Assembly (NCBI GenBank): GCA_025558095.1
Contig: JAIVFI010000023.1
Location: 1-64,000 of the forward strand
Length of the DNA: 64,000 nt
Origin: Hyaloraphidium curvatum
Lineage: Eukaryota; Monoblepharomycota; Hyaloraphidiomycetes; Hyaloraphidiales; Hyaloraphidiaceae
Reading direction: 5' to 3'
Part shown: positions 1-64,000 of the stretch, piece by piece
Position numbering within the stretch: the stretch's first letter is position 1
Layout: every line of letters starts with the position of its first letter
Made by a program: the position numbers and the translations under genes
The notes under the pieces: model-generated
Database searches by the model: none
Told to the model about the DNA's origin: nothing
The model's input: only the letters and a program-made list of their open reading frames with translations

Positions 1-3000
1 TTCCTCGTGGACCTCCTCGGCGTGCCGCGCGGCGAACAACAGGACGCGCAGGAGTTCGGCAAGGTGCTCACCGGCCTCCTGGAGCACTCGGACCGCGCGG
101 TCGGCGAGGTCCTCCGGTCGCGGTTCGAGGGCACGCAGGACTACGTGGTCCGGTGCTCCGGGTGCGGGGGCGAGTCGCGGCGCGAGGGCAAGTGGACCGA
201 GATCGAGCTCGCGCTGGTGCCGCCCCCGGGGGAGCGGCGCGCAAAGGGAAAGGAGGCGGGGGAGGAGGGGACCAAGGCGCCGCCGGGGACGTCCCTCGAG
301 GAGGCCCTGGGGCGGTACATCGGGAGCGAGGATCTGGTGGGGGAGAACGCGTACGCGTGCGAGCGCTGCGGGGGGAAGAGGAACGCGGAGAGGTGGACGG
401 AGCTGGGGCAGCTTCCACCGGTGGGTATCGTGCCGCACATCGCCAGCCCCCTCCCGCTGACGTCGTTCGCCATGTATGCCCACAGGTGCTCAACTTCCAG
501 CTCATGCGCTTCGTCTACGACCTCGCCTCGGGCACCAAGAAGAAGGTCAAGGCCGCCATCCGCTTCCCCGAGAAGCTGGACATGCGGCCGTACCTCCCCG
601 ACGGCGGGGCCGGCAGGACGGCGGAGGAGTGCGAGTACGAGCTGCAGGGGGTGCTGGTGCACCGCGGGCCAGGGGCGTATTCGGGGCACTACATCGCGCA
701 CGCGTGGGACGAGACGTGGGTGTTCGCGGGGCGGTGCCGGGTCTCGAGGGATCTGACGCGCCCGTCCCCGATATCCACAGCACGGGCAAGTGGCACAAGC
801 TCGATGACGACACCGTCACCGAGATGCCCCCCGGCGCGCGGTTCGACGTGGAGGAGCCCGGGGACAAGGACGACAAGAAGCCGGCCAAGAAGCCCGCGGG
901 CAAGAAGGGTGGCAAGCCCGGCGCGGGCGGCACGATCGACCTCACGGGCGACGACGACGCCCCCGCTGACGAGCCCGAGCCCGAAGCCCCCGCCTCCACC
1001 TCCGCCGCCAACGCCAACGCCAAGGGCGTGTTCACCTCCCGCAACGCCTACACCCTCTCGTACGTCCGCACCGCCGACAAGCTCGCCCGCCAATCGCTCC
1101 CCGCAGCCCCGCCCGCTGTCCCGGACGGGGTGCAGGAGGAGCTCGCGCGGCGGCAGGCCGAACTCGCGCGGGCGCGGGATGAGCGGGAGGGGCGGAGGGA
1201 GGAGCTGGAGAGGGGGTTCGCGGGGGAGCTGGAGGGGAGGAAGGAGGTGTGGGGCAGGTGGGGCTGGGACGGGGGGGAGGCGGGGGTGTGGGTGCCGGGC
1301 AAGTGGCTCGAGGCGTGGTCGGGGGGTGTGCTGTTGCGGAAGCCGCGCAAGGGGGCGGCGGCCAAGGAGGAGGAGGGCGGGAAGGAGGAGGGGGCCAAGG
1401 AGGGCAAGGGCAAGGGGCCGATCGAGACGGTGGACCTGGATGCCGAACCGGAGGAGGGCGTGGCGCCGGCCGCGGAGGGCAACGGGACCGCGGACGACGG
1501 CAAGCTGGCGTTGCCCGAGGACGCCGGGGCGGACAAGCCGGCGTCGCCCGAGCGGCCCGCCTCGCCGGACGTGCCCGAGTCGCCCTCGGCGGCGGACCTG
1601 CGCGACGAGATCCCAATGGAGGCGATCATGTGCGAGCATGGCAAGGCCAACGTGGCCGAGGTGTCGAACGCCAAGGTCATATCCCAGGTTGGTATCGTCC
1701 GGCGCCCGAGTTGGCGCCCGCTGACCGCACCTCGACAGGCCGGAATGGACGCCCTCCTCGCCCGCTTCCCCGAGGTCCGCCTCCCCGTGCGCCTGACCAC
1801 GGACGACTCGCTCTGCGAGATCTGCGTCGAGACCATCCGGACCGAGATCGCGCGGGCCAAGCGGCACGCCGAGGACGCGGAGAAGTTCCAGCAGCTGCTC
1901 AAGGCGGGGCCGGGGAGGGCAGGGAGCTGGTGGATCGGGCAGTCGTGGATGAGGGGTGGGTGGACTCGGCCGGTCGCAGCGATCTCTTCCTGATGGCCGT
2001 CCCACCTACAGAGTTCCGGAAGAAGAACCCCGAGTGGGACTTTGTCGGCCACTTCCCCGCCCCCTACGACGAGCCGTACCGCTCGGAAGTCTTTTGCCTC
2101 CACGACGGCATCGTCGCGGACACGTCGACCCTGGTCGAGATCAGCGAGGCCGCCCGCCGCCTCATCTCCACCGTCTGCCCGACCTGGGTGGCCGAGAGCA
2201 CCGCCCGGGAGGCCTGCGTGGTCTGCAGTGAGGCCGCGGAGAAAGAGCTGCTGGAGGGCGGGCCGCTAAAGAACCAGGCGAAGGAGGACAAGCGGACCTT
2301 CCAGCGGCTGCTCAAGACGGCCGACTCGAACGAGTTCCGGATCTCGAGGATAAGGAAGGGCGAGCAGCAGTTCCTGGTCTCGATGCGTGGGTTTCTGCCC
2401 CTGGGTTCGCTCGGACGGCTCTTGACCCCCTCCGCAGGCTTCGTCGACGCCCTCAAAGCCTTCTCTATGGATCCCCTTGGAGCAAGGCGGCCGCAGGGCA
2501 TCGAGAACGCGCACCTCCTGTGTCCGCACGGCAACCTCCTTTGGGACCTGCAGGAGGAAGTCGACCGCGAGGACGGGCTAAAGAAGGAGTTCCACGTCGT
2601 CGAGGAGGACCAGTGGAACGCGCTCACGGCCTCGTGGGTCCGGCGTCTCCGCTCGGTTCTGTCTTTTGCTCACCCCGCCGCAGTTTCGGCAACCCGGACC
2701 ACACGATCTTTCTCTTCCAGAACGACGATGGTCTCGCCACGCTGCCCGAGTGCTGCGCCGAGTGCCGCCGCGGCCGTCTGCTCGAGTGGTCCTCGACCAA
2801 CATCGTCGTCAAGAAGCGGAGCCCGCCCGTGGAGGCCAAGGGCAAGGCCGCCGGCAAGGGCAAGGCGGAGCCGATCCAGCTCGACGACAGCGAGGACGAA
2901 CTGACTCGCAAGGCGCCCAAGACGTCGGTGTCGCGCGGGTCGACGGGCACGCGGTCGAGCAAGCGGCTGGCACCCAACTCGTACCGGATCCGGGTGGACA

Positions 3001-4053
3001 AGGGGACGACGCTGCGGGATCTGAAGGTCTTGGTGGGTGGCTCGTCGCCCAGCCGCGAGACCGCGCCTGACCGGCGTCGCCCGGCAGATCATGGCCCAGA
3101 GCAAGGCGACGCCCATCTACCAGCGGCTCTTCCTCGAGAACGGGACCGAGCTGACGGAGAACTCGGCGACGATGCAGTCCATCGGCATCGTCCCCAACCA
3201 GGTCCTCGAGCTCGAGGTGTTCGAGGAGTCGAGCGGCGCGGCGGACGGCATCAGCGACGGTTGGTGGCCCTTCGGCGCTCCACCCGACCTCGCAGCTCAC
3301 GTGGCTTCCGCAGAACCCCCGCCGTCGCGGCGCGTCGAGCGCGGGTTCAAGGGCACCGGTCTCTACGGGTTCGAAGGGGGCAACGGCAACGCGGCCCCCG
3401 CAGCGGCGCCCCCGGAGGCGCTGGAAGATTTCCTCCCGCAGGACATGTCGGAGGAAAAGGCGATTGATGAGGCGATCCGGATGTCGATGGTGGAAGCGGG
3501 GCTCGGCAACGGAACGTCCGCGGCTGGGCGCGGTGCTGGGGACCGGAAGCGGCCGCCTGCAGACGACGACCCCGAGGAGGACGACGTGGTGCCCGGGCCG
3601 TCGTCGAGCAGGAAGAGGCGCAACGTGCTTGATTCGTCGCCGGAGGCCGAGCCCGCGAAGCCTCCGACTCCCCCGAGGCGCATTGCGGCGACGGTGGACC
3701 TGCTCTCGGACGAGGACGCGCCGAAGGCCAAGGCGAACGGCGTCAAACCCGTGGTGCGGGCTCTTCCGCGGCCCTCGGCGGAGGTTTCGGTGGAGATCTC
3801 GGAGGACGACGAGGCCCCGCAGACGATCGGCAAGAAGCGCAAGGCGCCACGCAGCTCCGCCGCGAGCCACTCGGATTGCTACGACAGGTCTTCGGGCGAG
3901 GACGACGACGCGTCGTACGCCCCCCGCGGCGGCACGAGGAGGACGTCGCGCGGGAGGGGCCGGGGCCGGGTCTCGGGCATGAACGGGGGGGCACGGAGGG
4001 TGCCCAGGCGGTCGGGATCTGAGGACCTGGATGAGGACGTGGAAATGGCTTGA
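1..4053 (+). CDS. USP48-like ubiquitin carboxyl-terminal hydrolase, 5'-truncated by the window edge
   Basis: Cysteine protease (peptidase C19) that removes ubiquitin from proteins. Seen: the QQDAQEF motif at the very start, two CxxC pairs of the zinc-ribbon fingers (RCSGCGG and ACERCGG), and the catalytic His box GPGAYSGHYIAHA near 670-705. A DUSP-like region, KKNPEWDFVGHF (about 2020-2060), is followed by a ubiquitin-like fold with the APNSYRIRVDKG-type stretch near 2970. Near 3450 EEKAIDEAIRMSMVEAG fits a ubiquitin-interacting motif. The tail is acidic/basic and low-complexity. The Cys box lies upstream of the window. Introns include 421-485, 734-780 and 1688-1738, with further short ones near 1955-2010, 2390-2440, 2640-2690 and 3030-3090. 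Domain order (UCH, DUSP, Ubl) matches USP48, involved in NF-kB and chromatin deubiquitination in animals; the fungal substrate is unknown. Confidence 0.9.
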
Positions 4054-4195
4054 CGGACACGGGCGCAGGAGGCTCTTTGTACATCTTAATCTGGTACATG
4101 GACATTCAAGATTCGCGCTATGCAGTCCAAGATGTCCTCGGAGCAGGTCGCCGGCAGTTCGCGCGCGAAGAAGAAACGACGATCTCGTAGAAGAG

Positions 4196-4654
4196 TCAAG
4201 CGGCCACCGCGCAGCACAGGTCCGGTACGCGGTAGGCCGTGCCGTAGTGCCTGTTTCCGTCCGCCACGGCCGAGACGACGCGTCCCCGGAGGTCCCGAAT
4301 GCGCTCCTCGCAGTGCCTTTCGAAGTCGTCGATCTTGCACCGGCTGCTTTGGATCGTCTGCTCGACCGCCTCCCGGGGCGTCCCCTCGGCGACGAACTGG
4401 CGCCCCACTTCCTCCACCCGGGCCCTCAGCTTCCCGACCTCTTCCTCCACCAATACCTGCTCGCGAACGAGCCTTTCGATGAGCCCCCTGCACATGCGGA
4501 AGAAGGCCAGGCACAGCGCCGGGCGGAGGCTGCGGCAGGTCCCGCCGAGCCGGCACGCGTCGGCGTCGGGCAGGTAGCCGACGAGGCAGACGACGAGTTC
4601 GGGGGGTAGAGCATGGAGGGAAGACCGGCGCGAGAGGTGCGAGGAGGCGGGCAT
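4196..4654 (-). CDS. Small F-box protein with C-terminal coiled coil
   Basis: Single-exon protein of 152 aa. The N-terminal F-box is LPPELVVCLVGYLPDADACR followed by LGGTCRSLRP. F-boxes bind Skp1 in SCF ubiquitin ligases. The remainder is a charged heptad-like helix (about residues 55-130, rich in E, R, L) with no LRR or WD substrate domain. The start is placed at the ATG giving MPASSHLSRRS, just before the F-box; an upstream in-frame ATG would add 44 poorly structured residues. It is convergent with the USP48-like gene (142 bp between stops). Similar short F-box plus coil proteins occur at 44577-45008 and 55055-55507, so this looks like a small local paralogue family. Substrate unknown. Confidence 0.7.
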   Translation of the reverse strand: MPASSHLSRRSSLHALPPELVVCLVGYLPDADACRLGGTCRSLRPALCLAFFRMCRGLIERLVREQVLVEEEVGKLRARVEEVGRQFVAEGTPREAVEQTIQSSRCKIDDFERHCEERIRDLRGRVVSAVADGNRHYGTAYRVPDLCCAVAA

Positions 4655-5090
4655 GTTCGGTTTGCGGGCGGCGGTTCGGTCGCGGAGTGCCAGGTCAGCG
4701 GTCGACGATTGGCTTCCCGAACCCGATCGAGCGGCCGTTCCGATCACCAAGCACCACTCTGGCAAGCCGCAGCGAACCAACCCCAATGCAATGCTTGATC
4801 AGCTCTCGTGCATTGGAGTCAGCTCCGGGACCGCAGCCGGACGACGCGGTTACGTGGACTGGCCCGGTGAGTTCCTACGCCAAGGCGATTCTCAGCAGCG
4901 AGATCACCGTCGGCAAGGATGCGGTAGCGTGGTCGAGCCGCATCGCTACGGACCTTGTTCGGATGGCAGCGAGGACGACGCAGGGTGGGGGACGCACATT
5001 GGGGACGCCCGTTGGACCCTTGAATTCGAGCCCCATCCGAGCTCCTTGTCCCCAATCGTCCAACGCGCCGCTCTCTCCCTGCCGCTCCCG

Positions 5091-5924
5091 ATGCCTTCAT
5101 CGCTCGCCTCCGCCACGCCTCCTTCCAACGACGCACAGCAGCGCGTCTGGACGGGCGCCGAGCTGGTGTCCTCCCGCCCGCGGCCGGCGTCGGTGGTGCT
5201 CGTCCGCTGCGGCGGCGCGGCGGCGACCGTCGTGTGGGAGCTCATTTCCGGCGATTATTCGAATGTTATAAGCGAAGGCCGGGCCGCGTGCTGGGATTCC
5301 GGCAAGGAGATCCGCTCCGAGTTTGCCGGGTGGAAGCACCTCCGGACCGCGGTGGAAGTCCGGGCGTGGGTGGCAGCGCTGGACCCGAGGCCCGACGTCC
5401 TCGACGCCTTCCTGGGGCACGGGGAGCCGCTAGTTGTCGGCCGTATGGTCGACGAGCTAGAGCGGGAGCTCGCCCCCGGTTCGATGGGGGACACCCGGCT
5501 GCGGTTCCCGCCCGCCGTAGCGAGCACCGTCGCGCTCGCTCCCACGGCCCTCATCGGGCGGGGAGCCAAGATCAATCACTACAACCGGATCGGAAACGGG
5601 GCCCGGGTCGGGGAGTTCTGCCGGATCGGCAACTTCTGCCTCGTCCCGCACGACTGCGTGCTGGGGAACAGGACGTGCCTCAACGCCGCGGTGATCCTCG
5701 GGGGCTGGACGAACGTGGGCGAAGATTCAGTGCTGGGGCTGAGGGCGACGGTCAGGGACCACTTGACGGTGGCGGCGGGGACGACGGTGGGGATGGGGGC
5801 CGTTGTGACGCGGAGCATCGACGTGCCGGGGGAGACGTGGGTCGGGACGCCGGCTCGCAAGCTCGAAAAGCAGGAGGCAGGCAAAGGTGGTACCGGGGCG
5901 GATGCATCCAAGGGCAGACTCTGA
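5091..5924 (+). CDS. Hexapeptide-repeat (left-handed beta-helix) acyltransferase, NeuD-like
   Basis: Intronless, 277 aa. The C-terminal half (about residues 145-260) is a series of hexapeptide turns: ALIGRGAKINHYNRIGNG, ARVGEFCRIGNFCLVPHDCV, then AGTTVGMGAVVTRSIDVPG and TWVGTPARKL, the usual end of sugar O-acyltransferases of the NeuD/PglD type, which trimerise and use acyl-CoA. A His in the central turn (NHYNRIG or VPHDC) may be catalytic. The N-terminal 140 residues (VVLVRCGGAAATVVWELI) could be a PglB/NeuD-like nucleotide-binding domain but are divergent. The start is the ATG giving MPSSLASATPP; longer upstream reading is not conserved-looking. The sugar substrate cannot be read from sequence. 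Confidence 0.75.
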   Translation: MPSSLASATPPSNDAQQRVWTGAELVSSRPRPASVVLVRCGGAAATVVWELISGDYSNVISEGRAACWDSGKEIRSEFAGWKHLRTAVEVRAWVAALDPRPDVLDAFLGHGEPLVVGRMVDELERELAPGSMGDTRLRFPPAVASTVALAPTALIGRGAKINHYNRIGNGARVGEFCRIGNFCLVPHDCVLGNRTCLNAAVILGGWTNVGEDSVLGLRATVRDHLTVAAGTTVGMGAVVTRSIDVPGETWVGTPARKLEKQEAGKGGTGADASKGRL

Positions 5925-6362
5925 GGCGTACCAGGCATTGCGGGTTTCTGTGATCCCGACCTTGGATACTCGGAGTTGAACCACGGAAATCATGGCGAGC
6001 GTTGTCGAGCAGAAGAAGGGGAAACAGAAAGTCCTACACTGGAGCCGGTGGCGGGATCGAAACGACCTTTCCCAGCGGGGAACATTCAGAAGCCAAGCGC
6101 GAACACTGCAGGACCGAGCAGTCTTCGACCGCGCCGAGCGCACTCAATTGAATGATTGCCAATCTGCCCTGTAACGGATTCCATCGGTCTCCCTGTCACA
6201 CTGCCAGGTCTGCATTGGCCACGGTCTGCAGGCGGCGGCAAAGCCGAGCCCCATCCGCCCTTCGGGATCGTCGGCACCCGCTCTAACCACTCCTCACTCG
6301 CGACGCCCAGCACCCCACCGGCCGACCACCGACCGCGGTTCTCTCCCGTAGAGACAGCCAAT
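5925..6362. other. Intergenic, no gene seen
   Basis: Between the acyltransferase stop and the GST start. Only short unsupported open frames on either strand. GC is lower than in flanking genes, as expected for 3' and 5' untranslated sequence and promoter. Confidence 0.6.
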
Positions 6363-7366
6363 ATGCCGATGCTGGTGCGCCGCGACGAGGACAACGTGGC
6401 GGACGCGCCCGGCTAACGTCTCCCACCGCCCCCCCGACGCCGCGCCGACAGTTCTACAACTCGATCGGGTCCGCCTCCCTCCCTGCTTTCCTTACTCTCC
6501 GTTTGACGTTATGCGCAGGCCAAACCCGCGCCTCGTAAAGATCTTCATGGAGGAAAAGGGCATCACGTCGAAAGTGCCCTTCAAGGAGGTCGATCTCATG
6601 GCCGGCGACAACAGGAAGGAGCCCTACCTCAAACTCAACCCGGCGGGCCAGATGCCATGCCTGGAGATGGAGGACGGGAGGGTCATTGCCGTGGGTTGCT
6701 GGTCGGGAAGGGCCGGTGGCGTGGTGGTGACAGGGAGAGACAGGAGGTCACGGTGATCTGCGAGTACCTGAACGACAAGTTTTCGGACGGGCCCGACCTT
6801 TACGGCGCCTCGCTCGAGGACCGCGCGGAGACCAGGAGTGGGCCTTTTCCGTCTCCGCCGCTCGGATGGCCGGCCGCTCACCGTCACGTTCGCCGCCCGC
6901 CTTCCGCAGTGTGGCTCCGCCGCCTCGACTTCAACCTCGAGATGCCCATCTTTAACGCGTTCCGCTACGGCGCCGGGAAGGAGTTCTTCGCCCCCAGGCT
7001 GCGGGTGATCCCGCACGCCGCCGAGGACCGTACGTGGGGTGCGCTGCGACGACGGGCACCCGTCGCTGATGGACGCGGTGGCTTGCTGTTCCAGTGCAGA
7101 TTCTCGGACAGGAAAAGACCATGTGGCTCGACGCGATCATCGCCGACGGGCGCAAGTACCTCTGCGGGGACCGGTTCACGGTCGCCGGTACGTCCGCTCG
7201 TTCCCCCGTCCGACACTAGAAGCTGATTTCATCTTCAACAGACATCTGGCTGGCGGTCATCCTCGACTTTGGCGCCCAGATGGGGCAGCCGATCAACCCC
7301 GAGGCCAAGCACGTGCACGCGATGCTCGAGCGGATCCGGGACCGCCCGTCGATGAAGGTGCAGTAA
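6363..7366 (+). CDS. Glutathione S-transferase
   Basis: Cytosolic GST conjugating glutathione to electrophiles. The thioredoxin-fold N-domain is split by introns: FYNSIG (6452-6468) joins PNPRLVKIFMEEKGI (from 6519), then NPAGQMPCLEMEDG, the cis-Pro glutathione-binding region. Later exons give VICEYLNDKFSDGPDLYG, LRRLDFNLEMPIFNAFRYG, WLDAIIADGRKYLCGDRF and DIWLAVILDFGAQMGQPI, ending RDRPSMKVQ at the TAA. The proposed first exon (6363-6395, MPMLVRRDEDN) is the weakest part; its intron would be 56 nt, typical here. Five or more introns for about 220 aa. Substrate class is not deducible; organisation resembles fungal GSTs with an N-terminal YNSIGPNPR motif. Confidence 0.82.
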
Positions 7367-7514
7367 TCGGAGGCTGCAGATCCGCCGCATGTAAGGTCTC
7401 TTTCGAAAAATGCCGATTGGCAGTCGGTCTGTGTGCCTCGAGGGCGGAGGTGGCGGCAATTCCTCCGGCCCGGCGGCCTCCCGTCTCCCAAGTCCCCCCC
7501 GTCTGCCCATTAAA

Positions 7515-9960
7515 ATGGCGTCCGGCCGCGGCATGCGCCCCGTGCGCATCGCCAACTTCTCGGGCCACTCTGCCGACCGCATCACCGGGCTGGCCGAAGT
7601 GCTCGAGTGGGGCTCGCAGGCGCCGGACGGCTTCCTGGGCGCGGACTTTGCCGTGGGCGACTTCCTCGCCGAGGCGACGCTGGCGTACCTGGCCAAGCGG
7701 GACGTGGCGGGCACGGGCGGCGGCGGGTTCCTGCCGGGCTTCGCGAAGCAGCTGCGGGCGTGCCTGAGGACGCTGGTCGAAAAGGGCGTGAAGGTGGTGA
7801 CGAACGCGGGCGGGGCCAACCCGGCGGCGCTGGCCAAGGCGGTGGAGAGCATGGCGGTGGAGGTGCTCGGGAACGATGCCGGGAAAGTGAAGGTGGCGTG
7901 GGTCGAGGGGGACAACGTGTCCAAGGACCTGGCGGCGTGGACGGCGTCGGGCGAGGTCGGCGAGCTGAGGCACATGGTGGGCGCCTCAAGTCCAGCGAGC
8001 CGAGTTCATCTTGGCTCACATAAGATTGGTGGCACCCACAGGACACGGACCAGCGTCTCGCCGACTGGGACAAGGAGCCCATGTCGGCCAACGCCTACCT
8101 TGGCGGCTTCGGCATCGTCGAGGCGCTCGAGCGCGGCGCTAACATCGTCGTCTGCGGGCGCATTACCGACGCCACGCTGACCCTGGCGCCGGCCGCGTGG
8201 TGGTGGAAGGTGGGCGGCGGAACTGCGAGCGGCCTGCGTCCCAGGCCTCACCCAGAACCCGTTGCATCCACAGTGGTCGCGGACGGACTTTGACAAGCTC
8301 GCCTCGTCCATCCTCGTCGGGCACGTCATCGAGTGCGGAGCCCACGTGGTGTGTACTTCCTCATCCGGTCATTTGGAGAACTCCTGGCTAACTCGCGATG
8401 GTCCATCCCTCCCTTTTTCAGACGGGAGGCAACTTCAGCGGCTTCCTCACCATCCCCCGCAACATCAACACCGCCTTCCCCATCGCCGTCGTCGACCGCG
8501 ACGGCTCCGCGATCGTGACCAAGGCCCACCCCCACGGCGGCGGCGACGTCACCCTCGACACCGTGACCGCGCAGACGGTCTACGAGATCCAGGGGCCGCT
8601 GTACAAGAACCCCGACGCGACCGTGGACCTGCCCTCGGCCAAGCTGGAGGAGGTCGAGTACGAGTGGCCGCGCCGGGGCGGCAGCGGCAGCGAGCCCGCG
8701 CCCCGCACCAAGGCCGTGCGCATCTCGGGCGTCAGGGGCCTCCCCCCGCCGCCGACGACCAAGGTCGGCGTCAACGCCCCCGCCGGCTTCGCGTGCGAGG
8801 TCTCGGTGTTCGCCGTCGGCCTCGACATCCCGGGCAAGTTCCTGCACTTCCAGATGCAGGTCCGCGAGCTGCTGCACCGCAACGGCAACTCGGTCGAGCA
8901 CCTCTTCGGCAACCCCTCCGCGGGCAACGCGGGCAAGAACCGGATCGAGGCGATGCGGTTCGAGTGCGTGGGGTACAATGGGCCCCTCGTCTCGTCGGGC
9001 GAGGACTACCTGGCGGACCCGCTCACGCAGAACGCGTGCACGGCGTGGTTCAGGGTCACGGCGAGCAGCAGGACGAGGGAGCCCGTGAGCAGGCCGCGGT
9101 TCGCGGGGGTTATCACGGGGCAGGGGATCTTGCAGGGGTTCCCGGGCTTCGTGTGTCAGGTAATCCGTCGTCGTGCACGAGGAAGCTGCATCGCAACGCT
9201 GACGACGGCGCGACGCAGGCCGACGGATCCAAGTTCGACCCCGCGCCATTCATCGAGTTCTTCCCCACCACCATCCCGCAATCGGCTGTCAAGCACACCG
9301 CGCACCTCCCCGGCCTCCCTGCGATCCCCGTCCCCCCTCCCCCCGTCATGGCCCCCGTCCCGGCCTTTGTCTCGCAGGACCCCACCTACGCCCCGCGCAG
9401 CTTCGGCCCGACCCGCCGCGTCCCGCTGGGGCTCGTCGCACACGGACGCTGCGGGGACAAGGGCGGCAACGCGAACCTCGGGTTCTGGCCCATCGCTCGG
9501 GCTTCACCCGGGAAGGAGGACGAGGCGTGGGAGTGGCTGCGGCGAGAGCTGACTACGGAGCGGTGCCGCGAGCTGCTCGGCAACGAGATCGCCGAGGTCG
9601 AGAGGCAGGGCGGCAAGGTGGCGATCGTGCGGTGGGAGATGGCCAACATGAGGGCGGTGTGCTTCGTTGTCAAGGGGCTGCTCGGCAAGGTGGGTCCGAT
9701 CGGGCGGCCGGCTACGATGGCGCTGATCGCCTGTCGCGCGACAGGGTCTGTCGTCCAACATGCGCGTCGACCCGCTCGGCAAGTCCGTCGCCGAGTTCGT
9801 GCGGGCGCGGCTGGCCGACGTGCCCGCCAAGTTCCTGGACGAGGTGGCGGCGCAGCGGGCCAAGGGTGTCTACGGCGTCGGCGTGGGCGAGAGGACGATC
9901 GGGGACGTGGACAGGGCGATGAGGGAGGTGGTGGAGCAGGTCCGCGTCGCGAGGCTGTAA
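7515..9960 (+). CDS. AtuA-like (acyclic terpene utilisation, DUF1446) protein
   Basis: The N-terminal domain begins MRPVRIANFSGHSADR, followed by GADFAVGDFLAEATLAYLA and VKVVTNAGGANPAALA, the hallmark segments of the AtuA/DUF1446 family. Later exons carry GFGIVEALERGANIVVCGRI, TDATLTLAPAAWWW and TIPRNINTAFPIAVVDRDG. The C-terminal AtuA-like ferredoxin-fold domain starts at LGLVAHGRCGDKGGNANLGF. At least six exons separated by introns of about 50-70 nt (for example near 7980-8045, 8205-8265, 8350-8420, 9160-9220, 9690-9750). In Pseudomonas, atuA lies in the citronellol/geraniol catabolic operon, but its biochemical role is unproven; in fungi the family is common and uncharacterised. The two domains, separate genes in some bacteria, are fused here. 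No terpene-pathway neighbours are present. Confidence 0.85.
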
Positions 9961-10158
9961 GCCAGTCTAGGCAGTGTCCAGGAGGACAGAGATCAGTTGC
10001 CGTTGGAATACCCGGGGACGATCCTTGAGGGACAGGGGGCGGGGCGGCGATTCCGTGTAGACCCGGCCGCACGGGCACGGGCACCGATCCCTCAAAACCC
10101 AACGGGGACGCCGCTCCCCCGCGCCATCGGGACATCCAGCCCATAGCTGCCTCCTGAA

Positions 10159-11951
10159 ATGCGATCTCTCTATTATTTCCTGCTCGCCCTGAGCGCCATC
10201 GCGGCGGCGGCGGCGCCCGGTGCGGCACTCCAGTCCTATGTGATCCCCGCCCGTCTGCCGCCCGGCAACGCCGTCGCGTCGACGATTCGGCAGGTGCAGC
10301 TGGCGCTTGGCAGCGGCTCGAGCGCACCGACGGTTTGGAGCACCGTCGACACGGGCTCGGGCTTCGTGGTGGGTGCCTTCTCCCTCATTAGGCCGGATCC
10401 CGGGGCTGACGAGCGGGACAGGATCTGCGCTGCAACACCCCCGCGACCGGCGACCCCGTGCCCGGCGTGTACACGTGGACAAACACGTCGGCGACCAACG
10501 TCAACGAGACGGTGTGCGCCGCCATCGGTGCCGGAAACTGCATGTCGGGCGGGTCGTGCTGGTGGTCCTCGGCGGTGGGTTCCTCAAGCGAGCCAACGAG
10601 CGAAAGCACTGATCCTCGATCTCCTCCGATTAGCTGACCGGCGGGCCGACGTTCAACACCTATTCGGGCGTCGTTGTTCAAGACACCATCACGATGCCGG
10701 GGAGCCTGCCGGCCCTCTCGGTGCCCAATTCAGCCTTCGGATGGTGCGCTACCTTGGCGACGGAGCTCCGCGGCCCAACTTACAAGCGATATTTCCTGCA
10801 GCGCCCAATCGTACGAGTCCTGCGCCCGCGGCGCACCTGGGTGCCCGGCGGCCCTGCAATCCTGCCCCCCGCCGCAGACCATCAGCAAGCCCAGCAACAG
10901 CGGCCTGGGAATCGAGTTCGGCTTTACCTTCTCCGCCCCGTCATTCCCCACGCAGCTCGTCACGCGCGGCATGATCGACCCCGTGCTCGCCCTGTGCTAC
11001 CAGCCCCCCGCCGCCGCATCGTCGTGCACGCCGGCGGCGAGCGACGGCTACGTGGTCATGGGTCGGGGCCGGACGCCCAACACGACGGTGGCGCAGGTGC
11101 CCATCACCATCACCCCCATTTCCTTCGAGACGATCGACGGTCCCAATTCGGCCCTGAGCGGGATGCTCTTCCGCACGCCGGTGCCCAATTCGACCGTCGC
11201 CGTGTTTGGCGGAGGCGTCAACACCACGCTCTACTCTGCCGGCCAGTACAACGTGCTCTGGGACTCGGGCGCCTACGGCAAGCTAGCCGTCGGGCCGGAA
11301 GCCTACGGCGCGTATCTTTCGTACTTCACGGCCGCGCTGCAGGCGTACAACACGACCAGCGCGGGTGGAGCGTTCCAGGGGCAGTACCAGAACTGCAACG
11401 CGAAGCAGTTCTGCGGGGACAACTTCATGGCCTCGGGGAACGCGCAGTTCCCCGAGCAAGGGCCGGGGAGCTGCATCCGGCTGCCCGTGCAGGACGCGAC
11501 CAACGCCACGCAGACCGCGGCCGCGCTCGCCGCGCTGCAGCTCCTCTACCCGCCCAACATCACCTTCGGCCTGGCCGGCGGCATCTCCACTGCGCTCCCC
11601 ACGGCCAACCCCATCATCGACTGCGCCGGTAGCGGCGTGGCCGTGTGCAGCTACCCCTCCGACGGCTACCCCTGGGTCGCCGCGCCCTGGTTCGACGGCC
11701 GCTGGGTGCAGTTCGACGCCTCGGCGCCGATGCCCGGGCACTCGTGGAGCAACGGCACGATGAGCTTCACCCCCAACACGATGCCGAGCTGCGGGTTTCT
11801 GGTTCAGACGGGGCCGATAACGGATGTGACAACGTCGACGGGGTCGGTGGCGCCGTCGACGAGCAGGCCCAGCGGGGCAGTGGGGAAGGGGATCTCGGGG
11901 AGCGCGTGGATCGCTGGGTTGGCGGTGCTGGCCGGGTGGCTCCTGGGTTAG
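10159..11951 (+). CDS. Secreted, GPI-anchored pepsin-like aspartic protease candidate
   Basis: Starts with a clear signal peptide (MRSLYYFLLALSAIAAAAAP). The first catalytic motif is VDTGSGFV (near 10345-10370), the second LWDSGAYGKL (near 11260), giving the DTG/DSG pair of family A1 proteases. Numerous NxS/T sites and paired cysteines (CNTPATGDP, NCMSGGSCWW, YQNCNAKQFCGDN) fit an extracellular protein. The C-terminus is Ser/Thr-rich and ends in a hydrophobic tail (AWIAGLAVLAGWLLG), a GPI-anchor signal as in yapsins. Introns fall at about 10371-10425, 10573-10635 and 10735-10800. Active-site surroundings are divergent from pepsin (no clear Tyr flap seen), so activity is probable rather than certain. 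Confidence 0.72.
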
Positions 11952-12166
11952 AGGATTCACGGCAACGCGCCCTGCTGTGTCGACGGCGGCATAGCTGCGG
12001 GGAGGCGGTGTGAATAGGAGTCGGGCGATAGAACAGCTAAGGCCCGACGCTCCGCCACACCGAAGCCCTGACTCGCCGACCGTGTCCCCCATAAAAGCTC
12101 CCGAGGTTCACGACCGCCGATGGACCCAAACACCGAGCGCCGTACATATCTGCATCGCTTCCCACC

Positions 12167-13009
12167 ATGTCTGCGCAGCCTGAGGAGTCCTACCGCAAGG
12201 ATGCGCGCTGGGAATGGGCGATAGATGCCGAACACCCCGTCAACCGTTTCCTGAGGCGAATCTCGGAGATTCTCAGCAAAGGATACGGTTCCCACTACAT
12301 GCGTGGCCTGGAGGCATCGCCTCGCCCCATTGGGAAGGAGAAGCTCCGGGTGACGCTGACCATCTCGAGTCTGGCGGCAGGCTTCTCCTACATCGGACTC
12401 TCGGGCGCCGTCCCGGACTTCGAGCGCAGCAAGTTCGGCTCTGTTGAAGCCCGGTTGCTGGCCTACGGCCTCTTTTCCTTCTGCTCATTCGGCCTTTGCC
12501 TCCTTGCCTCGCTCATTTCGGGAACCGTTCTTGGCTCGCTCGGCGAGGTCTCGGACCAGAAGATGTGGATCCGCCAGAACTATGTGCTCCTCCAGGTACC
12601 CTTCTACCTCTGCGCGACGGGACTCACCGCCATGCTGGCCAACATCCTCGTCGTGGTCTCGACGATCTACGGCCTCTGGCTGTTCGTCGCCGTCACGGCC
12701 ATCACCTTTCTCCTTTTCGGGATCGCTCTGACGAGCGTGCACGTCTCATCCTCGTGGGTACGGCACAACCAGGCGGCAGAGTACAGGAAGGTGGTCGTGA
12801 AACCTCCCCACGGGGCCAAGATCATGCCGGCGCTGACGAGCCACACCGCCATCTTTGGCGAGGAGTGGAAGGGGTTCGTCGACCGCCCGGACCCACGCGA
12901 ATCGGAAGGCGACTGCTGCTGTAGGAGGGCCGTTACGCAGTCTTGGTCGGCCACTACCCTTGTGGGAGAGACGGCGGCAAAGAACGACGACAACGAGGAG
13001 ATTGTATGA
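12167..13009 (+). CDS. Four-TM membrane protein of unknown function
   Basis: Intronless, 280 aa. Hydrophobic spans at about residues 62-84 (VTLTISSLAAGFSYIGLSGA), 96-122 (AYGLFSFCSFGLCLLASLIS), 140-165 (VLLQVPFYLCATGLTAMLAN) and 167-192 (TIYGLWLFVAVTAITFLLFG). The N-terminal 60 residues and the C-terminal 80 are hydrophilic and probably cytosolic, with a Cys pair (GDCCCRR) near the end. No family recognised. The hydrophobic profile, uninterrupted frame and GC-ending codons support a real gene. Confidence 0.68.
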   Translation: MSAQPEESYRKDARWEWAIDAEHPVNRFLRRISEILSKGYGSHYMRGLEASPRPIGKEKLRVTLTISSLAAGFSYIGLSGAVPDFERSKFGSVEARLLAYGLFSFCSFGLCLLASLISGTVLGSLGEVSDQKMWIRQNYVLLQVPFYLCATGLTAMLANILVVVSTIYGLWLFVAVTAITFLLFGIALTSVHVSSSWVRHNQAAEYRKVVVKPPHGAKIMPALTSHTAIFGEEWKGFVDRPDPRESEGDCCCRRAVTQSWSATTLVGETAAKNDDNEEIV

Positions 13010-13386
13010 GTAGCGAACATTGCTGCGTCGCCGCGCTTCGAAATGTAGATCGCAAAGAAAACATCTATCGCTTCTCTCGATATCTCCTCCGCATCTCGCC
13101 CTCCCCCTGTGTCTCTATACTGGCCATACGCAGCGGGCCAACCCCGTCAATCCAGATCACCTTCCTCAGAGCCTTCCCTTGGTTCCATCCTCGGCGCCCA
13201 AACACTTTCATTCCTTCGTTTTATCAAAAGACGCCGACTGGAAATGATAACTGGTGCCGGGTACCGTCGATCGTTTTGGTAGTGCCGCATTCCTCCTCCC
13301 ACCTGGTGCGGGATCTGGCGCCGGCTAGCTTTAGGCGCAGGGAGTCCTCCCGACCAATCCCTTCCCACTCCGAACCGTGTCCTCCA
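13010..13386. other. Intergenic, probable CNOT9 promoter and 5'UTR
   Basis: Lower GC with pyrimidine-rich stretches. A long open frame runs through it in frame with CNOT9, but the residues upstream of MASSASPP are unlike any conserved N-terminus, so it is treated as leader. Confidence 0.5.
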
Positions 13387-14947
13387 ATGGCCTCGAGCGC
13401 GTCCCCCCCCGCTGCGTCCCCCTCTGCCGGCTCCCCCGCGTCGCTGCTGGGCGGCGAGCGCGTGCCGCTACCGGGCGCGCCGGGCGGGCTGCCGCTGGGC
13501 GTCGGCGGCGTCGGGCTCGGCGCGGGCGGGCTCGCCTCGCTGCTCGGCGGCGCGCGCGTCGGCGGCGCGGGCGTGATCGGCGGCAGCCTGAATAGTATGC
13601 AGGGGAACTTGCAGGGGAACTTGCCGGGCGGCCTCCCCGGGATGGGCGGGCAGGCGCAGATGGGCGCGATGGGCGCCGCGGGGATGGCCGGTGCGGGGCT
13701 GCCGAGCCTCGGCCAGGGCGGGCTGGGCCAGGGGGCGCTGCAGGGCGGCAATCTCTCTGCGCTCCTTTCGGCACTCGGTGGACCCCCCCAGCAGCTGGGG
13801 CAGCTGGGGCAGCAGCTGGGCTCCCAACCGGCCCTCCCTCCCCCCCAGCCCGGCTGGAACGCGCTCACCTCGGCGTCGGGCTTCGCCAACCACGCCGGCG
13901 GCCACCTGCCGCCGCCGCCGTCGGAGGAGGACAAGATCTACGGCCTCATCCTGGACCTCACCAACCCGGCCACGCGCGAGCAGGCGCTGCTGGAGCTGTC
14001 CAAGAAGCGCGAGGCGTACGAGGACCTGGCGCCCATCCTGTGGCATTCTTTCGGTAACCCACCCGTGCAACATCGTCCTTCCGTTCATCTGACACCCCCG
14101 CTCCGCGGTAGGCGTCATCTCGGCGCTGCTGCAGGAGATCATCTCGGTGTACCCCATCCTCTTCCCGCCCACGCTCACGGGCCACGCCAGCAACCGCGTC
14201 TGCAACACCCTCGCGCTGCTGCAGTGCGTCGCCAGCCACAACGAGACGCGCGGGCTGTTCCTGAACGGTGATCCGTGGAGCCCGCCCGCGTCGAGTGCAG
14301 CCGCTGATGCTCCCTCCGGTCGCGCCAGCCCACATCCCCCTCTTCCTGTACCCCTTCCTCAACACCACCTCCAAGACCCGCCCCTTTGAGTACCTCCGCC
14401 TCACCTCCCTGGGCGTCATCGGCGCGCTCGTCAAGAACGACTCGCCCGAGGTGATCCAGTTCCTCCTCTCGACCGAGATCGTCCCCCTCTGCCTGCGCAT
14501 CATGGAGTCCGGCAGCGAGCTGAGCAAGACGGTGGCCATCTTCATCGTGCAGAAGATACTGCTCGACGATTCGGGGCTGGGGTACATCTGCCAGACCTAC
14601 GAAAGGTTCTACGCCGTCGCGACGGTGCTCAACAACATGGTGGGGCAGCTGGTCGAGGCGGGAGGGGGCAACGGGGGAGGGAGGCTGCTGAAGCACGTGG
14701 TGAGGTGCTACCTGCGATTGTCGGACAACCCGAGGTGCGTTGCGCCGGGGGGCAGTCGGCTCCCCATGCAGAACGTGCTGACGCCGCCGCCGATGGGAAC
14801 AGAGCCCGCGAGGCGCTCCGGCAGTGCCTCCCCGACCCGCTCCGGGACGGCACCTTTGCCGGCCCGCTCAAGGACGACGTGACGACAAAGAGGTGCCTGG
14901 CGACGCTGCTGGTGAACCTCGGCGAGGGCGGCGGGATGGTCGGGTGA
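13387..14947 (+). CDS. CNOT9 / Rcd1 (Caf40) subunit of the CCR4-NOT complex
   Basis: Armadillo-like scaffold of the CCR4-NOT deadenylase that docks NOT1 and mRNA-decay factors. The conserved core starts [20 protein letters not shown], then [20 protein letters not shown]. Further exons give [80 protein letters not shown] and [20 protein letters not shown], ending [20 protein letters not shown]. This core is among the most conserved in eukaryotes and is intact. Introns lie near 14057-14110, 14267-14325 and 14735-14805. Before the core is a 170-aa low-complexity Gly/Leu/Gln region (GLGQGGL and [10 protein letters not shown]), as in yeast Caf40, likely disordered. Confidence 0.93.
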
Positions 14948-15177
14948 TCCAACGGAGGCACGGTGGATGGCTGCCCGCGCAGCTAGGATCGATGCGATGT
15001 ATACCTTTGACCCGACGACGATGCCATCGACGGCACATCGCGGTCCCCCCGCCCATTCCGCACGGTCCCCCACACCGCGCCAGAGCCAGAACGGCCCGCC
15101 AAACACCCGACGGCCGATCCTCACTCCCTCCTGCCACCCCGCGCATCCCGCCTCGAGCCCCGCCCCGCCCGCCAAAG

Positions 15178-15987
15178 ATGTCCGACTACACCGCGGAGGA
15201 GGTCGCCAAGGTCCGCTCCCGCCCCTTGGCCGACGGCGGAGGGGGCACGTGACTGACGGTCCGCCCGCCGCTCCCAACCGCGATGCGTTCCGTGCGATGT
15301 GCCGGTGGCGCGGGCGGGAACAGCACAACACGGAGAAGGTGCGGTGCCGTGGACGTGGGGCGGATGGGGGCTGACGGGTGCGCGGACGTTTCTTTCCTCC
15401 CCCTCCCGGCCGGCTGCGGGCTCGCTGCACCCCCGCTGGACCATTTCCGATGCTCGCTGCGGCGTGCGTGCCCGACGGACGTGTGCGGCGGCATCGCTAT
15501 TGTCCGCCGCGGTGTACAGGACGCCTGGTACGTCCCCCTTCCCGCGTCTCGCCGGACGGGCAGCTGATCCGCCCGGCCCGGTCAGGATCATCATCAACGG
15601 GCAGGTGTACGACATCACCGAGTTCGCCAACGACCACCCCGGTGCGCTTTTCCGGGGCGACGGGGCGGTGTGGAGCTGCTGACGCCGGCGCGATCCTCCT
15701 CCCCTCCCGACGGACCGAACCCCCTCGCGTGCCCGCAACCGATCCGGCTCCCCCCTCCCCCGCCCGCCTCGCGTGCGGCGCCCGCAGGCGGCAAGAAGAT
15801 CCTCATCAACGTCGCCGGCAAGGACGCCAGCAAGCAGTTCGAGGCCTTCCACAACGTGGAGAAGGTGCTCAAGAAGTTCGGCCCGCAGCTGCTCAAGGGC
15901 AAGGTCAAGGGAAGTGGGTGTCCCGTGCGCCGCGGCGCGGGGGGGATGGGTGCTGACGGTCGTTCGTTGGAAGGCTCGAAGCTCTAA
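15178..15987 (+). CDS. Cytochrome b5 domain protein with two microexons
   Basis: Small heme protein for electron transfer to desaturases and P450s. Joining five exons gives MSDYTAEEVAK + HNTEK + DAW + IIINGQVYDITEFANDHPGG + KKILINVAGKDASKQFEAFH, the canonical cytochrome b5 fold with heme-ligand His in HPGG and in the later FHNVEKV. Exons: 15178-15210, 15324-15338 (15 nt), 15520-15527 (8 nt), 15586-15641 and 15788-15987; the sum is 312 nt, an exact 103 codons plus stop. Donors include gtacgt after the 8-nt exon. No C-terminal TM helix is seen, so this form is soluble, unless another exon follows; the last 25 residues (after LLKGKVKG) look unconserved and a further intron is possible. Confidence 0.85.
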
Positions 15988-16186
15988 ACGGAGGTGTTCG
16001 GGCGGATGTAGATGGGATAGAGGGTCCTTGGTTCTTGAGTCGTTCGATGCCGTCTTGCCGTCCTACCGGCTCCTATCTGGCTCGTCCAGAGTGGTCCGGC
16101 TTCCTTCGGACCCGGAGCTCGACGTTGTTGACCCGACGCGTCGGCCCGACCGCCTCCCGCCTCCTCCATCTCCCACCCCTCCCGCG

Positions 16187-16953
16187 ATGTCCGCCGCCGC
16201 CGCTCCCGCAACCGATGCCCCCGCGCCCGCTCCTCCGTCCAAACCCCGCGCCGCGCGCACGGACATCTTCGTCCTCGGCTTGACCGGCGGCATCGTGGGC
16301 CCCTGTTGCGTCCCGCCTCGATCCCGCTCACTCCCCTCCCGGACCAGGCCTCGGGCAAATCCACCGTGGCGAAGCAGCTCGCCGCGCCCCCGCACGGCCT
16401 GCGCGTGGTCGACGCCGACCTGCTCGGCCACCGCACGTACGAGCCCGGCACGGCGACGTACAAGGCCGTCGTCGCCGCGTTCGGGCCCGATGTGGTGGCC
16501 GCGGACGGCAAGATCGACCGCAAGGCGCTGGGCGGCAAGGTGTTTGGCAAGCCGGAGGAGATGAAGCGGCTGACGGACGCGGTGTGGCCGGGGATCCGCG
16601 CGCTCGCGCTGGCGGAGTTCGACGAGGCCGCATCCAAGGGCGAGAAGGTCGTCGTCCTGGAAGCCGCCGTGATGTTCGAAGCCGCTTGGGAGGACCTCTG
16701 CCACGCGGTGTGGGTGTGCGCCGTCGACCCGGACGAGGCGGTGCGGAGGGCCGTGGCGCGGCAGCCCGGCCTGGACGAGGAGGGGGCCAGGAGGAGGCTG
16801 GCGAGCCAGATGGGGAACGACGAGAGGGCAAAGAAGGGGGATCACGTGCTGTGGAACGACGGGTCGGTGGAGGAGCTGAGGGAAAAGGTTGAGGAGGCCC
16901 TCGAGGAGACGCTGAGCGGGGTGGGGTGGACCGCGGGGCGGCTGGATGATTGA
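16187..16953 (+). CDS. Dephospho-CoA kinase
   Basis: Last step of CoA biosynthesis, phosphorylating the 3'-OH of dephospho-CoA. The P-loop GLTGGI/ASGKST is split by a single intron (gtgggc to gaccag, about 16297-16348), and is followed by LRVVDADLLGHRTYEPGTAT, AFGPDVVAADGKIDRKALGG, and EKVVVLEAAVMFEAAWEDLC with the usual CoaE lid. QMGNDERAKKGDHVLWNDGS matches the conserved C-terminal substrate segment. About 236 aa, close to standalone CoaE/Cab5. The N-terminal Ala/Pro-rich 25 residues might be a targeting extension; yeast Cab5 is mitochondrial/ER-associated. Confidence 0.92.
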
Positions 16954-17242
16954 ACGGACTCAATGCTGCGCGAGCGGATGTCGAGTACGTTCTCCTTTGG
17001 AGCAGAATGCCGTTTTCCGGGTCCAATCTTGGAGCGATTCGGAGTCCTCGAGGCTGTCGCATATACGCTCGAACATCGCACGTAATGCGGTCAACGCGTA
17101 GCGTCACCCGGCGTCAGAGGTGCAGCACCGCGGCAAGGCGCAACGGATCCGCGGATAGTTTTCGTTTGCGGATGGGTTGCCGAGGAGGAGCCGCCGGACG
17201 AATCACGCGCGAGGCGCGACGCTTCCGCAAACACGCTAGACA

Positions 17243-18564
17243 ATGACTCCCGCAAGAATCCTGCCTGCCACGCCGCGACGAGGCCGACTCACGCCTCTTT
17301 GTGGTCTTTGCGCTCTTCCCACTTGCCCTGCTCCACCGCTTCCGGGCCGGCGGGCCCGGCCAGGACACGTCACCACTGCGTCCGCGGCCTCTCCGGGCTG
17401 CTCCTCCTCCAAAGCCGCCCCGACAGGTGGGTTGCTTTCCCCTCGTTTCCACCCCCAGTATTGCACGGCGCTTTTGCAGGTCGCCGGCCGGCAGTCCGCC
17501 TGCATCTTCGTCCTCGCGCGCAACGACGACGTCGGCCAGCTTTCCGAGGCCATCGCCTCCTTCGAGCGCGCATTCAACGCGCGCTTCCGGTACCCCTACT
17601 TGATGGTCAGCGACGTGCCCTTCGACGACTTCTTCGTGCGCGGCGTGAAGGAGGCGATCGCGCGGGCGAGAGGGATCGGGACGGGGGAGCTGAACAGGAC
17701 CGAGGTCGAGTTCGGGGTGGTCCCGAAGGAGCACTGGGAGATGCCCGAGTTCATCGACAAGGAGGCTGCGGAGGAGTGGAGGACGATGATGGGGCCAGCG
17801 GGGGCAGACGTTCCATACGGCTCCTCGAGATCGTACCACAAGAGTGGGCTCGCGGTTGCAGTTGGCTGCGAGACCTCGGCTCACCCCCCACTCCTTTTCT
17901 GAAGTGTGCCGCTACCAATCCGGCTTCTTCTTCCGGCACCCGCTCGCTCTCAAGTACCGGTACTACTGGCGCCTCGAGCCCGAGGCCAAGTTCTTCTGCC
18001 GGATCGACTACGACGTGTTTGGGTTCATGGCGGGCAACGGGATCAAGTACGGCTTCTCGATCATGATGTCCGAGTTCGAGGCGACTGTACCTTCACTCTG
18101 GTGGGTGGCATTGGAGAGCGCGATCGTGCGTTGGGGTGAACGATCATCTCTTGTGACGCCCACAGGCCACTCACCTTCCTGTACGCCAAGCAACATCGCA
18201 TCAACTCGACTCTGCTCAGATTCTTCGGCGATCCGTTCAAGATCGAGCACAACGACTGCTACTTCGTGGGCCGGCTTCCGTCGCGCGATCTCCCCGCTCT
18301 TGCTGATCCCATTCCTCCGGTTCCCAGTGGAGCAACTTCGAGATCGGCAACATGTCTTTCTTCCGCTCCCCCGCCTACCTCTCCTACTTCGACCACCTGG
18401 ACCGCTCCGGCGGCTTCTTCCTCGAGCGCTGGGGCGACGCCCCCGTGCACACCCTCGGCGCCGCGCTCTTCCTGTCCAAGACCGAAGTGCACTGGTTTGA
18501 AGACATCGGGTACGAGCACTCCGGCAAGGCGACGTGCCCCGTGGACGACGAGGACAGGGGCTAG
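17243..18564 (+). CDS. KRE2/MNT1-type alpha-1,2-mannosyltransferase (GT15)
   Basis: Golgi type II enzyme adding alpha-1,2-mannose to O- and N-glycans. Conserved exons: SACIFVLARNDDVGQLSEAI, FNARFRYPYLMVSDVPFDDF, then CRYQSGFFFRHPLALKYRYY, WRLEPEAKFFCRIDYDVFGF, IKYGFSIMMSEFEATVPSLW, FFGDPFKIEHNDCYF and NFEIGNMSFFRSPAYLSYFD, ending VHWFEDIGYEHSGKATCP. The N-terminal anchor is uncertain: a good hydrophobic span (VVFALFPLALLH, from 17301) lies in a frame with no ATG, so either an exon or intron is missed or the start is elsewhere. After CPVDDEDRG comes a TAG; the same frame then continues RCEWCPEGSWNPGG, like the Cys-rich family C-terminus, so the stop may be a lesion or a missed intron. Confidence 0.83.
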
Positions 18565-18824
18565 AGGTGCGAGTGGTGTCCGGAGGGCAGCTGGAACCCC
18601 GGGGGATGCATTGGAGAGTGACTGGAGTATGGTCCGGTGCCGCTCATTGCTCCCGTGAAGATAGTGCAGGACGAAGACAACGGCGACGACGAGTAGGTCG
18701 TTGCGCTCTGGATCTGATGGGTCTAGCGGAAACTTTGCTCGAGCCTCTCTCTCCTTTGGTTAGGATCCACTCTGGCAACCGCCATTTGTCCGGAGGCGAC
18801 GAGCATTCGCCAAGATAGAACGAA

Positions 18825-20924
18825 ATGTCGCTCGGTTGCGGGCGCGTGATGACGCAGCGCGTCGCGTCAGGTGCCCCACTTCGGATGCTGCCGCGCCACC
18901 CACTGGAAAAGGCCCCCCGCGCAATGTCGGGGTCCAACTCCCGCTGGTTCGATGCCTGCAAGTCCGGCAACAGCAGCCTGGTGCAAGAGTACCTGCGCCA
19001 GGCGGGATTCGACCCACGGGTGACCGACAATCTCGGACAGAATGGACTCCACCTCGCGTGCCGGCACGGACATTTCGCGTTGGCCTACCTGCTGCTGCTC
19101 GACGGCCGCATCGATCCGGCCATGCGCGTGGCGGGCTCGGCCTCCGGCTACGACGCGATGCACCTCGCGTGCGGCAGGCGTTTGAATCCCAAGGACTACG
19201 AGGGGGACCCAGCTGTCGCCCTGAAAATGCTGCCGGAACTGCTAGCCGCTGTGCGCCCCGCCTTGTTGGACTCCTTAGTCCACGGTCGTACCGCCGAGGA
19301 CACGGCCAGACAGAAGGGACACGATTCGTTGGCCACGTACATCGCCACATGGAATCGCGCGAGAGCCTCCTTTCTCCTCGGGTGTCGCGCCGGCGACGTT
19401 GACGCTGTGATCGAAGCCATGGCCTGGTCCTACGTTCCGGCCGTTGCTTGCAACGCAACCGACGCGGACGGAAACACCGGGCTACACCTGGCTGCGCAAG
19501 CAGGCCACGTGGAGATTGTTCAGACTGTCGTTCATGCCGCCGAGGTTAGGGACGACATGCGGCGGTTCAGCATCGACGTGCGTAACTGCGACGGAAGGAC
19601 TCCGCTTGCGGTGGCCGTTCTTGCAGGACAACGTGCGATCGTGGCCGAGCTCCTCCAGCATGACGGAACTTCCGTGAACATACACCTGGAGGACAAGAAC
19701 GGGGATACGCCGTTCCACCACGCTGTCCGGAGCCACAACAAGCGGATGATACGCGAGTTCCTGCGCGTGCGGCGCTCAACGGAGTTGGTGACTGCCAGGA
19801 ACAAGACCTGCCAGACGGCTCTTGATCTGGCCGACGCCGAAGAGCTCCGGATGTTCGAAAAGTACGATCGCATCCTCGGAGTCGACCTGCGGACAATGGA
19901 GATCGACCGTGCGCACGTAACTGTCGATGAGTCCCGCGTCATCGGACGTGGCGGGTTCGGGATCATCAGGCCTGGAACACTCCATGGGCAGCCCGTGGTG
20001 ATAAAGCTGCCCTTGCATGCCGATGGCAACCCCCACGACGGGGACGGGAAAGAGCGTAAACGTCATTTCTTCAAGGAGGTGCTTTATTGGATGCTCGCGT
20101 TCGAATCCGACGACATCGGGACTCCGCACCCAAACAGTAAGTTGCCGTGCATGCGCGGTTCTCCGGCGGGACCCCTCCTCATCTGCTGGCTCCGATTCCC
20201 AACAGTTTTCCCCTTCCTCGGCTACAGCCGCTTCTACGCTCTAATGGACGCCCGGGAGCCTGATCCGAACGGCATCACCGGTCCACGCCCGATTATTGAT
20301 CCGGAACGTGATTGGCTTGAGGGCTTCATCTGCCCTCACGCTGATGAGAGCCTCTATCTATGGAGCTGGTACAAGAAGACCAAACCGGACTTTTGGGAGC
20401 GGGCACTCCATTTTCTTTGCGGTGCTGCGGCCGGAGTGGCCTACCTCCACTCTCTCGACCTCGTGCATGGGGACCTTTCCGTGGGCAACATATTGATCCA
20501 CGGAGGCGAGGCCAAGATCTGCGACTTTGGCCTTACATCCATGCACCCGGGCGGCGAAAACACGGACTCGAGCCGGAACGACCCCGTTCCACTACGCCAC
20601 TTTCCAGGACCAGTCCCCTACCTGGCTCCGGAACTTATCGAGCAGCCCGCAACTGAACGCTTGCGGAAGCGTACGACGGCAACGGATGTTTATGCGTTTG
20701 GGATAGTTTGCCTGATCGTGGCGCATCGAGAGAAAGGAGATCCCGACTTCGCACCGATCCAGAAAGGCAACTGGAAAGGTCTAGATCTTCCGTCGGACGT
20801 TCCGCTCACGATCACCAAGGACCTCGATGCCCTGACAAGGAAGTGCTGCAGTCCCGAAGCCGCCAAGCGGCCGAACATGGAAGAAGTGAGGGACGAGCTC
20901 GCCAGGCTCGGGCAGCTATTGTGA
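18825..20924 (+). CDS. Ankyrin-repeat protein kinase (TKL/RIPK-like organisation)
   Basis: Ankyrin repeats over about residues 40-340 (GQNGLHLACRHGHFALAYLL, TGLHLAAQAGHVEIVQTV, DGRTPLAVAVLAGQRAIVAE, NGDTPFHHAVRSHNKRMIRE), then a kinase domain from about 370: GRGGFG glycine loop (374-379), Lys394 in VVIKLPL, HPNIVFPFLGY, catalytic HGDLSVGN (His525, Asp527), DFG Asp544, and a late APELIEQPATERL. HGD in place of HRD removes the activation-loop-contacting Arg. An intron at 20137-20205 (gtaagt to caacag, 69 nt) is likely: removing it restores HPNIV, while keeping it leaves the frame open and adds 23 residues. The spliced product is 676 aa. Such ANK-kinases are stress or signalling kinases in plants and basal fungi; the substrate is unknown. 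Confidence 0.85.
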   Translation: MSLGCGRVMTQRVASGAPLRMLPRHPLEKAPRAMSGSNSRWFDACKSGNSSLVQEYLRQAGFDPRVTDNLGQNGLHLACRHGHFALAYLLLLDGRIDPAMRVAGSASGYDAMHLACGRRLNPKDYEGDPAVALKMLPELLAAVRPALLDSLVHGRTAEDTARQKGHDSLATYIATWNRARASFLLGCRAGDVDAVIEAMAWSYVPAVACNATDADGNTGLHLAAQAGHVEIVQTVVHAAEVRDDMRRFSIDVRNCDGRTPLAVAVLAGQRAIVAELLQHDGTSVNIHLEDKNGDTPFHHAVRSHNKRMIREFLRVRRSTELVTARNKTCQTALDLADAEELRMFEKYDRILGVDLRTMEIDRAHVTVDESRVIGRGGFGIIRPGTLHGQPVVIKLPLHADGNPHDGDGKERKRHFFKEVLYWMLAFESDDIGTPHPNSKLPCMRGSPAGPLLICWLRFPTVFPFLGYSRFYALMDAREPDPNGITGPRPIIDPERDWLEGFICPHADESLYLWSWYKKTKPDFWERALHFLCGAAAGVAYLHSLDLVHGDLSVGNILIHGGEAKICDFGLTSMHPGGENTDSSRNDPVPLRHFPGPVPYLAPELIEQPATERLRKRTTATDVYAFGIVCLIVAHREKGDPDFAPIQKGNWKGLDLPSDVPLTITKDLDALTRKCCSPEAAKRPNMEEVRDELARLGQLL

Positions 20925-21014
20925 CTTCTTGGCCTTCTAGCCTATGTACATCTATGCCGCAATTCGCGGCCAAACATTCACAGCTCTCTTCCTTCCAACG
21001 ATCCAGGACCGTCC

Positions 21015-23848
21015 TCACGAGCTCAGCTTGAACTCGGCAAAGTCGGCCCGCTCCTTGTGCTCCAGCAGCTTGCGGTGGAAGGCCACGGCGCCGGGGGTGT
21101 AGGGCGCGCCGCGCTTGAACGAGGCGAGGACCTCCTTGTTGCCCTCGGCGTTCTGCGGGAGTCGTTAGTCGCGGGCGAACCAGGCAGGAGCGGATGGACC
21201 CCACGTAGTAGCCCTACAAAGAGAGGACGATCAGCACGGCGTCAAGAATCTGCAACGGAACACCACACACCGGCGTGCACTCCTCGAAGTAGGTCGACCG
21301 GTCGATGGCGACCTTGACGCACTCCTCCGCCCACGCCGTCTCGGCCTCGCGCGTGACCTCGGCGACCTTGACGCCCCGCTTGACGAGCTCGGCGATGGCC
21401 CAGCCGGTCCATTCGGCGTAGTAGAAGTAGACGCTGGGGAAGTTGACGCTGACGGCTTCGGCGGGCGGAGGGCGGGATCAGGGACGGGCCCGTTGGGGGG
21501 GAGATGAAGGGAAATGCCTACCGCCCTGGGCGTGTCCGTAGTACCAGAGGTTCGGGAAGTCGGAGGTGCAGAGGCCAAAGAGGGTGTTGATCCCGTCCTT
21601 CTTGAACTTCTCCGCCCGGGTGATGCCGTTGCGCCCGATGAGCTTGAAAGTGTCGCGGGACGAGCTGTTCGAGCGGCACAGAGGAAGCCGCGTCAGCTTA
21701 TAGCCGGCGCCATCCGAGGCACGAGACGAACCCGGCGCCGACGCTGAACCCGGTGCCCCAGATGATGCAGTCGACCTTGTACTCCTTGTCGCCGACCTTG
21801 ATGCCCTCGGGGGTGATGCCGCTGATGCCCTTGGTAGGGACGGTGTCGACGAGGTGCTGCAGAAACCAACGATGAGTCAGAACGGAATGGAGCTGACCCC
21901 GCCGGCCTACCCACGACGTTGGGCTGGTTGAAAACCTGGAGGAACGTGTCCGAGTACACGGGACGCTTGCAAAACTGTTGAATAAGAGCGCCGCGCGCGC
22001 CAGGAGGGTGTGGGTGTTGTCAGCAGCCGAAGGCTTTTGAGCGGCGCGGCGAGCGACGAACCAGGTTGTACCACGGCTTCAGAAGCTCGGCGGTCTCCTT
22101 GTCCTTGACGATGTCGTCGACCCGCTTCCGCAGCCTCTCCATGTGCTTAAAATCCGCCAGCTGGGCACCACCCGTCAGCCCCAACCCTCGAAGCCAGCAC
22201 ACGCCCCACGGACCTGCATCAGCTCCGGGATCGTGTACTCCTTCCCCTCCCCCGTCGTCAGCTGCCTCTTGACCAGGCTCCAGATGGTCCGGATGCTCCT
22301 CGAGAAGCCGTCGTCGAGCTCCACCTCGGGCTGGATGGGGCTCAGCGGGCCCAGGGCGCCGATCTGGAATGCGTCGTCGCGGCGGCGCTGCCAGCCCTTG
22401 GGCTGGGACTTGTACCACGCCTCGTCGGTGGGGATGTTGTCGCGGGTGTCGACGGCTGAAGGGGTGCGCTCTGCGGTCCGAAGGCGGTAAGCTGGGTACG
22501 GGAGTCCCGCCGGGCAACACCAACGGAAGACGTAGAGCTCCTTGGCCCACTTGGCCAGGTGCGGGATGGCCTGGATCGAGGTTGCGCCCGTCCCGATGAT
22601 GGCCACGCGCTTGTCGGCCAGGTTCTTGAGCTCGTACTTGCCGTCGCTGGCGCCGCCCGTGTACTCGTAGTCCCACCGCGCGGTGTGGAACTCATGCCCC
22701 GCGAACTTCTCGATCCCCTCCACGTCCGGCAGGTGGGGGCAGTTGATCGGCCCGCCCGCGCAGACCACGAAGCGGGCGCGGAAGGTGTCCCCGCGGTCCG
22801 TCCTGACGGTCCAGATGCCGTCCTCGTCGGACCACTTGATCTCCCCGACCTCGGTCTGCCACACCGCGTGCGGCTCGAGGTCCCACTTGGTCGCGAGGCG
22901 CTTCACGTGGTCGCGGATCTCCCAGGCCTCGACGTACTTGTGCGTGGGCTGCCGAGCACCGGGAGGGCGAGGAGGGAAGGGAGGGGAAAGAGATCAGGCC
23001 GCGAAGATGGGTCGACCCCGCCCTAAGGGCGCACCATGTAGCCCGTCTCCTCGAGAAGGGGCAGGTACTAGCGAGAGCACTGTCAGAGGGATCACATCGC
23101 CACGCCGCGAAGCCCGACTCACGCAGTAGGCCTCCGAGTCGCAGGCCGCGCCAGGGTACCTGACGGACGACACGGATTAGCGCCCGTCCTCCCCCACGCG
23201 GGAGCAACCAAAGCCGACCTGTTCCAATACCACGTCCCGCCGTACCCGTTGGCCTTGTCGATGATCCTGAAGTCCGTGATCCTTCCGATCCGAGGTCCCC
23301 GTCAGCCGCCTTCCCCTTCCGAGCTGCCCAAGACGCTCCCACCCGTTGTTCTTCAGCATAGTTCCAGTAAGGATGCCCGAAAACCCTGCTCCCAGGACCA
23401 GCACGGTGACGTCGGCATCGATGGGGGCGCGCTCCGCCTTGGGCGCCCAGGGGTCGTCGAGCCAGTGCGCGTACTTGGCGCCCTTGCCCTCGCCGATGGT
23501 AATACTGCGTTGCAGGAGGCAAATAGGTGAGCACCGAAGACTGTCGGGTGGACGATCCGGGGGAGCCCAACTATTGGTCCTGGAAGTCCCCCCGGATCCT
23601 GCGGTCCCGTTCGCTCAGATACTTCGATTTCAAAGCCTTGGCTGGAGAAGCGCAGCAAGGAGGCGAGGGAGGCGGGAATAGGACGAGGGAAGGAGTGCCG
23701 AGCGCCGCCGGGGAGCTCGCTTCGTCAGGCCGTGTCCCCCACATCGGCGGCGGCGCCCACCGTCAAAGTCGAACGCCCAGAAGTCGTTCTCGGGCGCGTG
23801 GCCGTTGCCGTTGGCGTGGCCGTTGGGCTGCTCGGTCTCGACGGCCAT
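21015..23848 (-). CDS. Flavin-dependent monooxygenase, Baeyer-Villiger type
   Basis: FAD/NADPH enzyme oxidising ketones to esters or lactones. The start is MAVETEQPNGHANGNGHAP. Motifs in order: VLVLGAGFSG (first Rossmann GxGxxG, near 23400), the GGTWYWNR-type FAD segment near 23225, VRTDRGDTFRARFVVCAGG, the BVMO fingerprint FAGHEFHTARWD (FxGxxxHxxxWD, near 22690), VAIIGTGATSIQAIPHLAKW (NADPH Rossmann), then IPTDEAWYKSQPKGWQRRRD, CIIWGTGFSVGAGF, and NLWYYGHAQG near the end. Ends FAEFKLSS. Some ten introns of about 50-80 nt interrupt it. The substrate may be a cyclic or aromatic ketone; no biosynthetic cluster surrounds it. Confidence 0.88.
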
Positions 23849-24487
23849 CGTGGGCGGGGTTCGGGTCGGAGGAGGTGGGGAACAGGCGAAACCTTTCTTC
23901 CGAGGGCGCCGCCCCGAGCCGGCCGCCGCCAATGACTAACGTGGCGTTCGCCACAACAACATCGGGGCAAGAAATGGTAATCGGATCGGCTTTCTACACC
24001 TTCTGGTATCCTGTTGCCCAAGCTGCGTTCTTGATCGGGTGTGTTTCGCGGTCCCGGGGCACCGCGACGACCGCGCAGCCGTGGTCCCCTCCCCGTCTAC
24101 CGATCGGCACAACGCCGGTCAAGAGGATCAAATGCCCTGCGAATTGAAGTACATTCGGTGATCAACGGACGGGCAGGCATCCGCTATTGGTGCGCCCCCG
24201 AGCGGAAGCCAAGTGCTCCAGATTCAAGCGGCGGGGTGGGGGGGGGTGGGGGGATGTGGCGGCCGCGGCCAGCACCGAATCAATCAGGAGCAAAGCACAG
24301 CATCGGGCGGCTTTATTCTCGACCAGCTCTCTGCCAGCCTTCCGGAAGGCACCAGCGGACCCCCGCCCGCCTCCCGACCTTGGGCTCCGCAGGGGACCCT
24401 GACCGCACCCTGAACGGACCTCGAAACTCCGTCACCCCCATCACCGCCGCACCACCGCGCCCCGCCTCTCGCGCGCTCCGAAACACG
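23849..24487. other. Intergenic, divergent promoter region of the monooxygenase
   Basis: No coding signal I can support. Around 23940-23956 lies a short near-palindrome (GTGGCG, 2 nt, CGCCAC), and 24230-24255 is a G-rich run. Confidence 0.45.
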
Positions 24488-24914
24488 ATGGTACGCGCTT
24501 CCCTCTGCCCGCCGCTCTCCGCCCTCACGCGCCCGCGCAGGCCGACCCCGCCGCCGAAGTGCCCCCGTACGGCCCGCCCCCCGGGCCCCGCCGCACCGTT
24601 GAGCGCTGACCCCCGATCCGCAGGGAGGACCCCGCCACCGGCGCCGGATCCGGCTCCGACGGCGAGGGAGGCGGCAAGGGCAAGGGCAAGGGCGGCGGGA
24701 AGGGGAAGGGAGGGGCAGGCGGGGCCGAGGGCGGGAAGGGGAAGGGCGGCGGCGGCGGGGGTGCCGAAGGGGGGAATGGCAAGGGCGGCGGGAAGGGCAA
24801 GGCCGCCTGAGCGTCGACGTTGCCCGCAGGGAGGGATTCTTTGAGGAGGTCGGGGACGACTCGGTGCGGATCCGGGTCCGGGACGCGACCGGGGACCTCC
24901 CTTTCGACGCGTAG
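24488..24914 (+). CDS. Possible small Gly/Lys-rich hypothetical protein
   Basis: Weak model. ATG at 24488 is followed at once by a gtacgc donor. The exon beginning ADPAAEVPP (about 24541) joins, across a 57-nt gtacgg to ccgcag intron, to EDPATGAGSGSDGEGGGKGK, then a long tract of GGK/GKG. An in-frame TGA ends that tract at about 24808. A later segment, EGFFEEVGDDSVRIRVRDAT with GDLPFDA and TAG at 24914, looks coding and may be the true last exon, but I found no donor that keeps frame. The antisense frame is Pro/Ala-rich and equally open, so strand is not certain. Confidence 0.3.
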
Positions 24915-25241
24915 GATTTAAGTAACCGGAGGTATCGAAGGTGGAAAAGAGACTCGTTTCTTGCCTGTTTCCCACCATCCGGGTCTGCGATCCGCTTGAA
25001 CTGCCTTGATCCGAGCGGTTTCGAGTCACGGGGAGAGACACTACTCCTGGGACTCCACCCTCGCCCAGGACAAATGAAGTCCAGGAAAGAACTCCAGCCT
25101 GCTATCCTATTCCGTTTCATGTCGATCTAAATGCTGAAAGTTAACTGTCGCCTGATCTTGTTGCAAAACGCGTGGCGGAGGCAAGCGGAGTGGGGGCAAC
25201 GCGGGAGACACCTCGCACTCCAATCCCACCTCCGCGCCGCC
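24915..25241. other. Intergenic, upstream of the extradiol dioxygenase
   Basis: Lower-GC stretch without supported gene. The open frame that continues upstream of the dioxygenase start (from 25131) is not conserved-looking. Confidence 0.5.
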
Positions 25242-26231
25242 ATGTCCCTCCTCCGCTCCCTCGGGTACCTCGTCGTCGCGCACCCCTCCGTGGACGCGTG
25301 GTCCTCCTACGCCACGGGCCTCCTCGGCCTGCAGCAGACGGAACGCACGCCGACGCGCGCGTCGTTCCGGATGGACGCCCGCGCGCTGCGGTGGCTCGTC
25401 GATGCCGGCGCGGAGGCGGACGCGACGGGTTGGGAGGTCGACGATGCCGGGAAATTGGAGGAGCTGAGGGCCCGGTTGAGGGAGAAGGGGGTGGCGTTCG
25501 AGGAGCTCACCGGGGAGGAGGTGCGGGCGAGGAGGGTGGCGGAGGGCATCGCGTTCCGCGACCCCGAGGGCAACCGGCACGAGGCCTTCCATTCGGCCGG
25601 CGTCGCCGGGGAGCCCTTCGTCCCCGGCCGGCCCATCTCGGGGTTCCGCACGGGCGACATGGGCCTCGGCCACGCGGTGCTCCACGTGAGGAGCTTCGCC
25701 GCCATGCGGCCCTTTGTCGAGGACGTGCTCGGTTTCAGCCTGACGGACTACGCCGAGACGCCCTTCAGGGCGCGCTTCTACCACCTCAATGCCCGCCACC
25801 ACTCCCTCGCGATGATCGAAACCGGCCGCACGGGGCTGCACCACGTCATGCTCGAGTACCTCAACCTCGACGACGTCGGGCAGGGCTACGACGCCGCCAT
25901 GCGCCCCCAGGGCGAAAACATGGTCGGCACCACCCTCGGCCGGCACACCAACGACTACATGACCTCCTTCTACGCAAAATCCCCCTCGGGCTTCCTCGTC
26001 GAGCTCGGGTGGGGCGGCCGGACGATCGACGCCGCGGAGTGGAAGGCGACCGAGATGAAGTACGGCCCGAGCTTCTGGGGCCACGACCGCAACTGGCTGC
26101 CGCCGGACAAGTTCAGGGAGGCGCAGGAGATCAGGGCCGCGGCGGCGGGGGCGGGGCTGAGGATGCCGGTGCAGGTGGAGGGATCGAATTTCGCGGTCGG
26201 TCCGGGGCCGGCGCCGTGGTGGGAGGTGTGA
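25242..26231 (+). CDS. Extradiol ring-cleavage dioxygenase, BphC-like (two VOC domains)
   Basis: Intronless, 329 aa. Type I extradiol dioxygenases use Fe(II) to open catechols (2,3-dihydroxybiphenyl, steroid catechols). Two vicinal-oxygen-chelate modules are seen. The ligand set fits the BphC pattern: His144 (GLGHAVLHV), His200 (GLHHVMLEYL), Glu254 (FLVELGWGG); acid-base residues His186/187 (ARHHSLAMIE) and His235 (GRHTNDYMTSFY). Spacing and length match bacterial BphC/HsaC almost residue for residue. GC-ending codons are like the host's. Absence of introns beside heavily split genes and the bacterial-type sequence suggest acquisition from bacteria, then amelioration. No hydrolase or ring-hydroxylase neighbours complete the pathway. 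Confidence 0.9.
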   Translation: MSLLRSLGYLVVAHPSVDAWSSYATGLLGLQQTERTPTRASFRMDARALRWLVDAGAEADATGWEVDDAGKLEELRARLREKGVAFEELTGEEVRARRVAEGIAFRDPEGNRHEAFHSAGVAGEPFVPGRPISGFRTGDMGLGHAVLHVRSFAAMRPFVEDVLGFSLTDYAETPFRARFYHLNARHHSLAMIETGRTGLHHVMLEYLNLDDVGQGYDAAMRPQGENMVGTTLGRHTNDYMTSFYAKSPSGFLVELGWGGRTIDAAEWKATEMKYGPSFWGHDRNWLPPDKFREAQEIRAAAAGAGLRMPVQVEGSNFAVGPGPAPWWEV

Positions 26232-26531
26232 GAGCGGATGCGAGGCCCGGCAGGGCAGGCTGGGTGCCCCAGCTGCGATCGGCTCCCGCCGGGTGGACAA
26301 TGTCTCCGTATAGGAGTCGTGAAATGAAGAATCTTTATCGCCCATCGCTGCGTTCTGCGCATCTTCTTCCGCGTCCGAGCACGGCGAGCCGTGACGGCGC
26401 CGAAACGCCGAAAAGGGGGACCGACGGGACGGCCGCCGCAAGATTGGTCCCTGACAACGGAGGACCCCCGCATTTCGCTTCCGCACGTCGACCCGCGGCC
26501 CAAACCGGCGGACAGCACTTAGCGGAACTCG
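26232..26531. other. Intergenic, nothing seen
   Basis: Between the dioxygenase stop and the NnrU-like start; no supported gene on either strand. Confidence 0.5.
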
Positions 26532-27632
26532 ATGGCCATCACCGACGGTGCGTGCTTTTCCGGAGTGGCGTGCCCTTCCCGGGCAGGTGTTGACAGGCAC
26601 GCCCCGGCCAGTCGAGGACCTGCCGCCCGAGGAGATCATGGAGTACGCCGGCCGCGCCGACGGCGTGCTCGATTTTGCCGGCGACGGCCGCGCCAAGGTC
26701 GCCGCGGCCGTCGACCGCGCCAAGAACGCCGTGTCGCGCGCCGTCGACCGCATCAAGGCCGAGCTCGAGGGCTGGCAGCTGGGCAAGGGCTGGTTCGGCC
26801 GCGAGGCGCCCCTCCTGAGCCTGAGCCCCACCAACGCCTTCGTCGTGGGCTGGACGGCGCTGCTCGGCACGCAGGCCGCCTTCTCGCTGCCGCAGACGAG
26901 GCCGCACGTCGAGAAGCTGCTGGGCTCGGAGGGTGCTGCAGCGCAGGCGCTCAAGACGTTGTCGATCGTCACGCTCGGCGCCATCGCGAGGTATTACCGC
27001 AAGGAGGGACAGTTCCTCGGCCCCGTCGTGCTCGACCGTGAGATCGTGGGTTTTCGCAACTCCACCTGACTCGCGCCCGCTGATCCGCCAGCCTTGTGAC
27101 CCCCGAACCGATCAGCCCGCCTGGATCACCGTGCCCCTCAAGGTCTTTGGCATCCTCGCCGTCAGCCACGGCCTCTTCCGCCACGCCACCCTCGAAGAGA
27201 CCACCTCGGGCAAGGTCGGCTCCGACGCCGAGGTCGGATTCAAGCGGCTCTCTAAGCGCCCCATCCTGCTCGGCGCCTCGGTCTACGGCCTGGGTCAGTT
27301 CCTGGAGGACAGGACCAAGGGCTCGCTGCTGTTCTGGGGCGTCGGAGCCGTCGCTGCCGACGTCGTGGCGGCGCTGGCTGATGTCCGCGAGGGCAAGCCG
27401 TTCGGCGACAGCCTGCCGTTCAAGGCCATCGCGCAGGACCCCAACGTGCTCGTGCAGGCCGTCAAGGGTGGGTTCCCGATGCGGTTTCGTAGCCCTGTTC
27501 AGGCACTTAACGCATTTGCCCGTCCGTGCAGAGTTGAACCCCATCGCTGCCGCCGTCGGCATACTCGGCTCGCTGCGCTGGACCTTCCCCGACGCTTACC
27601 ACAAGATGGTCGACTTCATCATGCGCCGCTAA
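26532..27632 (+). CDS. NnrU-like membrane protein
   Basis: Four exons: 26532-26547 (only 16 nt, MAITDG), 26597-27045, 27116-27467 and 27532-27632; total 918 nt, 305 aa. After an amphipathic, charged N-terminal region come hydrophobic spans (TNAFVVGWTALLGTQAAFSL, ALKTLSIVTLGAIARYY, WITVPLKVFGILAVSHGLFR) and the segment RLSKRPILLGASVYGLGQFL followed by SLLFWGVGAVAADVVAALAD, which matches the NnrU pattern of an Arg-His/Arg-Pro turn, a membrane helix, and a small-residue helix ending in D-R. NnrU proteins are poorly understood (denitrification-linked in bacteria; carotenoid isomerase Z-ISO in plants). The assignment is by motif shape only. Confidence 0.6.
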
Positions 27633-27759
27633 GCCATTCGCCAAGTCAAGAACGTATTCCGCTCTCGCACTTTGTACTGTAGACCGGACAGCAATGGGAA
27701 CTAGGACGCTCTGTCGAACCTCGTGCGGTTTATTTCCCGTCCGACCGCCCTCTTCCCGA

Positions 27760-30700
27760 TCACACGGACGGCGACGCCGGCTTTCCCCCCCTGGCCGGCC
27801 CGCCTCCCCTCGGCGCCCCGCCGCGCGCCGCCCCGCCCCTCGGCATCCCGTGCTGCGCCTTGGGCGTCGTCCCCTCCCCCCCGCCCACCGATCCCGGGAT
27901 CCCCTTGGCGATGAACCCGACCGGCCTCTCCAGCAGCTTGGCCAGCAGCGCCCCCATCCGCTTGTCCGCGTCGGGGATGTCGCCCTTGACGCTCCACGCC
28001 GTCAGGTTCCCGAAGAACTGGTTCACCTTGAGAGCACCAAAGGCCTTGAGGATCTCGCGGGAGCTAGCGAGCTCGGTGAAGCCCAGGAGGGCGCGCTCGG
28101 GGGCATCCTTGGAAGAGGAGACCATGGTCTGGAAGAGGCTGCGGTAGTTCCAGTAGTAGACCACGTCGACCTCGGAGGGGCCGGCCGCGGCGGCGCCGGC
28201 GGCGGCAGGGCGCGGCTGCGAGGGGTGCGGGCTGGCCTGCGACATGGGTGTGCCGGGAGCGTTGGGCGAGGGGGTGCCGACGCCGAGACGGTTGGGGCGC
28301 GGCTGGAGCTGCGGGCCCGGCGGGGAAAGGGCGCCCGGCGTCGTTCCGGGGGTATATGCCGGGCTTTTCGGCGGCGCAGCGGGGCTCCTCGGAAGGCCGT
28401 TGGTGGCCGGAGGGCCTGCGTTGGCCGTCGCTCCCGGCCCGGCTTGGGCGCCCTGAGTGTTGTCGGTGAACCGCAGGACGAGGCTCAGCCGGTTCAGGTC
28501 CCGCTCCACTTTGAAGGCAGGGGAGCCGACGGGGCGATCTTCCTCCGCGACGGAAGCCGGCACGGTCAGGAGCATCCTGATGCCCGTGGGTTTGCGCTCG
28601 CTGGCCAGGGTTTCCAAGTCCATGAGCCTGCAGATCTCCACGAGGGCTTCCGGCGGCAGCATGATGATCTGGACGATGGAACAGAGCGCCGCACGGGGGT
28701 CCGAATCGGTGTAGGCGGCCAGCTGGCAGAGGGGGGTCAGAATTCACATCGGCATGTCGAGAACGGTCAACCGACCTTGCTTGTCAGCCACTTGGCCAGC
28801 CGACCCAGCTCCCTGTCGGTGTTCCTGACGTCGATCGTGTCCTTGGCATCGCCCTTGAGCCCCGGCAGGATGTACGGTATCGACCTCGCGTCGGCGCTCC
28901 CCGGCGTCCCGGGGGAAAGAGCGTTGGGCGCCGACGCCGTCCGCCGCGTGACCATCTGCTCCACCTTGACCGCCGCGAGCTGCGTGCACTGCCACGCCCC
29001 CGTCTTCCAGTCGATCTGCAGGATTGCGCGAAGGGGTTGGTGGTTCTGAACCAGTGTGCCTGTGTTGAAGGTGAGCCCGATGTTGGTGCGGTCCACCCGC
29101 ACTTCGCCGAGCTTGAACCGCTCCCGGACCGCGTGCTCCAGCCAGTCCAGCACCTCGAGGCCCACCGTCGCGCGCGAGATCATGCCGGCGACACGCGGGA
29201 CCATGGGCAGGGTTATGGCGGTGCCGGTGGTGACGGCGGTGCCGGCCGACGAGTTGCCGACGGCCGTCGGCACGGTGAGGATCAGCTTGGACCCCGCGTC
29301 GGGCGGCCCGTTCTCGTGCAGCGTCGACGGCATCGGGATCGCGTCGTCGTCCGGCAGCAGCGTCCTGTCGTCGACCAGGGCCAGCACCTCCGCGACGAGC
29401 CTGACCATGAACGGCACCGGGGCCTTTGCCTCGACGTCGGGGATCGGCAGGAGCGGGCCGTTCTCGAAGGTCGGGAAAAAGCGTCCGTCGCCGAGGCGGA
29501 ACGCCCTCGCCGCGGCATCGAAGATGCCGACACAGCGGAGCTGCGGCGTCTCGGTCCGCAGCATGTCCAGGACGAACCCGCGGCCGCGGTGTCTGAGCTT
29601 GGCCAGCGTCGGCGCGATCCGGTGGAGCTCCCAGAGGTCCTCGCCCGGATCCCGGTCCGACGGCGCGGGGAACAGGGGCACCGGTCCGAACGCCTTTAGC
29701 CTGGCCAGGTCGGCCACCCCGCCCAGGAGCGGCGCCGTCTCCTGCAAGTCCTTGAGGACCCGATAGACGTCCCAGAACTCGCTGAGCATCCGGCCGTAGT
29801 AGGCCTCGAAGCCCGCGTGCGGGTTCGGCGACCCGTCGAGCGAGCCGAACGACGCGGTGAAGGATCCCCGGGAGGCGGCCTGCGCCAGGGTGATGTCGTC
29901 GCCCGCCTCGGCGCGGTACGACTCGGTCCACCGCACCTTGACCGTCAGGTTCTGCACAACAACTCCATCAGCTGCGAACAGACTGTCGAGCGCGGCCCTG
30001 TAACCCACCTCGGTGTACCGAAACACCACCGCCCCGCCCTCCCACCGGACCAACCCCATCCCCTTTGCCTCGAGCCCCGCCCCGTCGAGGTGCCCCCTCC
30101 ACGCGCCAAACTGCCACGCCAGGAACCCGAGCACGTGCATCCCCCTCGCCGCGGCGAGCAGCTCCCTCCCCGGCGCCTCGCCCGACGTCCCAACCGCGAG
30201 GGTCACCTCCCTCTTGTCCTTGTCCAAACTGGCCTCCACGGGCCCCGAAGGCGCGCGAAACTCGAGCGGCGGATACCCGTCCTCCGCGAGCTTGAACCTC
30301 GCGCACAGCTTGGGCCCCGAACCCGAAGGCACCACCTTGATCGCCAGATCCCCCGCGACCCCGCGCGTCCCGGCCTTGTCCAGCACGTCCTCGAACCCGT
30401 CCGTCCGCCCCGACAGATCCACCTGCAGCGTCGACACTAGGTAATGCCTCCGCACCACCAGGACGGCCGTGCGCGGGTCCGCGTGGCGGTTGTCCCCGCA
30501 GGGCCGGTAGCACAGCTGGCGCGGAAGCTGCACGAGCTCCGACGGCACGCCGAGCGCGTTCAGGTCGCGCTCGCACGCGCGGATGGAGGCCAGCCGGCGG
30601 GCCAGAGCGCACAGGCGGTGCAGGCCCTCGTACGAGGCGCGGAGGCGGGAGTGGTCCGGGCCGCCGAGGGTGGGGAGGTCGGGCGGGGGGTCGAGGCCGG

Positions 30701-33347
30701 CGGCGAAGTCGAACGGATCCGGCGCGGGCGCGATCCCGCCCATGTCCTCGGTCCGCGCGCGCTTCCGCGGCCTCCTCTCGCCATCGGGGCTCGCCGACCC
30801 CTCCGACTCCGCCCTCTTCCTCTTTGCCTCCCCGTCCCCGCCCTCCGCCTCAACATCCGCCGCGGCCGCATCGGGATCCCACCACATCCTCTCGTTCCAC
30901 TCGTCGGCCGTCCACACGCTCCCGCTGCGCACGCCGAGCAGGAACGCGCGGAACCGCGCGGCGTCCGGCGCCGAAGGCGGCGCGCAGACGGCGACCATGA
31001 CGAAGAACCGGGGGTGCCCGACGAGGGGCATCAGCACCGGCGCGCACGAGGGCGCGGGGGCGCCCAGGAGGTCAGGGTCCGAGAAGAGCGGCATCAGACC
31101 TGCTCGGAAGGAAACGCGTCAGCCGACGCACGAGAGGCCCCGCGCCACAAGGACGTACCATCCAAAGACAGCCCCGCCTCCGCCAACCCCCTCGCCCTCC
31201 CCATCCCCGCCACAGCCCCCCAGCTCTCCCACCCCTGCACCGCGGCCGCGAACCTCGCCCCCCGCGCAGCCTCCGCCACGCCCTCCACCCGCGCGTTGGC
31301 CGCTGCCTCGGCGGCCGCCAGCGCCGCCGCCGGCGCGGGCCCGCCGAACCTGAACCTGCCGGTCCACGGGTCCGCGGATATGCGCAGCGGCGTGCCGCGG
31401 CCAATATCCAACTCGAGCACGGTGCCACCCTCCTCCCGCGCTTCCGCAAAAGGGATGCCCTCGGACGCGAGCACCTCCCCCGCCCTGTCCATCCGCGCCG
31501 CGCACACGGAATCGGCGGCGAGCCGGAGCACCTCCCCCGGGCGCGGGTCGGCGGGGTCCACCAGCGCCGCAACGCGGTCCGCGGGGAGGCGGATGGGGAG
31601 CTGCTCGCCGGGGTCGGGGAGGGTGTGCGACGCGGAGACGGCGAGGAGCGGAGCGGGGGGTGGGTCGGGCGCCGAGAGGGAGGCCGCGGACGCGGGGTCG
31701 ATGCAGTCCGCCGGCAGATCGAGGGCGTCCAGCGGGGGCCAGAACGCCGTGGATGGGTGGGAGGCAGGGGCGGGGTCGGAGGAAGGGAGCGCAAAGCGGA
31801 GGGTGTAAGCCGGTTGGAAGGGCTGCTCCAGCTCCAGGAGGGAGGCGTGGTCGAAGCTGTACCCCGGCGGCGGGGGCGGGACGGTGATGGCCGTCGGGTT
31901 GCTTCCAACGGTGGCAGGTTAGATTGAGCAGGTCATCAACCAGGCAAGCAACGCACCTCCAGAACTTGACCGACACCCCCATCCCCTCCTCGTCCTCGGC
32001 CACCTCGCACTCGTTCCACCCCTCGGCGCGCAGCTTGGAGCACGCCAGCGAGACGAGCTCCAGGAGCACCGCCGACGCCGTGCGTTCGAGGAAGGAGTGG
32101 AAGGGGGCGAGGCCGCCAGCGAGGGCGGCGCGGGCGGCGGGGAGGAGCGCGCGCTCCTGCGCGGGGGAGAGGGCGCCGCGCTCCGAGTCCTCAGAGTCTG
32201 CGGCGGTGCTTTCGGCGTTGCCCTTCCTCGGTGCCCGCGAAGAACGGGGGACGAGGGCCGATTTCGATCCTACGAGGATCTTCAGGGTGACCAGCTCCCA
32301 GGTGGGGCGTGCCGCGCCCGTCCCCTTCCCGGGCTGCAGTTTGATCTCGGCTGCCCAGCGGCCCGGCAGCCGCAGCTTCGCCAGCCCGTGGTCGCCGACC
32401 GACACCAGGGCGCTGCGGAGGGCCGGTGGCGCGGGATCCGCCGCCGCGGGCGAGAGGTACCTCTCCGCCAGGTCCCTGAGCGTCCGCCCACTGCCGGACT
32501 CGGGCGCCGCGGCCGACGGCACCTTTGCCCCGAACCGTGCCCACAGCTCCGCCGGCAGCCTGCCCCGTGCCCCGCCCCGCAGCGCGTCCGCGGCCCGCAC
32601 CAGGTCCCAGTTGCCCTCCCTGACCACGGAGCGGTCGTTTGCGGCGTAAAACAGCCCGTCCGCGGCCTTGACGACGTAGTCGTTCTGCAGCTCCAGCCAG
32701 TTGTGCGCGCTGACCAGCTGCGCCAGGTGCGGGTTGCCGCGCAGCCAGCGCACGAGCACCAGCAGCCGCGAGAAGCCGGTCAGGTGGCCTGCGACGAACG
32801 ACAAAAGCGAGAGGCGGCGCTCCTTGGCCCCCGGGTACGTCTCCGACATGGCCTGTAGCTCCTCGTAGGCCTTTTTCGCACTGCGGGAAAGCAGCTCGGC
32901 GAGGTCGACCGGGTCGACGTGCGGCGTCGGCGGCACCGCCATCGGGTTCGGCGCCGGGGAGCCGCCACCCGCGGGGCCGCCGCCGCCCTCCCCCTTGGCG
33001 GCCGGCGTCTCAGCAGCCGGCGACGGGGCGCCCCCGCGCAGCCGCAGCGGCGGGTGCGGCGCGGCCGCCCCGCGGGACCGACGCGTCTCAACTGGCCCGG
33101 CCGGGGAACCGCCGTCAAGAGTCCGAAAACCAGAGTCCCCGCCTAAAACGGTATCGGGAAATCCGGCATTCCGCAGATCCGGCGGAGACACCCGCGAAGT
33201 CCCCGCAGTGTCCCGTGCGGGCGCCGGGCGCGCGTCGGGCGGCTCCCCGGCCCGCAGGTCCGCCACCGCCCGTTCCCCGGCCGCCGCCGTCCGCCCGTAC
33301 GCGGCCAAATATCCAATGTCCTCGCCCGCGCGCGCGCGGCCATCCAT
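27760..33347 (-). CDS. MED14: Mediator complex subunit 14 (Rgr1)
   Basis: Backbone subunit joining the Mediator tail to head/middle modules for RNA polymerase II. The conserved N-terminal MED14 domain follows a 165-aa Gly/Pro-rich lead: DLAELLSRSAKKAYEELQAM, ERRLSLLSFVAGHLTGFSRL, LVLVRWLRGNPHLAQLVSAH, NDYVVKAADGLFYAANDR. Four exons: 33347 to about 31955; about 31857 to 31157; 31099 to 28783; about 28741 to 27760. The third exon carries most of the tail (ELVQLPRQLCYRPCGDN, LEVLDWLEHAVRERFKLGEV). The last joins TSK to LAAYTDSDPRAALCSIVQII and ends in an RGG-like Gly/Arg tail (GGAARGGAPRGGGPARGG). About 1,790 aa. NLS-like KRKRAESEG and RRPRKRARTED near 30780-30840 fit nuclear location. Confidence 0.88.
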
Positions 33348-33511
33348 CTCGCCGGATGGCGCGGCACGGCGGGGCCCGGGGCGGGCCGTCGGGCGATGAC
33401 CAAACCCGCTGAACCAAGCACGCGCCGACGGCTCTTGGTACGCGTGTGAAAGAGCGCTAGAGAGCACAAATCGCTGCTCGGATCTATCTTTGGGCTTCGC
33501 ATGGAACAGAT

Positions 33512-34342
33512 TCACTTCAGATCTCCGACTCGCCTGGCATAGGACCGTTCCTCTCCGGGTCGTCCTTCGCTGCAAGGAGGATCCTGTACGTCAGGCAGGA
33601 CAGGGAACGGACAGATCGGACCGAACCCACCGAAGAACTTCCAAATCCACTTGTCGTCCTCGACGTAGGGCACGTAGGGTTTGGCATCGATGCGCCCGTC
33701 CCGCCCGTCCTCCTTGCACCGGGGATTCGCAACGAGCCGTACGAAGGCGCCCTTCTCGGTCGTAAAGACAAAGAACGACGCGTACCGCCCGGCAGCTTCC
33801 ACGCCCGTGATCCAATCGCCCTCCGGGACGAGATCCGTCTCGCACCGCAGCAGCCTCGGTTCTTCGCGTATCAGAAAGGGCGACCAGCCGTAAATCGTGT
33901 CGCCGGGCAGTGCGGTGGAGGTCACGTGCCCGTTGGCCTTGTAGTTGCCCCAGCTCCACACGCGTCCCCTGTCCGAGACCGCCGCGAATGCCGGGGGCGA
34001 CGCGGATGCGGCGGCCATCTTCACGAAGCGCTCTTCGGGGCCCAGAACGAGCAGCGTCTTTTTTGCGGGTGCCATCGGCGCGAACGAGACGGTGAACTCG
34101 TCGATCGCGTGCGGCATCCACTCGCAGAGCTTGAAGTGGCTTTCGATCGCGCTGCCGTCAAAGATGCCCATCACCCTTTCCCGCGACGGGATCCGCGTCC
34201 ATCCTTCCGAGTGGACCAGGGGCCGGCGAGCCACGTCCCATGCGCCCCGGGCCGCCTGGGGGGCACTGGGCGCGAGCACGAGCCACACGCGGTCGCCAAA
34301 GTCGTCGGCGGTCGCCGCCGGGGCCGCGTCGGTGTCGTCCAT
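33512..34342 (-). CDS. Hypothetical protein with RCC1-like motif (intact copy A)
   Basis: Single exon, 276 aa. The only familiar element is SDRGRVWSWGNYKANGHVTS (about residues 122-142), resembling an RCC1-repeat strand (GxVWxWG), within a beta-rich sequence (TIYGWSPFLIREEPRLL, GDWITGVEAAGRYASFFVFT, GAFVRLVANPRCKEDG). Seven-bladed RCC1 architecture is not visible. A second, inverted copy at 38031-39044 shares RGAWDVxRRPLVHS, RIxSRERxMGIFDGS and WMPHAIDE almost unchanged, and in addition carries an N-terminal U-box that copy A lacks. Conservation between copies shows the reading frame is real. Function unknown. Confidence 0.62.
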   Translation of the reverse strand: MDDTDAAPAATADDFGDRVWLVLAPSAPQAARGAWDVARRPLVHSEGWTRIPSRERVMGIFDGSAIESHFKLCEWMPHAIDEFTVSFAPMAPAKKTLLVLGPEERFVKMAAASASPPAFAAVSDRGRVWSWGNYKANGHVTSTALPGDTIYGWSPFLIREEPRLLRCETDLVPEGDWITGVEAAGRYASFFVFTTEKGAFVRLVANPRCKEDGRDGRIDAKPYVPYVEDDKWIWKFFGGFGPICPFPVLPDVQDPPCSEGRPGEERSYARRVGDLK

Positions 34343-34470
34343 TGTGACGTTCCTGCCTGGCTGATATGTTCCACCGAAGATTGTACAGATCCTTCAAGCC
34401 AATAATAACCTTGTGGTCGTAGATTGATCACACGCCGAGCTCCTCGACAATAATATGCAGGTCAAGCTGC

Positions 34471-37400
34471 TTACAACAGTCCTACGGCGCCGGCATCCCC
34501 CTCCGGACCTGCTTCCCCGCCGCGCAGCAGCCACCTCTCCAGAACGCCCCTGAAAACAGCATATGCGAACGGCTTGGCCAGGTAATCGTCCATCCCGGCC
34601 TCGATGCACCCCTCCCTGTCCCCCCGCATCGCGTGCGCCGTCAGCGCGACGATAGGCACCCCCCTGTAACCCTCCCCCGCCTCCCCGGCGCGGATCCGCC
34701 GCGTGGCCTCCTTGCCGTCCATCGTCGGCATCTGCACGTCCATCATCACCAGGTGGATCGGGTCGCCCGCGCCGCGGAGGACCGAGAGCGCATCGGCGCC
34801 GTCGCACGCGAGGACGCACACGGGCCCGGCCTTGCGGAGGAAGCCAGAGGCCACCTGCCGGTTCACGGGGTTGTCCTCGACCACCAGCACGCGGAACTCC
34901 GAGAGGGGGTTGCCGGGGTCGGCAGCGCCGTTGGAGCGCGCCTTCCCGGGTCGGCGCAGGGGTAGAGATCCGTTCGCACGCGGTGTCAGCTCTGGCCCGG
35001 CGGCCAACAGGTGATCCATGCACCCCTTCAGCGCGGCAAGGCCCGCCGGCCGCGCGAGCACCTTGAAACCCCCCTCATCTGCTCCCGCGCGCAGGGTCGC
35101 GGGCCGCACCAGCACCACCTCAGGCCCTCCCAGCTCCTTGGCCTGCTCCCCCACCCTCCTCGCGACCTCCATCCCGATCCTCGCGGGCTCAATGTCCTCG
35201 CACAACACCATCCGGAAGGGATCGCCCTCCGCAGCGGCGGCGCGGAGCACATCCATGCAGCCGTCGGCGGACCGTGCGGCCCCCGTGCGCAGGCCGAGCG
35301 CGTGCAGCAGGTCCGTCGTGGCATCCAGCTGGGGCTCCCCGGATTCGACGACCAGGATGCGCGGAGCGTCGAGGCGAGGGAGGCAAGCCAGCGGCAAGGC
35401 CCCGGGCAGCGGGCACGCGGCCTGACCGGACCGCCCCGTTCCGCCGACCACCTGCAACCCGGTCCCCTCGGCGACACCCAGCCTCACCACAAACCAGAAC
35501 TCCGATCCGCCTCCCTCGGAGCTCCGCACCCCGATCTTGCCCCCCATGAGCTGCACGAGCTCCCTGCATATCGCCAGCCCCAGCCCCGACCCGCCGTACC
35601 GCCGCGACATGGACGGATCAAGCTGCACGAACTTGCCGAACATGGCCGGCGCGAGGTCGGGAGGCATGCCGATCCCCGTGTCGACGACGGAGAACCGCAG
35701 GAGGGCGGTCGGGCGCGCGGGGAGGCGGTCCGCGGGATCCGGCTCCCGCGACGACGAGGAGGGACCGGCGACGAGGGTCATCCCCGAGGACGGCCTCCGT
35801 TCCGAGGCCGACAGCGGCCGCCCGTCCTCGTCGTCGTCCGCGAGCTCCGCACGCACCCGCACGGTGCCCGCCTCGGTGAACTTGACCGCGTTGCTCACCA
35901 GGTTGGCCAGCACCTGCCTCAGCCTCCCCGGATCGCCGCGCAGCGCGCGCGGCGTGCCCGGGCGGAACGAGACGGCGAGGTCGATGCCCTTGGCGTGGGC
36001 GCGGGGGGCGAAGCTCGAGCCCAGGGATTCGAGGAGGGAGGGGAGGTCGAAGTCCAGGTGCTCGAGCTCGAGATGGCCCTGCTCGGCCTTGGAAAAGTCG
36101 AGGATGTCGTTGACCAGGCCGAGGAGGGATTCGGCCGAGGCTCGGACGGTTTCGGCCAGGCGGGACTGCTCGGATGAGAGGTCGGTGTCGAGGAGGAGGC
36201 CGGAAATGCCGATGACGCCGTTCAGGGGCGTGCGTATCTCGTGTGACTGACGAGGGGGTCGAGTGAGAAGAGGTGTGGGCACCGCGGGGGGGAGCAACAA
36301 ACCATGTTTGCCAAAAAGTTGGCCTTGGCCTGTGCTGACTCCTCCGCGGCCTTTGCCGCGGCCTCGGCCTGCTTCTTTGCCTCGACCAGCATCGCTTCGT
36401 ACCGGTGCTGGCTCGTCACATCCCGCGCCGTGGCCAGCATCACCATCTTGCCGTCCAGCTCGAACGTCGACGCCGCCGACTCGGCCACGAACCCCGTGCC
36501 GTCGCGGTGCCGCATCCCCGCGCGGAAGCTGGTCGCCGAACCCGACGCGCGGACGAGGGAAAGCAGCGCGCGGGAGTCGGCGGGGGAGGAGAAGATACGC
36601 CATCCGACCTCGGCAAAGGGGCGGCCAACGACGAGGTCCTTGGCCCAGCCGGTGAGGCGCTCGAAGCCCGAGTTGGCGTCGAGGACCGTATCTGAGGAGA
36701 GATCGACAAGGTAGATGGCTTCGGCCGAGGCCTCGAAGGCCGCCGTGAACTTGGCCTTGGACGAGGAAAGCTCGGCCTGCACGTGGCGGTGCCGCAGCTG
36801 CTTGCCAAAAGTCACGAAGGCCGTTATGCTCCAGATGGCACAATAAAAGACGGCCTCGAGCAGCGCCGACCAGACGTTGCCCCGCTGCTGGTAGAGCACG
36901 ATGAAGATGGTGAGGGTGCCCGTGACGATGGACGCCACGACGGTCGGGAGGTCCAGGGCGTTGGCGGCCAGCGGCACGGGGGCGGCAATGATCATGAGCG
37001 TGGTCGGGAAATGGGTGGCGAGGAAGACCAGGCCGGCGGCGACGGCGGGGGTCGTTGCCGGGAGCGTCATGGTGTACGGGCCAATCTCCTTCTGGCCGTG
37101 CAGGTAGACGATGACCGTGAGGACGAAGGCCCCGACGCCCGCGGCCATCTTCCAGCCCCCGAAGAAATAGACGGCGATCGTCGCCGGTACTCCGATGGCC
37201 GTGTAGAGGAACCGCGCCATTGCCAGCACGGCGCGGTCGTCCTCGTCAAACATCGACGGCGCGGTTGCGCCTTCCGCCGGCGCCTCCACCGTCCACTGCG
37301 GCTTCGCGTCGGGCGGCGGAGACCGCGTCCCGTTCGCGTCGCGCCGCACCGCCATTGTGGCGGCCGGCGGGGAGTGCCCCTCCGACGCCGCGTCCGAATG

Positions 37401-37478
37401 CCGCCCGTGCGGCCTCGCCGCCACGGTGCGAGTTCCCGCCGGCCGCACGCGCCGAGGAAAAATCGAAGGCGGCGCCAC
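34471..37478 (-). CDS. Membrane-bound hybrid histidine kinase
   Basis: Two exons (37478-36303 and 36246-34471) give 983 aa; the 56-nt intron splits NM|SHEIRTPLNG directly at the H-box. Order: about 80 aa disordered; five or six TM helices (AVLAMARFLYTAIGVPATIA to ALLEAVFYCAIWSITAFVTF); PAS domain (FTAAFEASAEAIYLVDLSSD, LDANSGFERLTGWAKDLVVG); coiled linker; HisKA with phospho-His in SHEIRTPLNGVIG; HATPase with N box NLVSNAVKFTEAG, VVDTGIGMP and GGSGLGLAICRELV; a degenerate first receiver (RILVVESGEPQLDAT, no clear phospho-Asp); then an active receiver VLVVEDNPVNRQVA, MMDVQMPTMDGKEATRRI, VALTAHAM, YLAKPF. Signals would pass to an HPt protein. The membrane input domain is not a known sensor type to me. 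Confidence 0.92.
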
Positions 37479-38030
37479 GGGCTGCTGCCGCGCCCGGGGG
37501 CTACAGGGGATGAGGGATCACGTGAGGGGGATAAACAGGGCACAGCGTCAGGTGGCTGCCCTAGTGGGTGCTAGGTGACGCCACGGTTCTAGCGATCTCC
37601 TGCGTCCCGCACCGAGGATGGATCCATCATCCTTGTCCGCAGACTCGGGCAAAGCTGCTTGCGATGCTCTGGTGGATGGCGGAAAGGGGGGCTGCTTCGC
37701 GGCGGGGGAGGCTCCGCAGGGCATTTGGAAAGACCGATGGCTAGCTCTCTGTCAATCTCAATGGCTCGCTTTTCCCTACGAATCCGATTCCGCAGGCACA
37801 GCCGTCGGGCGCTGTGGGAGTCCACCGCGCGTTGCTCTTGGTAATGATTCGAGGATCGCATGAGGACCGTTCAGCCGGCGCGCCCATGATCGGGGCTAGC
37901 ATGCCCATCCGCGAGTCACATTGCGAAAGCGGGGCTTAAATTCGCAAAGTTCATACTCGTAGCTTTTTCGATTGACGGTGCTACACGTCGAGTTGCCGGG
38001 AGGTGGTGCGAAAGCGCCCCAACTCCGAGA
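37479..38030. other. Intergenic, divergent between histidine kinase and U-box pseudogene
   Basis: Short open frames on both strands (for example 37618-37863) without recognisable features. Probable promoter for the histidine kinase. Confidence 0.45.
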
Positions 38031-39044
38031 ATGTCGAAGCGCGACCGCTCCCCTTCGCCCGAGCCAGCGGCAGCCGCCGGCCTCCTCTGCCCTCTCACGG
38101 GCCAGCTGTTCCGCGACCACGTAGTCGCGGCAGACGGGCAACGTGCGAGCGGGCGGCCATCGACGCGTGGTTCGACGCGGCGCGGCGCGAGGGGCGTCCC
38201 TCTCTGTCCCCGGCGGAGGGCGGCCAGGTGCTTGCGGACGAGCGATTGGTTCCGAACAAAGTCGTTGCGAAGCTGGTCGAGGATGAGGCGCGGCGGGCGG
38301 CGGCCAAGAAGGCGCGCGCCGCGTACGCGCAGGCCGGCAAGGAGGAGCTCCGCACGGCCCTGAAGGCGCTGCCCAACTCGTCCTGGCCCGGCAAGTTCAG
38401 CGATGAGGTCGTCAAGACCCTCGGGCGCGTGTTCTGGGGCGACAAGCACGAGGACTGGGCGGGGGGGCGTGGCGAGTTCTGCCAGGTGCGCCTCCTGGCA
38501 GACGGCAGGGCCCAAGCCAGGGGCGCCTGGGACGTCGTCCGCCGGCCTCTGGTGCACTCGGATACTTGGATCCGGATCCATTCCCGGGAGCGGATCATGG
38601 GGATCTTTGACGGCAGCAGGCTCGACGGCAAGTTTGCACTCATCGAGTGGATGCCACACGCGATCGACGAGATCACCGCCTCCGGCGCGCCACTCGCGCC
38701 CGACCAACGGGCACGTGACCTCCACCGCGCTGCCGGAAGACACGATCTACGACTGGTCGCTTTTCCTCGTCCGCGAAGAGCCGAGGCTGCTGCAGCGCGT
38801 GACCGAGCTGGTCCCCGAGGGCGATCGGATCAAGGATGTGGACGCATCGGGACGGTACGGGACGCTCTTTGCTTTTACGACCGAGCGGGGAGCCGTCATC
38901 AAGTTGGTCGGGAACCCCCAGTACAAGCACGAAGGGCGTGAGATGCGCCTCGGCGCCAAACCCTACGTGCCCAACGTCGAGGACGACCAGTGATCTGGGT
39001 GCTGTTCGGTGGGCTGGGTTCGGTCCGGCTAAGAACCTCTTCAC
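38031..39044 (+). pseudogene. Broken U-box/RCC1-motif protein (copy B of 33512-34342)
   Basis: Begins MSKRDRSPSPEPAAAAGLLC; a U-box starts CPLTGQLFRDHVVAADGQ. A one-base loss near 38139-38144 shifts frame; in the next frame the U-box continues CERAAIDAWFDAARREGRPS and LVPNKVVAKLVED. The body matches copy A (RGAWDVVRRPLVHSDTW, HSRERIMGIFDGS, WMPHAIDEIT) until about 38700, where roughly 136 nt present in copy A, including the GRVWSWG motif, are absent and frame shifts again to TNGHVTSTALPEDTIYDWSL. A third lesion at 38990 turns the DDKW codons of copy A into DDQ-stop, though similarity continues to about 39030 (TTCGGTGGG... TTCGGTCCG). U-boxes recruit E2 enzymes; this gene cannot encode an intact one as assembled. 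Confidence 0.75.
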
Positions 39045-39535
39045 TAACCAACTTCGTAGGGGAGGACGACCCTGGGAAGAATGGTCCGATCCTTGCAGAG
39101 TGGAGGTCCTTCGACGACAACGATCCCTGATGTGAATCCGCCCTGATGTGCTGTAGCCGATCAGCATCCGAAGATGCCCCATACCAGTGTTTCGCTGCCG
39201 CGTTGTGTGTCCGGGCATAGGGAAATGAAACGGCTTTTCTCGCAGGGCACACGAGGGCATGCCGCTGAAGGACCCGTGCTTGAGTAGGACTTGCGGGTAC
39301 TCCTAAAGGTCGTTATTATAATGACCTGCTGGATCCGCGCCTGGTCGATGCCACAATCGGATGAACCGGAGTATTCTTCTCCCGCTCATTGAGTCACGCT
39401 GGTGGCGGGACGAGTGAGGGCCCGCGGGAGAACTCCACTCTCTCCCACCGGCCCCTGCTCCTCCTTCCGGCGTCGACACCACCTGCAACCGCTCCTGCCT
39501 TTCCTTTCCTCGTCCTTCCCCGCCCCCGCGTCGCG
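39045..39535. other. Intergenic, promoter side of the P450
   Basis: No supported gene. A small inverted repeat, GGTCGTTATTATAATGACC, sits at about 39308-39326. Confidence 0.5.
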
Positions 39536-41253
39536 ATGCTCGGCACGCTCACCGCGCTCGCGGCCAACCCGACGGTGTGGCTCGTCGCGGCGGCCCTGTT
39601 CCTCGGCTGGGAACTGTACCGCCGGGTCTACCTGACCTTCGACGATGACTGCAAGACGGTCATCTTTGTCCCGTTCGTCAACTGGGTGGGTCCGTCGCGC
39701 GGCATCCCCCATCTCGACGGAATCCTGACGACGCGTCGCCCGGACGGCGCAGCCCAAAATCTCGCGTATCAAGGAGGGCGCCAAGGTCGAGCTTGAGATG
39801 CTCGAGAAGAACGGCCAGCTCGTCCGCATGGTCAACCTGTGGCGCCCCTCGGAGCGGATCATCCTGGCGTCGGACCCGGACCTGCTGCGCGAGGTGTTCG
39901 TCGGCTCGCGGTGGCAGGACTTCCAGAGGCAGCACGAGGAATGGCACCGCTACGCCACCATCTTTGCCGGCGGCTTAATCCTCATCCCGAACGGCGACCG
40001 GTGGAAGGAGGCCCGCGACCTCTTCGGCAGGACCTTCACCGACGTTTACATCCGCAACTCTTATCAGCCTTTGATGAAGGGCTTCCTGGACAAGTTCGTC
40101 AAGGAGGTCGAGGCCGCCGCGGCCAGCGGGGAGCCCTTCAACCTCCAACCCTACTTCACCCGCTTCACCTTTGGCTTCATCGTCCGCGTCATCTTTGGCG
40201 AGGACCTGGACCGCACCCCGGGCGGCGAATTCGACCGCTGCGTCGAGGCCTGGGACGCCATCCTCGAGAACGCGTCGATCCTCACCCTCATCGACAAGCT
40301 GTTCGGCAGCACTGTCGGCGAGTGGTCGGGGATCAGGGCCAAAATCGAGAACGGCAAGGAGGTGCTCCACGCGCTGGTCAAGCGCAACATCGAGCGCCGG
40401 AAGCGCGGGGAGGACCTCGAGCGGGCAAGCATCTTTGACGACGCCATGAGCGCGGGCAGCGTGCCTGGGTGGATGCTGGAGAACGACAATGCGGAGCTGG
40501 TGAAGCACCTAATGACCCTTCTTTTCGGTTGGTCCTCCTTGGGTTCGGCCCTTTTGCTTGACTAACCGTCTGCGTTTAGGCGGCCACGACACGACCGCCA
40601 GCATGCTTTCATTCCTGGCCGGCGAGCTGGCCACGCACCAGAAGTGGCAGGATGAGATCCGCAAGGAGGTCTTGGAGGAGTTCGGCCCGGACGGCGAGAT
40701 GTCGCTGGACAAGCTCGCGACCCTGAAGGTGCTCAACGCGGCCATCAAGGAGACGTTGAGGCTGTACCCCGCTGCCGTAAGTCTGGGAACAAGGCGCCAC
40801 ACGACGGTTGCTCACGCCTCGCTGTCACTGCAGGTCAACGGCGCCCAGCGCGTCATCCCCGAGGACATGGACTTCCAATGGAAGGACTCGGCGACGGGCC
40901 AGATCAAGACCATCAAGTTCAAGAAGAACGATTTCATGCTCCCCTCCCTCTTCGGCACCCAGCGCCACCCCGCCAACTGGACGGGCTCGGACCCCTCCTC
41001 CTTCGACCCCTCCCGCTTCCTGGAGTCGCCCACGGGTGGGGCCAAGGCCTTCCACTCCTTCAGCCCGTTCGGCCACGGCCAGCGCAAGTGCATGGGCGAG
41101 AAGCTGGCCTTTGCCGAGGGCAGGCTGGTCACGGCCGAGCTGCTGCGGCGGTGGCGGCTTGTGCCGGCGCCGGGGTGGGAGCTCGGGTTCAACCAGGCTT
41201 CGATGCTGGTGCCAAACGGGATCAAGGTGAAGTTGGTGCCCGTCAAGGCGTGA
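39536..41253 (+). CDS. Cytochrome P450
   Basis: Heme-thiolate monooxygenase anchored in the ER by the N-terminal helix (TVWLVAAALFLGWELY). Landmarks: ERIILASDPDLLREVF; the I-helix oxygen-binding motif GGHDTTAS (near 40580); K-helix ETLR within NAAIKETLRLYPAA; the meander FDPSRFLE; heme loop FSPFGHGQRKCMGEKLAFAE with Cys ligand. Four exons with introns at about 39688-39755, 40528-40577 and 40777-40834. Family looks like fungal/eukaryotic microsomal class II, roughly CYP4/CYP52-like by the motif AGR...EDLE and RWRLVPAPGW; the substrate could be a fatty acid or alkane but is not shown. Confidence 0.92.
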
Positions 41254-41337
41254 CCAGCCTCGCATCAGCGTATTGGATCTTTATCACTAGAGCCTCACGC
41301 ACATTCCTCGCCTCGCTCCACCGTCTAGCTTGCACGG

Positions 41338-42312
41338 CTACCAGTCCCCGCAAGCATAGATCTCCACCAGCCCCCACTCCGTCTCGTCCCACTTTCCCCA
41401 GTACCCCCGGCACCGCCTCAAGGCTTCCACCAACGCCCTCACTTCCCCCCTTCTCCCCCCGTACGCGAGGTACCTCCCGCACCATATCCCCAGGTTGGCC
41501 GCGTCCCACCTCCCTTCCCCCGTGCGGCACGTCCGCGGCCACATCCAGAGCCCCGGCGCGTGCGAGAGCAGCACCGGCACGACCGCGTGGGGAAGGTCGA
41601 GCGCCGCGAGGGCGCGGGAGGCCCAGTCCGGCCGGGTGGGGGGAAACATGACGCACTGCGCGAGGCGGTCGAGGAAGACGGCCAGGGAGGCGGGGGAGGG
41701 CACGCTGCCGCCGCGAGCGAGGTTCAGCCGCGAGACGAGGGCGGCGAGGGAGCGCAGGGGGTTGACGGTGCGTGGGTCCGGGGAACCGGTGCGGTACGTG
41801 AGTGGTGGGCCGTGGAGCAGGCGCCACCAGGGTCCGCTGGGGGGGCCGGAGGAGGCGAGGTCTGAGAGGGCGTCGGCGGCGGCCGTTGGGGATCTGCGGA
41901 GCAGGGCTCGGAGGTCGGACTCCATGGCTTCGCGGGCGAGAAGGCTGAGGGATTTGCTGGCGGGGCGGACGGAGGAGTGCAGCTCGGAGAGGGGGAGGAA
42001 GCAGAGGATGCGGATGGCGAGCTCTGAGGGTAGGTCCAGCAGCGGGAACGGCGTCGACAGGTCCACGAGGGTGGCCGTAGATATGGTCAGGGAGCACTCC
42101 GCGAGCGAATGGGAGCCGCATTTGGGATTCGGTCGCGGGGAGCGCGGGCGGGGGATGGGCGTCCGGGCCAGGCAAGAGGCGTCCGACGCGGTTGCTGCCT
42201 CCCAGGCAATCTCCATCCCATCGTCGGACTCGTTCGATAGGAAAAATGCTCCTCCCAGGAGCTTGGAGGGCGGACTATGTTGCTCTCCGCTGGAGCTTCC
42301 GGAATTGTGCAC
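41338..42312 (-). CDS. F-box protein
   Basis: Single exon, 324 aa. F-box at about residues 92-130: LLDLPSELAIRILCFLPLSE then LHSSVRPASKSLSLLAREAM. After it comes an alpha-helical region without LRR or WD signatures (LRSLAALVSRLNLARGG, LAVFLDRLAQCVMFPPTRPD), ending with a Trp-rich tail (GYWGKWDETEWGLVEIYACG). Probably an SCF substrate receptor of unknown target. It overlaps nothing; its stop is 85 bp from that of the convergent P450. Confidence 0.65.
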   Translation of the reverse strand: MHNSGSSSGEQHSPPSKLLGGAFFLSNESDDGMEIAWEAATASDASCLARTPIPRPRSPRPNPKCGSHSLAECSLTISTATLVDLSTPFPLLDLPSELAIRILCFLPLSELHSSVRPASKSLSLLAREAMESDLRALLRRSPTAAADALSDLASSGPPSGPWWRLLHGPPLTYRTGSPDPRTVNPLRSLAALVSRLNLARGGSVPSPASLAVFLDRLAQCVMFPPTRPDWASRALAALDLPHAVVPVLLSHAPGLWMWPRTCRTGEGRWDAANLGIWCGRYLAYGGRRGEVRALVEALRRCRGYWGKWDETEWGLVEIYACGDW

Positions 42313-42535
42313 CGTCAGCGGTGGTTCTCAACGAATAAACAGAGACTCTTCGCCGGGGCGGACAAAAATCGGCTCATGATTGAGAACGCGCACGTCTTAG
42401 ATATGAATCTGCTGTTGTTTTCATGTACAGTGCGGCACAGTGTCGCCCAGATCTCGTCCGAAGCGAACGTGCTTCATGGGATGGCCAAGCTACCAGAACC
42501 CAAGTTCCCCACTCGCCAGGTATAAACGCGCGGGA

Positions 42536-42730
42536 TGTCCGTCGCGGTGGCATCGCCGCCCCTCGATGGACGGACGGTGCGCCTGATGCTGGAGTTCGCC
42601 GGCGCCGAAGGTGCGGAGGAGCAGGATGCGCGGGCAGGCGAGCGTGGAAATCCGGGGCGACGTGGACGATGAGGCCCGCGAATGCCTCGAAGCGCTGCCA
42701 GGCGTCACCGTCGTCTGCGGCCGAGGGTGA
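42536..42730 (+). pseudogene. C-terminal relic of the F-box-like family of 53718-54425
   Basis: VEIRGDVDDEARECLEALPG plus VTVV, then a stop, matches the end of the gene at 53718-54425 (VEIRGSADADARECLESLPG). Upstream only short matching pieces (MLEF.., EEQDARAG frame) survive in a different frame, so it is a truncated, frameshifted remnant rather than a gene. Confidence 0.6.
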
Positions 42731-42784
42731 TTGGATCCCAAAACATCCCTCTTCCACCGCTTCTTCCAATCTTCGCGATCCGAC

Positions 42785-44248
42785 CTAAGCAGGGCAGACC
42801 GAGTCCACCGTCAGCGCGATCCCCGCCCCCCGCAGCAGCGTCCACAGCCCCAGCAGCACCGTGAACAGCGTGGCCAGGTACGTCCTCACGGTCCCCAGCC
42901 CGACGGTGATCCCCATGAACGTCCCCCTGCGCGCCGCGATCCCGTCCCGCAGCAGGCCCAGCAGCCTCCCGTGGCGTTCCACCGCGGCGGGCGAGGCCGA
43001 GCCCGGCTCGAGGAGCAGCAGCCGCTCCGCGGCGGTACGGTACAGCTCCGCGACCGAGGCGATGTTGCGGTTCCAGACTGCGACCATGGCCGTGGGCACG
43101 GCGAGCCAGATCGAGAAGTAGCAGAAGCTGAGCGCGATCCAGGCGGGGACGCACCGGCCCACTGCGGCGTTGATGACCCCCGCAACCGCGAAGATCGGCA
43201 GCCCGGCGATGATCACCCCGTGGCCGTAGGAGAGGAAGCGCAGCTGGCTGGTGTAGGTCGCGCACAGGGTCCAGTGCAGATGCACATACGGTTCCTGCAG
43301 GGAAGGATCCGCCACCGGCTCGCCCGTGGCGCAGCGGGAAAGCAGGTCGTCCAGGGCGATCTTGACGGCCCGGTGGTGCAGCTTCCTAGCCAGCGTGAGC
43401 GCCGGCACGTTGGTCTGCGTCGTTCCCACGCTCGCTGCAGGGCCCTGCAGAGCTACAAGGAAACCGTACAGGGCCGCGATCGGTGAGGCCCAGGGGGAAG
43501 TCCAGAGCGTGGCTCCGAGCCCGACGAGCGGCGCCCACGCGAACAAAAGCCACTCGGCCAGTTCCACGGCGAGCTGGACGGCGACTTGGACCACGCGCTG
43601 GCGGCCGGCCGAATTGGGAACGGTGCCGAGGCACGAGGCGAGGCCGCACGGGCAGTCAGGGTCGTCCTGGTCGTGGACCGTGAGTCTCCCCATGATTCCG
43701 ACGGCGCTGCCGTCCTCCTCGATCTTGGCAGCCGGCTTCCGGGAGACCAGCTGGCTCCAGCGCGCCATGGCCGCGAACGGATGGCCGCTGAAATCCTGCG
43801 GAGCAGCCGCGGCGACCCCCTTCACGGGTTCGGCGTCGGGCCTGTAGAGGCGGACGAAGCTGCTCTCGCGAAACCGCGTTGCCGCGAACTGCACGACCAT
43901 GGCGCCGATCCCAAAGGCCACGGACGCGAAGCCGGCGGCGAGCTGCGGGCCGCCATACCGCCCGTCGTTGAGGGCCACGGCGGCGCCGTAGAGCGCCATT
44001 AACAGCGCGAAAAGGATGGTGTAGCGTAGGACGATGCGTGCCGCCAGGGGCTCCAGCGCACGCGCCGCCCGCACCTGCGCGCGGAGCAGCGGGTCCGGCA
44101 GCCGCGCGACGAGCGCCCCGAACGGCAGCGGGTCCGCGGCGCGGAGGTCCTCAGCCGGATCGGGAAGCGGGCCGCGGAAGAGCGACGCGTCGATCGGCGG
44201 CGGCGACGGAAACAGGGCGAGCCATTCGCGGTCCGTGAAGAGCGCCAT
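42785..44248 (-). CDS. Polytopic membrane protein of unknown function
   Basis: Intronless, 487 aa from the ATG giving MALFTDREWLALFPSPPP (an ATG 14 codons upstream at 44290 is also possible). Hydrophobic spans: LRYTILFALLMALYGAAVAL, GFASVAFGIGAMVVQFAA, LAEWLLFAWAPLVGLGATLW, SPIAALYGFLVALQGPAASV, GVIIAGLPIFAVAGVINAAV, WIALSFCYFSIWLAVPTAMV, and LATLFTVLLGLWTLLRGAGI at the C-terminus: about seven TM helices. A Cys-rich loop (DPDCPCGLASCLGT) sits between. No family recognised. The N-terminal EWxALFPxPP motif reappears in the head-to-head region at 44465-44520. Confidence 0.7.
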   Translation of the reverse strand: MALFTDREWLALFPSPPPIDASLFRGPLPDPAEDLRAADPLPFGALVARLPDPLLRAQVRAARALEPLAARIVLRYTILFALLMALYGAAVALNDGRYGGPQLAAGFASVAFGIGAMVVQFAATRFRESSFVRLYRPDAEPVKGVAAAAPQDFSGHPFAAMARWSQLVSRKPAAKIEEDGSAVGIMGRLTVHDQDDPDCPCGLASCLGTVPNSAGRQRVVQVAVQLAVELAEWLLFAWAPLVGLGATLWTSPWASPIAALYGFLVALQGPAASVGTTQTNVPALTLARKLHHRAVKIALDDLLSRCATGEPVADPSLQEPYVHLHWTLCATYTSQLRFLSYGHGVIIAGLPIFAVAGVINAAVGRCVPAWIALSFCYFSIWLAVPTAMVAVWNRNIASVAELYRTAAERLLLLEPGSASPAAVERHGRLLGLLRDGIAARRGTFMGITVGLGTVRTYLATLFTVLLGLWTLLRGAGIALTVDSVCPA

Positions 44249-44380
44249 CGTCGTTGGGAGACACTCCCCGAGGGCAAACCGGCGCCGCAAAAATCAAGCA
44301 GAGGATGAAAGGAGTATGAGAATCACGGTCTTCGTGTCCGCAGAGATGGGCCGCGGCGAAGGGAGGAAGGCGGCCGGAGG

Positions 44381-44640
44381 GATGAGCAGCGAGCGACCAA
44401 GCTCCACACTAAGCTCCGAGCAAGCTCCGAGCCTTCGCTCCATCGAACCAGCGTCCGCCTGGCGCCAGCCGCCGCGAATCGCGCCCGAAGAATGGGCAGC
44501 ATTGTTTCCCGCGCCGCCCGTGCCAGCGCACCCGCTGGACGTCTCGGTTCCGCCGCCCGACGGCTCGCCGGTGCCCCTACTGACGCGCGACGCGATCTTC
44601 GCCGCGCTCGGCGGCTCCCTGCTCGGCAAAATGACGAGGC
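44381..44640 (+). CDS. Possible start of a gene with EWxALFPxPP motif, incomplete
   Basis: Reads MSSERPSSTLSSEQAPSLRS then EEWAALFPAPPVPAHPLDVS. It shares EW-ALFP-PP and spacing with the N-terminus of the divergent membrane protein, but no membrane helices follow: beyond 44640 the open frame is the reverse of an F-box gene. Either a decayed N-terminal duplicate or a first exon whose rest I could not find. Confidence 0.3.
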
Positions 44641-45008
44641 TGCAGCTTACCGTCGGCCATTTCGCGCCGCCTCCAATCCAGTCTCCACCGCCGGATCTCC
44701 CCGAGGTGCTCCACAAAGGCGGGGGAGTGGCGTACGATCTCGGCCACATCAGCACCGAGGTCGAACAGGCATTCGAGCACCCTGGCATCGTCCTGGAGGA
44801 TCGTTTCCGTGACGGTGATCTCCCATCGTTCGCCGCGGAGCTGCCGGAGGCGCCGTTGACGGGCGAGCTCGGCAGCGGGATGCAGTGCGCAAGAGGTTCG
44901 GCCGAGACGGCAGGCGCCAGCGACGGTGAGGAAGGCGACGATGTGGAGGAACAGCTTGGGCTCGAGAGCGGCGAGGGAAGTAAATGGAGAGCCGAGCGAT
45001 ATTTCCAT
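44577..45008 (-). CDS. Small F-box protein, family of 4196-4654 and 55055-55507
   Basis: 143 aa, one exon. F-box-like start: LEPKLFLHIVAFLTVAGACR then LGRTSCALHPAAELARQRRL. The segment after the F-box (RQRRLRQLRGERWEIT) parallels RERRLRELAAQL in the 55055 gene. The C-terminal half (ETILQDDARVLECLFDLGAD) differs from both relatives. Near-N-terminal residues MEISLGSPFTSLAA replace the usual LPPEL with LEPKL, losing the conserved Pro-Pro. Target unknown; may be degenerating. Confidence 0.5.
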   Translation of the reverse strand: MEISLGSPFTSLAALEPKLFLHIVAFLTVAGACRLGRTSCALHPAAELARQRRLRQLRGERWEITVTETILQDDARVLECLFDLGADVAEIVRHSPAFVEHLGEIRRWRLDWRRREMADGKLQPRHFAEQGAAERGEDRVARQ

Positions 45009-45165
45009 CGTTTATGGGGTTCGAGGTTGCGTGGCTTCGCTTTGTTGAGTGGACGACCCGCGCTTGTCGGCATATCCCATCATCCGAAAGCTCTGGTGCT
45101 CTCTCTCAGCGTCAGCTGGCGTAGACGCGTGGATCCAATGTCATTGCATGGTGCATCAATAGCAT

Positions 45166-46950
45166 TTATTGCTCCACGTCCATGCTCCCCACGCACGCCC
45201 CCAGATCCTCCCCCTCCCTCTTCCACCGCACCCCCATCCCCCTCAGATGCCAGTTCGTGAACGCCCCGCACGGATCCATGGCGTCCACCACACCCTGGAA
45301 TCCCGCCATCGCATCCCTGTCCCGCCCGTACCTGGCGAGAAGCTCGGGTGTGTTCTTCCCCAAATGCAGCCTGGCCGCCGGGAACCGGCCCATCAGGGCG
45401 GCGACGGCCTCCTCGGAGGGACGGCGGTACGCTGCCAAAGCTTCGGGGCGGTACCCGAACGGCACGAAGGTGGGGAGTTCCACGTGCGCCAGGGGTTCCC
45501 CCGGCGGCGCCCCGGGGCGGGCGGCGTTGCCGGCGAGGAAGGAGGTCTCCGTCGCGCGGTCGAAGCGGACGATGACGCCCGTGTAGGGAAGCGTCCTGCC
45601 GTGTTTGTCGAAGATCGAGTCCACGAGCTTGATGGCTTCGGGAAGGTCGTGGAGGGGAATGGAGAGCTCGTAGTCCACTTGGGAGAAATAGGGAACGTCG
45701 TAAGGGAATCTGGGCAAGTTGACTATGCGGTGGTTCCATCCGACGCCCGAGTTGCCGACGGGGAGGTACTGAGTGCCCGGCTCGGGGAGCTCGATGCCCA
45801 CGGCGCGCGGGTACGTGCCGATGATCTTGTTCTCGAGGAAGCGCTCGAAGGTGCGCGAGGCGGTGGAGAGCTGAATGCCGGCGCGGACGAGGAAGAGCTC
45901 CCCGGGGGCGACCTTGGGCGTGAAGAGGTAGTTGGTAAGGTTCTCGTGCGTGAGGGGGTCGTCGGTGGCGGTGCCGCACGCGAGGTGGGCGCGGTTGCTG
46001 GCAACCATGAGGTTGGCAAAGGCGTAGTCGCAGGGGGCCAGGACTTCGGCCAAGGCTGCGGGATCAGTGAAGTCCGAGAAGGAGCGTTCCTTCAGCTCGA
46101 TCCGAAGCCGTCGGTCGGGTTCGACCTCGATCCGTGCCCGAATTACGATCCCCAAGGCACCATTGTGTACGGATATTGCCCTCCAGGTATCACTCGGCGA
46201 GTCGAGCCGATTGAACTTGCGAAGACGCCCGGTCGAATCCACCAGCTCCACTTCGACGAGCATCTCCGAGACGGTGCTAGTCCGCCGAGTGTCAGTGCCA
46301 TGGGAGCCCGTGGCCATGGCTCCCATGACGGCGATGCCTCCCCAGCCGGTCGCATAGGGGCCAAAGGAGCGGTTGCGCGCATGGAGATGATACCCGAGCT
46401 GCTCAAAGGTGACCCCCGGCTCAATGACCACGGTGTCCAGGCCGCGCCAGCTCTCCAGGTCACCGATCCCGGTCAGCCCCTCGAGCACAATGACACCGCC
46501 TTCCGAGCAGAAGCCGAAGCCGGTCGAATGGCCCTGCCCGCGCGCTTTGACCCGCTTTCCCCGGCGGGCGAGGTCTCGCACCAGGCGCGACACGTCGTCG
46601 GTGCTGTTTGCGACGTGGATTTCCGCGCCCGGCGGGCACCGCGTGATGTCCGAATAGAAGCCTGCGACGCGCGGCGGCCACTCGGCACAGTCGCGGCGGC
46701 AGCTGTCAGGCGTCTCGCCCGCCCACGCGCTGCACACGCCGTCGCCGCACGTAAATGAAAGCAGCGTCAGGCCGTCCTCGCCAAAGCCCGGCGCGTGCTC
46801 GGCGAGGCGGTGGGCAACCAGGCCGGCGAGCAGCGCGGCGATTGCGCCCGCGACCACCGCACCCGTCCGCAGGCCGGAGCGCGTGCCGGGCCCGCGCCGG
46901 CGGCGGGCCAGTCTGTCCGAGGCAATCACACCGTGTTCTCCGAGGCCCAT
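45166..46950 (-). CDS. FAD-dependent sugar-lactone oxidase (ALO / L-gulonolactone oxidase family)
   Basis: Intronless, 594 aa. The N-terminal signal anchor (GAVVAGAIAALLAGLVAHRL) is followed by a Cys-rich EGF-like stretch (FTCGDGVCSAWAGETPDSCR). The FAD-binding PCMH domain has GQGHSTGFGFCSEGGVIVLE, in which the His of GHST is where the flavin is attached covalently in this family, then VVIEPGVTFEQLGYHLHARN and GAMATGSHGTDTR. The ALO C-domain follows, ending with RLHLGKN (HWGK/HWAK region) and DPCGAFTNWHLRGMG. These enzymes make ascorbate-type acids using O2 (H2O2 released) or cytochrome c. The extra Cys-rich segment between anchor and FAD domain is unusual. Exact sugar unknown. Confidence 0.85.
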   Translation of the reverse strand: MGLGEHGVIASDRLARRRRGPGTRSGLRTGAVVAGAIAALLAGLVAHRLAEHAPGFGEDGLTLLSFTCGDGVCSAWAGETPDSCRRDCAEWPPRVAGFYSDITRCPPGAEIHVANSTDDVSRLVRDLARRGKRVKARGQGHSTGFGFCSEGGVIVLEGLTGIGDLESWRGLDTVVIEPGVTFEQLGYHLHARNRSFGPYATGWGGIAVMGAMATGSHGTDTRRTSTVSEMLVEVELVDSTGRLRKFNRLDSPSDTWRAISVHNGALGIVIRARIEVEPDRRLRIELKERSFSDFTDPAALAEVLAPCDYAFANLMVASNRAHLACGTATDDPLTHENLTNYLFTPKVAPGELFLVRAGIQLSTASRTFERFLENKIIGTYPRAVGIELPEPGTQYLPVGNSGVGWNHRIVNLPRFPYDVPYFSQVDYELSIPLHDLPEAIKLVDSIFDKHGRTLPYTGVIVRFDRATETSFLAGNAARPGAPPGEPLAHVELPTFVPFGYRPEALAAYRRPSEEAVAALMGRFPAARLHLGKNTPELLARYGRDRDAMAGFQGVVDAMDPCGAFTNWHLRGMGVRWKREGEDLGACVGSMDVEQ

Positions 46951-47698
46951 GGCGGTTTAAAGCCCAGGCTTCCGCGGAAGAAGGCCGCGCCAGGGAGTTC
47001 GAGCGCTGACAAAGCGCGCAAGGGCGGCATTATGGACCCATCGCGCCGGCCGCAGCAACACAGCCAAAGGGGCCCACGCCCCAAGACACCCTGTCGACCC
47101 TGGCTTTCGAACCCCAAAATCGCTAGAAACCGCGGCGAGCAACGAGCTCGGAGCGGTCGGGGGACCGTCATCCCCAGACTCGTTCGATTTCCTGGCACCG
47201 GCGGGTATCCCTCGGAACAACAAGCGGGTTGACGGGCGGTGTTCCCAAAACGGCGCGACAAGGTAACGAGTACGAGTATCATGTGGCGCTCAGAGGTCGT
47301 CCGCCGCCGCCCCTCATCTTTGTCTTCGGCCTGACGTCTGCACGAATCGCGATGTGGTTGGCACGACGAAGGGCGACCGACACAGCGGGGCCATTCGAGG
47401 GCAGAGCGGATGTCCCCCAGATGGATCTGAGGTGTTCCTAGATGACCTGAACTAACAGAGAGTTGATTTGGGTTCAGCGAATGGGGCCGTGAGTTGCGCG
47501 TCTTGGGTGCCCTCCCGAGGACTGGCCGTCCAGGGCCCAAAGCCAGGGTCTCGTCTCTCAAAGCTAATCGGCTCGCGCGGGACTCCATTGCTCCTCCCTC
47601 ACCTTTCCGTTCCTTCTCCTTCGGACGGACCGTCGTGCCCCGTGCCACCCTGTCGGGCTCGAGACACCGCACCCCGCTCCGCCGCCCGACGCGTCGCG
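46951..47698. other. Intergenic, bidirectional promoter region
   Basis: About 750 nt between the divergent oxidase and CotH genes. Long open frames exist on the minus strand (46926-47705), but composition and sequence are not protein-like (Arg/Pro/Ser runs). Confidence 0.5.
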
Positions 47699-49054
47699 AT
47701 GGCACCCGTGGCCGGCACCGGCCCCGACTACGCGTCGGCCTTCCCCGCCGACGTGGTCTCCAAGCTCACTCTGACCTTCGCGCCGGACGTGTGGAAGCGG
47801 ATGCTGGGCAACGTCGCGGCCATCTTTGCCAGCAGGGCGAAGCGCGCCGAAGCGATGAAGAAGCTGGACAAGGGGATGCTCGAGAAGCTCCTTGCCATCG
47901 TCGGCGACATGGACGGCCTGAAGAAGGTGGACCTCGAGAAGCTGGCCCTGGGGCCGGACGGGGAGCTCGTCCAGCCCCTGCAGCCGTCCGAGCCTGCGCC
48001 CGACCTGGAGTGGTTCCCGGTCACGGTGGACTTTGGCGGAAAGAAGTGGCAGCACGTTGGAGTCCGATTCAAGGGGCAGTCGTCTCTGTCGGTGTTCCAT
48101 AAGGGACAGACGACGAAGCTGCCCATGAAGCTGGGTTTCGATCATTACAAGGACGATCTGCCCAGCGTCAAGGGCCAAAGCTTCTTCGGGGTCAAAGATT
48201 TGATGCTGGCAAACAACTACCAGGACGATTCGGGGATGCGGGACACCCTGGTGTACAACGCCTTGCGCGAGGCCGGCCTGCCCTCCCTTCACACCGCCGC
48301 CTACGAGGTCTTCCTCGACACGGGCAGCGGGGCCGAGATCCTCGGCCTCTACACGGCAAGCGAGGCCGTCGATGACACCGGGGTCAAGAATTTCTTTGGT
48401 TCGGACGACGGCAACCTGTACGAGGGCGAGGGCCACGGGTCCACGCTGGCAGGGGCCAACACGGACGTCCTCGAAACCCATTTCCAAAAGAAGAACAACA
48501 AGAAGAAGGCCGACTGGGGGGACATCAAGAAGCTGCACGCGGTCCTCCACGACGCGAAGCGCACGACGGATCCGGCGGCCTGGCGCAAGGATTTCGAGGC
48601 CGTCTTTGATGTGGACGCCTTCCTGGGCTGGCTAGGCATCGCCTCTGCCGTCGGACACTGGGACTCGTACGGTATAGGGCCGCACAACTTCTACCTTTAC
48701 AATCACGGAGGCCGGATGACCTTCATTTCCTGGGACCACAACCTGACCCTGGAGGACACGGGCACGGCCAAATTCCGCACCGTCGACCACGCAAATGTTT
48801 CAGCCGCCGCGCCGCTCATCCGCTTCCTCCTCGACGACCCGGCTTACCACGCGCGCTACGTGGAGCTGTTGAGGAAGAACTTTGCCGGGGGGCTCGCGCC
48901 CGAGGCGTTCCTGAGAAAGGTGCACGCGCGGGCCGGGATCATTCGGCCTCACGCGCCCGACAAGGAGGCCTTCGACGCGTCGGTCAAGGCCATCGTGGAC
49001 TTTTATGAGGGCAAAGCGAAGGAGATCGAGGCCTACCTCGCCGTGCAGAAGTGA
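47699..49054 (+). CDS. CotH-kinase family protein, cytosolic type
   Basis: Intronless, 451 aa. CotH proteins are atypical kinases (Bacillus spore coat; cell-surface invasins in Mucorales). Seen: VRFKGQSSLSVFHKGQTTKL and PMKLGFDHY (the kinase-like N-lobe), KDLMLANNYQDDSGMRDTLV, YNALREAGLPSLHTAAYEVF, then FDVDAFLGWLGIASAVGHWD and MTFISWDHNLTLED with the D-N pattern. No signal peptide or GPI signal at the chosen ATG (MAPVAGTGPDYAS), unlike the secreted fungal CotH proteins; an open in-frame extension upstream to 47468 is present but not signal-like. The Mucorales CREL/MGQTNDGAYRDP invasin motif is absent. Confidence 0.82.
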   Translation: MAPVAGTGPDYASAFPADVVSKLTLTFAPDVWKRMLGNVAAIFASRAKRAEAMKKLDKGMLEKLLAIVGDMDGLKKVDLEKLALGPDGELVQPLQPSEPAPDLEWFPVTVDFGGKKWQHVGVRFKGQSSLSVFHKGQTTKLPMKLGFDHYKDDLPSVKGQSFFGVKDLMLANNYQDDSGMRDTLVYNALREAGLPSLHTAAYEVFLDTGSGAEILGLYTASEAVDDTGVKNFFGSDDGNLYEGEGHGSTLAGANTDVLETHFQKKNNKKKADWGDIKKLHAVLHDAKRTTDPAAWRKDFEAVFDVDAFLGWLGIASAVGHWDSYGIGPHNFYLYNHGGRMTFISWDHNLTLEDTGTAKFRTVDHANVSAAAPLIRFLLDDPAYHARYVELLRKNFAGGLAPEAFLRKVHARAGIIRPHAPDKEAFDASVKAIVDFYEGKAKEIEAYLAVQK

Positions 49055-49181
49055 CGACCATAGATTGTGACTGGGATCAAGAGTGCTATAGATACAACGG
49101 TATTGCTAGATATCAGTTTCCAAAGCTACCATGCTTCTGAAACAGTGGTGACAAAGATGTTCCGCGCGCATTCCCACACCT

Positions 49182-52100
49182 TCACGCAGCAGCCTCGTTC
49201 GCGAGCAGCCCCACGCGAACACCCGGCAGGGCCGTGGCGATTCTCCTCCCGACCGTCCGCGCACGCTTGGTCGTGGTCTTCCTGGCGAGCCGCCGGATGC
49301 GTCTCGTGGTGGTTTTGCGTCTGGTGCTGGTCCGCCGCCGCTTCGTCGTCGTCCGGCGACGCCTGCTCGTCGTCTTCCGGCGCGACGTCTGCACGATCGG
49401 CGAGGTGGTCCGTACGACGGGCGAAGTGGTTTGCACGACGGGCGAGGTGGTCCGCACGACGGGCGAAGTGGTCGGCCGCGGGGTCGTGAGGACAATCGGC
49501 GAGGTGGTCGGCCGCGGGGTGGTCAGCACGATCGGGGAGGTGGTCGGTCGGGCCGAGGTGCTCACGATCCGCTTGGTCGTCGGGATGGGCCTCGCCGTCG
49601 TCGGCACCGGTCGCGGAGTCGTGGCGACCGGCCTCGGGGTGGTGGCGATCGGCCCGGGCTGGTTCGGGACCAGGGCCGCGGGCACGGGAACGGTGAGCTG
49701 AGCGGCGCACCGCCCGCCGGCCGGGCAAGTCGTCGCCCGGATTGAGATCCAGTAGTTCGCCGAAGAGTCCGGAGGCGGGTACTTGGCCTCGGACCAGTCT
49801 CCCTCGGGTAGCGCGAGCCCGTTCCGTGCAAACACGCCAACGGGCTGCACGTTCGTCCACGGATCGTTCGTCCCGAAGCTCCCGCCCTTCTGCCTCAGCA
49901 CCACCCGAATGTAGAGCACCCGCCCGTCGAAGTGGTACGTGTCCCCGAACCCGTCCCTGACCTCGGCCACCGACCCCACGGGCCTGAAGTCGTGCACGCA
50001 CACCCCGCCCCACCAAGTCTGGCACCAGTTCAGGTTCGCCTGCACGGAGAACTGCGTGCCGGCAGGGTACGGGAACGCCATGATCAGCCTGGCCTCGTCC
50101 GGCACGACCAGCCCCTGGATGACGAAGCTCGACGGCGTGCCGCCGTCGAACCGCATGAACCACCCGCCCGACTCCGCAATCACCGGGCCCGTGACCTTTG
50201 AGTTGACCTCCACCACCAGCCCCGACGTCTCGGGGCGGCCAAAGTGCGTCAGCGTGCCCACCACGGGGCACGGCCTCACGGACCCGGGGTCCCACGCGCC
50301 GTTGATGCAGACGGTGTTGCCGATCTGCGACTGCACCGCGGTGTTGTACTGCAGCACCACCGAGGCCTCCGTGTCGCCCGGCCGCATGGGGCATGCCCAG
50401 AGCTCCTCGCCCGGCAGGCCCGGCGCGGTGTTGGTCTGGATGCAATCCGAGTTCATGCGCCACCACTCCCGCGCCCAGGTCGAGCCGAGCATGATCCTGT
50501 TGCCGCGGAGGGAGGGGAGGTACGGCCCGTAGACGGAGCCGTCGGCGTCGAGCCAGCTGGCCAGGCGGCCAGAGACGGTGGTGCCGCCGGGGTCGGTGAG
50601 CGAGGTGGTAAACTTGACGAGGCGGGGGACGAGGACGTTGTCGTAGGTGACGTTTCGGGTCGCCTGCATCTGCGGGCGGAGGACAAGGGGGTCAGACTGT
50701 GCCCGGAGACGGGAGCAGGCAGCAACGCGGCCGGAACACCCACCACCTCGGGCACCCACTCGTCAGAGTGCGTCAGAATCTGCCATATGCTGTTCCCCGC
50801 GCACCGGCTCTCGGGCCAGTTGTACACGCACGGCCCGTCCCAATCCGACCTGCAGTTCCTGAACGTGATGTCGGTGATGATGTGCCTCTGCCCGACATCG
50901 TACCACGTCCACCCCGAGAAGGATTGGAAATAGGCCCAGTCCCGGTCGTGGCACACGCCCCAACCGACGTCCCACCGCGGCGCGCCCGCGCGGGAGCAGC
51001 CTGCGAACCACGCGGGCTTGTTCCCCGTGCGGCACGTGTGAAGCACCCCCGAGGCGGAGACCTGCCCAAAGACGTTGGCGGCGAGGTTGATGTCCGCCAG
51101 CTCGAACCGCACAATGTCGGAGCGGTCGCCCCAGTGCTGCATGCCGCGGTTGGACAGGAACACCTTGGTGTCCTCGAACCGGAGCCACACCCTGTCGTCG
51201 TCGCCGCACCAGTCGTTGGCCGGCACCGTGCAGGTCGAGTGCGACTTGCTCCGCCCGGGGGTGTAGGTGAGCAGGCTATTGCCCCACGCGCCCTTGTAGG
51301 TGAGCTGCCCGCCGACGTAGATCCCGCCGGCCGAGTTGAACCAGAACCCCGTCGAGTGCGCCGAGTTGCCCCTAAACAGCAAAAACGGCCTCGTCCCCGG
51401 GGAGAACCCCTGCACGTTTGCATGCAGCTTCACCGGCCTCTCGAGGGTCGGGAACGCGAATCCCGCCCACCCGCCGGACGCCGCGTTGCCGAGGAAGGAG
51501 TTGTATGCGTTGCCGCCGTAGAATACCCCCGCGGCGACGTCCGACGGGAGTATGAGGGAGGGCGACTCGTCGGCCCACGGGGCGCCCTGGGACCAGTACG
51601 AGTCGAGGAAGGGGGTGACCCAGGCGCCGAGGGGGTGGACGTGCGCGCCGAAATTGAAGTGGAATTCGTTGTTTTCTGAGCGGGCGGGGGGAGGTCAGAT
51701 CATCGGCGGGGGGGGGGGGGGGGTGCGCGCGTGCCGGTGAGGAGACGACGCCCACCTTCGACACCGTCCTCGAGGAAGTAGCAGTGCCCCATGGCATCGT
51801 ACGCCGTGTTCTCGTGCAGCCTGGCGTAGCTCGTCCCGTGCACCGCGAAGCACCGGAAGAAGCTCCTGTGCACCGACGAGTCCGTCACCACGGCCCCGAC
51901 CGGCTTCCCCTGCTGCGAGCCCATCAGGTGGAAGTGCATCGGGTAGCGCCCCAGGACGTTCGTCTGGCCCATCCTGTACAGTTCGACGCCCGAGACGAGG
52001 GCCGAGGCGCGGGTGCCGGTGACCAGCACGTGGCCGCCGTAGCCGGTCTGGTACTTGTCCTCGCAGGGGTACGAGGAGCCATAGCGGTCGGTGCAGGCGG

Positions 52101-53173
52101 TGGGGACGGTGTCGGTGGGCTCGGAGGTGGCCTCGTTGCCCTGGATGAGGAGGTCGCGGGAGAGGAGGGCGACCTCTGCCTGGTACTCGGGGCTGCGGCG
52201 GAGACGGGGGAACATGCGTTCAGGACCGAGACAAGTGCATGGAGCAGGGCGATAGTGCTTACCCTCCGTAGTGGGTGAAGGAGAGTGGGGTGGCCACGCG
52301 GATTGCGGCGACGTTGGGGCCGAGCGAGGTCCTAAAGACCCCGGAGATGGTGAGCTCCTCGTTGCGGTGCCAGTCCCTGGCGTCCTTGAGCTCCGTGGTG
52401 GTGACGACGATGCGCTGGCCCGGCTGCCAATTGGGCACGTCCTGCACCAGAAGCACCGTGTCCCCCGCGCGTGCGGTCGCCGCGAGGCGGGTCCAGGTGG
52501 GGGTGTACAGGGTGCCGTGCAGCGAGAGGCTGCCGTTGTCGACGTGGATACCCTTGACCCACGGGTCCGGGGCCGGGCTGACGGGCTGGTCTGAGCGGGC
52601 GCCGTGCAGGGTGACGGAGATGCGGGAGCGCAGGCGGCAGCCCGGTGCGCCGGCGCGGAGGGCGCCGAGGACGCGGAAGCCGCGGGCGCGGATGGCGATG
52701 GAGGCGTCGCCGATGATGAGCTCCGAGGTGGCGGGGATCGTAATGGTGCCGAAGACGGTGTTGGAGCCGTTGACGGCGGTCGTGGGCAGCGAGCACGACG
52801 AGATGAGCACCTTGGAGTTTGCCGGCAGCACCACGTTGCCCTGCGAGGGCACGGTGCCGCCCCACGTCGCGGGGCTGTGCCAGTCGACGAGCCCCGGTTG
52901 GAGGTGCGGGCAGGCGGCCGGCGAAAAGTCCGGGATCGCCAGCTTCGGCGCCGGCCTGGCCAGCGTGACGGCCTCGCTCCAGTGGCCCTGCGTGATCGGG
53001 CGGGAAGGCGTCCCCGCGCCGGCGGGCAGCTCGCCGTCGGGCAGCGCCGCCGTCGGAAACGGCTGCCCGCCCGCGGCCGTCGGGAACGCGTCGCGCACGC
53101 ATTGCCCCGCCGCGCCGCCCGCCGCACACGCGATCGCCGCCAGCGCGAGCGCAGCGGCCCGCGGGAGGCGCAT
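49182..53173 (-). CDS. Secreted G8-domain / parallel beta-helix protein (CEMIP-like)
   Basis: Signal peptide MRLPRAAALALAAIACAAGG. The G8 domain follows (LVDWHSPATWGGTVPSQGNV, VLISSCSLPTTAVNGSNTVF, LIIGDASIAIRARGFRVLGA), then a beta-helix with RYPMHFHLMGSQQGKPVGAV, DSSVHRSFFRCFAVHGTS and YDAMGHCYFLEDGVENNEFH, near-identical in pattern to animal CEMIP/TMEM2 hyaluronidases. Four exons: 53173-52263, 52192 to about 51757, about 51676 to 50745, about 50670-49182. The C-terminus has TTPRP/TTSPIV repeats, then an Arg/Thr-rich tail (RRKTTSRRRRTTTKRRRTST). Many Cys; probable cell-wall or matrix polysaccharide-binding role. Hyaluronan is not expected in fungi, so the substrate is open. Confidence 0.85.
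49385..49640 (-). repeat. Tandem repeat encoding Thr-Pro/Ser-Pro stretches
   Basis: Imperfect units giving TTPRPTTSPIVL, TTSPVVRT and TTSPVVQT in the C-terminal stalk of the G8 protein; typical mucin-like O-mannosylation region. Confidence 0.7.
51708..51723. repeat. 16-nt G homopolymer inside a G8-gene intron
   Basis: Uninterrupted run of 16 G on the + strand, that is poly-C on the coding strand, 35-50 nt upstream of the 3' splice site. Pyrimidine-only on the transcript; prone to slippage and assembly error. Confidence 0.9.
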
Positions 53174-53717
53174 CGCGGCGCGGGAGCGTCGGTGACGCCG
53201 ACGGATCGGGGTTGCCGCAAGCGGCGGCGGCGTCGGCGGCACAGCCAGGCGTCCCAAACGGTCCCGGCCGACACACAGCGCGCCTGGACTCCGATCCGTG
53301 CGCACTCGCCGGCCAAACAGGTGCAGTTGTGTCGGAACGGCAGGCAGACCCCGGTCGCCGCAGCCGAGCCACCGCGCGAAACTCCGACGTAGGGTCTCCC
53401 CAGCCTCCGATCCAGGAACCGCAAGGTCAGCGCCGCAGCAAGCTTCCACTCCCCCATCAGGCCGGTCCCTAGATGTCCCCCGCGGGAAAGAAGTGGGGAT
53501 GGCCGCTTCCAGGCTGAGATGGGGCGGGCGGTGGTGGCACGGTGCCGCACCGGCGCGTCAAGTCGAGTCAGGTGGCGCTTGCGGTCGGGCCGCACGGGGA
53601 ACCGACTTTCCAAACACATCGAATTGAGCTTCGATCCCCGCGCCGTACAGAATGGAAACAGAAGTCTGCGCTGCTTCGATGCCCGATGCCGCATGTCTCC
53701 CAGGTTGAGATCCAAGC
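53174..53717. other. Intergenic, between G8 gene promoter and F-box-like gene 3' end
   Basis: No supported gene; open frames upstream of MRLPRAAAL lack any signal or conserved sequence. Confidence 0.5.
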
Positions 53718-54425
53718 TCAGATGCCGACCACGGTCACCCCGGGGAGGCTCTCAAGGCATTCGCGGGCATCCGCATCCGCGGATCCACGTATTTCCACCC
53801 TGGCGTATCCGTGCAGAGGCTTTTCAGCGAACGAGCTCTCCATTTCCTCGAGCAACGGGCGCACATCCGGTCCCCGCATTTCCGGCGCGGCCACGGTAAC
53901 CGTCGTGCCGCGCGGCCCCGGCCTGATCCAGGCGAAGATGACCACGTCCTTCAGCGCGTGCGTGGCGACCCGGACCGTGTACGGCGCCCTGTCACGATCG
54001 TCGGCGAACGAAAGCAGCTCGTGTGCGAAGGTCACCGCGGCAAAGTCTCCCAAGGCTGCTTCGAAGCGGAGCTCCTTCATGTTGGGGCAGCCCTTCAGTA
54101 TCGCGGATACGCAGCGCGGGAGCCTGTAGATCTCTTCGACCTCCGCGAATCTCGTCGGGGAAACGAACGGCACCGAGGCGGCAAACACCGCCTTGCGGAC
54201 CAGGTCACCGCACGGCACCCTGTCCGTGAACTGTTGCTCGATCGTAAGCACGTTGGTCTCCGTGACATCGATCCTCCTCATGAGCGCAGGCGGCGAAACG
54301 GCGCGCACGTCGTGGCACGCGAGCGAGAGCTCCAGCAGCGTCCTCTTGAGCCCGAGAGCCGCGAGCGCCTCCGCAATCTCGCCAAAGATGTCAGTGGGGA
54401 GACGTAGAAGGTCGATAGTGGCCAT
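53718..54425 (-). CDS. F-box-like protein, head of a locally scattered family
   Basis: 235 aa from MATIDLLRLPTDIFGEIAEA. The F-box-like N-terminus (LPTDIFGEIAEALAALGLKR, LLELSLACHDVRAVSP) is followed by LRR-like leucine spacing (LPRCVSAILKGCPNMKELRF) and ends VEIRGSADADARECLESLPG plus VTVVGI. The same tail recurs as fragments at 42536-42730 and 58700-58840, which marks this as the only intact member here. An upstream ATG adds 34 residues. In fungi, such F-box proteins often form large expanding families. Function unknown. Confidence 0.65.
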   Translation of the reverse strand: MATIDLLRLPTDIFGEIAEALAALGLKRTLLELSLACHDVRAVSPPALMRRIDVTETNVLTIEQQFTDRVPCGDLVRKAVFAASVPFVSPTRFAEVEEIYRLPRCVSAILKGCPNMKELRFEAALGDFAAVTFAHELLSFADDRDRAPYTVRVATHALKDVVIFAWIRPGPRGTTVTVAAPEMRGPDVRPLLEEMESSFAEKPLHGYARVEIRGSADADARECLESLPGVTVVGI

Positions 54426-54554
54426 GGTAGCTCGGGAAGCGAAAGCGATGTGCGATGGGGTGGTGACAGGACGACCGCTGACGTGGAGGTCACTTTCCAC
54501 AACTTCGACCGGTGAGAAGTCCACCACAGCACCCCAACCGGCCCGGAAATCGCC
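54426..54554. other. Short divergent spacer
   Basis: Promoter region of the F-box-like gene; nothing distinctive. Confidence 0.4.
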
Positions 54555-54929
54555 ATGGAAGACGGTTGCGACGTGACTCCTGCTTCTCTCGCCACGCTAT
54601 TGTTATTCCGCTTTCCTGATGTAGCCGATGGGTGCGACGCCACATACGCTCCGGCGCCGCCGCAGCAACCGGTGCCTCGTGGCCCCGCCATCCGCCCTGC
54701 CGCCCCTGCGCGGAAGGTGCTACAGGGGGTCACGACGCCCCGTGGGGAGAGCCGAAAGTGTGACAAGCTGGAGGCGCGGTTCGATGATGAGTACAACAAG
54801 GACTCTGGAGACTACGATCTCCCAAGCTCCTGCGGCACGTCATGCGCGTGGTCCCGAGGCGCTCGAGACGCAGGTCCGCGAGGTGGACGCGTAGGAGCAC
54901 CAAAATCTGTACCACCGCGCAGACTTTAA
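54555..54929 (+). other. Unresolved open region, possible short protein
   Basis: An open frame of 124 codons includes KCDKLEARFDDEYNKDSGDY, which looks protein-like, but there is no recognisable domain, no matching neighbour, and the other frames are equally open. Not called as a gene. Confidence 0.25.
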
Positions 54930-55054
54930 GGCTTCAAGTTGCTGCCTCCTTTTCCAGTAGCCGCAACCCCGGCGACAGATGATCGGAGTGATGCCTCGTG
55001 GGGGACACTGGAACCCGCGCGCAGGCAGCGGAACTCCGGCACCGACTCCCGTCG

Positions 55055-55507
55055 ATGGAACCCGCCCTTGACGACGACGCGCCTCCGCCGTCCCTCGGGA
55101 CCCTCCCGCCGGAGCTCCTCTCCCGCCTCGTCGACTTCCTCCCCGCCGCCGCCGCGTGCCGCCTCGGGTCGGCGTGCCGCGCGCTGCACCCCGCCGCCGT
55201 CGATGCGCGCGAACGCCGCCTCCGCGAACTCGCTGCACAGCTCGACGCGCTCCTCCGGACGCGGCGGCCTCTCGACGCCGAGTGCGCCGCGCTGCAGGGG
55301 CGCGCGGCCGCGCTGCACGCCGCGGCGGTCGCCGGCGCGACCACGCCGCAGGAGTTCCAGGTCGCGCTGGCGGAGCTGGCGCCGCGGCGGGACGCGGTGC
55401 GGTTGCGGATCGAGGAGCACGGGCGGCGGGAGGCTGAGCTCCGGGCACAGCTGCAGCGCGTGCTCGCGGGCCGGACAGGCTGCGTCGCGGGGCCCGAGCC
55501 GGAGTGA
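55055..55507 (+). CDS. Small F-box protein with coiled coil
   Basis: 150 aa, single exon. F-box: LPPELLSRLVDFLPAAAACR then LGSACRALHPAAVDARERRL, close to the gene at 4196-4654 (LPPELVVCLVGYLPDADACR). The C-terminal 100 residues form a long Ala/Arg/Glu/Leu helix (RRPLDAECAALQGRAAALHA, RDAVRLRIEEHGRREAELRA), probably a coiled coil. Best-preserved member of the short F-box family in the window. No substrate domain; perhaps an adaptor or competitor for Skp1. Confidence 0.7.
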   Translation: MEPALDDDAPPPSLGTLPPELLSRLVDFLPAAAACRLGSACRALHPAAVDARERRLRELAAQLDALLRTRRPLDAECAALQGRAAALHAAAVAGATTPQEFQVALAELAPRRDAVRLRIEEHGRREAELRAQLQRVLAGRTGCVAGPEPE

Positions 55508-55829
55508 CCGGCGGGCCGGACAATCGTGGCGCTTTGCCGGGCTCGGCTGCTGGCTCTTTGTCACGGCAGAGGAAGGCGAAGGACTAGGGACCCATTGTGA
55601 TCACCTGGGGGCGACTAGCAGGTAGCTCCTGACTTTGGCGCACAATGTCCGAAGTGATGCATGGTTTCGGGAGTTCGAGGGGATGGGGCGACGATTCAAA
55701 GACAATATACACGAAAAGCGAAGCCCTGCCCCCCGAAATTTACCCTTCCATCTCGTAGAGCCACTGAGCCGTGTCCCTCCACCCGACGACTTACCTCACC
55801 GGCCGCCCTCCCAGCCGCCGTGGACGCCG

Positions 55830-56600
55830 CCTGCAGCGACCCCGATCCTGAATCCTGGCCGTCCGAAGAACCTCCAGCAGAGCCGCCGCCGTTGCCGCGA
55901 ACGCAAAGATTGACCCAGCGTCGGAATATGGGTTCTGTGCCGCGCACCAGGGCCGCCGTAAGCCGCTGGCGTGCGGAAGTCATGAAGAGGGCCCTCAGCC
56001 CATCGATGTCATCCCCGGGGCCGTCAGGGTCAGGGCCGCGGGGGAGGGCGAGGAGAGAGAGCTGTTGAAGAAGCCGCTCGAACTCGGGATGGAACGTCCC
56101 TGGAGATTCTGGAACGAGAGAGGTCGGAGTGTTGGTCCCGATCAGGTAGTGGCGCTGGTAGTGCCGGATCTTAGCAAGCCTCTGCGGCCGCAAGCGCCTT
56201 GGTGGCCGCTGCGGGGAGCTGCGCGGGGTTCGGGTACGTGACCGAGATGTCGATCAACCACGGGAGAGACGAGTTGAGGAGCCATACGTAGGCATCGCAG
56301 CGATGGTCCGTGTTGATGGTCCCGCGATCGGGATGCTCGAGTGCCACCTCCGTGGCATGGTGATCGGGGGAAGCAGAAGCAGCCGGCGGCGGGGGAGCAG
56401 GGGCGGCCCCCCGGGGTAAGCCCTCGGCAGCAAGCACGGCTTCCTTGACGACGTCCATGGGAACGTTGATCCGAGCAGCGCGTTGTTGATGGCCTTGTGG
56501 CGGGTGGCGGCGGCTTTCGCCAATACGATTGGGACCGTAGGGAGGGGGTGTTCGGGCGCTCACTGGAGCCGACCGGGGCCGAGGTGATGGCGCGGCTTGG
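55830..56600 (-). mobile_element. Relic of a non-LTR (LINE-type) retrotransposon, C-terminal end of ORF2
   Basis: Minus-strand pieces in two frames: CDAYVWLLNSSLPWLIDISV + TYPNPAQLPAAATKALAAAE, then, after a stop and frame change near 56170, KIRHYQRHYLIGTNTPTSLV + PESPGTFHPEFERLLQQL and ALFMTSARQRLTAALVRGTE. The pattern (DxxVTxP, Ala-rich helix, K-x-HY, F-P-ExxGxxxxxFxxLLxxL, then arginine-rich helix) is that of the region after the reverse transcriptase in many algal and fungal LINEs. No RT YADD box seen in the window; only the 3' end remains. Confidence 0.55.
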
Positions 56601-56925
56601 AGCCGAGGTGAACGCGGACGCGGCCCCGGCGATGCTACAGGGGTTGATGCAGCACCCCAACATGGATATGGTTCCGGTGATCGCTGAGGGGCATGAGGCA
56701 GCATTCCCCGAGTCAGGAAGAGGAGCGGCCGGGCGAAGGGTTGGTGAGGAGCTCAGGACCGGATCCTCGCGGCCCGCTGTCTCTGCTTCCTTGTTGTTCC
56801 GATTAGCAAGAGCAAAGCTCTCCAACATCCGATCTGCCGGGGGTCATCGCAGGATTCAGCAGCTCGAAGCGTGGGGGCGCCCCCGGCAACATCGTCCCGC
56901 CAACCACCCCCGGCCATCCCCGGCC

Positions 56926-58482
56926 ATGGACGCCTCCTCGCTCCTCGCCGACGACGACCCGGCGCTCCCGGGGTACGCCCTCCGCCGGTCGTGCCTCTCC
57001 GGCGACGCGGACACGGCCGTGCGGCTGCTCCGCGCGGCGCCTGCCGACGCGCTCGCGCGGACCCCCGGCGGCGTCACGGCGCTGCACTGCGCGGCGGCGG
57101 GCGGCGGCGAGAAAGTGCTGCTGCCGCTGTTCGAGGAGGACTTTGGCGAGGCGGCGTGGAGCGCGACCGACGCCGCGGGGCGCACGCCGTTCTACCTGGC
57201 CTGCGCGTACAGCAACCACGCGGCGGTCAGGCTGCTGGGCAGGGAGATGGTGCGCAGGCCCGACGGCACGTGGGACTTTGTCGCGGACATCGAGGCGGGC
57301 GCCGGCGGGCGGCCACCGGAGCGGGCCAGGGTCGGCGGCGCCCGCGCGGACGAGACCACCGCGAGGCTGGTCAGGGACGCGCGCGCGCACAGGGAAAAGC
57401 ACCGCGAGCAGGCGCGCAGGCTGGCCGCAGAAAAGGCCGCGGCCGAGAAGAGGGCGGCGGAGAGGGAGCAGCGCCGCGCGGGCAGGGTCGAGGGGTGGCA
57501 GAAGGTCCCCCCCGGCCTGCTCGGTTCCCCCAAAAAGCAGCGCGGCGACGGGACGCTGGAGCTGCCGACGCCGGCACAGATGGCCAGCGTGCGGGGCGCG
57601 CTGCACGGCCCGCCGAAGAAAAAGGCGAAAACGGAGCCGGAGCCGCGGCCGGGCGGACCGCTGCACGAGCTGGACGAGGAGATCGAGGAGCTCCCGCCCA
57701 CGCCCACCTTCCCGATCGTGCGGAGGAGGCTCAAGCCCGGGGGCACGCCGGGGGCGGCCGTCAAGGTCGAGGTGTTCAGGCCCGGCGCACCGCCCAGGCC
57801 CACCAACACGGAGCAGCCCGCCGAGGACCCCGCACCCCCGGCCTCTCTGCCGTCACCCGCCCCCTCGCAATCCCCCAACGTTACCAACGACGTCCCCCAC
57901 AAACCGCAGGTGGACATGCAGCCCGACGCCCCGCGGGACGGCTCCGAATCCAGCTCCCTCACCGCCGTCGCCCCCCTTCTCCCCACGGACCCCACCCCCC
58001 CTCCCCCCATCGGCCCGCGACCCCCGTCGCCGGACACCCCCGCCGCGCAGCAACCCGCCCCCGCACCCGGCACCGAGCACCGATCCGCGCGCCTCGCGCT
58101 CGCCGAAGCCGAGCTCGCCGCCAAGCGCGAGCTGCTCCTCGTCGAAAGGGAGCTCGCGGCGTTGCGGCGCGAAGCCCCGGGGAGGCCGTTGGAGGAGCTC
58201 AGGGAGGCGCTGTCGATCGAACGGGAGCTCGCCACCCTGCGGCGGGACTCCCCCCCGCGCGCGCTGGAGGAGCTGAGGGAAGAAGTGGAGCTGGAGAGGG
58301 AGCTCGCGCGGCTGCGCGGGAACAGGACGCTGGAGGATGCGAGGGAGGAGCTCGAGACGACGCGGGAGCTGGTGTGGGCGTGCAGGGAGCTCGAGATGCT
58401 CGACAGGGGTGAGGAGGAGGGGGGTGGGGGTTCGGGTGGGGGTTCGGGCGTCGACGAGGGGGGGAGGAGGAAGGGAGGATGA
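56926..58482 (+). CDS. Ankyrin-repeat protein with basic and coiled-coil C-terminus
   Basis: Single exon, 518 aa. About two to three ankyrin units (YALRRSCLSGDADTAVRLLR, GGVTALHCAAAGGGEKVLLP, AGRTPFYLACAYSNHAAVRL) are followed by a charged helix (REKHREQARRLAAEKAAAEK), an NLS-like PPKKKAKTEPEP, Pro-rich linkers, and a heptad region with repeating ELAALRREAP, ELATLRRDSP and ELARLRGN (about residues 385-480). A Gly/Ser tail follows. Nuclear adaptor is a guess. The long in-frame extension upstream of 56926 runs antisense to the LINE relic and is excluded. Confidence 0.65.
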   Translation: MDASSLLADDDPALPGYALRRSCLSGDADTAVRLLRAAPADALARTPGGVTALHCAAAGGGEKVLLPLFEEDFGEAAWSATDAAGRTPFYLACAYSNHAAVRLLGREMVRRPDGTWDFVADIEAGAGGRPPERARVGGARADETTARLVRDARAHREKHREQARRLAAEKAAAEKRAAEREQRRAGRVEGWQKVPPGLLGSPKKQRGDGTLELPTPAQMASVRGALHGPPKKKAKTEPEPRPGGPLHELDEEIEELPPTPTFPIVRRRLKPGGTPGAAVKVEVFRPGAPPRPTNTEQPAEDPAPPASLPSPAPSQSPNVTNDVPHKPQVDMQPDAPRDGSESSSLTAVAPLLPTDPTPPPPIGPRPPSPDTPAAQQPAPAPGTEHRSARLALAEAELAAKRELLLVERELAALRREAPGRPLEELREALSIERELATLRRDSPPRALEELREEVELERELARLRGNRTLEDAREELETTRELVWACRELEMLDRGEEEGGGGSGGGSGVDEGGRRKGG

Positions 58483-58699
58483 GGGGCCGGTGGACGGATC
58501 GGGGGCACGATCTCGCGGCACCTGTACAGGGCCCCCAGGAGCCGGCTCAGGCCCGCTTCCTGCCGCAGCACGTCCGTATGCTCCCTCAAGGCGTCCCCGT
58601 GCCGCCTTAGCGCCGCCCTGCAGAGGAGCACGTCCGCGAGGCCGCCGCCCGCGGCGCGTTCGTCCGCGGCTGCCGCGGCGGGCGCGGGAAATGCCCTGC

Positions 58700-58840
58700 T
58701 ATCCCTACGTCTTGACTTCCTGCACGTCGCGGGCCACAGGGTGGGACTGGCGAGGGTGGAAGTCCGCGCTTCCGTGGATGAGGAAGCCCGCGAATGCCTC
58801 GGGAACCTTCCCGGTGTGACCAGATCTCTATCACAGGCGC
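58700..58840 (+). pseudogene. C-terminal relic of the F-box-like family
   Basis: VEVRASVDEEARECLGNLPG plus VT matches the tail of the gene at 53718-54425 (VEIRGSADADARECLESLPG) and of the 42536 relic. A second, shorter tail (PGVTIVSA-stop) follows at about 58980-59011. Upstream bodies are missing. Lies at the edge of the composition change. Confidence 0.55.
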
Positions 58841-59311
58841 TGAGCGCCCCCCAACCCCGATACATCACGTCACGCCATATACATTGAATTCGGGGAAGAG
58901 GGGAGGGGTTAGATGTCCGCCGAGCTGCCGGGTACAGGCTTCCTTGAACCTGTTCATAAGCTGTTGGCAACCCAGTACGCGCCCCCGGTGTGACCATCGT
59001 CTCCGCCTGATCGTGGATCTCGGTGGGAAAGGGTAGTGGGAAAGGGGCAAGCCCTGCTGTCTTCTCGTCTTTGGAGGCCCAAGCCGCTACGCGTCTTAAT
59101 GGCCCTCTTCTATGGGTTGATGACGAGATCTGTGCTTCCACTTTGTCTGACTGCCTTGCCGACCCTGCTTTGTCGATCCTTTCACTACTTGCTAAGCACT
59201 TTGCTTAGCAACTTGCTTAGCTACGACCTTTGGGAGGATACTTTTCTTAAAGCTTCCTTCTTCCATGCTTCTTCTCTCTTTCTTATTACCATTATTATAC
59301 TTATTTTTTAA

Positions 59312-59338
59312 TTTAGGGAGTTTAGGGAGTATAGGGAG
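59312..59338 (+). repeat. Three tandem 9-mers, TTTAGGGAG/TATAGGGAG
   Basis: TTTAGGGAG, TTTAGGGAG, TATAGGGAG in direct succession. It contains the plant-type telomere heptamer TTTAGGG, but only as 9-bp units, so it may be coincidental or a degenerate interstitial telomeric or subtelomeric repeat. Confidence 0.8.
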
Positions 59339-59670
59339 TATTAATTTATATATATATTTATACTCTTGTGGTGAACATCCTTCTTAGGGGGAGGGGGCGC
59401 CCTGCCTTACCCCGGTATTTTTGAAAAGGGTCAATTTTATCCTCCGAATCCTCCCATCCTCCCGTAAACATTTTGCCTCCAGAAATGTGCTTCATATTAT
59501 ATATGTATGCTTTCCTGTTTTAGCTTTACACTCTCATCCTCCCGTAAGTCAACTTCGTTGACGACCAGTCTTACCCCACCACTGAGTACCCCACCTGTCT
59601 TACCCCGCCACCTCTTACCCCACCACCTGCTTCAATTCCCTTCCCCCCCTCCCCCCCGCCTCCCTCATAG

Positions 59671-59704
59671 GGCTTACGCCCAAATACGTGCTTTGGCGTA
59701 AGCC
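59671..59704. repeat. Inverted repeat / hairpin with 10-bp perfect arms
   Basis: Arms GGCTTACGCC and GGCGTAAGCC flank a 14-nt loop. The half TACGTGCTTTGGCGTA recurs exactly at 59763-59778, and a partial copy (CACGTGCTTTGA) at 59739-59750, so this is a local repeated unit. Confidence 0.8.
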
Positions 59705-59791
59705 ATTCGTTTGACGATGTCATATACTTCGTTCCTACCACGTGCTTTGAACAAGCTTTATCTACGTGCTTTGGCGTAGCCATTCCTCATT

Positions 59792-60090
59792 TCTATACAG
59801 TTCTATACATTTATTTTTTTTCTATACAGCTTATTTCTCCTGTCTAAACTCCCTCTTTTACATCTTTCCAGCTTATTTGTATAGATGTATAGAATGTATA
59901 GAATTTAAGTAAGTTATTGTACCAATCTATGATACCCGGAGTCTATCCCATGCAAATGCCCCAATTTCCTATACTTTCTATATTTCTATACACGATTCTC
60001 ACATTCTGATTCTTGCTTCTTTTCTCGTCTCCTTTCTAAGTGCTTATTCCGCCCCCCATCGCCGCGTTCTACGGCCCCAAGTTTCTATAC
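59792..60090. repeat. Cluster of eight TCTATAC motifs, both strands
   Basis: Forward copies start at 59792, 59802, 59821, 59985 and 60084; reverse copies (GTATAGA) at 59879, 59887 and 59896; a variant (CCTATAC) at 59968. Concentrated in 300 bp just beyond the 3' end of the minus-strand block. Function unknown; the density suggests a binding-site array or decayed tandem repeat. Confidence 0.75.
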
Positions 60091-60097
60091 ATGTTTT

Positions 60098-60144
60098 ACC
60101 TTCCGTGATATCACGGGGTTTTGCGAAGCAATATCACCGAAGGT
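60098..60144. repeat. Imperfect inverted repeat containing a 14-bp palindrome
   Basis: ACCTTCCGTGATAT (60098-60111) and ATATCACCGAAGGT (60131-60144) are inverted, 13 of 14 matching, with a 19-nt spacer; within the left arm CCGTGATATCACGG (60103-60116) is a perfect palindrome. It lies 25 bp beyond the stop of the single-TM gene (minus strand). Possible 3'-end hairpin of the block or an element-end sequence. Confidence 0.7.
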
Positions 60145-60169
60145 GCTTTCTCAACTTTCTTCAAATTGC

Positions 60170-60544
60170 CTATGCAATCGCTCCTTCATGGCTTTTCTCA
60201 AACAAATGCAACAGATTTTTGTAATTCCGTGCATTGCAATCAAGATCGATGTTGGTGAATCTTTTTTTCCGATGACATCGGATACTTTGCGTCGGTTTCT
60301 CAAGACATCCAATTTGAGTGCGAGGAGCATCACAAAAAGCCGTTAAAGCACGAGCTTCATCAGGTGTTAGTTCGTTTAGGGTCAATCTCTTTTGGCTTTG
60401 GTTGGGAATATCAACAAGATCAACCTGGTGAACCTCATTCGGGTCGTCACGTGCTGGAGTCTGTGCTTCTCTCGATACGGATAAGTACAAGAACGTGCCA
60501 ACAAAGATGATAAGGACGAGAGTGAAAGATATCCAGAGCCACAT
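60170..60544 (-). CDS. Single-TM protein of unknown function (compact block)
   Basis: 124 aa, no intron. The N-terminal signal anchor MWLWISFTLVLIIFVGTFLY leaves a C-terminal soluble part with four Cys (FCDAPRTQIGCLEKPTQSIR, CHRKK, DLDCNARNYK). Its ATG is 20 bp after the stop of the upstream SET gene, far tighter than host genes. Codons are mixed rather than GC-ending. No family recognised. Confidence 0.6.
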   Translation of the reverse strand: MWLWISFTLVLIIFVGTFLYLSVSREAQTPARDDPNEVHQVDLVDIPNQSQKRLTLNELTPDEARALTAFCDAPRTQIGCLEKPTQSIRCHRKKRFTNIDLDCNARNYKNLLHLFEKSHEGAIA

Positions 60545-60564
60545 CTACTTTACTGTTATACATT

Positions 60565-61296
60565 TTAGAAGTCTTCGAAATTGTACCCATAATCCAAGTA
60601 AAGTTCGTCGCCCGCACCGATGCTACGGGAAGAGTAAACGAGCAGCAATGGAGACTCCTCATCGTCAAGGCTTTTCCAGCACAATGTGCAGTTGGCGAGT
60701 TCATAAGAATGGTTGATAAGATGAGCGAAAGTTTTAGCAAAGTCGGGCATGTTGCCCAAAGAATCGGTAGGATCGATCACGAAAACGTTGCTCCTGGCGG
60801 AATACCGTTCAGTATCGCGCCCGAGCGAGTATACTTTCCATTCGTAATCCAGGCAAGTGGTCAAAGTTCCGCAATAAGCAAAGATGGGCAGACCCGCAGG
60901 GATATCACGTTTGGCAAAAACACCCAGTCCGGCGTTTGGGATACGGGAAACACGAGATTCAAAGACGGCGTCGAGGTCACGAAAAGCAAGGAGAGCCCGC
61001 GCACGTTCAAACACAAGGTTGGCGACGTGCCGATTGCCGGGGCAAATGAGATTGGCAAAGGCGATTCGGTCGTCGGTAACGAGAGCGAGTCCAAAACGAG
61101 CAGGACGAGCAAAAAGGTCACCAATGACAGAGTCGATATTCATAGGAGGCCCATGGTGAAAGCGTTGAACGAGAGCATAGGTAGCCGAGTTCAGTTGATC
61201 CCGAGTTATCGTGCGAGAAGCAAAAGCAAGAGCAGATATAGCCCATTGATGAACAGTCAAATCGGGGGAAAAGTCAGAATCAGCGAACATGGCCAC
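60565..61296 (-). CDS. SET-domain protein (compact block)
   Basis: 243 aa, intronless. SET landmarks: GLGVFAKRDIPAGLPIFAYC (SAM-binding start), FAHLINHSYELANCTLCWKS (the NHS/NH-C motif), and LLLVYSSRSIGAGDELYLDYG + YNF (the DYGxxF end). The N-terminal 120 residues (SPDLTVHQWAISALAFASRT, NIDSVIGDLFARPARFGLAL) show no known domain, and pre-SET/post-SET zinc motifs are absent. SET enzymes methylate lysines on histones or other proteins; stand-alone SET proteins also occur in giant viruses and bacteria. The C-terminal Tyr of DYGYNF is present, so catalysis is plausible. Codon usage is mixed T/C-ending, not host-like. Stop of the PAPVAP gene lies 20 bp before its ATG. Confidence 0.78.
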   Translation of the reverse strand: MAMFADSDFSPDLTVHQWAISALAFASRTITRDQLNSATYALVQRFHHGPPMNIDSVIGDLFARPARFGLALVTDDRIAFANLICPGNRHVANLVFERARALLAFRDLDAVFESRVSRIPNAGLGVFAKRDIPAGLPIFAYCGTLTTCLDYEWKVYSLGRDTERYSARSNVFVIDPTDSLGNMPDFAKTFAHLINHSYELANCTLCWKSLDDEESPLLLVYSSRSIGAGDELYLDYGYNFEDF

Positions 61297-61316
61297 ATGA
61301 GCTAGAGACGCACCGT

Positions 61317-62398
61317 TTAGAACACAGGTTTGGGGCTTAACTGGCCGAAAGCCGAACCTGGTGTCTGAGCGCGAAGGAACTCATCGAGGTCGGCTTCGAA
61401 GCCCACGAAACGCCCTGGGCTCATCGGATCGAGAACATGCCAATCAAAGTCGTTGAAGGACTCGGGGAGATCGGGCCAAAGCATGGTGACGCCATCTTGC
61501 AGTGTGACAGCAAGCTCGTCGAGATCGGGAGCCGAGGCAACGGGAGCCGGCGCAACGGGAGTTGGCGCAATGGGAGCTGGGGCAACGGGAGTCGGCGCAA
61601 TGGGCACCGGCGCAACGGGAGCCGGAACAACGGGAGCCGGCGCAATGGGCACCGGCGCAACGGGAGCCGGGGCAACGGCAGCCGGAACAAACTCTGTGAA
61701 GGGACGTTAGACGATATCACGGAACACAAGACAAACGAACCTTCAAAAGCGCGTTTTAACCAGTCGATGGCGGCCCGAAGGTTCGAGTAAAGAGCATAGG
61801 AAACGTCGTCCGAGTACTCGATGTAGGAGGTGGAATGAACGCGTTCAAGTAGGCTTTGATCAACGATGACGGGAACAATCTCATCGCGGAACCGAGACTG
61901 GAACTCGGCGACCTCATAATCGAGAGCAGCGAAGGCGAGGACTTGCTGACGACGCAGAAAAGTGGCGTCGGGGTTGAGTGGAGTGAGGTCCTCGTGCTGG
62001 GGAGGCAAGGCCGGGTGACGAGCATCGAGCAACGCGATCCAGATCCGCGGGTCACGGTCCGCGTTATGAACTAGGCTGTCGGACGCGATGGCATGAGAAA
62101 ATAGGTTTCGAAACGAAGGGATAACGACTCACAAAGAGCCGGGATCCGTGGCGGGGCAGCTGGCGAACCAGAAGACATAGAGCGCGTCGCCGACACGAAC
62201 CGTGTTGTTGTCACGAAGCGCGTCGCACAGGACGTGACTTGGGGCGAGAGCGGCGGGAAAGAGGATAGCAGGGATGTAGGCACGCGCCCAGTCGCCGGCC
62301 ATGAGGCCTTCGTTCCAGACATAGACGAGTTGGAAAGGTTTGAGCGAAGCGGGATTGACCACGACAAACTGGTCGCCGCGAGCGAACGACAGGGCCAT
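61317..62398 (-). CDS. PAPVAP-repeat protein with three exons (compact block)
   Basis: Exons 62398-62133, 62075-61741 and 61693-61317 total 978 nt, 325 aa, with intact frame; introns of 57 and 47 nt start GTGAGT and GTTCGT and end CAG. Begins MALSFARGDQFVVVNPASLK, a globular domain with LVYVWNEGLMAGDWARAYIP and RVGDALYVFWFASCPATDPG, then helices (RRQQVLAFAALDYEVAEFQS, LYSNLRAAIDWLKRAFE), a PAPVAPVPIAP tract of about 45 residues, and a C-domain with acidic residues (DLDELAVTLQDGVTMLWPDL). No known family recognised. The splice signals show it was expressed in a nucleus with a spliceosome. An additional upstream exon is possible. Confidence 0.68.
61530..61685 (-). repeat. Tandem repeats encoding PAPVAP / PVPIAP
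   Basis: Alternating units of about 18 and 30 nt (GGAGCCGGCGCAACG, GGCACCGGCGCAATG variants) giving a proline-valine-alanine linker inside the third exon of the gene at 61317-62398. Confidence 0.8.
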
Positions 62399-62991
62399 GG
62401 TGGTTCAGTTAATGACGTGATACGTTGCGTTCCCGCGTCGGTGGGGACGGCCATCGGTATCGGAAGAGACCGGAAAGCGGAAAAGTGCGGAGAGCGAGAC
62501 GATGCGTTTCGCCCAATGGAACAACAGGCCAAACTATCGGAACAACTGAACCGACAAATAGGAAAGCGCAAAGTGCGCGACCAGTTGAAGGAAAGCGTGC
62601 CGTGTTTTTCCCGAGCGGCCATGAGTAACTCACCGCATGGGGATAGGCGCTGGGACCCGGCTAAACGGCATAACTCAAACCGGGACGCAAGCAAGTGTTA
62701 AGCTAAATGGCGAATCGCAAACGCGTTATAGAATCACACACTTTACCGTGCTGCCGAGACGGAGACACAAACTTACGAACTCGTCCTTTGTCGGGGCTTA
62801 GCTTCGGCCGTCAAAGATCGAAGGCTTTCCCTTCCGGGTGTCGGGAGAAGGGGTTCGTGGCAAAGTCCGATCTGAAGCAATAGGCCGTGCGCCTATATAT
62901 AGAGCCAGGTTCAACGAATATAAGCCAGCGTTCCGACGCCTGACGCTGCATAATTCTACACACGAAACGCGTCCGTGTTGTGGCCGCATGA
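62399..62991. other. Intergenic in the compact block, unresolved
   Basis: About 590 nt. A CCCATGCGgtgagttactc sequence on the minus strand (near 62635) looks like an ATG exon end with a strong donor, perhaps a leading exon of the PAPVAP gene. A minus-strand frame at 62798-62989 has no support. Confidence 0.35.
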
Positions 62992-63225
62992 TCAGCCAAG
63001 AATGAGCAATTCAAACTCAGTGGGACGGAGGGATTGGAGCCAAAACACAGCGCCATCGGAGAACGGGGACACAGGAATGTCGTCGAGAAGCTCGAATTCC
63101 AGCGCGGAATTGGAGCCATCGCGAGCAAAGTTGACTGCCGCGTCGGTTTGCGCGGTCTTGAAAGGGGGCAGAGTCGCGTGGAACGAGGTGAAGTCGGGGG
63201 CCAGTCGGTGGCGCAGGATCCTCAT
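62992..63225 (-). CDS. Small ORF, unknown function (compact block)
   Basis: 77 aa: MRILRHRLAPDFTSFHATLP, then FKTAQTDAAVNFARDGSNSA and LEFELLDDIPVSPFSDGAVF, ending in a hydrophobic TEFELLILG. Reads naturally in this frame. The plus strand has an overlapping 130-codon open frame ending KILQTHYVIM that I judge a shadow, though it is the main alternative. The frame upstream continues beyond the ATG until a TAG at 63244. Confidence 0.4.
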   Translation of the reverse strand: MRILRHRLAPDFTSFHATLPPFKTAQTDAAVNFARDGSNSALEFELLDDIPVSPFSDGAVFWLQSLRPTEFELLILG

Positions 63226-63405
63226 GTGGCCTTGGCAGACGAGACTCTACCGGGAATTGGCGAAGGTGGTGTCGACGGAATACCTTGACTCTTTGAGCGC
63301 CGCACACGCGGCGGACACGGACGCGATTCGACGAGGACTTGAACTCGAAATGAAGGCGAAGATACTGCAAACACACTATGTAATCATGTAACTTGGCCAA
63401 AACAG

Positions 63406-64000
63406 CTAAAGCTCATCGCTCATTTTCCTCCGACGCCCACTGCTTCTGGTGGGCTTGGGATCCTCCTCCATTTCCACGACTTCTTCTTCCTCCGGGACAT
63501 CACCACCAGTGCCCTCCCCTTCGTGCCCCGAGGCTTGACCACCGTTGCCCTCCGAGCCGCTTCCCTCGTTGCCTTTGTTGGCGTCGCTTGCGCTAGCCGA
63601 CTGCCAGCCATCTTCCCCTTCGCCAGCAGACTGCGAGCTCCCCGAGCTGGAATCGGAACCGGAGCCGGAACCAGAGCCGGAACCGGAGCCGGAACCAGAG
63701 CCGGAACCGGAACCGGAACCGGAACCAGACCCAGACTGGGAGCCTTCGGCATCGCTCTTGCCGGCATCGTAAGCCTTGGGAACGGCGTCAGCCCACTTCG
63801 TGGCGTAAAGAGCGGCGGTATGGAACGCGTTCTTCTGGCCCATAAAGTATGCCGATTTGGCGCCAGAAAGATACGAGGCCTTGATCTTGTGGGCAATGTC
63901 GGGAGACAACAAAGGCACGATATCGCTATTGATGACAGACTGGGAGAAATGAGCTAAACCGGCATAGTCACGGCCGGCTTCGACACTCACCTGCTCCCAC
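63406..64000 (-). CDS. Ser-Gly-repeat protein, 5' part outside the window (compact block)
   Basis: Last exon 63939-63406, preceded by a likely 51-nt intron at 63990-63940 (gtgagt to ctcccag) and by an exon ending at 63991 that runs off the window. Visible sequence: [20 protein letters not shown], an alpha-helical part ([20 protein letters not shown]), then about 28 residues of alternating Ser-Gly, then an acidic tail ([18 protein letters not shown]) and basic end [14 protein letters not shown], an NLS-like cluster. Ends TAG. Family unknown. Confidence 0.55.
63646..63745 (-). repeat. Hexamer/12-mer repeat encoding (SG)n
   Basis: GGAACCGGAGCC/GGAACCAGAGCC units repeated about eight times (complement codes Ser-Gly), giving a low-complexity linker. 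Confidence 0.85.

Follow-up and report, generated by a model that had tools for sequence, protein, structure and literature searches.

Closest described systems

According to the abstract of PMC10640383 (2023), no dsDNA virus was known to infect fungi; a passage of that paper and the abstract of PMC9894930 indicate giant viruses with likely fungal hosts. According to the text excerpted from PMC10120064, a large protist survey of Polinton-like elements left out Fungi and is therefore silent on fungal relatives. Among the matches listed in titles and abstract openings of open-licence PMC articles, we found no description in fungi of a family such as the one reported here.

Three mobile elements are among the closest described systems. 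According to excerpts of PMC8547959, the EMALEs, the endogenous virophages of Cafeteria burkhardae, measure 5.5–21.5 kb, have terminal inverted repeats (TIRs) of 0.2–2.3 kb and a primase/helicase, and are GC-poor against a host genome of 70% GC. The fungal element resembles them in its length, its long TIRs, a GC content well below that of its host and the helicase half of the primase/helicase. It differs in its fungal host, in its spliced cargo and in the lack of detected genes for capsid, ATPase, protease, PolB and rve integrase; its likeness to the Cafeteria endogenous virophages is one of anatomy and does not extend to a detected capsid module. With Polinton-like viruses and Mavericks it shares TIRs, integration and the helicase part of the primase-helicase, as well as methyltransferase and HNH genes, which are named in a figure legend on Polinton-like elements (PMC10120064); unlike them, it has no detected MCP or PolB. 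Excerpts of PMC7031253 describe the transpovirons of Mimiviridae as about 7 kb long, with TIRs of 380–520 nt and a helicase and a zinc-finger protein among their core genes, all kinds of feature also present here; transpovirons are giant-virus-associated episomes with an SF1-type helicase, whereas the fungal element is chromosomal and its helicase is SF3-type.

A bounded low-GC insertion

The window analysed is the first 64,000 nucleotides of Hyaloraphidium curvatum contig JAIVFI010000023.1 (C23); positions beyond it continue the same numbering. The genome reads as that of a fungus, with 74 Fungal_trans matches at E up to 0.001; a photosynthetic host, namely a GC-rich alga of 32 Mb, was considered and rejected on these matches and on the lack of any match to PF00504. 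As the original prediction stated, composition changes sharply at about 59.1 kb, where GC falls from 0.706 (58,001–59,000) to 0.439 (59,001–60,000). Along the contig, GC is low between about 59.0 and 77.0 kb, an island flanked on either side by host DNA, and recovers abruptly between 76.5 and 77.0 kb, which rules against the gradual, isochore-like return that had been named as an alternative. The island has two parts, with 53–61% GC at about 61.0–64.5 kb and 38–48% in most of the remainder. The predicted shift in codon usage was also confirmed: third-position GC is 0.41–0.74 in ORFs of the block (excluding exon 2 of the three-exon gene) and 0.73–0.89 in host ORFs (n = 5). At the composition break lies the left boundary of a 17,913-bp insertion (C23:59,024–76,936) that is delimited on both sides, with the following features at its ends:

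59,019–59,023, no strand: target-site duplication CTCGG, left copy; the flanks match over exactly 5 bp
59,024–64,000, no strand: left 4,977 bp of the element, from the GC profile, TIRs and target duplication
59,024–59,665, plus strand: left terminal inverted repeat, from the inverted-repeat match
59,024–59,046, plus strand: terminal direct repeat of 13-bp period, TGGGAAAGGGTAGTGGGAAAGGG, the end signature of the family
59,189–59,211, plus strand: 23-bp interrupted palindrome within the TIR, TTGCTAAGCACTTTGCTTAGCAA
C23:76,937–76,941, past the window: target-site duplication CTCGG, right copy

The inverted repeats match over 643 bp, a length that counts one flanking base, and are 100% identical (59,023–59,665 with 76,937–76,295). 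This identity points to a recent insertion, unless the TIRs have been homogenised by conversion.

A small family with shared ends

The genome holds at least four relatives, complete on contigs C39, C9 and C27 and represented by one end on C2. Each complete relative is flanked by its own duplication, so that exact 5-bp duplications accompany four of four complete copies (CTCGG, TAGAC, TCCGT and ACGAG); given the contig's composition, the chance of such a duplication is about 0.002 per copy. Mavericks and Polintons carry an rve integrase and duplicate about 6 bp of target, in contrast to the constant 5 bp here. The outermost bases are TG...CA in three of the four copies and AG...CT in that on C9. 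Whereas C23 and C39 carry TIR-bounded, integrated low-GC DNA within 5–22 kb, the C9 copy measures 4.7 kb and that on C27 is a MITE-like deletion derivative of 334 bp. TIRs, target duplications of constant length and non-autonomous derivatives are all traits of TIR DNA transposons.

Genome-wide, TGGGAAAGGGTAGTGGGAAAGGG occurs without mismatches only at the C23, C39 and C2 ends (reversed control, 0). Three of eight matches with one or two mismatches, on C44, C14 and at C39:7,110, showed no similarity to the TIRs within their 3-kb loci and were set aside. The palindrome TTGCTAAGCACTTTGCTTAGCAA lies 156–168 bp from the end in C23, C39, C2 and C27 and is absent from C9, where the TIR sequence differs from that of the other copies. 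The TIRs also contain 29-bp pyrimidine-rich tandem units, and those of C23 and C39 are conserved only at the tip, about 101–200 bp in and about 551–600 bp in.

Beyond ends, helicase and an HNH-like gene, the copies have little sequence in common, and the helicase is the sole gene that the helicase search and blastn showed to be common to C23, C39 and C9. The family is small; its larger members encode this helicase, which is an SF3 enzyme of the D5/P4 type. A retrotransposon adjoins the C2 piece; a reverse transcriptase was recognised by eye, but the part read showed no integrase, so it is not demonstrated as a helper for the element.

Genes of the left arm

The SET, three-exon, CCHC and transmembrane-Cys genes are the element's left arm:

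60,170–60,544, minus strand: Cys-bearing ORF of 124 aa, single transmembrane segment by eye
60,565–61,296, minus strand: SET-domain protein, first ATG at 61,290; domain at ORF residues 123–237
61,317–62,398, minus strand: predicted three-exon gene, 325 aa, proline-alanine repeat; exons 62,398–62,133, 62,075–61,741 and 61,693–61,317
62,992–63,225, minus strand: weakly supported ORF of 77 aa
63,406–64,000, minus strand: C-terminal part of the CCHC ORF, Ser-Gly repeat; continues to about 64,350

Every supported gene in 60,170–64,000 is on the minus strand, as had been noted; beyond 64 kb both strands carry genes. The SET assignment held (Pfam 46.9 bits, cut-off 22.4), and the CCHC ORF has one zinc knuckle at 19.3 bits, just under the Pfam cut-off of 20.8. 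No Pfam family matched the product of the three-exon gene. Other details of the original prediction stood in part. The first of two 20-bp gaps is exact (60,545–60,564), but the other is 20 bp only if the SET gene starts at the GTG at 61,296 and is 26 bp from the ATG at 61,290. Introns had been claimed in two genes: reading-frame continuity supports two GT-AG introns in one, in a model picked by eye on donor sites from 21 in-frame splice combinations, but the second gene gave no such support, the CCHC ORF being open throughout. The genes were said to lack relatives elsewhere in the window. As DNA, the 4.3-kb stretch indeed has none apart from short pieces of 63 bp on C39 and 47 bp on C12, but the SET family has 26 other matches in the genome.

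A virus-type helicase and no detected capsid module

Past 64 kb lie genes for the D5/P4-type SF3 helicase, for a DNA methyltransferase of phage-like type, for an HNH-like protein, and for TspO and DUF2177; the element also has an inverted duplication at 68.3–71.6 kb. The helicase scores 171 bits against NCBIfam TIGR01613 (cut-off 108.7), and its motifs are retained in an alignment of six sequences. Its profile matches poxvirus D5 (1.3e-19) and ASFV C962R (about 9e-19). Primases of phages (949 records, the 10 listed at 24–28% identity) and of plasmids match it too, so an origin from a eukaryotic virus is not demonstrated. The closest full-length relatives found were three ‘lgn’-tagged proteins, taken as metagenome assemblies, at 38–43% identity. 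The fungal copies are like the poxvirus D5, ASFV C962R and P4-family primase-helicases in the sequence of the helicase region and unlike them in having no N-terminal primase domain: the helicase half is present, and the primase domain of the nearest relatives was not found in any of the three helicase genes, so that, judged from sequence, these copies probably need help for priming. All three helicase ORFs are also shortened, which makes autonomy doubtful. Against IMG/VR viral contigs, the helicase alone found no relatives and its profile found two contigs only (24–25%), neither a close relative; the methyltransferase and the protein at 69.8–70.6 kb had none. The latter may be a DNA-binding protein of viral type whose tail resembles GIY-YIG, a lead that family matches do not support, the one NCBIfam match (E = 0.0087) being far under cut-off. 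The HNH-like protein was found only in C23, C9 and C2. Those of C23 and C2 were tested, and their top Pfam matches were HNH and HNH_2, both under cut-off; the predicted structure had a mean pLDDT of 57, too low for use.

The original prediction named integrase, PolB, packaging ATPase and capsid as genes to seek after 64 kb, and none of the four appeared in the ORFs and six-frame stretches scanned. For C23, Pfam scans covered 20 ORF pieces, 68.5–76.4 kb in six frames and 63.5–68.0 kb in five. They returned no capsid module (MCP, penton, ATPase, protease), although very divergent capsids may escape Pfam. The scanned ORFs of C23, C39 and C9 together gave no match to capsid, ATPase, protease, PolB or rve, and no DDE transposase was found in the C23 scans, six C39 ORFs or three C9 ORFs. 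PF03175 (PolB) had no match in the element scans or genome-wide, its control being silent too. An endogenous giant virus would be expected to show several NCLDV core genes (MCP, PolB, A32, VLTF3, RNAP); the scans of the element found only a D5-type helicase. To our knowledge, transpovirons likewise have no capsid gene.

Nature of the element and alternative explanations

The gene block is almost certainly part of an element inserted in a fungal chromosome. The virus-type helicase, inverted terminal repeats, target-site duplication and abrupt GC return found after 64 kb bear out that part of the original prediction and leave its alternative, a fungal accessory cassette, unsupported; its appeal to large DNA viruses is borne out only in part, the scanned ORFs and six-frame stretches having shown the helicase but none of the four hallmarks. 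The element has defined ends, 5-bp duplications, related copies, a MITE-like deletion derivative and a common helicase. Our best reading, held at about even odds, is that it is a replicon derived from a virus or plasmid, without a capsid and with transposon-like movement, and not an ordinary transposon with captured genes. On this reading, the helicase would open the linear element and replicate it, starting at TIR signals such as the terminal 13-bp repeats, the 23-bp palindrome and the 29-bp pyrimidine-rich units. Joining to the chromosome, with a stagger of 5 bp, would fall to a DDE/rve-type recombinase that acts in trans or is encoded by one of the unassigned ORFs, such as those at 71.2–74.1 kb. 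As accessory cargo, the SET protein, the DNA methyltransferase and the membrane proteins would adjust host chromatin and physiology. Several findings count against this reading: the scans showed no integrase, transposase, capsid, ATPase or PolB; the helicase matches phage and plasmid primases as well and has no close relative among the viral contigs; its ORFs are shortened; the C9 TIRs differ and have no palindrome; and the left arm, with its introns and higher GC, looks more like captured nuclear genes than like those of a virus. More tentatively, the element may belong to a class of its own among fungal mobile elements, that of linear replicons without capsids in which a D5-type SF3 helicase works on structured TIRs, with MITE-like derivatives and copy-specific cargo (SET, DNA methyltransferase and others).

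The constant 5-bp duplications, the 334-bp copy and the scant similarity between copies would also be expected of a TIR DNA transposon belonging to one of the known general types, with its transposase unrecognised or in trans and with helicase, methyltransferase, SET and other genes captured; the prevailing TG...CA termini, which resemble substrates of retro-type integrases, point the same way. We consider this somewhat unlikely, as it is a helicase and not a transposase that the helicase search and blastn showed the three larger copies to share, the scans showed no DDE domain, the long structured TIRs appear more replicon-like, and the retrotransposon beside the C2 piece, without integrase in the part read, supplies no demonstrated helper. 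The EMALE-like anatomy (excerpts of PMC8547959) could instead reflect an endogenous Polinton-like virus or virophage in decay, its capsid module already lost. This is improbable: besides the missing hallmark matches in the scanned ORFs, the identical C23 TIRs, unless homogenised by conversion, indicate an insertion so recent that needed capsid genes should remain. Giant viruses commonly have genes for D5-type helicase, SET, ankyrin and methyltransferase proteins. A giant-virus insertion is known in Rhizophagus (PMC10640383). A fragment of this kind is nevertheless very improbable here and was disfavoured on the precise TIRs, target duplications, related copies and MITE-like derivative, and because the helicase is the only NCLDV-type core gene found. 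Left-arm introns and moderate GC would fit a host accessory cassette, an isochore or an assembly artefact, but with GC returning abruptly near 77.0 kb, host sequence on both sides, a target duplication, and relatives with the same ends, we give this almost no credence.

The element is bounded, was apparently inserted recently and has a replicative helicase of virus type; it therefore offers a handle on whether fungi host virophage- or Polinton-like replicons and bears on how such elements persist without capsids. Its ends, duplications and derivatives make movement directly testable. If the reading as a distinct class is true, the element would connect DNA transposons with Polinton-like viruses within fungi.

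A stretch on C26 with two long D5-type ORFs was rejected as a family member: its GC is 0.53–0.73, and its sole separate inverted pair consists of 50-bp arms within 0.25 kb. It is possibly an older relative.

A low-GC element with terminal inverted repeats

We extended the reading beyond the window, which is the first 64 kb of its 699,274-bp contig (C23; the assembly is 31.9 Mb in 55 contigs), to C23:118,000. Measured every 500 bp across 50–118 kb, GC was 0.38–0.61 between 59.0 and 77.0 kb and 0.60–0.79 on both sides. The composition break noted at about 59.1 kb is therefore real and forms one edge of an 18-kb island; the gradual, isochore-like return of GC considered as the alternative was not seen, the island being bounded at 59.0 and 77.0 kb.

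Self-comparison of 58.0–79.0 kb revealed a single inverted pair at the edges (59,023–59,665 and 76,937–76,295), 643 bp long and 100% identical. With its end placed at a TGGGA... motif common to its relatives, the element spans 59,024–76,936 (17,913 bp), and CTCGG lies on both flanks, matching over exactly 5 bp. The identity of the terminal inverted repeats (TIRs) points to a recent insertion, or to homogenization of the two by conversion.

Neighbouring genes
ends at 58,482, left neighbour, 661-aa ORF, ankyrin-like by eye
ATG at 77,119, right neighbour, ORF

Profile searches of the genome gave 74 matches to Fungal_trans and none to the chlorophyll a/b-binding family, from which the host is a fungus. 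Host genes in the window include a CotH kinase-like protein (47,456–49,051; 157 bits) and an ankyrin-protein kinase (18,819–20,921).

Related copies in the genome

Searching the genome at the DNA and protein levels traced relatives on four other contigs; the repeat counts are lower bounds, and further copies may exist.

Related copies
C39:114,562–122,489, 7,928 bp, TIRs 98.9% identical over 720 bp, duplication TAGAC
C9:753,546–758,216, 4,671 bp, TIRs 88% identical over 121 bp, duplication TCCGT
C27:521,977–522,310, 334 bp, duplication ACGAG
C2, left end at 665,986, no right end seen

All four complete copies are flanked by a 5-bp duplication; two random 5-mers from the host part of C23 match at a frequency of 0.0019. 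The terminal 23-base pattern, a direct repeat with a 13-bp period, occurs at eight places in the genome with up to two mismatches (reversed control, 0). Five are exact and correspond to the ends of the C23, C39 and C2 elements; the other three, with one or two mismatches, were rejected as family ends, having no TIR similarity. The C9 and C27 ends are absent from these eight. That this is a mobile element is shown by its ends and duplications together with the related copies, one of them a deletion derivative.

Beside the C2 piece, from about 668,200, lies a gypsy-like retrotransposon (reverse transcriptase recognized by eye), with a stretch of 2.1 kb that recurs at 99.4%; the portion read shows no integrase. 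Inside the C9 element, an ORF at 754,178–755,011 has no Pfam match but carries, by eye, His and Cys motifs that we take to be candidate caspase-like motifs.

TIR likeness between C23 and C39 is patchy in 25-bp steps: 0.80 at the tip, 0.76–0.92 at about 101–200 bp, 1.0 and 0.8 at about 551–600 bp, and 0.16–0.64 outside these patches. The 101–200-bp patch contains a 23-bp interrupted palindrome, found 156–168 bp from the tip in four of five elements. It is missing from C9, whose TIR sequence also differs, making C9 a more distant member. As DNA, 41-nt pieces around the palindrome from C23 and C39 fold better than 200 of 200 shuffles, as does a 100-nt C23 piece; the fold of a 97-nt C39 piece was matched by 5 of 200. 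The 551–600-bp patch falls within a 29-bp tandem unit that C23 and C39 share. Such patchy conservation suggests candidate protein-binding or origin sites.

A shared helicase and the right-part genes

Genes beyond 64 kb
65,031–65,933, minus strand, N4/N6 DNA methyltransferase (Pfam, 110.7 bits)
66,168–68,588, plus strand, D5-type helicase (D5_N and TIGR01613, both above cut-off)
69,787–70,566, minus strand, protein without family match, N-terminal part common to ten database proteins
73,209–73,487, HNH-like protein, 93 aa
74,277–74,939, ORF with a weak ankyrin match, below cut-off
74,876–75,355, ORF, DUF2177, above cut-off
75,404–75,808, TspO, above cut-off

The best phage family for the methyltransferase was phrog_67 (3.3e-39), and relatives of the HNH-like protein in this genome occur on C9 and C2 only. 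An inverted duplication (68,331–69,775 and 70,172–71,612; arms 1.44 kb, 99.2% identical) repeats the tail of the helicase together with part of the 69.8–70.6-kb gene; it may be genuine or may have arisen in assembly.

By alignment, the helicase ORF retains the SF3 blocks conserved in its relatives, which we take to be Walker A and so on. A word-based search of 5.8 billion proteins returned three close relatives (930–966 aa, 38–43% identical), whose source tag 'lgn' is taken to denote metagenome assemblies; the additional relatives from a six-sequence profile were all distant. All three carry an N-terminal primase-polymerase domain (PF09250). The C23 and C9 ORFs are without this half, and tblastn with the three relatives found no other piece in 118 kb of C23. 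The C39 ORF begins just inside the TIR, and the first in-frame ATG is at codon 92 in C23 and codon 140 in C39. In sequence and profile matches, the helicase resembles phage and plasmid primases and eukaryotic-virus D5 proteins alike.

Two long ORFs on C26 (386,550–391,541 and 401,462–405,709; 1664 and 1416 aa) also contain a D5-type helicase region and are possibly older or domesticated relatives; surrounding GC is 0.53–0.73, and an additional ORF (392,174–393,439) is primase-like by eye. C35 has a D5-type match at 118,949–119,548, very distant (23% identity, E 5e-5) and set in a 1923-aa open frame.

Hallmark genes and mode of integration

The original prediction named integrase, DNA polymerase B (PolB), packaging ATPase and capsid genes as what to look for past 64 kb. 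Scanned with Pfam, 20 C23 ORF pieces, ORFs of C39 (n = 6), C9 (n = 3) and C2 (n = 1), and translations of 68.5–76.4 kb (six frames) and 63.5–68.0 kb (five of six) yielded none of these and no transposase; PHROGs and NCBIfam (ten C23 ORFs each) likewise yielded none. Because these libraries can overlook very divergent capsids and the one structure prediction, for the HNH-like protein, gave a poor model, true absence is likely rather than proven. The PF03175 polymerase had no match across the genome, with an equally silent control.

The gene common to the copies is a replicative-type helicase, not a transposase. Given this and the resemblance of the TIRs to structured replication ends, we favour a capsid-less replicon that would integrate with help. 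Retro-type integrases leave a 5-bp stagger, as seen here, and TG...CA tips, as in three of four copies; this pattern points to a DDE/rve enzyme, acting in trans or undetected. In working anatomy, the element is like the endogenous mavirus-like elements (EMALEs) of Cafeteria burkhardae (PMC8547959), but differs from them in that no capsid gene was detected. It is likewise similar to the transpovirons of Mimiviridae (PMC7031253).

Left-arm genes

The SET protein (60,565–61,296, minus strand) aligns over the whole domain profile. Among the matches listed, its solved relatives belong to the KMT2 (MLL) type of methyltransferase, the best at E 1.9e-5. The genome has 26 other SET matches; the best by E-value among seven loci compared was 25% identical over 126 aa. 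The three-exon gene, whose two introns measure 57 and 47 nt and whose predicted product has 325 aa, has no Pfam family, and the CCHC and TM-Cys proteins no confident one. Compared as DNA, 59,700–64,000 has just two short matches elsewhere in the genome, on C39 (63 bp) and C12 (47 bp). GC3 is 0.59–0.74 in the CCHC gene and in exons 1 and 3 of the three-exon gene, 0.41–0.50 in TM-Cys and SET, and 0.36–0.57 in right-part ORFs; the central section of the left arm therefore probably represents cargo from another source. The three-exon gene contains a proline-alanine codon repeat (61,500–61,700) and the CCHC gene a Ser-Gly repeat (about 63,650–63,750).
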